This document shows, one piece after another, positions 1 through 42,152 of a stretch of 42,152 bases of DNA (the stretch's first letter is position 1; every line of letters begins with the position of its first letter). Origin of the DNA: a virus; IMG/VR virus record IMGVR_UViG_3300035698_007290, positions 1 to 42,152 of that record. One strand, given 5' to 3'. The position numbers were made by a program, and so were the translations under genes. The notes under the pieces are model-generated. The model ran no database searches. It had not been told where the DNA came from and worked only from the letters and a program-made list of their open reading frames with translations.

Positions 1-2
1 TC

Positions 3-188
3 GCCTTCGGGTTCCTTTCCCTCTTTGCCGTTGCGGTGGCAATGTTCGCGCGTGGCCTTTGGGCCGCCGAGGACAACATCCCCGTAGCTGTCGCGTGGAT
101 CCTCTCCGCGCTCGCAATCGGCAGCGTCGGTGCGCTTGGCGTGCCTGCTGTCATCGTGGGGCTCGGCGGCGCGATCGGCGCCGTCTGA
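3..188 (+). CDS. Small membrane protein, 5' truncated
   Basis: An open frame runs in from the left edge and ends at a TGA, giving 61 residues. The visible part has two hydrophobic stretches (about residues 1-18 and 26-60, the second rich in Gly, Ala, Val and Ile) separated by a short polar turn containing WAAEDN. This suggests a small inner-membrane protein with two or three spans. The start lies outside the window. It is followed by further small genes in the same direction. Function is unknown; holin-like proteins have this shape, but nothing specific supports that. Confidence 0.55.
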   Translation, partial: AFGFLSLFAVAVAMFARGLWAAEDNIPVAVAWILSALAIGSVGALGVPAVIVGLGGAIGAV

Positions 189-219
189 ACACCCTTCCTA
201 CCTACCTCAATCTAATCAC

Positions 220-450
220 ATGCCCGAATCATCACACCACCCGCGCTTCGAGCCTTACCCCGACAATGTCGCGAGGCTCGTGACTGAAACCACTGCACGC
301 GTCAGCGACATAACGCTCCTCGGATCGACCTTCCCGTCCGGCCACCGGAGCAAGGTCATGGGCGCCATCAAGGGCGCGCTGTTCCACATGCTGCACGAGA
401 TCGACGAAGCCCGCCAGGACGAAGGCCGCTCAGACGGAGGCCCCCTGTGA
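220..450 (+). CDS. Small helical protein of unknown function
   Basis: This 76-residue protein begins MPESSHHPRF and is mostly helical, with no membrane segment and no recognised domain. The chosen ATG follows a C/A-rich leader without a Shine-Dalgarno sequence, like many starts in this genome; an earlier in-frame ATG at 130 would lie inside the preceding gene. Its TGA overlaps the GTG start of the next gene, indicating translational coupling. The reading frame is supported by this overlap rather than by homology. Confidence 0.55.
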   Translation: MPESSHHPRFEPYPDNVARLVTETTARVSDITLLGSTFPSGHRSKVMGAIKGALFHMLHEIDEARQDEGRSDGGPL

Positions 451-992
451 GCGCCGAGAGCCCCAAGGAAATGCCCGCCCATTTGCCGGACGTCTACCTC
501 GGCGACGGGGTCTATGGGCACCACTGCTGCACGACGGAGGCTTACCCGAAGCTCGCTGCCCCCGCAGTCGACAAAACGCAGGCGCGGTCAGTCGGGCGCT
601 CGCTGATCCACTACGCGATCGGCGCCGCGCTGATCTTCGGCACGGTCTGGTACTTCGGCGATGGGCAAGCCGCGCTCATCTTCGTCGTCGGGTGCGCGTG
701 GACGGCGTCCCACATAAGTACCATTGCGCAAGTGTTCGCCGCGTGGGAGATATCGCACTCGGACTACGCCAAGACCACGGCGCGCGCTGCGCGGCTAGAG
801 GCGACTCTTCGCACCGTGCGCGAGCCAATGCGGGCGCTGTGCCTGAAGTGTCCAGACGCCGCGCTAGGGTTCGCGGGGATGACCGTGCTGGGACGGGTGG
901 CCATCATGCTCGACGGGGGCGAGTGCGTAGCGTGCCGGTGCCACGCGCCTCTATCCAAGACGGGACACTGCCCTGATTGTCGGGCAGATTAG
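447..992 (+). CDS. Two-span membrane protein with C-terminal zinc-ribbon cysteines
   Basis: This 181-residue protein starts at a GTG that overlaps the previous stop codon. Residues about 52-92 contain two hydrophobic spans separated by a short WYFGDGQ turn. A helical linker follows, then cysteine pairs near the C-terminus: CLKC, CVACRC and CPDC. These pairs look like a zinc-ribbon or two knuckles on the cytoplasmic side. No family is recognised. It is co-transcribed with the small genes around it, and a zinc-binding module on a phage membrane protein may mediate protein or nucleic-acid contacts (inference). Confidence 0.6.
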   Translation: MSAESPKEMPAHLPDVYLGDGVYGHHCCTTEAYPKLAAPAVDKTQARSVGRSLIHYAIGAALIFGTVWYFGDGQAALIFVVGCAWTASHISTIAQVFAAWEISHSDYAKTTARAARLEATLRTVREPMRALCLKCPDAALGFAGMTVLGRVAIMLDGGECVACRCHAPLSKTGHCPDCRAD

Positions 993-1100
993 CGGACTTA
1001 TGGCCGCCGGGGCTTTTCCGGGAAAGAGGTGAACCCCCGGCCCGGCACCGCCGATAGTACCTTCATCGCCGGGGACGACCCCCTAACCAAACCAAACGCT

Positions 1101-1523
1101 ATGACAACCTCCGCCGCCTTCACGCCTCTCGCCTGCTCCGACTTCGACGACTTCGACTGCACGCCATTGCAGGCGATCATCGACGAGCCTGGGCGCTACT
1201 CCGCGCTTGACACGTTCCGCGTGTACCAAGGCGTCTACGACCTCTTCGGAGACTGGCTCGGGCTCCACGTCTGGCTCGACTACGACGACGAGACCCGCAC
1301 TGTCGAGCTGACCCTCGACGTCGAAAAATCGGACCTGCTTGGGTTCGCGCTCATCCACGGGGCCTATATGAGCGATGGAGCCTGGATCACCGATTTCGTC
1401 GCCGCGTGGAACATGATCGAGGGTAACACTGACGACATGCCCGAAGAAATCGCCGAACGCGCGCTGGACGCTGTCCGCGAAGAGTTCACCAGCCGGTGCG
1501 CGGAAGACCGGTGGGTCCTGTGA
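1101..1523 (+). CDS. Acidic hypothetical protein
   Basis: This 140-residue, strongly acidic protein starts MTTSAAFTPL and is rich in Asp, aromatic residues and Glu. No known domain is apparent. The chosen ATG follows a leader composed almost only of C and A and lacking any purine-rich ribosome site; an upstream in-frame codon at 1029 would also be open but has no supporting signal. The final TGA overlaps the GTG of the next gene. High acidity and compactness are seen in phage DNA-mimic proteins, but that is only a possibility here. Confidence 0.55.
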   Translation: MTTSAAFTPLACSDFDDFDCTPLQAIIDEPGRYSALDTFRVYQGVYDLFGDWLGLHVWLDYDDETRTVELTLDVEKSDLLGFALIHGAYMSDGAWITDFVAAWNMIEGNTDDMPEEIAERALDAVREEFTSRCAEDRWVL

Positions 1524-1732
1524 GCTGGCACGTGCTTCCCCGCCCCACACTCCGGACGACCGTCGAGCTGTGGGGCGGGCGCGTCATGATGGCCGGGCTG
1601 GTTGCTTTCTTTGCGTGGCCGCTGGCCAGCGCCGCCGGATTCGGGGACATGCTCTACCTCGACGTTGCCGTGGGCTGCTGCGCCGCCGGGGCGCTTGCGC
1701 TGCTCGCGGCTCCCGGCCTGCGGGACGACTGA
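1520..1732 (+). CDS. Small two-span membrane protein
   Basis: This 70-residue protein begins at a GTG overlapping the preceding TGA (GTGA junction); a longer ATG start at 1496 would overlap more. It has two hydrophobic spans, about residues 22-38 and 45-63, with a short loop containing YLD. It is the last gene of the small left-hand group and is followed at once by a strong intrinsic terminator. Size and topology suit a holin or other small phage membrane protein, but no lysis enzyme adjoins it in the window. Confidence 0.5.
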   Translation: MSWHVLPRPTLRTTVELWGGRVMMAGLVAFFAWPLASAAGFGDMLYLDVAVGCCAAGALALLAAPGLRDD

Positions 1733-1763
1733 ACGCCTCGCCGCACCCTCCTAAGGAGGCCCC

Positions 1764-1809
1764 GGGCCCCCGCCTCGCACCGCACGCGAGACGGGGGCCC
1801 ACCTTTTTG
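1764..1809 (+). terminator. Intrinsic terminator after the left-hand small-gene operon
   Basis: A 15-bp GC-rich stem with one mismatch (arms 1764-1778 and 1786-1800) encloses a 7-base loop and is followed by ACCTTTTTG. It is the clearest U-tract terminator in the window and separates the first operon from the next gene. Confidence 0.85.
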
Positions 1810-1917
1810 CAGATCGGCGTACCATGCAGGAGTCGACCGCAACGGCGTGTAGCACCAGGCGAAGGAGACCCTGACCGCAGGAAGGGGGACGCATGAAGGC
1901 GCGGGCGTGGACGACAG

Positions 1918-1943
1918 CCCCGAGACTTGGCAGAGTCTCGGGG
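1918..1943. other. Perfect 10-bp hairpin in leader region
   Basis: CCCCGAGACT is followed by a 6-base loop and its exact complement AGTCTCGGGG. No U tract follows on either strand. It lies in the 5' leader of the gene at 1976, so it may act as an mRNA-stabilising or attenuating structure. The rest of the 1810-1975 gap shows no further feature I can support. Confidence 0.5.
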
Positions 1944-1975
1944 CACCCTCCCTCACTCTAGCCTGCGCCGACTCC

Positions 1976-2527
1976 ATGACCTATACGCCACTCTCCTCGA
2001 CCACGCTGAATAGCGACGTCGCCACACTGCTCAACGGCGTGACCGTCCGCTCTGTCTCGTTGACGTTCCCCACCGGTGTCGGCACGCTCCTCGCCGCCGC
2101 CGCGTCTGGCGCGCTCCACGGGCACCCTCTCGCCACGACGGAAGAGGTGCCGTTCTGCTGCCCGATCCCGCCACGCGTGGACGTTGCGCTTGGCGCGACC
2201 TTCGAGATTCTCGTGGCGCCAGCCACGGGCGAATCGACGAAGGTCACCGAGATCGAGGTGGACGCGTTCGCCGTGTCCACGGCTGCAACGGGCGTCGACT
2301 CCGCGACTCCGACCGAGACCGCCGCGATGGCGGCGCCGCTTGCTATGCCATCGAGTGCAGCGTTCCTGCTCACGATGGAGGTCCCGGCGACTGCGGCCAT
2401 TTGGGGCGCCGCCACCACGGGACTTATCACCGGCGCTGTCCGCAGGATCGTGGCGAGTTCGGGAACGGATCTGACCGGCGACCTAATCGTTATCGGCGGG
2501 GCTCTTCGCTACACGATCGAACGCTAG
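1976..2527 (+). CDS. Ala/Thr/Val-rich hypothetical protein
   Basis: This 183-residue protein starts MTYTPLSSTT and is rich in Ala, Thr, Val and Gly with alternating hydrophobic residues, suggesting an all-beta fold such as a virion decoration or appendage protein. The ATG at 1976 is preferred because the longer frame to 1907 runs through the upstream hairpin. No domain is recognised. The last 38 bases overlap the 3' end of the convergent ribbon-helix-helix gene on the other strand. Confidence 0.55.
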   Translation: MTYTPLSSTTLNSDVATLLNGVTVRSVSLTFPTGVGTLLAAAASGALHGHPLATTEEVPFCCPIPPRVDVALGATFEILVAPATGESTKVTEIEVDAFAVSTAATGVDSATPTETAAMAAPLAMPSSAAFLLTMEVPATAAIWGAATTGLITGAVRRIVASSGTDLTGDLIVIGGALRYTIER

Positions 2528-2702
2528 GCTCGACCCCAATGGCCCGCGCTCGGACGAAGTCCGACAGTCGGGCGCCCGCCGGGCACTGCCGCGCCAGTGC
2601 GGCGAACTCGTCCGACGTGAAGCGCACCGTCAAGGACGGGGTCCCGCGCGGGCGGCGGAGTCGGCGTGGCGCAGGGGCGCGGTTTGTGAATCCTTCGGCC
2701 AT
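2490..2702 (-). CDS. Ribbon-helix-helix DNA-binding protein
   Basis: This 70-residue basic protein has a disordered Arg/Pro-rich N-terminus, then a beta strand SLTVRFT, a helix SDEFAALARQC, a turn and a second helix LSDFVRARAIG. That is the strand-helix-helix pattern of MetJ/Arc- or MobC-type ribbon-helix-helix proteins, which dimerise and bind palindromic DNA. It is one of only three leftward genes. It has a strong Shine-Dalgarno sequence (GGGAGGAG, about 5 bases before the ATG) and a plausible promoter, unlike most rightward genes. It sits divergently upstream of the portal gene, so a role as regulator of the structural operon and of itself is likely. The family call is from pattern only. 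Confidence 0.65.
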   Translation of the reverse strand: MAEGFTNRAPAPRRLRRPRGTPSLTVRFTSDEFAALARQCPAGARLSDFVRARAIGVEPSVRSCSEEPRR

Positions 2703-2723
2703 GATCTCCTCCCTTGGGTCGCG

Positions 2724-2750
2724 CGTATCGTAGCACGCTGGACCTGTCAA
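2724..2750 (-). promoter_or_regulatory. Putative promoter of the ribbon-helix-helix gene
   Basis: Read on the minus strand, a perfect TTGACA -35 box (2750-2745) is followed after 15 bases by GATACG (2729-2724) as a possible -10. It lies directly upstream of the Shine-Dalgarno sequence of the leftward gene. A similar pair occurs before the gene at 31681. Confidence 0.45.
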
Positions 2751-2763
2751 CCCCGAAAACGCG

Positions 2764-2774
2764 GGTGAATCACC
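2764..2774. promoter_or_regulatory. Candidate operator palindrome
   Basis: GGTGAATCACC is an 11-bp dyad with 5-bp arms. It lies 14 bp beyond the leftward -35 box and about 40 bp before the portal start, where a repressor encoded by the adjacent gene could act on both directions. Only one copy was seen. Confidence 0.3.
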
Positions 2775-2813
2775 AGGAGACGCCACTCGCGAGATCCCGC
2801 CCCGGTCGCTCTG

Positions 2814-5432
2814 TTGGCCCCTGTGATCGCTCCTGAGCCCAGCACCCCGAACGGCACGGGGAAGTCGTCCAAAGCCAACTGGAGCGCCCCCAGCCGGGCT
2901 GGGCGGCTCTGGAGTGGCAAGGCGGACTCCTCCCCCCGGGCTACGCCCATCAACGCGGGCGGCGGGGGCAAGTTCCTGGACCGGAACGGAAACTTCACCG
3001 TGGGCCGTGACGGGCGCCTAAAGGTGGCCAGCGACCGGGGCGAGCTGTTCAGCTTCTCGTCCCAAGTCCTGCGGATCACGTCGAACGTGGGCGACCGCGA
3101 GGAGACCGAGAGGCCGTACGAAGAAAATCCTTGGATCCGGGCCGCGATCAAAGCGTTTTCTGGAGGCTTCGCCAGGTTGAGCCTGCGGGTCACCGACCGG
3201 GATCCCGCTGACAAAGACGCGAAGGTCATCGGCGGGCACCCCCTCACAAAACTCCTTAGCAGTCCGAACCGACTCCGCACCGCGCGCGAGTTCATGTTCG
3301 AGACTTGCGTGGGGCACAAGCACGACGGCGAAGTGGTTTGGTTCCTCGCCGACGCGCAAGGCGCCGCAGTCGCGTCCGACCCGGTCACGCACAAGCTGCT
3401 CGCGGAGCCCGCGCAGATCATCGCCGTACGCGGCGGGCGCGTGCAAATCGAGCACGACTCCAAAGGCTGGCCGTCGTCGTACCGATATTCCACTGTCTAC
3501 GGGTCAAGCTCATCGGCAGTCTCGCCCGAGTTCCCGGCTGGGTCCGTCCTGCACTTCCGCGACTACGATCCGTACAACACGACGCGCGGGCTCGGCGACG
3601 TGACCTCCCTGGAGCGGGAGATCGACATGTACTTCCAGGGCTTCCGGTCGATGGACGGTAACGTCCGTTCCGGTGGAGCCCCCGGCGGCTTCCTCATCTA
3701 CGACACGGACGTAGATCCGGCGGAGATGCAGCGGCGCCAAGAGGGGATGGACGGCGAGGTAGAGTCGCAGGCGAATCGCACGATCAAGCTCATTGGCGGA
3801 GGTGCAACGTTCACGCCGAACGGCGTCAAGCCTTCGGACATGCAATACAAGGAGTTGTTCGCGTGGCTCCGCGAGTCGATCCTCGCCGTGCTGGGGGTTC
3901 CCGCCCCCGTGATCGGGGTCTATGACTCCGCGACGTATAACAACGTCGAGACGGCGCACCGCGAAATGTGGACGGGCCCGAACGGGATCCTTTCATTCGC
4001 CGTGCTGATCTCGGACGTGCTGACGCACAATCTGCTTCCGCGCCTGCCCGGCTACCGCACGGGCTCGACGGAAACAGTCAGCTTCGATTCGTCAATGATC
4101 GAAGTTCTGCGCGCAGACATCGGAGCGCAGATGGACCGCGCGGGCGACCTCGCCGCGAAGGGCGTCGGCGTCTCGTTCGCGCAAGGCATGGCCATGCAGG
4201 GCTCCGAGGCTGAACTTGACGAGGGGCTTGACACTCCATGGCAAGCGACCACACTCAGGAGCCTCGCCCCCGAGGACGAGGACACCGGCGACTTGTCGGC
4301 GTCCCCGGAGTCGGTGCTGTCCGCGCCGCAGATCGCCGCGCTGGCCGAGATCGTGAAGTCGGTCGCATCGGGCGCGCTGCCCAAAGACACCGCCGTCCAG
4401 ATCATCGTGGCGACGTTCCCCTTCGACCAGGCGCGCGCCGAGCGCATCATGCGCGACGTGGAAGAGGGCTCGAACCCGCAGCCCGACGCGCTGAATCCCA
4501 ACTCCGAAGACGAAGCTCCCGACGATGACGCAGAAGCAGAATCCGAAGACGGCGCTGAGGCCGAAGAAGCCGACGAGGCCGCTGCTGAGGACGACGACGC
4601 TCTACGCCATGAGGGCCAGGCGTATTCGTTCCCTCGCGATACGCCGGAAGAGCTTGGATACGCCAAGCGAGTGAACCGGTGGCTAGTCTCGTACGAGACC
4701 GCACAGACCCGGGAGTTCGGGCGCATCGCGCGGTCACGGCTCGGCAAGCGGCATCTGAATATCTTCGACGACGAATCGAACCCGTCCGCGATCCCCGATG
4801 AAGCGTGGGACGCACTACTACTCTCCCGCACGACGTGGGCCGCCCGCTTCGATCGTGAGACTCGCGTGGCTCTCCGCGACGTGTACGCCGCCGCGTTCGC
4901 CGAGGCCTCCGGTGAAGTGGCAGGTCCGATCGTGTCGACGACGGACCCCGCTGTCATCGAGATGATGGGGACCCAACAGATCAAGGTAGCCGAAGGCGTG
5001 ACGTCCACACTGGCCCGTCGCGTGCGGGCCATCGTGGTAAAGACGCTGGCCAAGGTGTCAGCACCCGGCACGTTGCGCGAGCAGATCCTTGCGGCGCTCC
5101 CCGAACTCACCGCAGAGATGGGGCGGGTGTTCGGCAGCAAGGACGCCCGCGCACTAGCCATCGCTCGCACGGAGACCGGCAAGGCGCGTAATCTGGCCCA
5201 CGTTGACCACTATGCCCGCAACGGCGTGAAGACGATTCGGTGGTCGACCGCTCAGGAGGACAGCGCACGCCCGTCCCACGCGGGCGTGCATAAACAAGTC
5301 ATCACGTTAGGAGGCCGGTTCGATAACGGACTGCGCCACCCACACGACCCCGACGCCCCTGCCGGCGAAGTCGTCAACTGCCGTTGCCGAATCTTTGCCG
5401 ACACGTTCACCGAGACCCTCGACGACCTATGA
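2814..5432 (+). CDS. Portal protein fused to MuF-type minor head protein
   Basis: This 872-residue protein joins two normally separate head proteins. Residues about 100-475 form an HK97-type portal, including YEENPWIRAAI near the start of the domain and the conserved stretch around LAVLGVPAPVIG. The portal forms the dodecameric DNA-entry ring of the capsid. Residues about 485-600 are a strongly acidic linker. Residues about 605-865 are a Phage_Mu_F-like domain with ARTETGKARN, then IRWSTAQED and the terminal VNCRCR motif; such proteins usually sit inside the head or are ejected. The start is uncertain: TTG at 2814 or GTG at 2823, since no ATG follows the in-frame stop. The end overlaps the protease start (ATGA). 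The terminase that usually precedes portal is absent. Confidence 0.93.
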   Translation: MAPVIAPEPSTPNGTGKSSKANWSAPSRAGRLWSGKADSSPRATPINAGGGGKFLDRNGNFTVGRDGRLKVASDRGELFSFSSQVLRITSNVGDREETERPYEENPWIRAAIKAFSGGFARLSLRVTDRDPADKDAKVIGGHPLTKLLSSPNRLRTAREFMFETCVGHKHDGEVVWFLADAQGAAVASDPVTHKLLAEPAQIIAVRGGRVQIEHDSKGWPSSYRYSTVYGSSSSAVSPEFPAGSVLHFRDYDPYNTTRGLGDVTSLEREIDMYFQGFRSMDGNVRSGGAPGGFLIYDTDVDPAEMQRRQEGMDGEVESQANRTIKLIGGGATFTPNGVKPSDMQYKELFAWLRESILAVLGVPAPVIGVYDSATYNNVETAHREMWTGPNGILSFAVLISDVLTHNLLPRLPGYRTGSTETVSFDSSMIEVLRADIGAQMDRAGDLAAKGVGVSFAQGMAMQGSEAELDEGLDTPWQATTLRSLAPEDEDTGDLSASPESVLSAPQIAALAEIVKSVASGALPKDTAVQIIVATFPFDQARAERIMRDVEEGSNPQPDALNPNSEDEAPDDDAEAESEDGAEAEEADEAAAEDDDALRHEGQAYSFPRDTPEELGYAKRVNRWLVSYETAQTREFGRIARSRLGKRHLNIFDDESNPSAIPDEAWDALLLSRTTWAARFDRETRVALRDVYAAAFAEASGEVAGPIVSTTDPAVIEMMGTQQIKVAEGVTSTLARRVRAIVVKTLAKVSAPGTLREQILAALPELTAEMGRVFGSKDARALAIARTETGKARNLAHVDHYARNGVKTIRWSTAQEDSARPSHAGVHKQVITLGGRFDNGLRHPHDPDAPAGEVVNCRCRIFADTFTETLDDL

Positions 5433-6565
5433 AGTTTCGCAGCCTGACTCAGAAGTACCGCGCAGGCACGCTCGAAGTTTCCGACCTCGACGGCGTGGGC
5501 GCGATGGACTTTCTCGAAGTTCGCAAGGAGGCGTCTGGCGGGTCGATGGCATACACGCTTGACGCCGACGCCATGCTGTCCTTCTTCGGCCAGGACGAAG
5601 AAGAGGGGGGCGAGGAGTCCAAGGACAAGCCCAAGGAGAAGGCGGCCAAGCCGGAAGGCCCGGTCTCTTACGTCATGGTCTCGGACGGCAACATCCCGCC
5701 GTTTTCCGATCGCGTGAAGGCGGACGCGTGGGACCTGAAGCAGTTCAAGTATCGCGGGGGGATCCTGCTCTACGACCACAACTTCGACTTTGCGCGCCCG
5801 CCGATCGGGACTATGGGCAGCGTCAAGAAGAACGTCGAGATGAGCCGCAAGGGCCGCACGTTCACAGCGGTCACCGGGGACGCGACGTTCGCCGATCGCG
5901 AGATTTACCCCTTCGCAGGGATGATCGGCGACCTCGTTCGCTCGGGCACGCTTACCGGCGGGTCCATTGGCTTCGACGTATTGAGCGCACGCGCGCCCAC
6001 GGAGAAGGAACAAGAAGAGCTGGGAATGATGCCCTACTCGACGGTGATCGAGAAGGCGTCCCCGTTCGAGTTCAGCGTTACGCCGTTAGGCCGTGACGAG
6101 AACGCGCAGCGGCTTGGCGCGTGTCTGCTCGACCCGCTCGAAGCCAAGCTCGCCGAGTTCGCCGAGAGCGGCGTCTACCCCGACGAGTGTATCGGTGCGT
6201 TGCGGGAGGACATGCGCGAGAAGATCGGTAAGGCAACCCGCGTCGGCATCGTCGTCCCCGAGCAGCTACGAGACATCCCACTCGATGGCCCCGCCGCGAA
6301 GCCGGCCCCCGTCAAGATCGTGCCCGCCGAGGATGCCGCCTTCGCACTAGCTCTCGCGGACCGGGACGCCAGCATCGCGCAGCTCCGTGCCGCCGTCGAG
6401 CTGCTCACGAAGCGCGTGGACGACAACGTCTACGAGATGATCTTCGCGGGCATCCCCGCCGGAGAGCCCGCTCCCCAGAACACCCCCACCGAACAGGACA
6501 CCGGCGCAGATGACAGCGGCCCCGGTGACCCTTTACTCGATTCCGCTGTTTCAATGGGTTTCTAG
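5429..6565 (+). CDS. HK97-type prohead maturation protease (S78 family)
   Basis: This 378-residue serine protease is expected to cleave scaffold and capsid protein during head maturation. His117 in LLYDHNFD and Ser179 in GGSIGFDV fit the catalytic pair of the family, and Glu214 in FEFSVTPLG may be the third member. The core spans about residues 80-230. An acidic, Lys/Glu-rich insertion at 55-77 and a long C-terminal tail (about 150 residues with a coiled-coil-like helix) may act in scaffolding. Its ATG overlaps the portal stop codon, and the capsid gene follows. Confidence 0.92.
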   Translation: MKFRSLTQKYRAGTLEVSDLDGVGAMDFLEVRKEASGGSMAYTLDADAMLSFFGQDEEEGGEESKDKPKEKAAKPEGPVSYVMVSDGNIPPFSDRVKADAWDLKQFKYRGGILLYDHNFDFARPPIGTMGSVKKNVEMSRKGRTFTAVTGDATFADREIYPFAGMIGDLVRSGTLTGGSIGFDVLSARAPTEKEQEELGMMPYSTVIEKASPFEFSVTPLGRDENAQRLGACLLDPLEAKLAEFAESGVYPDECIGALREDMREKIGKATRVGIVVPEQLRDIPLDGPAAKPAPVKIVPAEDAAFALALADRDASIAQLRAAVELLTKRVDDNVYEMIFAGIPAGEPAPQNTPTEQDTGADDSGPGDPLLDSAVSMGF

Positions 6566-6580
6566 CCCACCCCCCTACAA

Positions 6581-7849
6581 ATGACCGACACCAAAAAAGA
6601 AGCTGGGTCACCTGCGGATCGGCGGGCTGAGTTCGAGGCTCTTCTCGACGAGCGCATCAAACTCGCGCTCGGCCAGAATCAAATCGACGTGACCAACATC
6701 GACGCGATTCTCGAAGACCAGCGCAAGAAGTTCGAGCTATCCCTAGCCGAACACATCAGGACCACGCGGCAGCATGACCTCCCCGGCTCTGACGAGGAGA
6801 CCTACAAGGGCGAGGGATTCTCACTCGCCAAGGTCGCTCTCGGCCTCGCGTCGGGTGATCTGGAGAAGCACGCTCCGATGGAATTCAAGATGTCGAGTGA
6901 GCTTCAAGAAGCCCACCGCGAACGTCTTGCCCAAGGCACCGTCCCTGACAGTGCTGGCGGGTTCCTCGTGCCCACCCAGGTCTTCGAGGACCAGATCATC
7001 CCGCTGCTGCGTCCGCAAGTCATCGCTCTTGCGCTCGGAATCCAACAGATGCCGATCACCGGCGCAGGCGTCGTCGAGCTTCCTCGTGAAGTCACCGGCC
7101 CCGTCGTCGACAACGTCGCCGAGAACAACGCGAACACCGACAGCGACATGGCCTTCGGGATCCAGCGCATGGAGCCGCGTACCGCGCAAAGCTTCATCAA
7201 GGCGTCCCGTCGTTTCTTGTCGCTCGGCGTTGGCGCCGACTCGTTCATCAAGGCCCGCATGGCCGAGGAACTCGCCCTCCAGTGGAACAACTGGATCTTG
7301 AAGGGCGACGGAATGAACGGTAACCCGATCGGCGTCTACAACACGCCGAACGTGGGCTCCGAAGACTTCGCTTCCACCGTCTCCGGTGGCATCGTGACGC
7401 CGGACTTCTATCGAGGCTTGCTCTCGATGGAAGACCAGCTCGCCGACGCCAACGCGCTCAAGAATTCCGGAAGCCTCGGTTGGGCCTGCGCCAACCGCTT
7501 CGTTTCCGCGTGCCGCCAGATCGCTTCGGCGAACAACGCTGCTGCGACGGACAATCTCGAAATGAGCCGCTCGGCTGTTGGCTCGGGCCAGCTCGATTCG
7601 ATCATCGGGTACAAGTTCGAGCGCACCACGCAGCTCACGCAGGGCTCTACCACCGAAGCCATCTTCGGGGACTGGAGCCGGTGCATCCTCGCGACGTGGA
7701 ACAACCTCTCCATCGAGGCCAGTTCGACGAGCGAGGACGCCATGAAGAAGCGCCAGGTCCACATGGTCGCCTACATCGACGCCGACGTCGCTGTGACGCA
7801 ACCGACCGCGTTCTGCGTGGCCGCGAACCTCGACACTTCCTCGCTCTGA
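6581..7849 (+). CDS. HK97-fold major capsid protein
   Basis: This 422-residue protein has a charged helical N-terminal region (about 10-110), matching the delta or scaffold domain removed by the prohead protease. The capsid core runs from about residue 115 (DSAGGFLVPTQV, typical of the N-arm) to the end. LALQWNNWILKGDG and GNPIGVYNTP are characteristic of the Phage_capsid family. It assembles the icosahedral shell. The ATG follows a C/A-rich leader with no Shine-Dalgarno sequence, striking for what should be the most abundant phage protein. Confidence 0.94.
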   Translation: MTDTKKEAGSPADRRAEFEALLDERIKLALGQNQIDVTNIDAILEDQRKKFELSLAEHIRTTRQHDLPGSDEETYKGEGFSLAKVALGLASGDLEKHAPMEFKMSSELQEAHRERLAQGTVPDSAGGFLVPTQVFEDQIIPLLRPQVIALALGIQQMPITGAGVVELPREVTGPVVDNVAENNANTDSDMAFGIQRMEPRTAQSFIKASRRFLSLGVGADSFIKARMAEELALQWNNWILKGDGMNGNPIGVYNTPNVGSEDFASTVSGGIVTPDFYRGLLSMEDQLADANALKNSGSLGWACANRFVSACRQIASANNAAATDNLEMSRSAVGSGQLDSIIGYKFERTTQLTQGSTTEAIFGDWSRCILATWNNLSIEASSTSEDAMKKRQVHMVAYIDADVAVTQPTAFCVAANLDTSSL

Positions 7850-7916
7850 TCCAGAAGCAGTAGCGCCGACTCCCGGGCGCAACGCCAACCCCTCAAACAC
7901 AGAACCAGAAAAAGCT

Positions 7917-8363
7917 ATGACTGCAACAGATCTAGCCGGCGCATCGAGTGTGCGGCTTGGCATTGCCCCGGTGTCGGCGTCTACCGCTTCGACCACCGCA
8001 ACCGCCGCAGGCATCGACACCATCGGCTACCGATGGGCGATGCTTGTGGCCAACGTCGGCGTGAGCGCTGCATCCAGCCTCGTGAGTACGTTCACGATTA
8101 CCGGCTGCGACACGGTCGGCGGCACGTATGTCGCGATCACCGGGGCGTCGCTGACCGTCGCATTCGGCGACGAAGGCGTGACCTACCGGGGTCTCGTCGA
8201 CATGGCGCACCAGCCGCGCTACATCAAGGTCTCGTGCGTGTCCGCCACCGGCGGCACCACCTTGATCAGCGCAAACGTGGTCCTCTACGGCGCCGAGGCA
8301 GCAGGTCTCCCCGACCTGTCCTCGGGTGGCGCGGACGAGATCCAGTTCACCGTTCTTTCCTGA
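7917..8363 (+). CDS. Structural protein, first of a tandem paralogous pair (possible capsid decoration)
   Basis: This 148-residue, beta-rich protein follows the capsid gene and precedes a paralogue of exactly the same length. The two share the start MT(A/S)TDLA, the block IDTIGYRWA, a VLYG strand near residue 125 and a GLPD-S-GGAD tail. Position after the capsid gene and beta-rich composition suggest a head decoration protein, but no family is recognised. The 67-base gap before it holds a C/A-rich leader ending in AGAAAAAGCT. Confidence 0.7.
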   Translation: MTATDLAGASSVRLGIAPVSASTASTTATAAGIDTIGYRWAMLVANVGVSAASSLVSTFTITGCDTVGGTYVAITGASLTVAFGDEGVTYRGLVDMAHQPRYIKVSCVSATGGTTLISANVVLYGAEAAGLPDLSSGGADEIQFTVLS

Positions 8364-8374
8364 TCGGTAAGCGC

Positions 8375-8405
8375 CGCGACCCTTACCCAATAAGTAAGGG
8401 TCGCG
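8375..8405 (+). other. Perfect 12-bp hairpin between the paralogues
   Basis: CGCGACCCTTAC, a 7-base loop and the exact complement form a strong hairpin right after the stop codon of the first paralogue. No U tract follows (GCACTCACCCC), so it is more likely an mRNA 3'-end stabiliser or processing signal than a simple terminator. Confidence 0.6.
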
Positions 8406-8430
8406 CACTCACCCCGACTACAAATCAGAC

Positions 8431-8877
8431 ATGACCTCAACAGACCTCGCTAGTTCGTGCTCCGTGCGAATTGCATTCAGCCCGATCGTAGTCGGGACCG
8501 GCGCGCCCATCGTCGGGCCGGAGATCGACACCATCGGCTACCGATGGGCGCTCGTGATCCTGAACCTCGGCGTCATCCCCACCGGTGGCGCTGCCGGAGT
8601 CGTCCGAGTTCAGGGCGCCGATACGTCGGGGGGCTCGTTCGTGAACTTGCCCGCCGCTGCGTTCACAATCCTCGACGCCGACGACAACTCCATCAAGACG
8701 GGGATCATGGACCTGCACGAGTTCCCTCGATTCCTGAGGCTGAACGGGACTGGCGCGGCGACCGGTAACAACCTGCTCGGCGCGACGATGGTCCTCTATG
8801 GTCCGCAGCTTCCGGGCTTGCCGGACTTCTCCGCAGGCGGCGCGGACGCGCTGACGTTCTCGGCGCTCACGAAGTGA
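8431..8877 (+). CDS. Structural protein, second of a tandem paralogous pair
   Basis: This 148-residue protein is aligned almost without gaps to the gene just upstream. A 27-base stretch encoding IDTIGYRWA is identical at the DNA level in both (8013-8039 and 8524-8550), which implies a recent duplication or gene conversion, although the rest has diverged considerably. It starts MTSTDLASSC after a C/A-rich leader without a Shine-Dalgarno sequence. A decoration or head-fibre role is likely from position only. Confidence 0.7.
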   Translation: MTSTDLASSCSVRIAFSPIVVGTGAPIVGPEIDTIGYRWALVILNLGVIPTGGAAGVVRVQGADTSGGSFVNLPAAAFTILDADDNSIKTGIMDLHEFPRFLRLNGTGAATGNNLLGATMVLYGPQLPGLPDFSAGGADALTFSALTK

Positions 8878-8886
8878 TCGCGCAAA

Positions 8887-8918
8887 GGGAGAGCGGGGCT
8901 CTGTAGCCTCGCTCTCCC
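8887..8918 (+). other. 14-bp hairpin after the second paralogue
   Basis: Arms 8887-8900 and 8905-8918 pair over 14 bp with a single G-U wobble and a CTGT loop. The sequence after it is C/A-rich with no U tract. It parallels the hairpin after the first paralogue. Confidence 0.6.
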
Positions 8919-8954
8919 AGCACCCCAAACACTCCCTCACAATCACACCGGGCC

Positions 8955-9410
8955 ATGCAGTACAAAAACTCGCGAGTCAGACCAGGCAAAGAAGGCATCT
9001 ACCGAGTCCGCGAGGGGTTCGCGCTGTTCTTCGTCGACCGCTTCAAGAACCTCACGCCGTGGGCGCGCCAGCGTCAACACGTCGACTTGCGCTCGGCGTT
9101 CTTTGCTCGCTACGTCCAAGAGACCTCGCAGATGCACAAGATCGAATTGGTTGACAGGCTCCCGCAGGGTGAGCGTCTGGTCGGCGTGGGCGCTGCTCCG
9201 CTGAACGTCAAGGACGCATTCACGGCGGAAGGTGGGGAGTTCGTCGAAACCCCCGTCCAGGCGCTCGACCCCGGCGGGCTCCCCGGGATCGAACTCCCCG
9301 CCGCCGATGCGGAGCCTTCGGAGGAATCAGCCGCCGATGCGGAGCCCTCGGAGGAATCCGCGCCGGTCAGCACCGGCCGCAAGCCCAATACCCGCAGGGG
9401 CGGGAAATGA
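8955..9410 (+). CDS. Head-region hypothetical protein with duplicated acidic repeat
   Basis: This 151-residue protein starts MQYKNSRVRP. It has a basic, aromatic N-terminal half and an acidic Pro/Ala/Glu tail. The tail contains two direct copies of the decapeptide AADAEPSEES, produced by a 30-base tandem duplication. It lies between the decoration-like genes and the connector and ends in an ATGA overlap with the next gene. No domain is recognised; a minor head or connector role is inferred from position. Confidence 0.6.
   Translation: MQYKNSRVRPGKEGIYRVREGFALFFVDRFKNLTPWARQRQHVDLRSAFFARYVQETSQMHKIELVDRLPQGERLVGVGAAPLNVKDAFTAEGGEFVETPVQALDPGGLPGIELPAADAEPSEESAADAEPSEESAPVSTGRKPNTRRGGK
9301..9360 (+). 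repeat. Tandem 30-bp repeat inside a head-region gene
   Basis: Two adjacent 30-base units differ at two positions (9317/9347 and 9329/9359). Both keep the reading frame and encode the same ten-residue acidic motif. Confidence 0.85.
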
Positions 9411-9697
9411 GCAACCTCCGCAAAAGCCCCGGCGTTCGGTTCGCGTCACCCGTGACGCTCCGCAGAGGCGGCAGCAGGACGATCCTGGGTAATGCGTACA
9501 TTCCCGGCGTGGCGTACGCCCCAGATGACCCTGGGGTCATGGCCAAGCCCCTGTTCTTCATTCTGGCCCCCCAGCCGCCGCTGGGCGCGCCTGGGGCTCT
9601 CTCGATGGGATCCGGGCGTATCCGGTCGGATCTCGCCCCCGAGCCCGTAGACGAGCCCGCAGAGCCTCCCACCGCCGACAACGATTCCACCGACTGA
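9407..9697 (+). CDS. Small head-region hypothetical protein
   Basis: This 96-residue protein starts MSNLRKSPGVRF at an ATG that overlaps the preceding stop. It is rich in Pro, Gly and Arg and ends in an acidic tail. No family is recognised. It sits just before the head-tail connector and could be a small head-closure or accessory protein. Confidence 0.6.
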   Translation: MSNLRKSPGVRFASPVTLRRGGSRTILGNAYIPGVAYAPDDPGVMAKPLFFILAPQPPLGAPGALSMGSGRIRSDLAPEPVDEPAEPPTADNDSTD

Positions 9698-9709
9698 CCG
9701 ACCCCCCCT

Positions 9710-10342
9710 GTGCCAAGTATCTCCCTCACGGGTTCGCCCGAGTCGATCGACCTGACCACCGCCGCCCGGGTCGCCATTTTGCGAGACCTGGGCGGGTCGC
9801 CAGATCCACGCACTTCGCTGATCGCGGCGGCGATCACGGAAGTATCTCAGGAGATCACGGACTACCTCGCCATGCACACGCTTCGTGCGGAGCGGACTGA
9901 GGAGTTCGAGCTGCCACAGCACGAGCGGGCGATCACGCTGACCGGCATCGACGTGGACGTGACCACCGACGCCGTGACGGTGCTGTCATCGAGCACGTAC
10001 ACCGGGCTGGCCACGGCGACGGCGCTCACCATCGGGGACGACTACATCGTGCGCCCCCGGCACGGTACGATCCGCTTGACGGGGCGGCAGGAATGGGACC
10101 CCGCTTACCTTCGTGTGACCTACACGTCGGGGCTCTTCTTGGACGACACCGAAATCGGGGCCAAGCACGGGTGGATCACCGCAGCAGCGGAGAAGCAAGT
10201 CGTCTACCGGCTGCAACGCATGTTGACGCTTGGCGGGAACATTAGCTCGACCCCGGGCGGGTCCACCAACTTCGTCGACCAGTACAAGCTGCTCGACTCC
10301 GTGGAGTCGGTCCTGAAGGCTCACCGCCGGGTCTACATTTAG
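9710..10342 (+). CDS. Head-tail connector protein (HK97 gp6-like)
   Basis: This 210-residue protein fits the adaptor that docks under the portal ring. An N-terminal helical region (TTAARVAILRDLG, then a helix ITEVSQEITDYLAM) is followed by a beta-rich section with GDDYIVRPRHGTIRLTG and a YLRVTYTSGL strand, then C-terminal helices. This arrangement is typical of gp6/gp15-type connectors. It starts at GTG after a C-rich leader. It is followed by a gp10-like gene, matching usual siphovirus order. Confidence 0.75.
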   Translation: MPSISLTGSPESIDLTTAARVAILRDLGGSPDPRTSLIAAAITEVSQEITDYLAMHTLRAERTEEFELPQHERAITLTGIDVDVTTDAVTVLSSSTYTGLATATALTIGDDYIVRPRHGTIRLTGRQEWDPAYLRVTYTSGLFLDDTEIGAKHGWITAAAEKQVVYRLQRMLTLGGNISSTPGGSTNFVDQYKLLDSVESVLKAHRRVYI

Positions 10343-10344
10343 CC

Positions 10345-11001
10345 GTGGCCGGGCCGGTCACGATCACGCTCGACCGCGCTGCTTTCTCGCGCGCGGTCGA
10401 TAAGGCGCCCGACGTGCTTGCGCGAGCGATGCGGATCCAGTTCCTCGCCATCGCCCGGGAATTCGAGCTGCTCATGGAGCACCGTATGAGCGGGTCCCTG
10501 TCGGGCCCGTATCGGCGGAACAATAGCCCCGATCGTTTGGCGCGCCGTTCGGGCGAGCTTATCGGAACGCTCAACTCCCGCGTGACTGGGCAGAAGTTGG
10601 ACAAGATCACGTTGCGGTCCACCGTGGGTAGCTCCCTCACGCCGTACGCCGCGACCCAAGAGTACGGCGCGCAAGGCGTGAACGCGATCCGCCCCAAGAA
10701 GGGTAAGTACCTCACGATCCCCGCGCCCGCAAACCTTACGCCTGCGGGGCTCACGCGCTTTCCGAACCCCCGATCGAGGTCGGACATCTTCTTCTATCTC
10801 ACGAAGGGCAAGGAGCTCCCGACGCTCGCCACGCTGAAAGGCGGGAAGCTCCAGATCATGTGGTTCCTCAAGCGGTCCGTGGAGATCAAGCCCCGGCTCG
10901 GTTTCCGCAAGACGTGGTTAGGCAAGCCGATGGAGAACACACGCGCCGAACGATTGAACGACGGCGTGGCCGCCGCGCTGCGGTCGGTGGGGCTCTCATG
11001 A
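10345..11001 (+). CDS. HK97 gp10-like tail-completion/neck protein
   Basis: This 218-residue protein starts at a GTG two bases after the previous stop. It has an N-terminal helical part (DRAAFSRAVDKAPDVLARAM) and a middle part containing the segment TPYAATQEYGAQG, which resembles the conserved YA-xx-xE-G region of gp10-type proteins. A basic segment with IRPKKGKYLTIPAP follows. These proteins act at the head-tail interface or tail end. It is longer than the usual 120-150 residues because of an insertion near residues 125-165. Its end overlaps the next start. Confidence 0.7.
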   Translation: MAGPVTITLDRAAFSRAVDKAPDVLARAMRIQFLAIAREFELLMEHRMSGSLSGPYRRNNSPDRLARRSGELIGTLNSRVTGQKLDKITLRSTVGSSLTPYAATQEYGAQGVNAIRPKKGKYLTIPAPANLTPAGLTRFPNPRSRSDIFFYLTKGKELPTLATLKGGKLQIMWFLKRSVEIKPRLGFRKTWLGKPMENTRAERLNDGVAAALRSVGLS

Positions 11002-11387
11002 CACTCGAGCGCTACCACGGTCCCGGCGACGGGATCGACTTACCGCTCTTGCGGAGCGGCGTGCGCCCGGAGTCTTCTCGGGTGCGGCGCCGTGCGGCCT
11101 ACTCGTCGATGCAGACGGACAAGCAAGGCCCCCGCTACGCTCGCTATATCGCGGGCGGACGGGCGCTAGACAAATACACCCTCACGTACACCGGGCTGAC
11201 CGAGTTCGAGGCCCGCGAACTCGTGCGGAGCCATAACGCGATCGCAGGCCGGGGGACGGTCGGGCTGTGGTACTCGCCGGACGACCGCTCAGATCCGATC
11301 GAGGTCCACATGCTGACGCGCCCGGTCCTCTCTTCGGGCGGGCGTAACCTCTCCACTGTCACCGTTATTCTGGATCAGCAACGCTAA
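10998..11387 (+). CDS. Tail/neck protein, possibly gpM-fold
   Basis: This 129-residue protein starts MTLERYHGPG at an ATG overlapping the preceding stop. Its middle (YTLTYTGLTEFEARELVRSH, then GTVGLWYSPDDRSDP) resembles the strand-helix-strand pattern of lambda gpM-like minor tail proteins. A similar pattern recurs at the C-terminus of the large tail protein at 16704. The following gene starts within its TAA (TAATG). Role uncertain, but position places it at the head-tail junction. Confidence 0.55.
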   Translation: MTLERYHGPGDGIDLPLLRSGVRPESSRVRRRAAYSSMQTDKQGPRYARYIAGGRALDKYTLTYTGLTEFEARELVRSHNAIAGRGTVGLWYSPDDRSDPIEVHMLTRPVLSSGGRNLSTVTVILDQQR

Positions 11388-11866
11388 TGGTCTACCCAAG
11401 CGGAACACTATCCAAGCGGGGCCAGGTGCTCGAAGCGCTGCGCGCGCTCATGGCGACGATCACGACGGCGAACGCGTACTTCACCGACGTGCAAACGGCG
11501 GCGATCTATTCGGCGCACCGGCTCGTTATCGGCGGGCAGCTCCCCGCGATCGTAATCCTTCCCGGCGCAGACACGCGAGCCACCGCGCTCGCGTGCGGGC
11601 AGGACGAGTACCGGATGAGCGTCGACATCGTCGGCGTGATCCGTGCACACGCGCTGCTTGACACGTGGAAGGACGACGCGCACAAGTTCGTCGGAGACAT
11701 CCAGCAGGCGCTCAACAGTGACCGCCAACTCGGCAACACTGCCGTCTACATCGAGCACGAATCTGCGACGATCACTGACGGCGAACTAGAAAACGAGACC
11801 ATCCTTTCAGCTTCGGTAGCGGCGACGATCGTCTATCGTATCGCCGTCGCTGACACTACGACTTGA
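11387..11866 (+). CDS. Probable tail terminator protein
   Basis: This 159-residue alpha/beta protein lies just before the tail tube gene, the usual place of the tail terminator. It has strands LPAIVILPGADT and YRMSVDIVGVIRA, a helix containing DTWKDDAHKFVGDIQQAL and a C-terminal strand AATIVYRIAV. That order is typical of gpU-type terminators, which cap the tail tube and join it to the head. No direct family assignment can be made by eye. Confidence 0.6.
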   Translation: MVYPSGTLSKRGQVLEALRALMATITTANAYFTDVQTAAIYSAHRLVIGGQLPAIVILPGADTRATALACGQDEYRMSVDIVGVIRAHALLDTWKDDAHKFVGDIQQALNSDRQLGNTAVYIEHESATITDGELENETILSASVAATIVYRIAVADTTT

Positions 11867-11884
11867 CCCGCAAGGCAACCTCTC

Positions 11885-13420
11885 ATGACTCTACTCTCAA
11901 GAAAAAAGCAGCTCTCGGCGGTGGCTCAGGTCGGCGCGGTGGTAACCGCAGCGAACGACGCTGCCCTCGACAACCCGAACAACGCCCGGGTTATCGCCCT
12001 AGAACTCTCGTCGAACGTGGACGTCGAGCGCATCGAGCGCGAGCTTCTGCGCAACACGATCACGTCGGTGCAGGATCTCCCCGGTCAGAAGGCGGTGGAT
12101 ATCACCTTCGGCGTGGAGATGAAGGGGTCCGCACTCGGAACGCACGCGGCGGGCGCGCCTCTTTGGAGTCGATACCTGAAGGCGTCCGGCTTCCGTGAAA
12201 TCGAGTTCTTCGAGGTGGCTGTCGGCTCGCTGGCGGCGACCGGAGACGCCTCGACCCCGTCGACCACGATCCGGCATAACGAGATCATGGTGCACAGTGT
12301 CGGCGCGATCACGGCTCTTGCCGTGGGCGACCAGCATCAAGGTCTAGGCGTGCTCCGGCTATCCAACTTCAGCGGCACCGATCCCGGTGCCGGTACATGG
12401 ACCGGCTTCGACTCCGGCGTGGAGATCACCGTTACGGGTACGGCGTCTGCTGCGGGCTTCGCGTGGGCTCCGATCACAGACCCGGTGAAGTCGATCACCA
12501 TCGACGGCACGTTCCCCGGTGCGCGGAAGCTCTTCGCAATCGGCGACGTGCTCCAAGGCGCCACGTCCGGTGCCGTTGGCGTCGTCGAAAGGTCAGGCTC
12601 ACTTGCCAACCTCGACACCGTGGTGCGATACCGCCCTCTGCGCGGTTCGTTCGGTGCCGGGGAGAACATCAACCTGATCGCCCCTGCCGTGCAGACGACA
12701 CTCGTTGTCGCGGACTCCCCGACGAATGAACAGTTCGCGGACTGGGCGCCATTGGCGATCCGCACGCGACTCGACGGTAAGTCGATCACGGCGGGTGGCT
12801 GCCGAGGGAACGTCGTGTTCGACTTGGAAGTGAACCGCCCCGCGCGAATGAACTTCACCTTCCGAGGCGTGCTGTCCGATCTCAATGATAGGTCGCTCTT
12901 GTCGGCGGTCGACTACGACATCGGCAACCCGCCTCTATGGGAGACGTCGGTGATTGGTTGGGCCCGGAATGACCTGGACACCACGATGCTCGTCGGCGAC
13001 GAGGTGACGCCGTGTCTCAATACGTTATCGCTAGACATGGGGGTCAACCTCGCCGAGCGCAAATGCGCCGGTGCACTAAACGGGCTCCTTGAGATCCGGG
13101 GCTCCGCGCGTGACGCCACCGGCTCGATGGACCCCGAGGACTCCCTCGAAGCCGACCTCGGTTGGTGGACGTCCGTGGAGAACGGCGCCGTCTACCGGCT
13201 GTCGACCACGGTTGGAGCCACGGACGGGAACCGGTTCGAGGTTCGGGTCCCCGGGATCCAGGTGACGGGCGGCGGCGAAGGCGACCGTGACGGCACCGCG
13301 ACCCAGGACTTGTCGCTACGCCTCACGGGCGGGAACCTGTTCGACCTCGATTCTGACGCGCGGACGAACTCCGCTATCGGCGGGAACAACGAAGTGGTGA
13401 TTCTCTACTTCACTTCGTAA
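11885..13420 (+). CDS. Major tail (tube) protein with large internal insertion
   Basis: This 511-residue protein is long for a tube protein. The N-terminal part has a charged helix and strands (ERIERELLRNTITSVQDL, then VDITFGVEMKGSG-like text), typical of siphovirus tube proteins. The C-terminal half (LRLTGGNLFDLDSD near the end) completes the tube fold. Residues about 130-290 look like an added beta domain with a GDVLQGATSGAVGVV turn seen in phage surface modules. It would form the hexameric tube around the tape measure. A GC-rich hairpin follows the stop. Confidence 0.75.
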   Translation: MTLLSRKKQLSAVAQVGAVVTAANDAALDNPNNARVIALELSSNVDVERIERELLRNTITSVQDLPGQKAVDITFGVEMKGSALGTHAAGAPLWSRYLKASGFREIEFFEVAVGSLAATGDASTPSTTIRHNEIMVHSVGAITALAVGDQHQGLGVLRLSNFSGTDPGAGTWTGFDSGVEITVTGTASAAGFAWAPITDPVKSITIDGTFPGARKLFAIGDVLQGATSGAVGVVERSGSLANLDTVVRYRPLRGSFGAGENINLIAPAVQTTLVVADSPTNEQFADWAPLAIRTRLDGKSITAGGCRGNVVFDLEVNRPARMNFTFRGVLSDLNDRSLLSAVDYDIGNPPLWETSVIGWARNDLDTTMLVGDEVTPCLNTLSLDMGVNLAERKCAGALNGLLEIRGSARDATGSMDPEDSLEADLGWWTSVENGAVYRLSTTVGATDGNRFEVRVPGIQVTGGGEGDRDGTATQDLSLRLTGGNLFDLDSDARTNSAIGGNNEVVILYFTS

Positions 13421-13445
13421 CAGCAAGCCCGTTGAAACGGGTCAC

Positions 13446-13479
13446 GGGGGCGCGCTTCACAGGGAGTGTGCGCGTCCCC
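13446..13479 (+). other. 10-bp hairpin after the tail tube gene
   Basis: GGGGGCGCGC (13446-13455) pairs with GCGCGTCCCC (13470-13479) with one G-U pair. It follows a smaller hairpin, CCCGTTGAAACGGG. Only a pyrimidine-rich run (TCTCTTCTCC), not a U tract, follows. It resembles the hairpins after the decoration-like genes. Confidence 0.5.
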
Positions 13480-13515
13480 GGTCTCTTCTCCACACTCCCC
13501 CGAAGAATCACTCCC

Positions 13516-13914
13516 ATGATTATCACACGACCGCGCGGGCCACGGAGCTTCGTCCCTGAGTCCGACAAGCGCCTTCCACCCGAGAAGCAAGCCAAGTTCG
13601 ATCTCGTTGACCTGGCCGAGCGTTCCCGCGCCGCAGTTATGGACGAGATCACCGTCCGCCCTACAGACACCGGCGGCGCCGAGATCGGCGGGTCGGGGTC
13701 GCGTGTTTACAAGACGCTCAAAGGCGCCTTGCGAGGCTGGACGAATCTCGTCTTCCCCGATGGCAAGGACGTCCCGTATGTCGCCGAAGACGGCTCAGAT
13801 ACAGGTGTCCCTTCTGATGAGTCGCTTGCGCTGTTACCGTGGGCGCTCAAGGTCGAGATCGAAACGGACATCCTGAGCAATACCTTTATGGACGAGGAGG
13901 ACACGGAAAAGTGA
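13516..13914 (+). CDS. Tail assembly chaperone, G-like
   Basis: This 132-residue acidic protein starts MIITRPRGPR and lies between the tail tube and tape measure genes, the position of the lambda G/GT chaperones. It is largely helical with an acidic C-terminus (MDEEDTEK). Its last codons contain GGAAAAG directly before the TGA, and the following gene is in the -1 frame with no gap, so a fraction of ribosomes may produce a fused protein. Assignment is by position and junction rather than sequence similarity. Confidence 0.65.
   Translation: MIITRPRGPRSFVPESDKRLPPEKQAKFDLVDLAERSRAAVMDEITVRPTDTGGAEIGGSGSRVYKTLKGALRGWTNLVFPDGKDVPYVAEDGSDTGVPSDESLALLPWALKVEIETDILSNTFMDEEDTEK
13905..13911 (+). other. 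Candidate -1 frameshift site
   Basis: GGAAAAG lies immediately before the 0-frame TGA. Slipping of the AAG codon to AAA enters the frame of the next gene directly. The heptamer is not a perfect X-XXY-YYZ site because the P-site codon GAA would re-pair with GGA, but A-AAG slippage is known in bacteria. The GTG inside it can also serve as an independent start. Confidence 0.4.
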
Positions 13915-14354
13915 GAGCCGTTGCGCGAGGACTTGTGCTGCGCGCGCTCCCATTGTGCCCGGAGCAATGCGGGGGTAAGGATGCCCAGCTTGGCGGGCTC
14001 CCTGCCTCCGTGCGTCAGCACAGGATCCGCAACGGCTGCGACGCTCCGATCCCCTCCGACTTGCCTGCAAAGTACGCGGTCCGTTGTCCCCGCTGTGACG
14101 GCGCGGCGAAGAGCGGTATCGAATGCGCGCTGTGCGCGGGGACCTCGACGCCGGGACTCAAGCACGTGCGCCGGTGCCCTTCGGCGTGCTTGAGTCCCGA
14201 CATCCAAGAGGCGCTGCGCTCCAAGGGGTATGTCGCGCACGGGTCGCTTCCAGCGGCGGGCGGCGTGGGAGATCAAGCGATCGGGTTCGTCGACTTTTGC
14301 TCGGTCTTCGACCGCGAACTACGCGAGGCACAGGAAGACCAAAGGGACGACTGA
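13911..14354 (+). CDS. Cysteine-rich tail protein, possible T-part of the tail chaperone
   Basis: This 147-residue protein is read from a GTG that overlaps the preceding stop, or as a -1 frameshift extension of it. It carries several cysteine pairs: CPEQC, CPRC, CALC and CPSAC. The central CPRCDGAAKSGIECALCAG stretch looks like a treble or DnaJ-type zinc knuckle. T-type chaperone domains bind tail tube and tape measure proteins; a zinc-binding form is unusual. The tape measure gene follows after three bases. Confidence 0.6.
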   Translation: MRAVARGLVLRALPLCPEQCGGKDAQLGGLPASVRQHRIRNGCDAPIPSDLPAKYAVRCPRCDGAAKSGIECALCAGTSTPGLKHVRRCPSACLSPDIQEALRSKGYVAHGSLPAAGGVGDQAIGFVDFCSVFDRELREAQEDQRDD

Positions 14355-14357
14355 TAG

Positions 14358-16700
14358 ATGGCGAAGCGCGCGACAAGCATTGAGGTTGCTCTTCGACTCC
14401 AGGACTTGGCATCCAGGGAGATGAAGGGCTTCGAGACCCAGGTGGACCGCTCCTCCAAGGGGGTCGTCAAGGACTTCAAGCGGGTCGACAAGGCTGCGCG
14501 CGGCATCCCCAATGGGTTGAAGCTGGCGACGGCGTCGGCTGTCGCGTTTTACGGCGCGATGCGTCTCGGGCAAAAAGCCCTCGGTGCAGGGTTCGGGTTC
14601 GTTGAAGCGGCGTCCGACTTCGAGGAGTCATTCTCGAAGTTCGGCGTCGTGTTCGGCGAGGAAGCGGCGCGCGTGGACGAGCAGCTTGGCAGTTTTAGCA
14701 AGCAGGCGGGCCGGGCGCGTAGCGAGCTGATCGGGTTCTCTTCGTCGTTCCAGGATTTGCTTGTGCCTCTCGGGTTCGCGCGCGACGAGGCGGCGGACCT
14801 ATCGGTAGCAATGACCACGCTCGCGATCGACGTGGGTTCGTTCGCGAACCGCGCCGACGCTGACGTGGTGCGCGACTTCAACGCGGCACTTGTGGGCAGC
14901 TCCGAGACCGTCCTCAAGTACGGCGCCGTACTAAAAGAGGCGAACGTCACGCAGGAGGCGTATGACACTGGGATCGCAAACGTCGGCGAGGCGCTGACCG
15001 ATCAGCAGAAGGTGTTGGCGCGAATCTCGCTGCTCTACAAGAGCACGACTGATTCGCAAGGTGACGCGATCCGCACTAGCGAATCGTGGTCGAACCAGAT
15101 GAAAGCGCTGAACGCGCAGATCAACGAGGCGAAGACGATCCTGGGCGGGAAGCTCATCACCGCTCTACAGGCGGTCATCAAGGAGCTTGGCGGCGTGGAG
15201 GGTCTGTCCCGAGGCGTGGAGGTCGGGTTCCAGTTTGCGGCGATCACGGCGCTGGGTCTCGTCCGCACCGGCGCGCAGCTTGTGAAGATCTTCTCGCGCG
15301 TCGGGACGCAGCTCGGGCTCGGCGAGTCGTCGATGGACAACTTCGCCAACGCCATCTCGGGGGTGTCCAAGTTCACCACGAACTTCGTGTCCACGCTGAT
15401 TTTCATGGCCGAGCAGTCCGTGCTCGCCTTCGAGGGCTTCGCAGGTGCGGCGGCGTTGGGGCTCGCGGAATTCGGCAACGGGATCAACATCGGGCTCAAG
15501 AAGATCAATCAGCTTTTGGATGGGTTGAAGCTCCTCAGCCGGGGCAAGATCGACCTCGGTCAGATCCCGATCATCCCTATCGACCAAGACGCACTCAATG
15601 CGACCTTTGTAGAGTTGTCCACGGTGCTCAACGGCGAAGCCAATGAATCGCTAGAGCGCTACAGGGCGGCGATTTTGGACAACGGCGATGCAGCGGTCAA
15701 GACGCGCGAGGACTTGATCGCGCTGGCGCGTGTGTTCAGCGCATCCACTGCCAACCTCGACGCACTCATCGACAAGATGATCCCAGCGACGTCGCGGACC
15801 ATCGGGCTAACCGAGGCTTACAATCGACTCCGCACGGCAGCGCAGGGCACGTTCGCGAAGTTAGCCGAAGGCGCACCGAAGGACGAGGGCCCCGTGTCCC
15901 CGCCCGCCGGACTCTTCGACGTGCTGGGTGCGTCGGGCGCGGCGGTCGAGAGCATGTTCGTCGGAGTTGTCCCCGCGCTCACCGATGCGCTGGCGCAGGC
16001 CGGACCGATCCTTACCAAGTTCACCGACGAAGCTACGCGCGAGTTCAACTCGTTCTCGGGCGGTGTAAGCGCCGCCACGGACCAGTACCTCGAATCCTTG
16101 TCAGACCGCAACCTCGGCTTCGGCGCGGCGTCAGAAGCGTTCGGGGCGCTCGAAGGGGGCATTGACCAGTTCTCCACCGCGCTCGCCAACGGCGAGAAGG
16201 ATTTTAGCCAGTTTGCGAAGGGGCTCATCAAGCAGCTCGCCGCAATTGCGATCAAGACGTTGGCGCTCAAGGCCATCGGGGGGATCTTCGGTGGCGCGGG
16301 CACGGCGGGCGGAAATAGTGCGGGCGGCGGGCTGCTCGGAGCGCTGGGGTTCGCGACCGGCGGCGTCGGTCCCGGCCCGCTTGTGGCCTCGGCCCCGCTC
16401 GGGAACCTCCCGATCAAGGCGTACGCGAACGGTGGTATAGCCCGATCGCCGCAAGTCGGCATCTTCGGCGAAGGACGCTCGAACGAAGCCTTCGTTCCGC
16501 TGCCCGATGGTAAGCGAATCCCCGTGGAAGATCGCGGGGGCGGCGGCGCGATGACGATCAATCTCCAAGTGGAGAGCCTCGATCCGAAGCGCGCGAGCGA
16601 CGTGATCCTTGAGAACATGCCGCAGATCCAAGCCCAACTTGCGGCCTCGATCATGTCGGGCTCAGACGGCAAGCTCGCGCGCGCCGTGGGGAGGGGCTAG
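14358..16700 (+). CDS. Tape measure protein
   Basis: This 780-residue protein sets tail length and is ejected at infection. The N-terminal part is helical, with the conserved SDFEESFSKFGVVFGEEAARVDE and later LGFARDEAADLSVAM region of tape measures. Central hydrophobic helices (FVSTLIFMAEQSVLAFEGFA) follow. The C-terminal part has the typical FATGGV, YANGGIA and EAFVPLPDGK motifs and ends in a predicted helix. At about 0.15 nm per residue it predicts a tail near 115 nm. Confidence 0.9.
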   Translation: MAKRATSIEVALRLQDLASREMKGFETQVDRSSKGVVKDFKRVDKAARGIPNGLKLATASAVAFYGAMRLGQKALGAGFGFVEAASDFEESFSKFGVVFGEEAARVDEQLGSFSKQAGRARSELIGFSSSFQDLLVPLGFARDEAADLSVAMTTLAIDVGSFANRADADVVRDFNAALVGSSETVLKYGAVLKEANVTQEAYDTGIANVGEALTDQQKVLARISLLYKSTTDSQGDAIRTSESWSNQMKALNAQINEAKTILGGKLITALQAVIKELGGVEGLSRGVEVGFQFAAITALGLVRTGAQLVKIFSRVGTQLGLGESSMDNFANAISGVSKFTTNFVSTLIFMAEQSVLAFEGFAGAAALGLAEFGNGINIGLKKINQLLDGLKLLSRGKIDLGQIPIIPIDQDALNATFVELSTVLNGEANESLERYRAAILDNGDAAVKTREDLIALARVFSASTANLDALIDKMIPATSRTIGLTEAYNRLRTAAQGTFAKLAEGAPKDEGPVSPPAGLFDVLGASGAAVESMFVGVVPALTDALAQAGPILTKFTDEATREFNSFSGGVSAATDQYLESLSDRNLGFGAASEAFGALEGGIDQFSTALANGEKDFSQFAKGLIKQLAAIAIKTLALKAIGGIFGGAGTAGGNSAGGGLLGALGFATGGVGPGPLVASAPLGNLPIKAYANGGIARSPQVGIFGEGRSNEAFVPLPDGKRIPVEDRGGGGAMTINLQVESLDPKRASDVILENMPQIQAQLAASIMSGSDGKLARAVGRG

Positions 16701-16703
16701 ACC

Positions 16704-18851
16704 GTGCCGCAGTATTGGCCCACCGCAACCGAGTTCGATGAATCCTCCGACGGGTTGACGTCCTTCACTCGCCCCGACGTGTGGCGTCCGGTCAAAGCTT
16801 TCAACCCGGACTTTAGCTACACAAGCGGCGGCACGGAATACGAGGTGCACGTCCCGAATGCCGTGGGCTCGTTATACGACGCTCACCGGCAGTTCTTTCC
16901 GAACACAGATCAGCAATCACGAGGCGGCGCGGCTCCGGTGCGCGCTGCGGACGGAAGCGACGGCGACGTCTGTTGGTTTGCGGAGCGATACACGAGCCAG
17001 GTCGAGGTCGACATCTCGGCGGTGCCCTCGTTTATGGTCGTCGGTGGAGGAGTCAACGGCGACACGTTCAAGGGGTTCGGCGTGTGCTCCCACGTGACAT
17101 GGGGCAGCACGGCGCTTATCGGCGGCGACATCGCGCACGAGTACGCGCAAACGGTGTCGGGGTTCTTCTTCGTCGAGACGAAGATCTCGGCGTCTCAGTC
17201 CGTCCTGTCCCTGCATAAGATCACGGCGGGCACGCCGGGCTCTATCCCGTTAGCAACACAGCCGGTCCGCTTCGTGGACGGTGTGCAGGCTTCGGTCTAT
17301 CCGCTGCCGAACCAGTTCTTCCCCCCCAGGCGCCTCCGGATGAACGTCGAGGAGGTGGGCGGCCAAGCGCACATCAACTGCTACCGCGCCAGCCAGGACC
17401 CGTCCGAGGGCGAGGTGCTGTGCTTCGGGCAAACGATAACAAGCGCCACCATCCTCCCCGCAGGGCGATCGGGCTTCGGGGTGCAGGCATATCGGACGGA
17501 CACCGGCGGGTGTTCGAGCGTGGGGTTGGCGAACTCAGTTGAAGTGCGGACGCAGGACACGGATACGGTTCTCTTCCGCGACGACTTCGAGCGCGCCATG
17601 CGCTTCGCGGGCAAGACGTTTGCCGACGGCAGCGGACGCACGGGCTACTCTCTCGCTAGCGGGTGGACCGGGGACGCGGAGACGCGCGAGATTGTTGGCT
17701 CCTCGAATCAGCGTGTGACCCGCGATCAGATGAGACGCGTAGCCACGGGGTCTGTGGACATGGCCTACCCCACGTCCGACACCGGCGTCTTCCCGGGATA
17801 CCACCTGATCCAGAACCCGCAGGTATCGCCGTCTCAGCGGTGGGCCGCAGAGTTTACGCGCCTGAACGTCGAGACGACGATCCGGTGCGAGATGGGGATC
17901 GCGTTACGATTCACTATCTTTCCGTCGTCCTTCACGGTGTTGCGGCTTTGGGGGCGCGAGCTTGACCTCTCTCGATCGGACAGCAACCGGTCCGGATACA
18001 CAGTGGCCGTAGTGCACGAATCCGGCGCGACCCCTGCGTGGCTGATCGAGGTGCGGGCGTTCGCTAACTCCGCGAATCAGAGCTACGAGGCTCCCATCAT
18101 CGGGACGGCCAGTTTGCTTTCTCTTGGGCTCGCGGTGGGTACGCTGTTCAAGCTCGACGTCGAGGCGCAGAACTTCGACGGGGACAAGTTTGGTGTCGGG
18201 GCTTTCGTCGCGCTAAAAGTGCTTGTCGATGACGTGTTCGTGCAGCTCGTCCCGAGCCCGGGGCTCGTTGGGGTCTATGCGCTGGACGCGTACCTTATTG
18301 ACTCGCGCTCCGCCGCCACAGGTTCGGGCGGGGCGCTTGGCGTAGTGGTCATCCCCGACATGATGCCCGCCGCCGATCCGCTCGTGCGGCTCCACTCGTT
18401 CTCGCCGTCCGACACCGAAGGCGACGTCGACCCCCCGACCCAAGATCAGATCACCATCGTGATCGACGCCGAGCGTGCACCGATCTCGGGGACGCTCGTG
18501 CTGCCGGTGGCCGCCGGTATCCAAGAGTCGTCGCCCACGGCCCCGATCGTCCACAGGATGGAGTCGGGTAAAATGCAGGTCCTGTCCCGGTCCCCCAAGG
18601 ACCGGCGCCAATGGGCGATCTCCGCCACGCTTACCGACGCTGAGTGGACAGCCGTCGCCGCTCTCTCCGCATCGAACGGCAACGTGATCCCGTTCGCGTG
18701 GACGCACCCAACGACGGACGAGGCGCTTGACGTGTTCTTCGTAGAGGACCAGGTGACCGTTTCTCTCCGGCACGTGGACGTCGGCGAAGTGCTGCACCAA
18801 GTGGCGTTCACCCTCGAGGAATCCTTCGACAACACGATCTACAATCCTTGA
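16704..18851 (+). CDS. Large minor tail protein with gpM-like C-terminus and lectin-like N-terminal part
   Basis: This 715-residue protein occupies the lambda M position between tape measure and gpL. It begins at GTG. The C-terminal 130 residues, with RRQWAISATLTDAEW, PFAWTHP and a final VAFTLEES strand, resemble distal-tail gpM-type domains. The first roughly 560 residues are beta-rich, contain many Trp and aromatic residues, and appear to be two similar blocks, each with a strand containing FFVETKIS or WAAEFTRL. They may be carbohydrate-binding jelly-roll domains displayed at the tail tip. The domain split is inferred. Confidence 0.6.
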   Translation: MPQYWPTATEFDESSDGLTSFTRPDVWRPVKAFNPDFSYTSGGTEYEVHVPNAVGSLYDAHRQFFPNTDQQSRGGAAPVRAADGSDGDVCWFAERYTSQVEVDISAVPSFMVVGGGVNGDTFKGFGVCSHVTWGSTALIGGDIAHEYAQTVSGFFFVETKISASQSVLSLHKITAGTPGSIPLATQPVRFVDGVQASVYPLPNQFFPPRRLRMNVEEVGGQAHINCYRASQDPSEGEVLCFGQTITSATILPAGRSGFGVQAYRTDTGGCSSVGLANSVEVRTQDTDTVLFRDDFERAMRFAGKTFADGSGRTGYSLASGWTGDAETREIVGSSNQRVTRDQMRRVATGSVDMAYPTSDTGVFPGYHLIQNPQVSPSQRWAAEFTRLNVETTIRCEMGIALRFTIFPSSFTVLRLWGRELDLSRSDSNRSGYTVAVVHESGATPAWLIEVRAFANSANQSYEAPIIGTASLLSLGLAVGTLFKLDVEAQNFDGDKFGVGAFVALKVLVDDVFVQLVPSPGLVGVYALDAYLIDSRSAATGSGGALGVVVIPDMMPAADPLVRLHSFSPSDTEGDVDPPTQDQITIVIDAERAPISGTLVLPVAAGIQESSPTAPIVHRMESGKMQVLSRSPKDRRQWAISATLTDAEWTAVAALSASNGNVIPFAWTHPTTDEALDVFFVEDQVTVSLRHVDVGEVLHQVAFTLEESFDNTIYNP

Positions 18852-18854
18852 CCT

Positions 18855-19529
18855 ATGAAGGACCTCGGCTTCATTGCGAACACGCACCGTTCGCAGCTCA
18901 TCACGCAGGCGCCGTTCATTTGGCTCTACGAACTACAGACCCCGGATGATCCTCCGCAGCGCTACCGGCTGACCAACTTCACCCAGCGCGTGCTGTTCGA
19001 TCAAACGTCCGGCGGGCGCGATCTCGTCTACTATCCCGTCCCCATCGCGCAGGGCGGCGTCGAAGAAGGTACGGACGGGTCCTTGCCGTCGATCACAATC
19101 TCGGTCGCCAACTCGGGGCCGATCATGGGCTCGGTCATTGACGCGGCGGACGGGTTCATCGGAATGCCCGTCAGCATCATTCTTGTGTCGGCGTACGAGC
19201 TTGACAGCCCGAACGCGGGGATCAGGCAGGAAGGCGAAGTGATCTCGGCGTCGATCAGCGCGAACGCGATCTCGTTCAAGGTATCGGCATTCAACCTTTT
19301 CCAGCTCCAGTTCCCCCCGTACGTGTACGGACGGAGGCGGTGTCGGTGGGGTTTCGGTGGGAACGAGTGCGGCTACGTCGCGACGGCGGCGGGCGCCGCC
19401 TTCTCGTCCTGCAATAAGACCATTACCGACTGCGAGGATAGGGGAGAGGACGAGGTGTCACGCTCCCTCGAACGGCTGCACCCGAAACGCTTCGGGGCAT
19501 TCCCCGGGGTCCCGAGGCCGGTCTCGTGA
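18855..19529 (+). CDS. gpL-like tail-tip protein with Fe-S cluster cysteines
   Basis: This 224-residue protein matches the lambda gpL position and architecture. The N-terminal domain is beta-rich (GGVEEGTDGSLPSITISVAN). The C-terminal domain has four cysteines, 163, 172, 186 and 193, in C-x8-C-x13-C-x6-C spacing, followed by CEDRGEDE and RFGAFPGVPR. gpL-family tail-tip proteins are known to bind a [4Fe-4S] cluster through four such cysteines. It completes the tail tip below the tube. The end overlaps the next gene (GTGA). Confidence 0.85.
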   Translation: MKDLGFIANTHRSQLITQAPFIWLYELQTPDDPPQRYRLTNFTQRVLFDQTSGGRDLVYYPVPIAQGGVEEGTDGSLPSITISVANSGPIMGSVIDAADGFIGMPVSIILVSAYELDSPNAGIRQEGEVISASISANAISFKVSAFNLFQLQFPPYVYGRRRCRWGFGGNECGYVATAAGAAFSSCNKTITDCEDRGEDEVSRSLERLHPKRFGAFPGVPRPVS

Positions 19530-19912
19530 TCGACTATTCCGACTTGATCGGGTTGGGCCACAAAGAGGGGGCGCACGACCCCGCCTGCGGGGCGCTGGAT
19601 TGTGCGGGCGTGGTCATGGCAGTATTGAATCGCCTTGGGCTCCCGGGGGCCGCCAGCAGCTTCTCAGCGGCGCTCAGGCCAGAGGACGGCACCGAGCACG
19701 GGTGGACACCGTGCGAGGTGGATCAGCCCCGCGCCCCGGGCGACGTCCTCGTTTTCGACGTGGCCGGTGGCCCCTTGCACGTGGCCGTTGCAATCGGGGC
19801 ATACCGGGCGCTCTCCTCGGCGACTAGACTCGGCGTGTACTCCCACGCGATCACCGTTTCGGCGAAGAACCTCGTCGGCGTCTACCGTCCGCCCCCGGAG
19901 CCCCGCTCATGA
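19526..19912 (+). CDS. NlpC/P60-type tail-tip peptidase (gpK-like)
   Basis: This 128-residue protein fits the NlpC/P60 cysteine peptidase fold. Cys26 in GALDCAGVV is the nucleophile and His85 in GGPLHVAVAIG the base; His107 may be the third residue. PGDVLVFDV before the histidine is typical of the family. Located after gpL, it is expected to cut or bind cell-wall peptides during DNA entry and tail assembly rather than act as the lysis enzyme. It lacks the N-terminal JAB domain of lambda gpK. GTG start overlapping the gpL stop. Confidence 0.85.
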   Translation: MIDYSDLIGLGHKEGAHDPACGALDCAGVVMAVLNRLGLPGAASSFSAALRPEDGTEHGWTPCEVDQPRAPGDVLVFDVAGGPLHVAVAIGAYRALSSATRLGVYSHAITVSAKNLVGVYRPPPEPRS

Positions 19913-22900
19913 CCGCCACACTCCTTGCCTTCCCTAACCCGCTCGACCGCTCGCAGCGCACGATTTCCATGATCGGGTGCGGCGGCACCATTGCGGACGA
20001 GGTGCGGCGACTGGGCTGGGACGAAGGCTACGCGACGATCGACGGCGTGGCGGTGGAGGATATGGAGCGGAAGGTAGAGCCCGGCGATCACCTGGCGATC
20101 GTTCGTGTTCCGCACGGCGTGGTCGAGATCCTCGTGCCGCTGCTAATCTCGACGGCGATCTCTGTGGGGATGTCGCTCCTGTTCCCGCCACCCAAACCGC
20201 CGCAGCAGCGCGACGACGAGACGTCCCCCACGTACGGGTTCGCCGGCGTGAAGAACAACCGCGTGGAAGGGCTGCCCATCGGGTGGATCGCGGGCAAGAT
20301 CAAGACGGGCGGCCAGATCATCAACGAGTTCGTCGAGATCCGAGCCATTCCGCCACGGTCGACTTACCGCGCGCTGATCTCGTTGGGCGAAGGCCCGCTC
20401 GCGTCTATCGCGGGGCTCACAGTTGACACGCCTGCCGGTGAACCGTTGACGGGCGCGGACATCCCCGCCGGGATCGAGATCAACGGCAACCCCGCGCAGA
20501 ACTATTCCGGCGTGAACGTGTGGGTCCGCATGGGGACGAATGAGCAGGAGCCTATTCCCGGGTTCGACGAAGTTAGGCAGACGTTCCCGGTGGATGTCGA
20601 ACTTCTCTCGGACGCTAGCGGCGGCGCGAATACGTTCGGCCTCGTGCCGGGCTTCTCTGACTTCGACGACGACGAATTTACCGGCCAGAACGACGCTGTA
20701 TGGGCTGACGCCGGAGTCACGCACGACTTTTCTGACGAGGACAGTGATGGGTTCGTATGGGTCCTTCGAATGCGTCGCGGTTATTACTTGACAAATCAAG
20801 CGACGGGCGCCGCGCTTCCAGCGGGGCTCGGGCTGCAAGTTCGCTACATCGAGCTGGACAGTGGCGGGTCCCCTGTCACGTCGGGGGGATACCACGGCGA
20901 CGGCTACGTTCGGTTGCCGCTGGCAGGCCCGTTCTCGCTCCAGCAGCGATCGCCGTTCGAGTACGAAGTGCGCGGACTCTTTTACAACCCCGCGACGTAC
21001 GTGCCCGCCACGCCGGGCTCGGCACTTGTGCTACCGTCCACCAGTGACGCGCTGACGCATTCGCTCGGCGCGAGCAACGGGTACAACACAGGCTTCGAGA
21101 TCCCCGCGTGGTCAGTGTCCGCGTGGGTCTACCTCGACGCCATCCCTACTAACGGCACGATCGCTTCGGCGCTGGTAGGGAATCAGGGCTGGCGCCTCTC
21201 GATCGAAGACGCGGGTATCCCGCCATTCGCCTCTGTACGAAGGCGGCTCGTTTTCACGGTGGGGCGGGGGTCGAGCTTGGTGAAGCAATTCACCACGGCG
21301 AATAGCGGCGTGGCAAACGGAGTGTTCGGTAGCGGCTCAACGGGCCAATGGCTCCACGTCGGCGCGGCCTACACACAGAACACCCATCCACGGCTTTACA
21401 TCAACGGCGCCGCTGTGGCGGTGAGCACGTTCGTCACAGCAAGCCTGTACGATCTAGAGTGGATCAAGACGGCGCTGACTATCGGCGGGGGCATCGACGG
21501 CAGCATCGACCAAGTGAAGCTGTACCGCGTGGCGCTCAACGGCGCGCAGATGCGCGCGGAGTTCGACTCGGGCAACGGCACGCCGAACTCCACGGTGGGC
21601 GAGACGGGTTCCATGGTGTTCTCTAACTCATTCGACGCGGCGGGTGGAGGCACGGACGCGACGGGGCTCGATTGGTGGACCGCTGCGGGCTCCCTAGTGG
21701 GGAGCGCCACCACCGGCGGGTCGATGACCGGCGTGGTTCGGCTCGGGTCTCTGGGCCCGCTCAAGCCGGGCCGCTATCGCGTGGAGATCCTGCGGACCAC
21801 GCGGACGGACACGCGCAGTTCATCGTCGAATGAGGTGGAGGTCACATCAATCCAGGCGATCACCGCGACCGAATTCAACTACCCGAACAGCCCGCTCGTG
21901 GGAGTGTCGATCGACGCGACCGAGCAGCTCAATGATTCGCCGCCCACGATCACGACTCGCGCTGAATCGCTTGGAACGATCTGGGACGGGGCTTCCACGA
22001 AGCTGCCCGCTATCCGCGAGGCTGCAACGCGGAACCCCGCATGGCTCGCGCTCCGCGTCCTCTTGGACCGGCGTGTGGGGCTCGGGCGTTTCTACTCGCC
22101 CGAGAACGTCGACCTGCCCAGCTTCTACTCGTGGGCGCTGTACTGCGATGAGATTGTCTACGACGGACGGCGCCGGGAATCACCGGTGAACCCCGGCAGC
22201 GTAGCGGACTTGGATATCCGGTGGGACGAGACGACGGCTGACGCTACAGGCACTATCCGTGGCAGCCTCATCTTCGAACTGCCAACGGAGGAGTTTGGCT
22301 CACTGCAAGAGCGCTGGCAAGTGGGCAGCTTTATCCGGCTTGCTGGGTGGCCCGATGATACCGAGACCACAGTCTTCGTCGACATCAACAGCCCCGACGC
22401 GACGGGGTACGAGATCTTCAACGTCGAGCTAGTCGCAGGCAAGTGGCTCGTGCACTGCTACTGGGATCGCGACATCGCGGAGCCGTGGCTGAACGCTAAC
22501 TTCCCGCTGGGGATCTTGGACGCACTCTTCCTCGCCACACCGCCAAGGAGCGCGGACTACGTCAACACCGCCACGCTAGAAACGGCCTCGCGCCGCTTTG
22601 AGTGCAATGGCGTGTTTGACCGCTCGGGTGTCGCTTGGACGTCGCTGCTTGAGATCTGCGCGACGGGTCGCGCCACGCCGGTGCCGACCGGGTCACGAAT
22701 CAAGGTCCGCTACTCGCATCCCCAGAGCCCCGTGGGGATCATTACCCCGAGCAACATCCTGGAAGGCACGTTCACGTGCAATTACTCCAGCCCTCGCACG
22801 CGCCCCAACTCGCTGACGTTGAGCATCCTCGACGAAGAGCAGGGGTACGAAGCCGTGCCGATCAGCGTGCAGTCGACCGAGTTGGAGGCAATTACAAACC

Positions 22901-25365
22901 AGAGCTTCATCCGGCAAGAGAACCTCCGGCTATTCGGCGTCACCGACGCGGGGCAGGCGGAGCGACACGGCCAGCACTTGCTGGCCGTCAACCGTTTGCA
23001 GATTCGCGGCGGCTCGTTCACGGCGGCGCTCGACGCGCTGCCGTACGAAGTCGGCGACGTGCTTCGCGTGTCTTCCGACTTATTGCCGCGCGGCGTCGGT
23101 GCTCGCGTGATCTCTAGCTCACAAGGAAGCGACGGCGCGATCGTGTCGGACATCCGAGACCTGTCCGGTGGCGCCTGGTCGACGAGTTCGATGACGGTCA
23201 CCACGGATACCGACACCGAGCCGGTGCACGGTACGCTCGCGGATAAGATCGACGGCGTGGGCTGGATCGAGCAAACGCTCACGCCGAGCGTAAACCGCGA
23301 GGGGTGGCATTCTTACTCTGGCTTCGTCAAGGACGCGGGTGCGGGGGAGTTGGGGCTGATCGCGTACTCGAACCGCGTGGCGACCATGATCACCTTCGAT
23401 CTTGTGGCGGGGACGCACTCCGTGTCGGACTCGATCGAGATGCCGTCGAAGGGCGGGATCTTGGATCTCGGCTCCAGTTGGTTCTTCGTGTGGGGCTCGT
23501 ACTTCTACACAGCGTCGGACGGGTCTGCTGTCCCTACGACGTTCAAGATCCGCTTCACGTCGGGGGCGGGCGGCGTGCACCTTGGAAACATCGCCGTCAC
23601 GCAAGCGGAATACCCCGCGATCCCTACGGATCCGTCTAGCAACCGAATGCGAATGGTCATGCTCGACCAAGAGATCGTGATCGGTGGCGACACGCTGACG
23701 GCGCACCACCAAGACTTGCGCGGGAATATCTCATCGCGCACGGTGGACGCTTCGGTCATGCAGCCCGGCACGTACCCCGCAGGAACGCCGATCTTCACGA
23801 CGGATGACTTCCTTACGTCTCCGACGAAAGGTGACATCGTGAACGTCACGTCAGTGACGGACGAGCTGCTCGTCGAGGTGTCAGGTATCCGGCGCAACGT
23901 CGACCTGTCCGCTGAATTCGAGTGGGTGGAGTACGACGCCAATATCTTCCTTGACGAGGCCCGCGAGGACGCCGAATCACGCGGCGGCGGGATCCGCGCC
24001 GACGTTACACCGGACGACATCGTCGTGGAGGCTGGAGCAATCGCCGCCGGTCGCGTGGGCGGTCCCGGCTTCCGCGAGCTCGCGCCCGAGCCTCCGTCCT
24101 CGATCACTGCGTCTTCGGCGGCCGTGGAATCCCCGTCCGGCGCAGTGATCGAGATGGCCTCGGTGAGTTGGCTGCTGGACAGGGCCGCCGGGCAGGTGGC
24201 CACCGGGACAACCGTCTTCATCCGTCCGGTGATCGTCGGGCAGCTCCCCGGCGCCGGGTGGATGGCCGCAGCCGCCGCGCCCGCCCCGGAATCGAACGCC
24301 TCCTTCGTACTGCCCGGCGCCACGTCGGGGGACGTCTACGACGTTTCCGTGGTCCCCACGTCCCGGGCGTTCCCCCTGGCGGACCCCACGCGGGGCTCTG
24401 TGACGTCGCTCACAGCCACCGGGTTCGGCTGGGTCCCCGAATCCCCGAGTCGGCTCGACGTCGAATACGCAGGGTTTCAGGCGGGCTACACTGCCGAATT
24501 CGGCGCCGGGGGCGCCGACGAAGGCCGCAGGACGGCCCGGCGGCTCGAAATCAGGCGCGGCGGGTGGATCTTGGGGCAGCTCGTGGCCAAGACGTCCCGA
24601 GGTATTTTTGCCGAGCGGGGGTCCCCCGACATCTTCTCCGCTGTGGACGACGTCACGGTGGGGAAGCTGCACGCTCGGATCGAGGCGCCCACCGGCGCGA
24701 TGAGCGCGGAGGTGGTCGCGTCCCCCTCGATCTCGGTCCCATCGGCCACGGACGTCCCCGACATCGGGGGCGGCGCAGAACAGGCGTGGGAGGTTTACTT
24801 GGGCGGGGGGCTTTGGGTCAACCCGGTCCCCGGCATCGGTGAGCCCACGGTGTCGGCATCAATTGTGGAGCACGCGGACGGGCACCTCGAGTTCACCGGC
24901 TCGGAATTGACGGGAGACTACACTTCGGCCCGAGACGCCGACCAGCTTGCCTCCATTGCACAATCGCGTGAGCCGCGACCGATCTTCCTCAGCGCCGCGT
25001 GCGAGGCCGTGCAGATTCACCCGATCACGTTGGCGGAGATGACGTGGGAGCTAGGGTCCCTCGAAGGCCAGCGATGGAGCCTGGAAGGACCCACCTACGA
25101 GCTTGCCCACGACTCCCCAAACTGTTCGCTTCGTCTCTTGGTGCGGCTCAACTCGGACGGCACCGATACGGGATGGGGAGCATGGCGCGCCTTCGTTCCG
25201 GGCATCTACAACATCGTAGACGTACAGTGGCGGCTCGCCGTCACGCGTCCTGACGCCACGTACAACGTGAGAATAACTCGATTCCACACCAAGGCGGTAG
25301 TCCCCCGCCGCACGCTTGTCGAGCAAAGCAGCTCGGCCCTTTCATCTCGATCGGAGATCATCTAA
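19909..25365 (+). CDS. Giant tail-tip host-recognition protein, gpI-gpJ fusion with lectin inserts
   Basis: This 1818-residue protein is the central tail-tip hub. Residues 1-75 look like the ubiquitin-like fold of lambda gpI (GCGGTIADEV, then VEPGDHLAIVRVPHG), and 72-92 form a hydrophobic segment. Residues 100-360 and 640-760 carry gpJ features, including RNPAWLALRVLLDRRVGLGR. A LamG/concanavalin-type domain is inserted at about 395-555 (SVSAWVYLD, WLHVGAAYTQ, GSIDQVKLYRVAL). A second beta-rich carbohydrate-binding-like insert lies at about 1090-1245, and fibronectin-like parts follow near 1400-1515. The C-terminal region is likely to bind the host receptor. Its ATG overlaps the previous stop, and the next gene starts in its TAA. 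Confidence 0.85.
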   Translation: MTATLLAFPNPLDRSQRTISMIGCGGTIADEVRRLGWDEGYATIDGVAVEDMERKVEPGDHLAIVRVPHGVVEILVPLLISTAISVGMSLLFPPPKPPQQRDDETSPTYGFAGVKNNRVEGLPIGWIAGKIKTGGQIINEFVEIRAIPPRSTYRALISLGEGPLASIAGLTVDTPAGEPLTGADIPAGIEINGNPAQNYSGVNVWVRMGTNEQEPIPGFDEVRQTFPVDVELLSDASGGANTFGLVPGFSDFDDDEFTGQNDAVWADAGVTHDFSDEDSDGFVWVLRMRRGYYLTNQATGAALPAGLGLQVRYIELDSGGSPVTSGGYHGDGYVRLPLAGPFSLQQRSPFEYEVRGLFYNPATYVPATPGSALVLPSTSDALTHSLGASNGYNTGFEIPAWSVSAWVYLDAIPTNGTIASALVGNQGWRLSIEDAGIPPFASVRRRLVFTVGRGSSLVKQFTTANSGVANGVFGSGSTGQWLHVGAAYTQNTHPRLYINGAAVAVSTFVTASLYDLEWIKTALTIGGGIDGSIDQVKLYRVALNGAQMRAEFDSGNGTPNSTVGETGSMVFSNSFDAAGGGTDATGLDWWTAAGSLVGSATTGGSMTGVVRLGSLGPLKPGRYRVEILRTTRTDTRSSSSNEVEVTSIQAITATEFNYPNSPLVGVSIDATEQLNDSPPTITTRAESLGTIWDGASTKLPAIREAATRNPAWLALRVLLDRRVGLGRFYSPENVDLPSFYSWALYCDEIVYDGRRRESPVNPGSVADLDIRWDETTADATGTIRGSLIFELPTEEFGSLQERWQVGSFIRLAGWPDDTETTVFVDINSPDATGYEIFNVELVAGKWLVHCYWDRDIAEPWLNANFPLGILDALFLATPPRSADYVNTATLETASRRFECNGVFDRSGVAWTSLLEICATGRATPVPTGSRIKVRYSHPQSPVGIITPSNILEGTFTCNYSSPRTRPNSLTLSILDEEQGYEAVPISVQSTELEAITNQSFIRQENLRLFGVTDAGQAERHGQHLLAVNRLQIRGGSFTAALDALPYEVGDVLRVSSDLLPRGVGARVISSSQGSDGAIVSDIRDLSGGAWSTSSMTVTTDTDTEPVHGTLADKIDGVGWIEQTLTPSVNREGWHSYSGFVKDAGAGELGLIAYSNRVATMITFDLVAGTHSVSDSIEMPSKGGILDLGSSWFFVWGSYFYTASDGSAVPTTFKIRFTSGAGGVHLGNIAVTQAEYPAIPTDPSSNRMRMVMLDQEIVIGGDTLTAHHQDLRGNISSRTVDASVMQPGTYPAGTPIFTTDDFLTSPTKGDIVNVTSVTDELLVEVSGIRRNVDLSAEFEWVEYDANIFLDEAREDAESRGGGIRADVTPDDIVVEAGAIAAGRVGGPGFRELAPEPPSSITASSAAVESPSGAVIEMASVSWLLDRAAGQVATGTTVFIRPVIVGQLPGAGWMAAAAAPAPESNASFVLPGATSGDVYDVSVVPTSRAFPLADPTRGSVTSLTATGFGWVPESPSRLDVEYAGFQAGYTAEFGAGGADEGRRTARRLEIRRGGWILGQLVAKTSRGIFAERGSPDIFSAVDDVTVGKLHARIEAPTGAMSAEVVASPSISVPSATDVPDIGGGAEQAWEVYLGGGLWVNPVPGIGEPTVSASIVEHADGHLEFTGSELTGDYTSARDADQLASIAQSREPRPIFLSAACEAVQIHPITLAEMTWELGSLEGQRWSLEGPTYELAHDSPNCSLRLLVRLNSDGTDTGWGAWRAFVPGIYNIVDVQWRLAVTRPDATYNVRITRFHTKAVVPRRTLVEQSSSALSSRSEII

Positions 25366-25787
25366 TGGCAGTCATTCTTCAGGAGCAGGAAGCCCGGCGC
25401 GAGGTGCTTTCGGGTTCGACGGGCGGCGGGGGATTTCAAGTCCTCACAGATCTGACGTCCGCGTCCGACGTCGACCAAGTGCACTTCGTCGACCAGAGTG
25501 ACGTGGTCGATTCCGTATGGCTGCAAGCGTGGAACTCCTCGGGGGCAGCCGTCACGCTATCCATCGTGCTCAATCCAAGCGATGACACCGATACGGCGGA
25601 GATGGCACTCGTGACGATCAGCGTCAACGTGCCGGCGAACGACGAGGTCTGGATCCTGCAAGGGAACGCCTTCCGCTTCCGCGCGGGCAACACGTCGTCG
25701 ATTACGGCGTACTGTGCCACGGGGGACGTGGGCAAGATCACCTTGACCGGCTACGTCGTCCGCGCGAAGGGCGCGCTGCTTTACTAA
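25365..25787 (+). CDS. Small beta-rich tail-tip/appendage protein
   Basis: This 140-residue protein starts MAVILQEQEA in a TAATG overlap with the hub protein. Its pattern of strands (VWLQAWNSSGAAVTLSIVL, then TITVNVPANDEVWILQG-like text) suggests a jelly-roll or Ig-like fold. The next gene also starts within its TAA. It may decorate or trimerise at the tail tip. No family is recognised. Confidence 0.6.
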   Translation: MAVILQEQEARREVLSGSTGGGGFQVLTDLTSASDVDQVHFVDQSDVVDSVWLQAWNSSGAAVTLSIVLNPSDDTDTAEMALVTISVNVPANDEVWILQGNAFRFRAGNTSSITAYCATGDVGKITLTGYVVRAKGALLY

Positions 25788-26620
25788 TGTCGAAAGATCC
25801 GAGCAAGAACGCGCGGAGCGCCGCATGGATACGAGCGCAGATCGCGGCGGGCGGCGGCGGCGGCGTCACCGATCACGGCGCCTTGACCGGCCTCGGGGAC
25901 GACGACCACGCCCAATACATACTCGCTGACGGAACGCGCGCCTTGACCGGCAACATCGCCACCAGCGGCACATTCGATGGCAGAGATGTAGCGACCGATG
26001 GCGCGAAACTCGACGGTGTAGAGAAATCGGCTACGGCGGACCAGGCGTGGGGCGACATCGCGGGCACGCTCTCCGACCAGACCGATCTTCAGGCCGCGAT
26101 TGACGCTGCCCCACAGGTGGCTATCGGGACTTCGGCCCCAGCTACGACCCTCCTGTGGTTCGACGAATCGACCGATATCGACGGCCTCTTCTTCTACGAT
26201 TCCACCCGGACAAAGTGGCTCTCGACTGACGTAGTCCTTGCCGACCTCGGTAGGAACGGCACTATCAATTCGGGCGTCGGGCATTACACGAAGCTTGTCG
26301 GGAGTCGTGACGCAAACACGGTAGCCGGTGTAGAGAACGGCATCTTGCTCCCGTTCGATTGCACCATCGTCGGGTGGGCGTTCCATACGTCCGCAGACAC
26401 GACAGGCTGGACGCACCGGGTGACGAAGTACGACAACAGTGCAGGCACATCCGCGACGGTGCACTCCTACTCACCCGCCGGCAACTACGATTCCTGGGAG
26501 GAACTCGACCTAGACGAGGACTTCGACGCGGGCGACGTTGCGGGCATCGTGGCCGTGAGCGGGACCGCCGCCATCGTGCAGCAGACCTATTCCATCATCA
26601 TTCGCCGAAGGACATCATGA
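25787..26620 (+). CDS. Tail fibre protein with DHGALTGLGDDDH repeat
   Basis: This 277-residue protein has a short charged N-terminus, then the motif DHGALTGLGDDDHAQY followed by ALTGNIATSGTFDGRDV and DGAKLDGVEKSAT. These are hallmark segments of phage tail fibres and collagen-like stalks. A middle loop has FDESTDIDGLFFYD. The C-terminal 110 residues form a beta-rich head with GILLPFDCTIVGWAFHT, likely the receptor-binding or trimer tip. It immediately follows the hub genes. Confidence 0.85.
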   Translation: MSKDPSKNARSAAWIRAQIAAGGGGGVTDHGALTGLGDDDHAQYILADGTRALTGNIATSGTFDGRDVATDGAKLDGVEKSATADQAWGDIAGTLSDQTDLQAAIDAAPQVAIGTSAPATTLLWFDESTDIDGLFFYDSTRTKWLSTDVVLADLGRNGTINSGVGHYTKLVGSRDANTVAGVENGILLPFDCTIVGWAFHTSADTTGWTHRVTKYDNSAGTSATVHSYSPAGNYDSWEELDLDEDFDAGDVAGIVAVSGTAAIVQQTYSIIIRRRTS

Positions 26621-26874
26621 GCCGATTTCGTAAGGGCGACATCGTCGCCAAGGACCCGGGGACTGCCCGGGAAGAAGAGGCCGAAGTGGTCGATGAGCTT
26701 GACGGCTACGAGGTTCTCCTCGATGGGTCTCTCGGCGGCCCGCTCGTCCAAGTCCGACTAGCTGACGGGTCGCTCTTTACTACCCGCGAGGCTGACTATG
26801 AGCCCCGCGAAGCCATAGCCCACACGCGCGTCCGATGGCGTTCGGGTGAGCGACCGGGAAAGGGCGGCAGATGA
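26617..26874 (+). CDS. Small SH3-like hypothetical protein
   Basis: This 85-residue protein starts MSRFRKGDIV with overlaps at both ends (ATGA at the start and end). It has a KGDIV start and alternating strands (YEVLLDG, PLVQVRLADG), suggesting a small beta-barrel of SH3 or KOW type. No family can be assigned. It is locked into the late operon between the fibre and the PAS protein. Confidence 0.55.
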   Translation: MSRFRKGDIVAKDPGTAREEEAEVVDELDGYEVLLDGSLGGPLVQVRLADGSLFTTREADYEPREAIAHTRVRWRSGERPGKGGR

Positions 26875-27566
26875 CGGCCCCCGAATTCGCGCACTTCGTA
26901 GTGTTCCCGTTACTGGCGTTCGGCCTCGTCGCGCTCTACCTCGTGGAGCACGTCAGGCTTCGGCGCCTGAAGTACACGTCTGCGCTTGCGCTCGACGGCG
27001 CTTCGTACGAGTGGGCCGCCGAGCTATTCGACAATGCCCCCATCGGGATAGCTCTAGTCGACGTGCGTGACGGCGGTTGGCGGCGCGTGAATCGCGAGGC
27101 CGAACGCATCGTCGGTTACTCCTCGGCGGAACTGACGGGGGGAATGTCCTGGCAAGACATGACGACTCAGGACACACGGGCGGGCGATGAAGAGCATGTC
27201 GCGATGGTGTTGACAGGCGAGCAACGCAGGTACTCATATGAAAAGAAGTACGCGACGAAGACGGGCCATATCGTCCCGGTCAAGATCTCCGTCGCGCTGT
27301 CGCGCTGGAAAGGGGAGCCGGTATTCGCCGTCTTCATTGAGGACATGAGCCACGAGTCTGTCTCGCGTGCCAAGTCAGCGGCAGAGCTGCGCGAGCTGCG
27401 CGAGCTGCGCAAGACGGTCGGGCGGCTGAAGAAGAAGAACGAGCACGTCACGCGCCTTGCTATGACCATCGCGGAGGGTGAGACCGAGACGCACCTGCGC
27501 CGCCTGGGCGAGACGGTGGAAGCACGCACCACCGTCTCGAAGAAGAAGCCGGGGCCCATCGCTTGA
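26871..27566 (+). CDS. Membrane-anchored PAS-domain protein
   Basis: This 231-residue protein has a single transmembrane segment (about 9-26), then an Arg-rich stretch HVRLRRLK that by the positive-inside rule puts the rest in the cytoplasm. Residues 48-160 form a PAS domain: LFDNAPIGIALVDV, VNREAERIVGYSSAEL, the EKKYATKTGHIVPVKIS strand pair and PVFAVFIEDMS. A coiled coil with repeated REL follows (about 163-215). There is no kinase, cyclase or HTH output domain. PAS domains sense ligands, redox or light, or drive dimerisation. It sits in the late operon between tail fibre and lysis-like genes, with ATGA at its start and a GTG-free TGA/ACCGTG junction downstream. The PAS call is confident; the function is unknown. 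Confidence 0.8.
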   Translation: MTAPEFAHFVVFPLLAFGLVALYLVEHVRLRRLKYTSALALDGASYEWAAELFDNAPIGIALVDVRDGGWRRVNREAERIVGYSSAELTGGMSWQDMTTQDTRAGDEEHVAMVLTGEQRRYSYEKKYATKTGHIVPVKISVALSRWKGEPVFAVFIEDMSHESVSRAKSAAELRELRELRKTVGRLKKKNEHVTRLAMTIAEGETETHLRRLGETVEARTTVSKKKPGPIA

Positions 27567-28006
27567 CCGTGCCTCTGGATCCGGAGCTACCGGGGATGGT
27601 GGGCCAGCTTCGGGGTGCGCTCGACAGCGTATCCGCCAGCGTGACCCATATGCGCTCGCTAGTGGATGAAGGGAGGCTGGAAGCGGTCGAGGTCCGCTCG
27701 ATTGTGACGGCGCTTGAGAAGGCCACGGAGCGGCTCGAACTCACGGTCCTTACAGGGAACGGGACTGAGAGTCTCAAGGCCATCGTGGCTCGGTCTTCGC
27801 AAGACATCTTGCGTCTAGAGACCGAGCTTGGCGAGATCGGGAAGGACCAGACCGCGCTCAAGCTAGAGCTTCAAGCCGAGCTAAAAGCGCTCGAAACGCG
27901 CGACCGCGCGCAACGTGCTACTCTCGTCACCGCTGCGCTCACCGCTGGCGTGGGGATCATTACCACGCTCGTCCAACTCCTAATGCAGGACCCGCCTACG
28001 TCATGA
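27563..28006 (+). CDS. Tail-anchored coiled-coil membrane protein
   Basis: This 147-residue protein begins at a TTG/GTG-type start overlapping the previous stop (MTVPLDPELPG). Residues about 15-115 are almost wholly helical and charged, with heptad patterns (ETELGEIGKDQTALKLELQ). Residues 118-138 are one hydrophobic span followed by QDPPTS. This shape matches small phage lysis or hemolysin-XhlA-like proteins. Coiled-coil pairing with the PAS protein just upstream is possible but unproven. Confidence 0.6.
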   Translation: MTVPLDPELPGMVGQLRGALDSVSASVTHMRSLVDEGRLEAVEVRSIVTALEKATERLELTVLTGNGTESLKAIVARSSQDILRLETELGEIGKDQTALKLELQAELKALETRDRAQRATLVTAALTAGVGIITTLVQLLMQDPPTS

Positions 28007-28386
28007 CGTTCACCGATACACAGCTAGCCGCAGTCCGCCAAGCCGTCACCGAAGGCGACGTGGGCCGAGCGCTGGAGCGCGAGCTTCTACCCGAGGCCAG
28101 GCGAGTCTTGAGCGGCGCCGCCGAAGACATCGCTCTCTTTGTGCCGCTGTTCACCGAGCAGCTTTTGTATGCACAGATCACCCAGAACGAAGAGGTCACG
28201 GAATCTGTCTTGAGGCAGATGCGCCTTTTGGCGGAGCGTCGGCGCCTGGCGGTGTCCGATGCCGCGTGGGACTCTTTCTCTCGTATCGCGAAGATTGTAT
28301 CGGGCTCTCTTGTCTCCGCGTTAGCGGGGCTTCTGTCCGGCCCTCTCCTTGCTTTGAACCTGACTCCCAAGGGAGAAACCGAATGA
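28003..28386 (+). CDS. Helical hypothetical protein of the lysis-like cluster
   Basis: This 127-residue protein starts at an ATG overlapping the previous stop. It is all helical and ends in a hydrophobic helix (IVSGSLVSALAGLLSGPLLAL). The body has a hydrophobic patch (IALFVPLFTEQLLYAQI). No family is recognised. Its context with two other membrane-associated proteins suggests a role in lysis or the envelope. The next gene starts in its TGA. Confidence 0.55.
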   Translation: MTFTDTQLAAVRQAVTEGDVGRALERELLPEARRVLSGAAEDIALFVPLFTEQLLYAQITQNEEVTESVLRQMRLLAERRRLAVSDAAWDSFSRIAKIVSGSLVSALAGLLSGPLLALNLTPKGETE

Positions 28387-28841
28387 AACAAGCACCACAC
28401 TGGCAGCGGCTCCTATTGACCCTCGTCTTCCTTGTGGGAGGGTTCGTCCTCTTGATCGCAGGGGAGGGCGATGCAGTAAAGATCGGCGGCGGGATCATCG
28501 TAACGGTGGGCGGCGTAGTCGCTGTGGCGTGGGGCGTCGTGAAGAGACCGAAGGGTGCCGGGCTGTTCCTTGGTGCCGTCTTGGCGGCGGGGTGCCTGCC
28601 GGGCTGCTTGAGCCCCGGCCCCGGCTTCTTGAAGCGGGACGCCATCGCCCCGAGCGTGACCGCGATCGTCGAGCGGCACGACGCTATGCTGCGCGCCGAT
28701 CCTGATATCGACCCCATTGCGCGCACGGTGTTCCTCAACGAGTCGGCGATCCTGCTGAACCTCGTGGCGGGCGACCTGAGCGCACCGCTGCCAATCGAGC
28801 CTGCGGCGCCTATCCACGTCGAGCCTGGACCGACTCGCTGA
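28383..28841 (+). CDS. Multi-span membrane protein with possible lipobox (holin- or spanin-like)
   Basis: This 152-residue protein has hydrophobic spans at about 8-27 and 34-53 and a third (58-70) that ends in LAAGCLPGC. That segment could be a lipobox, so the C-terminal part might be processed as a lipoprotein. The C-terminal half is polar and Pro-rich at the end. A class I holin would have three spans; a lipid-modified outer-membrane spanin would fit the second reading. No endolysin lies nearby. Last gene of the late operon. Confidence 0.5.
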   Translation: MKQAPHWQRLLLTLVFLVGGFVLLIAGEGDAVKIGGGIIVTVGGVVAVAWGVVKRPKGAGLFLGAVLAAGCLPGCLSPGPGFLKRDAIAPSVTAIVERHDAMLRADPDIDPIARTVFLNESAILLNLVAGDLSAPLPIEPAAPIHVEPGPTR

Positions 28842-28852
28842 CCTACCCCCAC

Positions 28853-28938
28853 CGGGCAGAAACAGTGGGCACTAACAGTCCGGACTGTTTCTCCGAGCGG
28901 CGGGCAGAAACAGTGGGCACTAACAGTCGACACTGTTA
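28853..28938. repeat. Direct and inverted AACAGT repeat cluster
   Basis: A 28-base unit occurs twice exactly (28853-28880 and 28901-28928, period 48). Each copy feeds a dyad of the form AACAGT-N4-ACTGTT, at 28874-28889 (AACAGTCCGGACTGTT, perfect palindrome) and 28922-28937. The nine-base arms AGAAACAGT and ACTGTTTCT alternate through it. It looks like a multi-site operator or a stack of alternative hairpins. An inverted copy of part of it occurs at 39.2 kb. Confidence 0.8.
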
Positions 28939-29029
28939 CAGTCCTGCCCACCCCCGGCGACGGCAGCCCCACACTGCCTGGCGCCACATCGCTCGACGCC
29001 GCTTCCCCCCGGGCAGGCATCGAACGAAC

Positions 29030-29062
29030 GAGCCCCAAGCTGCACCGCGCGGCTTGGGGCTC
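29030..29062. terminator. Probable bidirectional terminator hairpin
   Basis: GAGCCCCAAGC (29030-29040), an 11-base loop and the exact complement GCTTGGGGCTC (29052-29062) lie between the convergent ends of the late operon and the leftward operon. No U tract follows on either strand, so the terminator call rests on position and stem strength. Confidence 0.5.
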
Positions 29063-29122
29063 ACCTCCTTGCTGGGGGCCGTGATTCAGCGCACACTGAA
29101 CCGGAGCGGACGCACGGTTATC

Positions 29123-29410
29123 CTACCGTGGGGGCTTCGGGTTCGCTCGGACGACGAGTTCGCCGTCCACGCTTTCAAGTGTGATCCCGCCCAGGTTGAC
29201 AGGAGGCGGCGCAGGCGGCGCCACAAGCTCGCCAGTCGCTCCGAGCAGATCAGCGGCCCGCTCGACCGCCTGCTCAAGCTCGCCGTCAGAGAACGTCTGG
29301 AGCACCTCCTGGACAGCGTTCGCAAGCTCCACCAACGAGGCCTGTGTCCGGTTGAGTCCATGGAGGACGAGGAGGAGTGCGGTGGCGGGGCTTGCGTTGG
29401 GGTCAGTCAT
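29123..29410 (-). CDS. Leftward hypothetical protein
   Basis: This 95-residue protein starts MTDPNASPAT. It has one long amphipathic helical region (ASLVELANAVQEVLQTF, then ELEQAVERAADLLG) followed by a Pro-rich linker and a short C-terminal strand. Its ATG overlaps the TAA of the gene upstream on the same strand (TAATG), supporting both as one operon. Function unknown; leftward genes next to the switch region may be regulatory. Confidence 0.55.
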   Translation of the reverse strand: MTDPNASPATALLLVLHGLNRTQASLVELANAVQEVLQTFSDGELEQAVERAADLLGATGELVAPPAPPPVNLGGITLESVDGELVVRANPKPPR

Positions 29411-29634
29411 TAGCTAGAGGCGTTGGCCACGGCGCGCCACTCGGCGCGGCGGGCGGCGGCAGATTCGCTGGCGGGGAAGTTGGCGTCAGCCTCTTGCTTG
29501 TTAGAGACCGGGACCGGCTGGCGCTCTTCATCGTACATTTTGCCGTGGACACGGCAGCACGCCTTGGCTTTCAGGAGAGTTCGGTGGAGGGATCCGCAGC
29601 CGAGCGCAGTAGTGGAGTAGCAGCTGAAAGCCAT
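29410..29634 (-). CDS. Leftward small cysteine-rich protein
   Basis: This 74-residue protein starts MAFSCYSTTA. It has cysteines at 5, 13, 26 and 27 and a nearby His30, which could hold a metal ion. It has a purine-rich AAAGGA sequence 8 bases before its ATG, so unlike most rightward genes it appears to use a Shine-Dalgarno site. It is first in the leftward operon facing the HTH gene. No family is recognised. Confidence 0.5.
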   Translation of the reverse strand: MAFSCYSTTALGCGSLHRTLLKAKACCRVHGKMYDEERQPVPVSNKQEADANFPASESAAARRAEWRAVANASS

Positions 29635-29674
29635 GGGAGTGGTCCTTTTGGTTCGAGGTTTAGCCGTTGAGTGT

Positions 29675-29737
29675 CGGTGCCGGGAACGTCCCGGTGCGAC
29701 AAGGGAGAGATTACAGCACCGACCGATCCCCGGTGCG
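29675..29737. promoter_or_regulatory. CGGTGC half-site array in divergent control region
   Basis: Within 63 bp the hexamer CGGTGC appears at 29675-29680, 29692-29697 and 29731-29736 and its complement GCACCG at 29716-29721. One hairpin (29677-29697) is formed within it. The array lies between the leftward operon and the rightward HTH gene, the expected place for a regulator's operators. Promoter boxes are not clear. The remainder of the 29635-29803 gap shows nothing else. Confidence 0.5.
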
Positions 29738-29803
29738 GCATTACAAGGGGACATTTACCGGAAAATCGAGCGGAGCGCCGACGCCGTCGCTTACCTTACG
29801 CCC

Positions 29804-30118
29804 ATGGCAACGCAGCAGAAGACGAGGGCGAAGGCCCCGAAGAAGGTCTCCGTCCGGCGTGGGCGCCCCCGAGCCGAGCGGGCCGCGTGGTCCGGCCCCC
29901 GGGTCTACGCGCTCATGGCCGAGATAGGAATGACGATCGACGGGCTGGCCCGTGCAGGAGGAGTGGCGCGGTCCACGGCGTACAAGTGGCAGTCCCCCGG
30001 CGTGCGGGGCTGCTCGCCCACGGTTGAGCAGGCGTTCGCTATTCGGTTGGTGCTTGGTGCGAAGCTCAAGCGCACCATTCGCCCGGCGGACGTCGCGCCG
30101 AAGAAGAGGGCGGGGTAA
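29804..30118 (+). CDS. HTH DNA-binding protein, probable switch regulator
   Basis: This 104-residue basic protein has a Lys/Arg-rich N-terminal tail (including VRRGRPRAER, AT-hook-like) and a helix-turn-helix at about 42-62 (MTIDGLARAGGVARSTAYKWQ). The basic C-terminus ends PKKRAG. It resembles Cro/CI-type or Xre-type HTH proteins. It is the first rightward gene after the divergent control region, and the helicase starts in its TAA, so it probably regulates the DNA-metabolism operon and possibly the leftward genes. ATG preferred over the long upstream frame, which would cross the operator array. Confidence 0.7.
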   Translation: MATQQKTRAKAPKKVSVRRGRPRAERAAWSGPRVYALMAEIGMTIDGLARAGGVARSTAYKWQSPGVRGCSPTVEQAFAIRLVLGAKLKRTIRPADVAPKKRAG

Positions 30119-31623
30119 TGGGGCTCGACACCAAGCGGCCTAAAACCCACGATGACTTCACGGTGACGCCTATCGGCAGCCCGCCGCCGCCATGGGGCCA
30201 CCAGCGCGACGGCACGGCGCACTTGCTGGACAAGCCCTACGCGTACCTCGACGTCCCGATGGGCGGCGGTAAGTCACGGATGACCATCGACGCCTTCGAG
30301 GCTACGAACGCCGACGCCGTCGTGGTGCTGTGCCCCAAGCACGTCGTCGATGACGTGTGGCCGTCACAGTTCGCGACGTGGGCGAAGCGTGAATGGGTCG
30401 TCGTTCCGATCACGGCGTTCAGGGGGACGCTTGAGTCGCGCGTCGTGAAGCTGGAGAAGCTGCGCCTGGCTGCGATCATGCTCAAGAAGCCGTTCGCCAT
30501 CGTCATGAACTACGAAGCGTTCCGCGCGCCCGCAATCATGCGGTGGCTCATGAAGGTGCCCAAGTGGGATTGGCTCGCGTACGACGAGGCGCAGAAGCTC
30601 AAGTCATCGCGCGGCGTTACGTCGAAGGCGGCGGCGAAGGTGTCGCGCAACGCGAAGAGAATCGTGGGCATGTCGGGAACGCCGATGCCGCACTCCCCGC
30701 TCGACGTGTTCGGCCAGTTCCGCGCGATCGCCCCGTGGCTCTACGGACAGAGCTACGTCCGCTTCCGGAGCGAGTTCGCACTCATGGGCGGGTTCAAGGG
30801 CAAGCAGGTGATCGGCTATCGGAACAACGAGGAGCTTGCGCGGCGCATGGGCACGGTCACGTTCAAGGTGAACCGCGCGGATCTCGATCTCAAGCTGCCG
30901 GGCTCGACGCACCAAGTCGTTCACGTGGGGCTGTCACGTCCGGCGCAGAAGCTTTACGACGCGTTGAACGACGGACTCGTGGCGGGGCTCGACAGCGGGC
31001 AGATCACCGTAGCGAACGGTCTCGTGAAGCTCCTGCGAATGCAGCAGCTTTGCTCGGGGCTCGCGGTGCTCGATGACGTATGCGACGACGAAGGCAACAT
31101 CAAGACGCCGGAACAAATCGCATCGGAGATCGCATCGGGCGATATCGCGGGACGCGAGAAGCGAGTCGTGTGCAACGCCAAGCGGGACGCGCTCACATCC
31201 ATCCTGGAAAGCACAAACGAGCCCGTGGTCGTCATGGGCCAGTTTCGGCGCGACATGGAAATGGTTCACGAGGCCGCAGAGTCTGCGGGCGTGACGTCGA
31301 TGGAATTGTCGGGGCGGTCCAAACAGCTCGCGGAATGGAAGGCGGGCGGCGCGCAGGTGCTGGCGGCGCAGATCAAGTCGGCGGGGATCGGAATCTCGCT
31401 CGTCCGTGCGCCGCACCATGTCTACCTTTCGACGGGGTTCGACATGGGGCTCTACGAACAGAGCCTCGCGCGCACCGACCGGCCTGGGCAGACCCAGCGG
31501 GTCAGCTACTACCACATTCGGGCGCGGAAGACGGTCGACGATATCGTGGCCAAGGTGTTAGAGCAGCGAGCTGACCTTGTCGCAGGCGTGCTTGCGATGA
31601 TGCAGCAGGGCGGGGCCCAGTGA
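30118..31623 (+). CDS. SNF2-type (SF2) DNA helicase/translocase
   Basis: This 501-residue ATPase has Walker A at 47-53 (PMGGGKS), the DEAQ box at 156-159, motif III SGTP at 186-189, and C-terminal motifs V and VI (QIKSAGIGISL and SLARTDRPGQTQR). The order and the DEAQ box are typical of SNF2-like translocases in phage replication or recombination modules. No nuclease domain is fused. It is translationally coupled to the HTH gene. Likely role: DNA remodelling during replication or recombination. Confidence 0.88.
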   Translation: MGLDTKRPKTHDDFTVTPIGSPPPPWGHQRDGTAHLLDKPYAYLDVPMGGGKSRMTIDAFEATNADAVVVLCPKHVVDDVWPSQFATWAKREWVVVPITAFRGTLESRVVKLEKLRLAAIMLKKPFAIVMNYEAFRAPAIMRWLMKVPKWDWLAYDEAQKLKSSRGVTSKAAAKVSRNAKRIVGMSGTPMPHSPLDVFGQFRAIAPWLYGQSYVRFRSEFALMGGFKGKQVIGYRNNEELARRMGTVTFKVNRADLDLKLPGSTHQVVHVGLSRPAQKLYDALNDGLVAGLDSGQITVANGLVKLLRMQQLCSGLAVLDDVCDDEGNIKTPEQIASEIASGDIAGREKRVVCNAKRDALTSILESTNEPVVVMGQFRRDMEMVHEAAESAGVTSMELSGRSKQLAEWKAGGAQVLAAQIKSAGIGISLVRAPHHVYLSTGFDMGLYEQSLARTDRPGQTQRVSYYHIRARKTVDDIVAKVLEQRADLVAGVLAMMQQGGAQ

Positions 31624-31668
31624 TTTTCGCGAAAAGGCTGTTGACCGGACGGCGGATCACCCGATACC
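31624..31668 (+). promoter_or_regulatory. Putative promoter with upstream palindrome
   Basis: TTGACC (31641-31646) is followed after 16 bases by GATACC (31663-31668), just before the gene at 31681. A perfect 12-bp palindrome TTTTCGCGAAAA (31624-31635) lies directly upstream and could bind a regulator. The pair resembles the promoter of the ribbon-helix-helix gene. Confidence 0.45.
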
Positions 31669-31680
31669 GTTCCTGACATC

Positions 31681-32196
31681 ATGACGAACAACCAATCAAC
31701 CGAAACGGCGCTGACGCCAACGACCGACCAACTCCCCGAAGGCGCCTCTCTCCACCAAGTCGCAACGCGCTACGTCGAGATCGACGATCAGATTGCCGAC
31801 GCAAAAGACGCGGTGAGCGCGCTCACAAAAGCCAAGGCCGCTGTCGGCGAAAAGCTCTTGGAAGGAATGATCGTCGAGGGTGCGCCGTCCGTCGAGGTCA
31901 TGGACGGTGAGGGGCGCAAGGCGAAGATCTACCCCGCGTCCCGCACGTTCGCCCGGCGTGACCCCGAGACGTCAGAAGAGGACTTCATGAAGGCGCTGAA
32001 GGAGTCGGGAAACGAGGCGCTGATAAAGCACACCGTCAACTCCAACTCGCTGTCGGCGTTGGTGCGCGAGGCGGCGGCGGCGGCAGGCGTGGACGAGTGC
32101 GGCGCCGAGAAGATCAAGGGCGCGTTAGACTCGCGGCTCGCCAGCGTGATCGCCGTATCAACCACGCCGACGCTTGCGATCAGGAGGACGAAGTGA
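31681..32196 (+). CDS. Coiled-coil hypothetical protein of the replication module
   Basis: This 171-residue protein has a helical N-terminal half with heptad-like repeats (VATRYVEIDDQIADAKDAVSAL) followed by a beta segment with GRKAKIYP and ARRDPET, then a helical tail. The layout recalls Siphovirus Gp157-type proteins, which often sit beside recombinases. The match is weak. It has its own probable promoter and no Shine-Dalgarno sequence. Confidence 0.55.
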   Translation: MTNNQSTETALTPTTDQLPEGASLHQVATRYVEIDDQIADAKDAVSALTKAKAAVGEKLLEGMIVEGAPSVEVMDGEGRKAKIYPASRTFARRDPETSEEDFMKALKESGNEALIKHTVNSNSLSALVREAAAAAGVDECGAEKIKGALDSRLASVIAVSTTPTLAIRRTK

Positions 32197-32327
32197 GCGA
32201 TCTTCCGGAAAAGGCAATCGAAGCGGTGGGTAAGGCGCTGGCTACCGGGGGCACGGAAACGATCGCAACGGTCCTTGATAGAGTCCCCGGGCTGTCGCCC
32301 AAGCGGCTCGTAGACGAACCAGGCTGA
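32193..32327 (+). CDS. Very small hypothetical protein
   Basis: A 44-residue frame begins at GTG overlapping the previous stop (GTGA): MSDLPEKAIEAVGKAL followed by a short helix and ending LVDEPG. The overlap and the helical composition support translation. Function unknown. Confidence 0.45.
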   Translation: MSDLPEKAIEAVGKALATGGTETIATVLDRVPGLSPKRLVDEPG

Positions 32328-32394
32328 CAACGACGCAGCCAAGATGAACTAGCCGTCGTCCATTTTCCCCTTCACACAAAAACACCAAGACACC

Positions 32395-33159
32395 ATGACT
32401 CCCAAAGCAAAAGACACCACTACCCCCGAGCCTGAAGCAGGGCTCATCGTTCCCGTAGACCAAGGCGGGTTCGTCGTTCTTGCCGACGAAGAGGCGGCGA
32501 GCCTCATCGCGGAGATTGCGCCAACACCGGCGGACCTACAAAAGATCGTCGTTCCATCGGGCACGTCGGGGGCGTTCTTCACCGTCCAGGCGCTCGACGG
32601 GGACCGGCCTGAAAAGGAGCTGGAAGTAATCGTCGCGTGGAAGAGCCCGACTGAGCGATCGTTCTACGCTGCGCCAATCGGTGAATGCCAATCCGGTCCA
32701 CCGCACTGCTCGTCACCGGACGGCAAGATGGGATACGGGATGCGTGACGTGGACGAGATCTTGAAGCACGCAGGAGACTTCGGCCCCGAGGACGGTTCCG
32801 AAATGGCGTGCGCCGAATGCGCGTGGTCGCAGTACGGATCGAGCCTCGAAGGTAAGAAGGGCCAGGCGTGCGGGCAGCGCATTCGGATGATCGTCTTCGA
32901 CCGCGAGGGCATCGTTCCGATGGTCGTGCAGATCCCAGCGGCGAGCCTCAAGGGCCTGCGTCAATTCGAAATGAAGCTGCTCAACGCCCGCAAGCGCGTG
33001 GCGCAGGTGGTGACGAGGCTCACCCTGGCAAAGCAGAGCGGCAGCCCGGACTACTTCACGATCGAATTCGAGTACGTGCGCGATCTGGAGAAAGGCGAGC
33101 TTGCGCGGCTCGCCACGTTCGCAGAGTCGATCAGCGAGGCCGTGACCGTGGCACGCTGA
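32395..33159 (+). CDS. Zinc-binding, possible ssDNA-binding protein
   Basis: This 254-residue protein has a central cysteine cluster: Cys98 and Cys105 in PPHCSSPDGKMGYG, then CAEC (139-142) and Cys159 in KKGQACGQR. It continues with IVPMVVQIPAASLKGLRQFE and a beta pair, a layout I associate with phage proteins of the ssDNA-binding/replication module. The PPHC-S-DG and GKACG-type motifs are the recognisable parts. It precedes a primase, which supports the role. The family name cannot be given with confidence. The ATG lies after a strikingly C/A-rich leader. Confidence 0.55.
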   Translation: MTPKAKDTTTPEPEAGLIVPVDQGGFVVLADEEAASLIAEIAPTPADLQKIVVPSGTSGAFFTVQALDGDRPEKELEVIVAWKSPTERSFYAAPIGECQSGPPHCSSPDGKMGYGMRDVDEILKHAGDFGPEDGSEMACAECAWSQYGSSLEGKKGQACGQRIRMIVFDREGIVPMVVQIPAASLKGLRQFEMKLLNARKRVAQVVTRLTLAKQSGSPDYFTIEFEYVRDLEKGELARLATFAESISEAVTVAR

Positions 33160-33209
33160 TAAATACCGGCCCGGGGTCCGTGGCTTCGGCCCGGACCGAT
33201 ACAAGGGAG

Positions 33210-33237
33210 GGCCGGGGCTTCGTGGGGAGTCCCGGCC
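33210..33237 (+). terminator. Weak terminator or processing hairpin
   Basis: GGCCGGG (33210-33216) pairs with CCCGGCC (33231-33237), followed by TGATCGTTTCTG, a short U-rich run. It lies between the zinc protein and the primase and may reduce or process read-through. Confidence 0.45.
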
Positions 33238-33269
33238 TGATCGTTTCTGCCTAACCCAACTGCACCCGA

Positions 33270-35315
33270 ATGACACCGAAGAACGCATCTGCACAAGAGT
33301 TTTTGGAAACCGTTTTTGAGCCGGACGGTGAGCTGCTGGACTCGGGGGAGATAGCAGTTTGGAACAAGGCCAGCAAACTAACGCACTACGCGTCGTCGCC
33401 GGAAGACGCTGCACGAAAGGTCGCCGAGCCGGGCTGGGCAAACGTCAGCTACTATGGCGTATGCACACGAGACAAGGTGGCGGTCCGCAAACGTGCGCGC
33501 GATGAGCGCGGCAAGGACGGCAGACCGAAGCGGCTCGAAGAGCTGCAAGGGGAACGAACGGAGCTTGCGGCGATTCCCGGCGTGTGGGTCGACGTAGACG
33601 TGGAGGCCGGGGGGCACGCCAAGCAGGGACTGGCGCCAACATTGGCGCTTGCGCTCGGTGCACTAAATCGCGCCGTGCCGGTGCCCCCGACAATCACGGT
33701 CAAGACGGGCGGCGGGCTGCACGCTTACTGGCTCTTCTCCGAAGGCGTGGTTCCGTTCGGCCCGGCGGGATCCGAGAAGGCGCGCGAGCCGTTAGAGATG
33801 CTCGTGCGTTCGATCCAGGCCATGGTGCGCGATGAGCTGGCGAAGCGCGGGTGGTCCGACGATCAGACTTGGGCGCTGCCGCGCGTCATGCGGATCCCTG
33901 GCGGTTTGAATCTTTCACACGGAGAGCCTCGACCGGTCACGTGGGCGATGACGGGCCCCCGGTACTCCATCGAAGATCTCTGGGGCGTGATCCCCGCCGA
34001 CCTCGCGCTGGTCGATGTCGGGCCCGAGATCGCCCCGGATGACCCGCGCCTCAGTTTCCAGATCAGGACTTTGACCCACGCCGAGGACGGAGAGCTTGCG
34101 GCGTGGGTGCAAGACCTCTGCGACATAGACGAGGAATTCGCCGAAGTGTGGCACCGGAAGAGATCCAAGCTCACGAGCCAGTCGAGTGTGGATATGTCGA
34201 TCGCCACCCGGCTCGCCATGGCGGACACGCCTGCCCAGCGGATCGTGGATGCAATCCGGAAGCACCGGTTGGACCGGGACCCGGCGGACAGGAAAGCGGA
34301 TCGCGCCGATTACCACCTAATGACCCTGCAACGGGCCGCTCAGTTTGCGGGCCGCGACTCGGCGGCGAAGGACGCGGAGCGGAGCGCGGAGGAGGTAGTG
34401 GCCCTGGCAGCCGATATCGTGCGCTCTGTGCCTGCCCAGTCCACGTCGCCCGGTCCTGGTGCCACGGGGGCGCAATCGGGCTCGGGGACAACAGGCGAGG
34501 CTGGGGGCCCCATGGCGCTGGCTGCTGCGTCTGCGGACCCCGCCAAGGCGGCGGACGTGGCAAAACTGCTTTCCGACGCGCTGGCGGCGGCGAATGCCAT
34601 GTTAGGGCTCGACGGGGACCGCGCCATCATCCGGCTGATCCGGCTCACGGCGGCGGACCCCCGGGCGGGCACATGGGAGTTCAAGTTTGCAGATGGGTCG
34701 GTGCGGACGCTGGGGGCGGGTGAGATCATGAATTGCTACGGGGTCCGAAGACTCGTGGCGGACGCCACGGGGGTCTTCGTCAACCCGTTCAGCCTGAAGC
34801 GAGGCAAGCCCCGGCAGTGGTCGACGCTGTTCGGGGTGCTGCGTGTGGCGTCCGTGCAGCCTTCGTGGGGGGACGAGACGGTCCGGGCGGTGTCGGCGCT
34901 CGGATCTGTGATCGAGCGAGAACTGACACGCTCCCACGGCGCCTTACCGGCCCACGGGGAGGAGGCGTGGCACGGAAAGGTCGGCAACAGCGCCCCCATG
35001 GTCCTGTGGGCGCCCCAGGGCAAGGGGGAAGATCCGGGCGTGGCGGTCAAGCTCTCGGCCTGGGTCGACGAGATGGTCTTGTCGGACGAGTTCGATATCT
35101 CGGCGGGCACGGTCCGATCGCTGGCCCGCCGGACGGCTCAGGATGAGCCGGGGCTGGAGTGGGGCCGGGGGATCAACTTCAAGAAGCCGAACGGCTCGTG
35201 GACGTCTCGGCGCGGGTATGTCCTCGTAGCTCCGCTGGCCATCCAGCACGTCGGGCTCGACGGGCTGGCTCACGCGATAGCCGAAGCCCACAAGCTCGCG
35301 TCGGCGGCTGGATGA
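33270..35315 (+). CDS. Archaeo-eukaryotic-type (AEP) primase-like protein
   Basis: This 681-residue protein has an AEP-like N-terminal region. Asp108 and Asp110 in WVDVDVE match the metal-binding D-x-D. His151 in TGGGLHAYWLF matches the conserved histidine. LPRVMRIPGGLN near 210-222 supplies a third conserved segment. Together they fit RepB/PriCT-type primases that start replication. The middle is a linker rich in Ala and Pro; the C-terminal 230 residues (about 445-675) have no P-loop and so no helicase domain, but include a possible winged-helix region. The AT-rich island follows. Confidence 0.75.
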   Translation: MTPKNASAQEFLETVFEPDGELLDSGEIAVWNKASKLTHYASSPEDAARKVAEPGWANVSYYGVCTRDKVAVRKRARDERGKDGRPKRLEELQGERTELAAIPGVWVDVDVEAGGHAKQGLAPTLALALGALNRAVPVPPTITVKTGGGLHAYWLFSEGVVPFGPAGSEKAREPLEMLVRSIQAMVRDELAKRGWSDDQTWALPRVMRIPGGLNLSHGEPRPVTWAMTGPRYSIEDLWGVIPADLALVDVGPEIAPDDPRLSFQIRTLTHAEDGELAAWVQDLCDIDEEFAEVWHRKRSKLTSQSSVDMSIATRLAMADTPAQRIVDAIRKHRLDRDPADRKADRADYHLMTLQRAAQFAGRDSAAKDAERSAEEVVALAADIVRSVPAQSTSPGPGATGAQSGSGTTGEAGGPMALAAASADPAKAADVAKLLSDALAAANAMLGLDGDRAIIRLIRLTAADPRAGTWEFKFADGSVRTLGAGEIMNCYGVRRLVADATGVFVNPFSLKRGKPRQWSTLFGVLRVASVQPSWGDETVRAVSALGSVIERELTRSHGALPAHGEEAWHGKVGNSAPMVLWAPQGKGEDPGVAVKLSAWVDEMVLSDEFDISAGTVRSLARRTAQDEPGLEWGRGINFKKPNGSWTSRRGYVLVAPLAIQHVGLDGLAHAIAEAHKLASAAG

Positions 35316-35344
35316 GTGCTCCCGCAAATGCACCTCTACGTGCG

Positions 35345-35525
35345 TGACGAGAAAATAAAAACCGTTGAAAAAAAAGTGGGGAGGGTGGTCTGCTTTTATG
35401 CATTTTACAATCAAAACCGCACTGAAGGGGTCGCCAGTGGAACCTTTTGGCTTCAACTCACTTTTGCATTATTACAAAGAAAAGCGCATTTCGGCCTGTT
35501 TACCTTCCCATGACAAATCTTTTGA
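35345..35525. other. AT-rich island, candidate replication origin
   Basis: A roughly 180-base stretch with A and T runs contrasts with the GC-rich surroundings. It contains two imperfect direct repeats of the form TGCATT-TTACAA-AAAA (35399-35416 and 35465-35483) and A-tracts at 35351-35375. Position between a primase and a helicase gene suits an origin. A frame running through it is likely not a gene. Confidence 0.5.
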
Positions 35526-35537
35526 CCCCCAATTAGC

Positions 35538-37571
35538 ATGAACTTAGCCCCCCAGTCTCAACCTGAGCCAGACGACGGGTTCGGTGAGCCGATTGGACTT
35601 TTCTTCGAGCAGGTGGCTTCCACGTTCGGGGGCGAGCGTGCTGATCCGGAGCCGGTCGGGGGCGCCGCGCCGGACGCTTGCGACCCCATTCCCCCGGACA
35701 CGTGCGCGGGCGCAGATACGTGCGCCTCGCCCGCGCCTCCTCGTGACGAGGGGGTTTCGGGGGAGGTCCATTTGCTCGGCCCCCCTGGTACGGGAAAGAC
35801 TCATGCATTGACGCGGCAGTGGATCCCCCGCGCCGTGGAGCGGTTCGGCGCGAACGGTGTAGCCGTGGTCTCGCTCACGAGGACAGCGGCGAAGGAGATC
35901 GGCGCTCGGCAACAGCAGCAGCTCCCCCGCGAGCGGGTGTCCACGCTCCACAGTCTGGCCCGCCGGGCGCTCACAGACGGGTGGGGGACCCCCCAGCTGG
36001 CCCAGACTCCCGAGGCCCTGGAGCGGTGGAACGAAGAGGTGGCGCAAGGTGACCCCGAGCTTTCCATGTCTGGGGCCGCCAAGGGGTCCTCTGTCGATCC
36101 GGCGGGCCAAGACGAGGGATCATCCAGGCTGCGGCGCGGAGCCCACAGGCGCGCTCAGGAGACCGTCCAGACAGGGGACGACCAGCTCAGCCGGATCGAG
36201 ATCTTCCGGCACCGGCGCATCGAGTGTGCGGCTTGGCCCCAGGAGCTTCTTGCCTTTTGGCGGAAATGGTGCGCGTGGAAAGTCGAGGAGCAGCTCTTCG
36301 ACTTCACGGACCTCATCGAGAAGGCTCTAGAGTACGGCGTCCCGCCGCCGCTGCATAACGGCGACCCCGTGCGGGCGCTGATTGTGGACGAGGCTCAGGA
36401 CCTGTCCGCGCTCGAAATGGCGCTCGTCCGGGCGTGGGGCGACAAGGTCGACCTGTTGGCGCTGGCGGGCGACCCTAATCAGTCCATCTACGGATTCCGG
36501 GGTGCGTCGTCCAAGGCGTTCCACCCGGCGAGCTTCGACCCCGCACGAACGCAAGTGCTCGGCCAATCGTACCGGCTGCCCCCGGCGATCCAAGTGCACG
36601 CGGAACGCTTCCTAGACCGTGCGCCGTCACGCGTGGTCGTCGACTACTTGCCGCGCGCCGACGCGCCCGATGACTCTGGCGTCTTCCCGCAGAGCTTCTG
36701 TGTCCGCGCCGGGTCGCAGCGTGTGGTCGACCTGGTCGAAGAGGAGCTGATCCGAATTGATGCGGACCGCGAGACCGATCATGGTCGCGTGGCTGTCCTC
36801 GTATCCGCCGCGTACATGCTCCAAGGCGTGCTCGCCGAACTGCGGCGGCGCGGCGTGCTCTTCCACAATCCGTTCCAGCTTGACCGGGGCGACTGGAACC
36901 CGCTGCGAAGCTCGCAACGTCACATCACGAGCTTCTTCCGTGGCGCGCGGCCCGACCTTACCGGCGACGACGGACCGGGCGCACGCGAGCCGAGGCTGTG
37001 GACGTGGCGCGAGCTTGCTGATTGGACCGACGTGGTGGCGGCGGCGGGGCTGCTTCGGCGCGGCGTGAAGACTCACCTCATCCCCGCGAGCGCGAAGGCG
37101 CGCGCGACCGCGGTCATTGACGGGTCGGACGCCGAACGCGTGTTCGTGGACTGGCCGAAGGTCAAGCGCGACATGTGGGAGCCGCTACTCTCCTCGAAGG
37201 AGCGTGAGCCCGAGGCGCTGGCGTGGTTAGCCTCACGGCTCTCGCCCGCGCAGTCGAAGCGGTTGACGTACCCGCTTGGCGTTGCACGTGCAGGTGTTGC
37301 GCGACTCATGGAATCGCCTCGCGTCCTTGTGGGGACACTACACTCAGTCAAGGGCGCGACGGCGGGCAGTGTGATCTTGGCGCCCGACCTTGCGCGTAGA
37401 CACGCCGACGAGTTCGCCGAAGGCGGCGAGCCGTACGAACAGATCATCCACCTTTTCTATGTCGGGATGACGCGCTCTTCTAGGCGTCTCCACCTACTCT
37501 CACCGTCCCCCGCATATGGTGGACGGATGAAGCGGGGCTCACGTGGAGCGCCGCTGTTCGTTGACCTGTGA
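35538..37571 (+). CDS. UvrD/Rep-type SF1 helicase
   Basis: This 677-residue ATPase has Walker A GPPGTGKT (81-88), motif II DEAQ at about 284-287, motif III GDPNQSIYGFRGA, the QSYRLP motif IV, LHSVKGATAGSV as motif V and YVGMTRSSRRLHLLSP as motif VI. The first 70 residues are a Pro-rich tail not expected in UvrD. It could unwind DNA in replication or recombination. It is preceded by the AT-rich island and followed by a beta-helix gene. Confidence 0.88.
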   Translation: MNLAPQSQPEPDDGFGEPIGLFFEQVASTFGGERADPEPVGGAAPDACDPIPPDTCAGADTCASPAPPRDEGVSGEVHLLGPPGTGKTHALTRQWIPRAVERFGANGVAVVSLTRTAAKEIGARQQQQLPRERVSTLHSLARRALTDGWGTPQLAQTPEALERWNEEVAQGDPELSMSGAAKGSSVDPAGQDEGSSRLRRGAHRRAQETVQTGDDQLSRIEIFRHRRIECAAWPQELLAFWRKWCAWKVEEQLFDFTDLIEKALEYGVPPPLHNGDPVRALIVDEAQDLSALEMALVRAWGDKVDLLALAGDPNQSIYGFRGASSKAFHPASFDPARTQVLGQSYRLPPAIQVHAERFLDRAPSRVVVDYLPRADAPDDSGVFPQSFCVRAGSQRVVDLVEEELIRIDADRETDHGRVAVLVSAAYMLQGVLAELRRRGVLFHNPFQLDRGDWNPLRSSQRHITSFFRGARPDLTGDDGPGAREPRLWTWRELADWTDVVAAAGLLRRGVKTHLIPASAKARATAVIDGSDAERVFVDWPKVKRDMWEPLLSSKEREPEALAWLASRLSPAQSKRLTYPLGVARAGVARLMESPRVLVGTLHSVKGATAGSVILAPDLARRHADEFAEGGEPYEQIIHLFYVGMTRSSRRLHLLSPSPAYGGRMKRGSRGAPLFVDL

Positions 37572-37593
37572 CCGTCTCCTCACCAAACACATC

Positions 37594-39147
37594 ATGACCA
37601 CACACGAAGAACTTGACGCACGCGAAGCAGCCTTGCGGGCGGCTTTGCACACACATATGGCAGAGTCGAGCACGTCGCTCACGGCAGCAGCGTTCAATGC
37701 AAGCGTGAGTTCGCGCGCAGCGAACGAGTACGGCATCGGTATGGAGTCGATCCTCGGCTACGCCCAAACAGCACTGACGACGGCGCTCGTCCAAACCGAT
37801 CTGCTACAGAAAGTCATCGACCGCGCACGTGAGGGGCAACGGCGCATCGACGAAGCGCGTGCTGGAGTTGGCGGGTGGACAGACCCGGTGCCGGATATCC
37901 ACGCGCGGCTTGGAATGCCAATGGAGGAAGCCAAGGCGGATGCGTTGCGGCGCCACAAACTGCGCTCACTTCCGAAGCCGCACCACCTCCCCGGCGGCGG
38001 CAGCGACGTAGCAAACCAAGCGTCAGACTGGCGTGACTCTACGTTTACGATGGCGTGGCAATGGGCGTTCAACCGTCACTTGATTATGGCGCCAGCCGAC
38101 ACGGTGCCGTTCCACGACCGCCCGCCGGGGGACCCCACAGGGCTCGTTCCGATTGAGCCCCCCAAGGTGACGGCGCTGTTCCAGAACTTGGAGTTCACGG
38201 GCTTCGAGGAGACGGATGACTTCCACGATTTCAAGTGGTGCATTCGCAGCTACAACAACTGGGCGGTTCTCGTCGACGCCTGCACCGCGATCTGTCCACG
38301 CGCGACGTGGGCGGCGGACAACTACGCGCCTGCGATCTCTGAGCACTTCGGCTACTTCGAAGCGGAGGGCGCCTACACGTTCCAGAACTCGTACATCGAG
38401 GGCTTCGGGGGCCATGGCTCATACTTCGCTTACCGCCCGTTCCCGTTCCAGCAGTACCACGCGTCGAACCGCTTCTTCCAGGCAAGCGAGACGTTCCAGG
38501 TTCTGCACTCGATGTTCGTCGACATGGACCAGGCGCCAGGGCGCGGCGCGTTCGCGGTGCAGTTCTTCAACGCGGGCGACTTCGCGCACCCCGGTAACGT
38601 CGTGATGGACGGAATGGAGGTCTACGCTAAGTGGGACTTCGTCCGGTCGCAGGGGGTATGGGATCCGATCCCTTACACCGACGACTTCCAGCCCGGCGGC
38701 GCGGGCTCGCGGAACTGCAACGCCTTCGGCGCGTTTGTTGTGCACCCGTACGACGTCCAAAAGCACCACGACCGCGCGGTAGCTCTCGGGGTCACTCCGG
38801 GGCATATCACGGACACGGTGACGGTAAAAAACTCGACGATCAAAATGAGTTTCTCGCAGCAGCCGGTGGCGGCGATCAGGGCGACGAAGCACGTCGTGAT
38901 AAAGGACTCCATGTTGGAGGCTGACACGCGGCACCGGTCGCCGTTCATCTGGGTAGATGATGACGCATATGTTCGGAGCTTCTGCGAGGCGGAGTCAATC
39001 ACCGTCGAGAATGTGGCGGGCCAAAACCTGCGCGTGAGGAAGGTGCTCGATAACGGGAAGATGGTCACGTCCCCCGAGAACCTCGTCGGAAAGGTCGCCG
39101 TGTGGCGTACCGGCATGACGGAATTCGAAGTGACCGATCTCGCGTGA
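37594..39147 (+). CDS. Probable beta-helix protein (tailspike/pectate-lyase-like fold)
   Basis: This 517-residue protein starts MTTHEELDAR with a helical N-terminal 100 residues, then a long segment with short strand repeats. Examples are NLEFTGFEE, CIRSYNNWAVLVDAC, AYTFQNSYIEGF and DTVTVKNSTIKMSFSQQPVAAI, typical of right-handed parallel beta-helix turns with Asn and aromatic stacks. It is probably a structural or polysaccharide-active protein, but no catalytic residues are sure. It is separated from all other virion genes by the DNA-metabolism module and followed by the hairpin repeat. The ATG at 37594 follows a C/A leader; earlier starts would overlap the helicase. Confidence 0.55.
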   Translation: MTTHEELDAREAALRAALHTHMAESSTSLTAAAFNASVSSRAANEYGIGMESILGYAQTALTTALVQTDLLQKVIDRAREGQRRIDEARAGVGGWTDPVPDIHARLGMPMEEAKADALRRHKLRSLPKPHHLPGGGSDVANQASDWRDSTFTMAWQWAFNRHLIMAPADTVPFHDRPPGDPTGLVPIEPPKVTALFQNLEFTGFEETDDFHDFKWCIRSYNNWAVLVDACTAICPRATWAADNYAPAISEHFGYFEAEGAYTFQNSYIEGFGGHGSYFAYRPFPFQQYHASNRFFQASETFQVLHSMFVDMDQAPGRGAFAVQFFNAGDFAHPGNVVMDGMEVYAKWDFVRSQGVWDPIPYTDDFQPGGAGSRNCNAFGAFVVHPYDVQKHHDRAVALGVTPGHITDTVTVKNSTIKMSFSQQPVAAIRATKHVVIKDSMLEADTRHRSPFIWVDDDAYVRSFCEAESITVENVAGQNLRVRKVLDNGKMVTSPENLVGKVAVWRTGMTEFEVTDLA

Positions 39148-39162
39148 GCTGATCTAGTCGGC

Positions 39163-39193
39163 ACTGTTTCTGCCCGGTGCTCGGAGAAACAGT
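39163..39193. repeat. Hairpin repeat, inverted copy of the element at 28.88 kb
   Basis: ACTGTTTCT and AGAAACAGT (9 bp each) enclose a 13-base loop. Read on the minus strand, bases 39193-39162 match 28884-28915 at 30 of 32 positions, so the two elements are inverted relative to each other. It lies just after the beta-helix gene stop. Confidence 0.8.
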
Positions 39194-39259
39194 TCCAGCT
39201 ATTAGCGCGTGATCTTTCTGCCCTAGCTCTTATCGTGAAAAGCGAGGCGGCATCCTGAA

Positions 39260-39334
39260 GGGGAGTGCGGCCTCCCCCCGGCAGGGATCGAGCATCCGGC
39301 GTACATAGGCTCCGACGCCTGAACGCTCGATCCC
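39260..39334 (+). other. Structured leader of the resolvase operon
   Basis: Two hairpins lie in the leader: GGGGAG/CTCCCC (39260-39277), and a longer structure with perfect 10-bp arms GGGATCGAGC (39284-39293) and GCTCGATCCC (39325-39334) enclosing an inner GGCGT/ACGCC stem. It does not fold as a tRNA. It might be an attenuator, terminator or small RNA. The 39195-39259 part before it shows no clear promoter. Confidence 0.5.
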
Positions 39335-39360
39335 CGCCATCCCCTTGTGAGAACGGACCT

Positions 39361-39462
39361 ATGAAAGATTCCAACGGACACGGCACCACGCTCACCACAT
39401 GCGCCCACGGCATTTCCGGCAATATCCCCGGGCCCGCACTCATGGCTCAGGACCGTGCTTAG
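39361..39462 (+). CDS. Tiny hypothetical protein
   Basis: A 33-residue frame starting MKDSNGHGTT with a weak purine-rich site upstream (GAGAACGGA) follows the structured leader. Its TAG lies within the next tiny gene, which starts at GTG 39455. The overlap supports translation, possibly as a leader gene. No known similarity. Confidence 0.35.
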   Translation: MKDSNGHGTTLTTCAHGISGNIPGPALMAQDRA

Positions 39463-39601
39463 TCACCTAGCAGCCGCCGCAGGCTTGAACGCGCTCGTCG
39501 CCTTTAGCGTGCCGTCATCGTGCACCGTCTGCGCTACGCTCATGCTCGATGAGCTTGAGGTGGGGCATACACCTTTCGAGCGCGTATTGGGGTCGCAGTG
39601 A
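39455..39601 (+). CDS. Tiny hypothetical protein upstream of the resolvase
   Basis: A 48-residue frame starting with GTG (MLSHLAAAAG) has a hydrophobic N-terminal part with CTVC and an amphipathic C-terminal part (MLDELEVGHT). It ends in a GTGA overlap with the RuvC-like gene, the usual junction in this genome, which argues that it is a real coding gene. Confidence 0.4.
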   Translation: MLSHLAAAAGLNALVAFSVPSSCTVCATLMLDELEVGHTPFERVLGSQ

Positions 39602-40155
39602 GCGGCGGCGACATCTGGATCGGTGCCGACCCTGGCAAGACGGGCGGCGTGGTGATACTGGACGGCGACGGCAAGTACCTCGCGGCGACGTCGATGCCGA
39701 TCATCGGGGAGGGGACGAAAGCGCGCTGGCGGGTGGCGGGCGGCGTGCTCCTGGAATGGATCGACTCGGTTATCACCCACCGCGAGCTTCGTGGCGCAGT
39801 AGTGCAGGGCTTCGCGATCGAACGTGTGGCGTCGATGCCGCATGATGGCCCGACTCGTGCGTTCCGCTTCGGGCGCGCGACCGGGGCGCTGTTCATGTTG
39901 GCGGAAACCCAAAGCTGGCCGATCTACGAGGTGAGCCCGAAGGACTGGCAGAGCATGTTTCTTCGGGGCTACCCGAAAGGGCCACAGCTCAAGGCCAGCA
40001 TCGCGCTGGCGGCGGCGGACAGGTTCCCCGCGCTCGCAAATGTCTTGCAGCTCAAGAAGAATTGGGGCCTGGCAGACGCAGCGCTTATCACCGAAGCCGC
40101 GAGGCTGATCGAAGATCATCGCGGCGCCTCAGCGAGGGGCACACTAACGCCATGA
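39598..40155 (+). CDS. RuvC-like Holliday junction resolvase
   Basis: This 185-residue protein has the RNase H-like resolvase pattern. Asp11 in WIGADPGKTGG lies on the first strand, Glu75 in FAIERVASMP on the fourth, and Asp160 in GLADAALITEA on the last helix. The SPKDWQSMF segment is typical of phage RuvC-like proteins. It would cut four-way junctions in replication intermediates before packaging. It starts at GTG overlapping the tiny gene upstream, and the next gene starts in its TGA. Confidence 0.85.
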   Translation: MSGGDIWIGADPGKTGGVVILDGDGKYLAATSMPIIGEGTKARWRVAGGVLLEWIDSVITHRELRGAVVQGFAIERVASMPHDGPTRAFRFGRATGALFMLAETQSWPIYEVSPKDWQSMFLRGYPKGPQLKASIALAAADRFPALANVLQLKKNWGLADAALITEAARLIEDHRGASARGTLTP

Positions 40156-40358
40156 CGAAGACCAGGCTCATCAAACTGAACTCCGACGATTATGCCTACT
40201 GGGTGAACCCGGCTCATATTGCGTTTATGTCCGTCTACGAAGGCGTGACCAGCATCTACCAGACTGGAGACGTCGATCCCTATCGCGGGACCATTTGCGT
40301 CGTGGAGACCCCGGAAGAGATCATCGAAAAGATCGCGGAGGCGGAGGCGCAGCCATGA
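40152..40358 (+). CDS. Small beta protein, FlbD-like shape
   Basis: This 68-residue protein starts MTKTRLIKLN in an ATGA overlap. It has strands with VNPAHIAFMSVYE, TSIYQT and GTICVVETPEEIIEKIAE. This resembles small FlbD-like beta proteins and is common in phage genomes, but the role here is unknown. Overlaps both neighbours. Confidence 0.55.
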   Translation: MTKTRLIKLNSDDYAYWVNPAHIAFMSVYEGVTSIYQTGDVDPYRGTICVVETPEEIIEKIAEAEAQP

Positions 40359-41011
40359 CGAATACGCTCAGGATCACACGCCGAAAGCTCACGGAGCTGC
40401 ACGAGGACCCCGACAATGCGCGGCGCCGTGACGACAATGCACACGAGGCGATCATGCGCTCGCTCGGCGCGTTCGGTCAGCAAAAGCCCATCGTCATCAA
40501 CGCGTCGGGCACCATCATTGCGGGCAACGGCACCTTCGTGGCAGCGCAAGCGCTCGGGTGGAAGGACATAGCGACCGTGGAGACGTCGCTGGCGGGCGCT
40601 GAGGCGCGCGCGTTCGCCGTTGCGGACAACCGGACGTCGGACCTATCGGGATGGTCTGACGAGGCTCTCTTGAAGGCGCTGGATGAGGCGTCACGCGAGG
40701 AGGGCGATACGCTGCTGGCGGCTACCGGCTTTTCCCCGAACGATCTCGCACGGCTTCGGGACGCGGCGCTCATGAGCGTGGCGTTCGAACGGGACGACGG
40801 CGAGGGGGACGACGAGGACGAAGACGAAGAGTACGTCCCGACTGCGCCCACGGATGCCTGTATCACAATGCCCTTCGTGGTCACCGAACAAGAAGCGGAG
40901 CTGATCCACCGCGCGATCAAGCTGGCGCGGACCGACACTGACGAACCCATGACCCGAGCGTGCGCGCTATCGCGCGTGGCCGAGTTCTACCTCGAACAAA
41001 ACAACTCCTGA
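40355..41011 (+). CDS. ParB-like nuclease-domain protein (IbrB-like)
   Basis: This 218-residue protein has the ParB N-terminal fold, about residues 12-115: GQQKPIVINASGTIIAGNGT, AALGWKDIATVE-like text and DNRTSDLSGWSDEALLKAL. The GN-G-T box is visible. A highly acidic run follows (about 148-160), then a short C-terminal region with TRACALSRVAEF. Such ParB/sulfiredoxin-type proteins bind nucleotides or nick DNA. With the PP-loop gene downstream it resembles the IbrA/IbrB pairing. It starts in an ATGA overlap. Confidence 0.75.
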   Translation: MTNTLRITRRKLTELHEDPDNARRRDDNAHEAIMRSLGAFGQQKPIVINASGTIIAGNGTFVAAQALGWKDIATVETSLAGAEARAFAVADNRTSDLSGWSDEALLKALDEASREEGDTLLAATGFSPNDLARLRDAALMSVAFERDDGEGDDEDEDEEYVPTAPTDACITMPFVVTEQEAELIHRAIKLARTDTDEPMTRACALSRVAEFYLEQNNS

Positions 41012-41013
41012 CC

Positions 41014-41847
41014 ATGAACCAAGATCCCCCGTTCATCCCGTTCAAGACGTACGATCTGACCGGTGGTGGCGTGCTCGACGTCGACCCGCAACCTGCGTTG
41101 GAGTCGACCATCTTCGGCGCTGCTGGCCCACTCGGACCGCGCTCTATGTCGGAGGCGATTGAGCACTGTCACCACGACACGCCGGGGACTTACTTCGGCT
41201 TCGTCGCGGAAGGCTCAGTGATCGTGCAGCCACTCGAAGGCCCCCCGTACTTGGTGCAGAGAGGCGAGTGGTTCGCCGAGCCCACCATGCCCCAGGTGCT
41301 GGCCTCGGCGTTCCCATTGGACCGCGAAGGGGTCGGCGTGTTGGACGCTAAGGCGATCATCATCAAGCGCCACGGCTTCACGGGATTGCGCGCACGCGGC
41401 GGGCCAGTTGAAGCGGCGGGCAGGCTCCGCTACATCGACGGGTGCAGCGACTCTCTGCTGTACTGCCCGCCGGTCGTCGGCGATCCGTGCTTGAACCTGC
41501 TTCACTTCCCGGGCGGGATCAAGCAGACGCAGCACACGCACCCGTCTGCACGCATCGGCGTAGTGCTCGGTGGCGAGGGGTATTGCGTTGACGGCCAGGG
41601 CGAGACGACAGCGCTCGTGGCTGGCGTCGTGTTCAACATCCCGGCGGGGTGCGTGCATAGTTTCAACACGGACGAGGGGAAGAGCCTGGACATCTTCGCG
41701 TATCACCCTGATTCCGACTGGGGTCCCGACCACGGCGACAAGGACACACATCCGATGCTGTCCCGTACGTGGGTCGACGGGGAACCGATCGACAACCAGA
41801 CCGAAGATCACGACCCGCTCGACCTCATTAGCGGCTACACGCAGTAA
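41014..41847 (+). CDS. Bicupin protein
   Basis: This 277-residue protein has two cupin halves. The C-terminal half has QHTHPSARIGVVLGGEG and GVVFNIPAGCVHSFN; the second motif matches the cupin consensus well, while the usual Glu of the first motif is absent. The N-terminal half (CHHDTPGTYFGFVAEG, with WFAEP) is degenerate. Metal binding by two or three His is likely in the C-terminal half; the substrate is unknown. It sits between the ParB-like and PP-loop genes, starting two bases after the former and ending in a TAATG overlap with the latter. Confidence 0.75.
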   Translation: MNQDPPFIPFKTYDLTGGGVLDVDPQPALESTIFGAAGPLGPRSMSEAIEHCHHDTPGTYFGFVAEGSVIVQPLEGPPYLVQRGEWFAEPTMPQVLASAFPLDREGVGVLDAKAIIIKRHGFTGLRARGGPVEAAGRLRYIDGCSDSLLYCPPVVGDPCLNLLHFPGGIKQTQHTHPSARIGVVLGGEGYCVDGQGETTALVAGVVFNIPAGCVHSFNTDEGKSLDIFAYHPDSDWGPDHGDKDTHPMLSRTWVDGEPIDNQTEDHDPLDLISGYTQ

Positions 41848-42152
41848 TGGGTCGCTCGTTCACCAAGACGGCGTCGGACAAGGACGTCTTGACGCTGGCG
41901 CGTGAGCGCACGCATCGGGCTTACGAATTGGCCGACACCGTTGCGGTGCTGTTCTCGGGCGGGAAAGACTCCACGGTGGTTCTGAACGTGGCGCTCGCGG
42001 TGGCGCGCGAGCTGGGACGACTCCCGCTTGACGTAGCGCACTGGGACGAAGAGGCGATCCACCCGGAAACGGTCGACTACGTTCGGCGCGTGGCGCAAAA
42101 CCCTGACGTCAACTTCCGCTGGCTGTGCCACCCGGTCAAGCACCGGAATTCA
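41847..42152 (+). CDS. PP-loop ATP pyrophosphatase, PAPS reductase/IbrA-like (3' truncated)
   Basis: The first 102 residues of a protein cut by the window edge. The PP-loop SGGKDST is followed by a strand containing LPLDVAHWDEEAIHPETVDYV. This is the pattern of PAPS reductase-like N-type ATP pyrophosphatases, including IbrA and DndC relatives, which activate substrates with ATP. Overlaps the cupin gene by TAATG. The C-terminal part that would separate these subfamilies is missing. Confidence 0.8.
   Translation, partial: MGRSFTKTASDKDVLTLARERTHRAYELADTVAVLFSGGKDSTVVLNVALAVARELGRLPLDVAHWDEEAIHPETVDYVRRVAQNPDVNFRWLCHPVKHRNS

Follow-up and report, generated by a model that had tools for sequence, protein, structure and literature searches.

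A ParB, Bicupin and PP-Loop Gene Cassette at the End of a Viral Contig and the Putative Four-Gene Module to Which It Belongs

Genes at the Contig End

The DNA considered here (below, the window) is the entire IMG/VR record IMGVR_UViG_3300035698_007290 of 42,152 bases. It ends with three plus-strand genes arranged head to tail and coding for a ParB/Srx-fold protein (ParB-A), a bicupin and a PAPS-reductase-like PP-loop protein (Table 1). A preliminary description of this DNA spoke of an overlapping cassette with tight junctions. Both junctions are indeed tight, and the bicupin and PP-loop genes overlap by 1 nt in TAATG, but ParB-A and the bicupin are separated by a 2-nt gap (TGA-CC-ATG) and do not overlap. 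The cassette and the window do not differ in G+C content (0.643 and 0.645, respectively), which gives no hint that the genes were acquired recently from elsewhere. Upstream of the cassette, a Holliday-junction-resolvase-like gene (39598–40155) and a UvrD-type helicase gene (35538–37571) were found, and a 516-aa protein without a clear Pfam or PHROG match is encoded between them (37597–39147).

No terminase was recognised among the scanned window proteins. The portal gene is located near the opposite contig end. As a terminase usually follows the cassette in relatives, the record most likely does not contain the end of the PP-loop gene, the second ParB gene (ParB-B, see below) and the terminase; the latter two are probably absent here simply because the contig ends. 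The start of the window was considered as the site of the missing PP-loop gene end and rejected, since it carries short ORFs followed by the portal gene, which also means that the record is more than a mere rotation of a circular genome.

Table 1. Features of the cassette and the portal gene in the window.
Feature	Position	Strand	Basis
ParB-A, ParB/Srx-fold protein, 218 aa	ATG 40355..TGA 41011	+	ORF, domain and PHROG matches, structure-profile match, family alignment
Bicupin, 277 aa	ATG 41014..TAA 41847	+	ORF, Pfam, alignment, AlphaFold2 model
IbrA/YbdN-type PP-loop (PAPS-reductase-like) protein, first 102 aa of about 390	ATG 41847..42152, open at contig end	+	Domain and PHROG matches, YbdN similarity
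H174-T-H176 codons, presumed metal ligands of cupin motif	41533..41541	+	Both His invariant in 45/45 aligned cupins
H215 codon, presumed third metal ligand	41656..41658	+	Invariant in 45/45 aligned cupins
C144 codon within invariant YIDGCxD motif, family signature	41443..41445	+	Invariant in 45/45 aligned cupins
SGGKDS PP-loop (ATP pyrophosphatase) motif	41955..41972	+	Sequence; (nearly) invariant in PP-loop family alignment
Portal/head-morphogenesis protein, opposite contig end, outside the cassette	2814..5432	+	PHROG portal 8.8e-62

Bicupin

The second protein belongs to the cupin superfamily, as follows from its match to Pfam Cupin_2 (2.5e-12), the AlphaFold2 model with a bicupin fold (pLDDT 82) together with the fold search, and an invariant histidine triad (HxH...H) in the C-terminal cupin, where R180 occupies the position of the usual Glu. 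Sites made up of three His are characteristic of several non-haem iron dioxygenases. The protein also matches an AraC-type ligand-binding profile, and neither NCBIfam nor PHROGs contains a family for it. Ureidoglycine aminohydrolase/YlbA and related bicupins are the nearest solved folds of the model (Z about 18), being at the top but nearly tied with other bicupins, and the sequence matches in the PDB are weak. Direct assignment of an activity by structure was rejected, because many solved bicupins of varied activity score similarly (Z 15–18). In one relative (L013, 7080–8669), the bicupin carries an N-terminal extension of ~260 residues.

PP-Loop Protein

The open PP-loop ORF of the window matches PAPS_reduct (1.7e-6) and phrog_2302 (1e-29), and its fragment shows 34% identity to YbdN over 93 aa. 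The full-length similarity of relatives places the protein in the IbrA/YbdN (DUF3440) family: the PP-loop protein of the relative L008 is 33% identical to Escherichia coli YbdN over 342 aa (E 5e-48), and the DUF3440 region was found in the PP-loop proteins of L002 and L013. The PP-loop motif is conserved across the aligned family. The structure predicted for the full-length L008 protein (pLDDT 88) has as its nearest folds the PAPS domain of FAD synthase (Z 15.1), CysD (14.4), APS reductase (14.4) and PAPS reductases (down to 12.3); according to this model, the fold neighbours are those members of the superfamily that transfer or bind adenylyl groups.

Two more specific identities were rejected. 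The C-terminal ECGLH-type motif of CysH was found in 0 of 89 PP-loop cores of relatives (the window gene ends before that region), and the NCBIfam CysH score was 28 against a cut-off of 154. DndC membership was dismissed on the 15.5 bits that L008 received from the NCBIfam DndC model, with a cut-off of 290.4. Two well-conserved cysteines, C93 and C102, are present in the cassette PP-loop family, and neither is kept in YbdN.

Two ParB-Like Proteins

ParB-A of the window matches phrog_620 (1e-31) and ParB_N with an E-value of 8.5e-4, a match that falls short of the Pfam cut-off. When compared with structures, its family profile matches ParB/Noc/Spo0J proteins with values down to 3e-14 (Spo0J 6sdk) and has only weak contact with SbnI (0.0085) and free serine kinase. 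The profile of ParB-B, the protein encoded in relatives by the gene beyond the window, matches ParB 4umk at 8e-6, so both profiles fall into the ParB_N fold (ParB CTPase/Noc). ParB-B of relatives shares 43% identity with YbdM across 166 aa and belongs to the IbrB/YbdM family.

These data modify the pairing with IbrB/IbrA that had been proposed for the window genes. The PP-loop half of it stands, the protein being YbdN-like, but the ParB of the window was rejected as the IbrB counterpart, as it represents a separate group, a different ParB/Srx family with only distant profile similarity to ParB-B. Judging from sequence similarity, the IbrB/YbdM counterpart is the second ParB, located 3' of the PP-loop gene in relatives, which would here lie past the contig end.

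Module in Uncultured Viruses

When 50,697 phage records were searched by tblastn with the bicupin, there were no matches, so no isolate carrying this bicupin came to light. Scanning for the cupin with a single sequence gave one relative, and a two-sequence profile gave 408 viral relatives, which shows the former result to be an artefact of sensitivity. Among the best 80 of these 408, analysed for gene order, the arrangement was uniform: ParB-A, bicupin, PP-loop (about 390–460 aa) and ParB-B. This is the commonest order, and the alternative one (ParB-A, PP-loop, ParB-B, bicupin) is its cyclic permutation. The suggested ParB–cupin–PP-loop order prevails in these viral loci, with ParB-B added at the 3' side. 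ParB-B, which is more conserved than ParB-A, is normally encoded 3' of the PP-loop gene, and the terminase gene is usually next. In the uncultured relative L002, for example, ParB, bicupin, a small PP-loop protein and a class II amidotransferase are followed by the PAPS-reductase-like PP-loop protein, the second ParB, an HTH protein at the place of the small terminase and the large terminase.

Another scan, led by a different sequence, extended the non-redundant viral cupin set to 96 loci, of which 44 had flanks of 3.5 kb or more on either side and were testable. By raw profile matches, PP-loop and ParB genes are situated near the cupin in 43 of these 44, so a cupin without its partners was met only once. 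This gene order is not a matter of chance. Pairwise distances are correlated as well (r = 0.62 for cupin and PP-loop, 0.59 for cupin and ParB-B, 0.75 for PP-loop and ParB-B), values unmatched in 500 permutations. The earlier proposal that the three products belong together agrees with both the co-occurrence and the correlated divergence. Comparison of the relatives shows the real unit to be a four-gene module consisting of ParB-A, bicupin, IbrA/YbdN-type PP-loop and IbrB/YbdM-type ParB-B genes and usually placed just upstream of the terminase. Uncultured viruses carry this module by the hundreds. It does not include a base-flipping methylase, a glycosylase or a TGT.

Several loci differ in details. 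The sole exception among the well-flanked bicupins of the viral collection, without PP-loop or ParB neighbours, is L062 (7911–8597). The cassettes of L002 (5925–7221), L020, L026, L028 and L243 contain an additional gene pair that resembles a split asparagine synthetase: another PP-loop gene of smaller size and, after it, the gene of a class II glutamine amidotransferase. Amidoligase (PF12224) and gamma-glutamyl cyclotransferase-like genes adjoin the cassette in L059 (7832–10394) and L222 (7708–9241) and recur in several viral loci; L059 additionally has a class II amidotransferase.

Interchangeable Supply Slot

Scans with PP-loop and ParB-B alignments, in which the cupin was not a selection criterion, gave 88 non-redundant PP-loop loci, surveyed within a 3.5 kb range; since cupin-linked members had served to build both alignments, the sample is biased towards cupin-bearing loci. 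The bicupin is present in 56 of the 88. Its place is taken by an unrelated mono-cupin in 7–8 core loci, a sodium:solute symporter (SSS) in five (one of them alongside a mono-cupin) and a TctC-type binding protein in two. Within 3.5 kb, 19 of the 88 loci contain no recognised cupin or transporter, 13 of these being short of flank, and such a core was also found in several phage isolates. Further insertions in core loci are a short-chain dehydrogenase (SDR), an aldehyde dehydrogenase, and an ABC permease with an NMT1-type binding protein, the latter in a viral-contig PP-loop/ParB locus (L246, 4954–7473). Two isolated phages have an ectoine-synthase-like (EctC-type) cupin, which forms a fusion with ParB-B in Mycobacterium phage Gaia (L088, 4617–5516) and is encoded by an adjacent gene in Pseudoalteromonas phage XCL1123 (L087, 4595–5525).

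The presence of three dissimilar cupins and three dissimilar transporters next to a single core speaks for a requirement for a small molecule, which is probably supplied to the core by the cupin or transporter of the slot. The comparative context favours the initial idea that the substrate which the PP-loop enzyme activates could be supplied or processed by the cupin. The replacement of the cupin by another cupin or a nutrient importer also suggests that the module attaches a small molecule to something, possibly to the phage's own DNA.

Bicupin Relatives in Bacteria

The same bicupin is present in bacteria of many phyla. An asparagine-synthetase homologue was found within 5 kb of it in 36 of 80 bacterial loci; by our estimate, this would be expected for about 1% of random genes. 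When asparagine-synthetase, PP-loop, AMP-ligase and PAPS-reductase-like genes are taken together, 53 of the 80 loci have one within 5 kb, and three more with the unassigned family g41 bring the number to 56 (two of the three have or neighbour AMP-binding-like genes). Judging from these gene neighbourhoods, the common theme of the bacterial loci appears to be the activation of acids by adenylation, and they resemble small-molecule or surface-modification operons rather than DNA-modification ones. A Dlt-like operon of a Bdellovibrionota genome (L144, 5232–9221), which combines MBOAT, bicupin, AMP ligase and acyl carrier protein genes, suggests a role of the bicupin in surface acylation. In Methylococcales (L099–L107), the bicupin gene belongs to a conserved block with two asparagine-synthetase homologues and an unknown Zn-ribbon membrane protein.

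Possible Functions

The reading that we prefer is as follows. The cupin would make or tailor a small carboxylate-type molecule, which other phages would import or make otherwise. The PP-loop enzyme might then activate this substrate by AMP transfer (ATP → AMP + PPi), and the two ParB/Srx proteins, binding NTP and DNA, may direct the reaction. The group would end up on the phage DNA before packaging, DNA being the most likely acceptor by parallel with Dpd. DNA as the final acceptor is quite possible, if short of probable. The whole chain from cupin supply through adenylation to ParB-directed transfer, built by analogy, can be offered only tentatively. The recurrence of ParB proteins in DNA modification speaks for it. 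Against it stand the cores that have no recognised cupin or transporter, the lack of a base-flipping methylase, glycosylase or TGT in the module, the chromosomal ybdNM pair of E. coli and the bacterial bicupin operons, which are not of the DNA-modification kind. Rather doubtful is its broadest form, a widespread hypermodification of phage DNA in which the PP-loop and ParB pair attaches an adenylate-activated small carboxylate, with bicupin, mono-cupin, EctC-type cupin, aldehyde dehydrogenase or importer as interchangeable supply; different phages would then install different groups. The link of E. coli ybdNM to CitR (PMC9068703), together with the TctC-type protein in the slot, gives a weak hint at a tricarboxylate substrate.

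Alternatively, the genes could form a pathway of free metabolites that leads via adenylation to an amide or a conjugated amino acid, the ParB/Srx proteins being small-molecule kinases like SerK/SbnI that do not act on DNA. We regard this as unlikely, but it deserves serious attention. The amidotransferase and small PP-loop genes inside five cassettes, the amidoligase and GGCT genes 3' of the cassette in several viral loci, the bacterial bicupins alongside asparagine synthetase, AMP ligase and ACP, and the weak contact of the ParB-A profile with SbnI and free serine kinase are all consistent with it. However, both ParB-A and ParB-B match DNA-binding ParB/Noc proteins far better than SerK/SbnI, the position next to the terminase fits late DNA handling, and the amidoligase and amidotransferase genes occur in a minority of loci only.

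It is improbable that the pair acts in regulation, co-activating prophage genes in the manner of IbrA/IbrB while the cupin senses a small molecule. Phage records do annotate the core as IbrA/IbrB co-activators, and the AraC-type profile match of the bicupin and the repression of the adjoining ybdNM by CitR in E. coli (PMC9068703) agree with such a role. Nevertheless, the cupin has no DNA-binding domain, its exchange for transporters and dehydrogenases fits a substrate and not a sensor, and the conserved PP-loop motif argues for catalysis.

Sulfur chemistry, in which the PP-loop protein would thiolate or phosphorothioate nucleic acid like DndC and the three-His cupin would be a partner resembling thiol dioxygenases, seems very improbable. 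The PAPS-reductase fold and the conserved C93 and C102 of the cassette family speak for it, and DndB of the Dnd systems belongs to the ParB superfamily (PMC12839542), but both cysteines are missing in YbdN, the DndC score is far below the cut-off, and neither cysteine desulfurase nor DndD/E was recognised among the annotated neighbour families. An ordinary auxiliary metabolic gene, a CysH PAPS reductase of sulfate assimilation with unrelated neighbours, is hardly credible: databases and papers annotate the gene in this way (PHROG 2302; PMC10434257 for a different phage PAPS reductase gene), but all 89 cores lack the CysH motif, so that this is not standard sulfate reduction, the identity to YbdN contradicts a standard assimilation enzyme as well, and the cassette is conserved as a unit.

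Significance

The ParB and PAPS-reductase-like pair has long been known by the IbrA/IbrB names only, with no biochemical function found. The cassette gives this pair a fixed third partner from a tractable enzyme class, and a slot that holds varied enzymes and importers provides a direct handle on the substrate. A gene to which a viral survey gives the name "cysH" or PAPS reductase can be part of a conserved module that is non-assimilatory, and this matters for what is claimed about sulfur metabolism in viruses. If the DNA hypermodification reading were true, many viral "cysH" auxiliary metabolic genes would be misnamed, and a DNA modification as the product would give phages a novel type of protection from restriction.

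Comparison with Known Systems

The ParB and PAPS-reductase-like pair is already known, while the four-gene bicupin module, its wide presence in viruses and the interchangeable slot were not found in the open-licence literature; the texts on cupin, ParB and PAPS reductase in phages, screened by title and term counts, do not describe the cassette. The closest likeness is to IbrA/IbrB and E. coli YbdN/YbdM, where DUF3440 PP-loop and ParB genes are also adjacent and the identity amounts to 33% and 43%, respectively. The phage module differs from these pairs by the additional ParB-A, by a cupin or transporter and by its usual place beside the terminase. The E. coli ybdNM genes are a chromosomal pair that neighbours CitR and is repressed by it, so their role could be metabolic or regulatory (PMC9068703).

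Clusters of mycobacteriophage Gadjet, Arthrobacter phage Shrooms and Faecalibacterium phage FP_Taranis contain the same ParB/PAPS-reductase/ParB core genes in the same position near the terminase, but without bicupin; a methyltransferase is annotated in Shrooms and Bacillus phage 031MP003 and a membrane transporter in FP_Taranis. Gaia and XCL1123 share with the module a cupin coupled to an IbrB-type ParB beside a PP-loop gene and differ from it in that the cupin is a single EctC-type one and no adjacent ParB-A is annotated. With ureidoglycine aminohydrolase/YlbA, the bicupin shares a fold at Z values common to many bicupins, so no activity is implied.

DndC of DNA phosphorothioation and BrxP of BREX have the same PAPS-reductase-like PP-loop fold. 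In contrast to DndC, the PP-loop protein of the module scores far below the family cut-off and no Dnd partners were recognised; the PADLOC scan covered the three window proteins, and the neighbour genes were clustered and their representatives annotated.

The Dpd 7-deazaguanine system combines, as is proposed for the module, a ParB-like protein and a base-modifying enzyme with a precursor that is made or imported. In Dpd, the ParB-like protein is an ATPase and its partner enzyme exchanges the base. DpdB, a member of the ParB superfamily as is DndB, works in DNA modification with the transglycosylase DpdA (PMC12839542), a TGT, whereas the phage module has a PP-loop enzyme and cupin instead. In Fusobacterium phage phiFN37 (L093, 3719–10495), a PP-loop/ParB pair is located near a set of Dpd-like ParB, queuine tRNA-ribosyltransferase and queuosine-precursor transporter genes. 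ParBc genes also accompany the hypermodification of cytosine in phages (PMC12783734).
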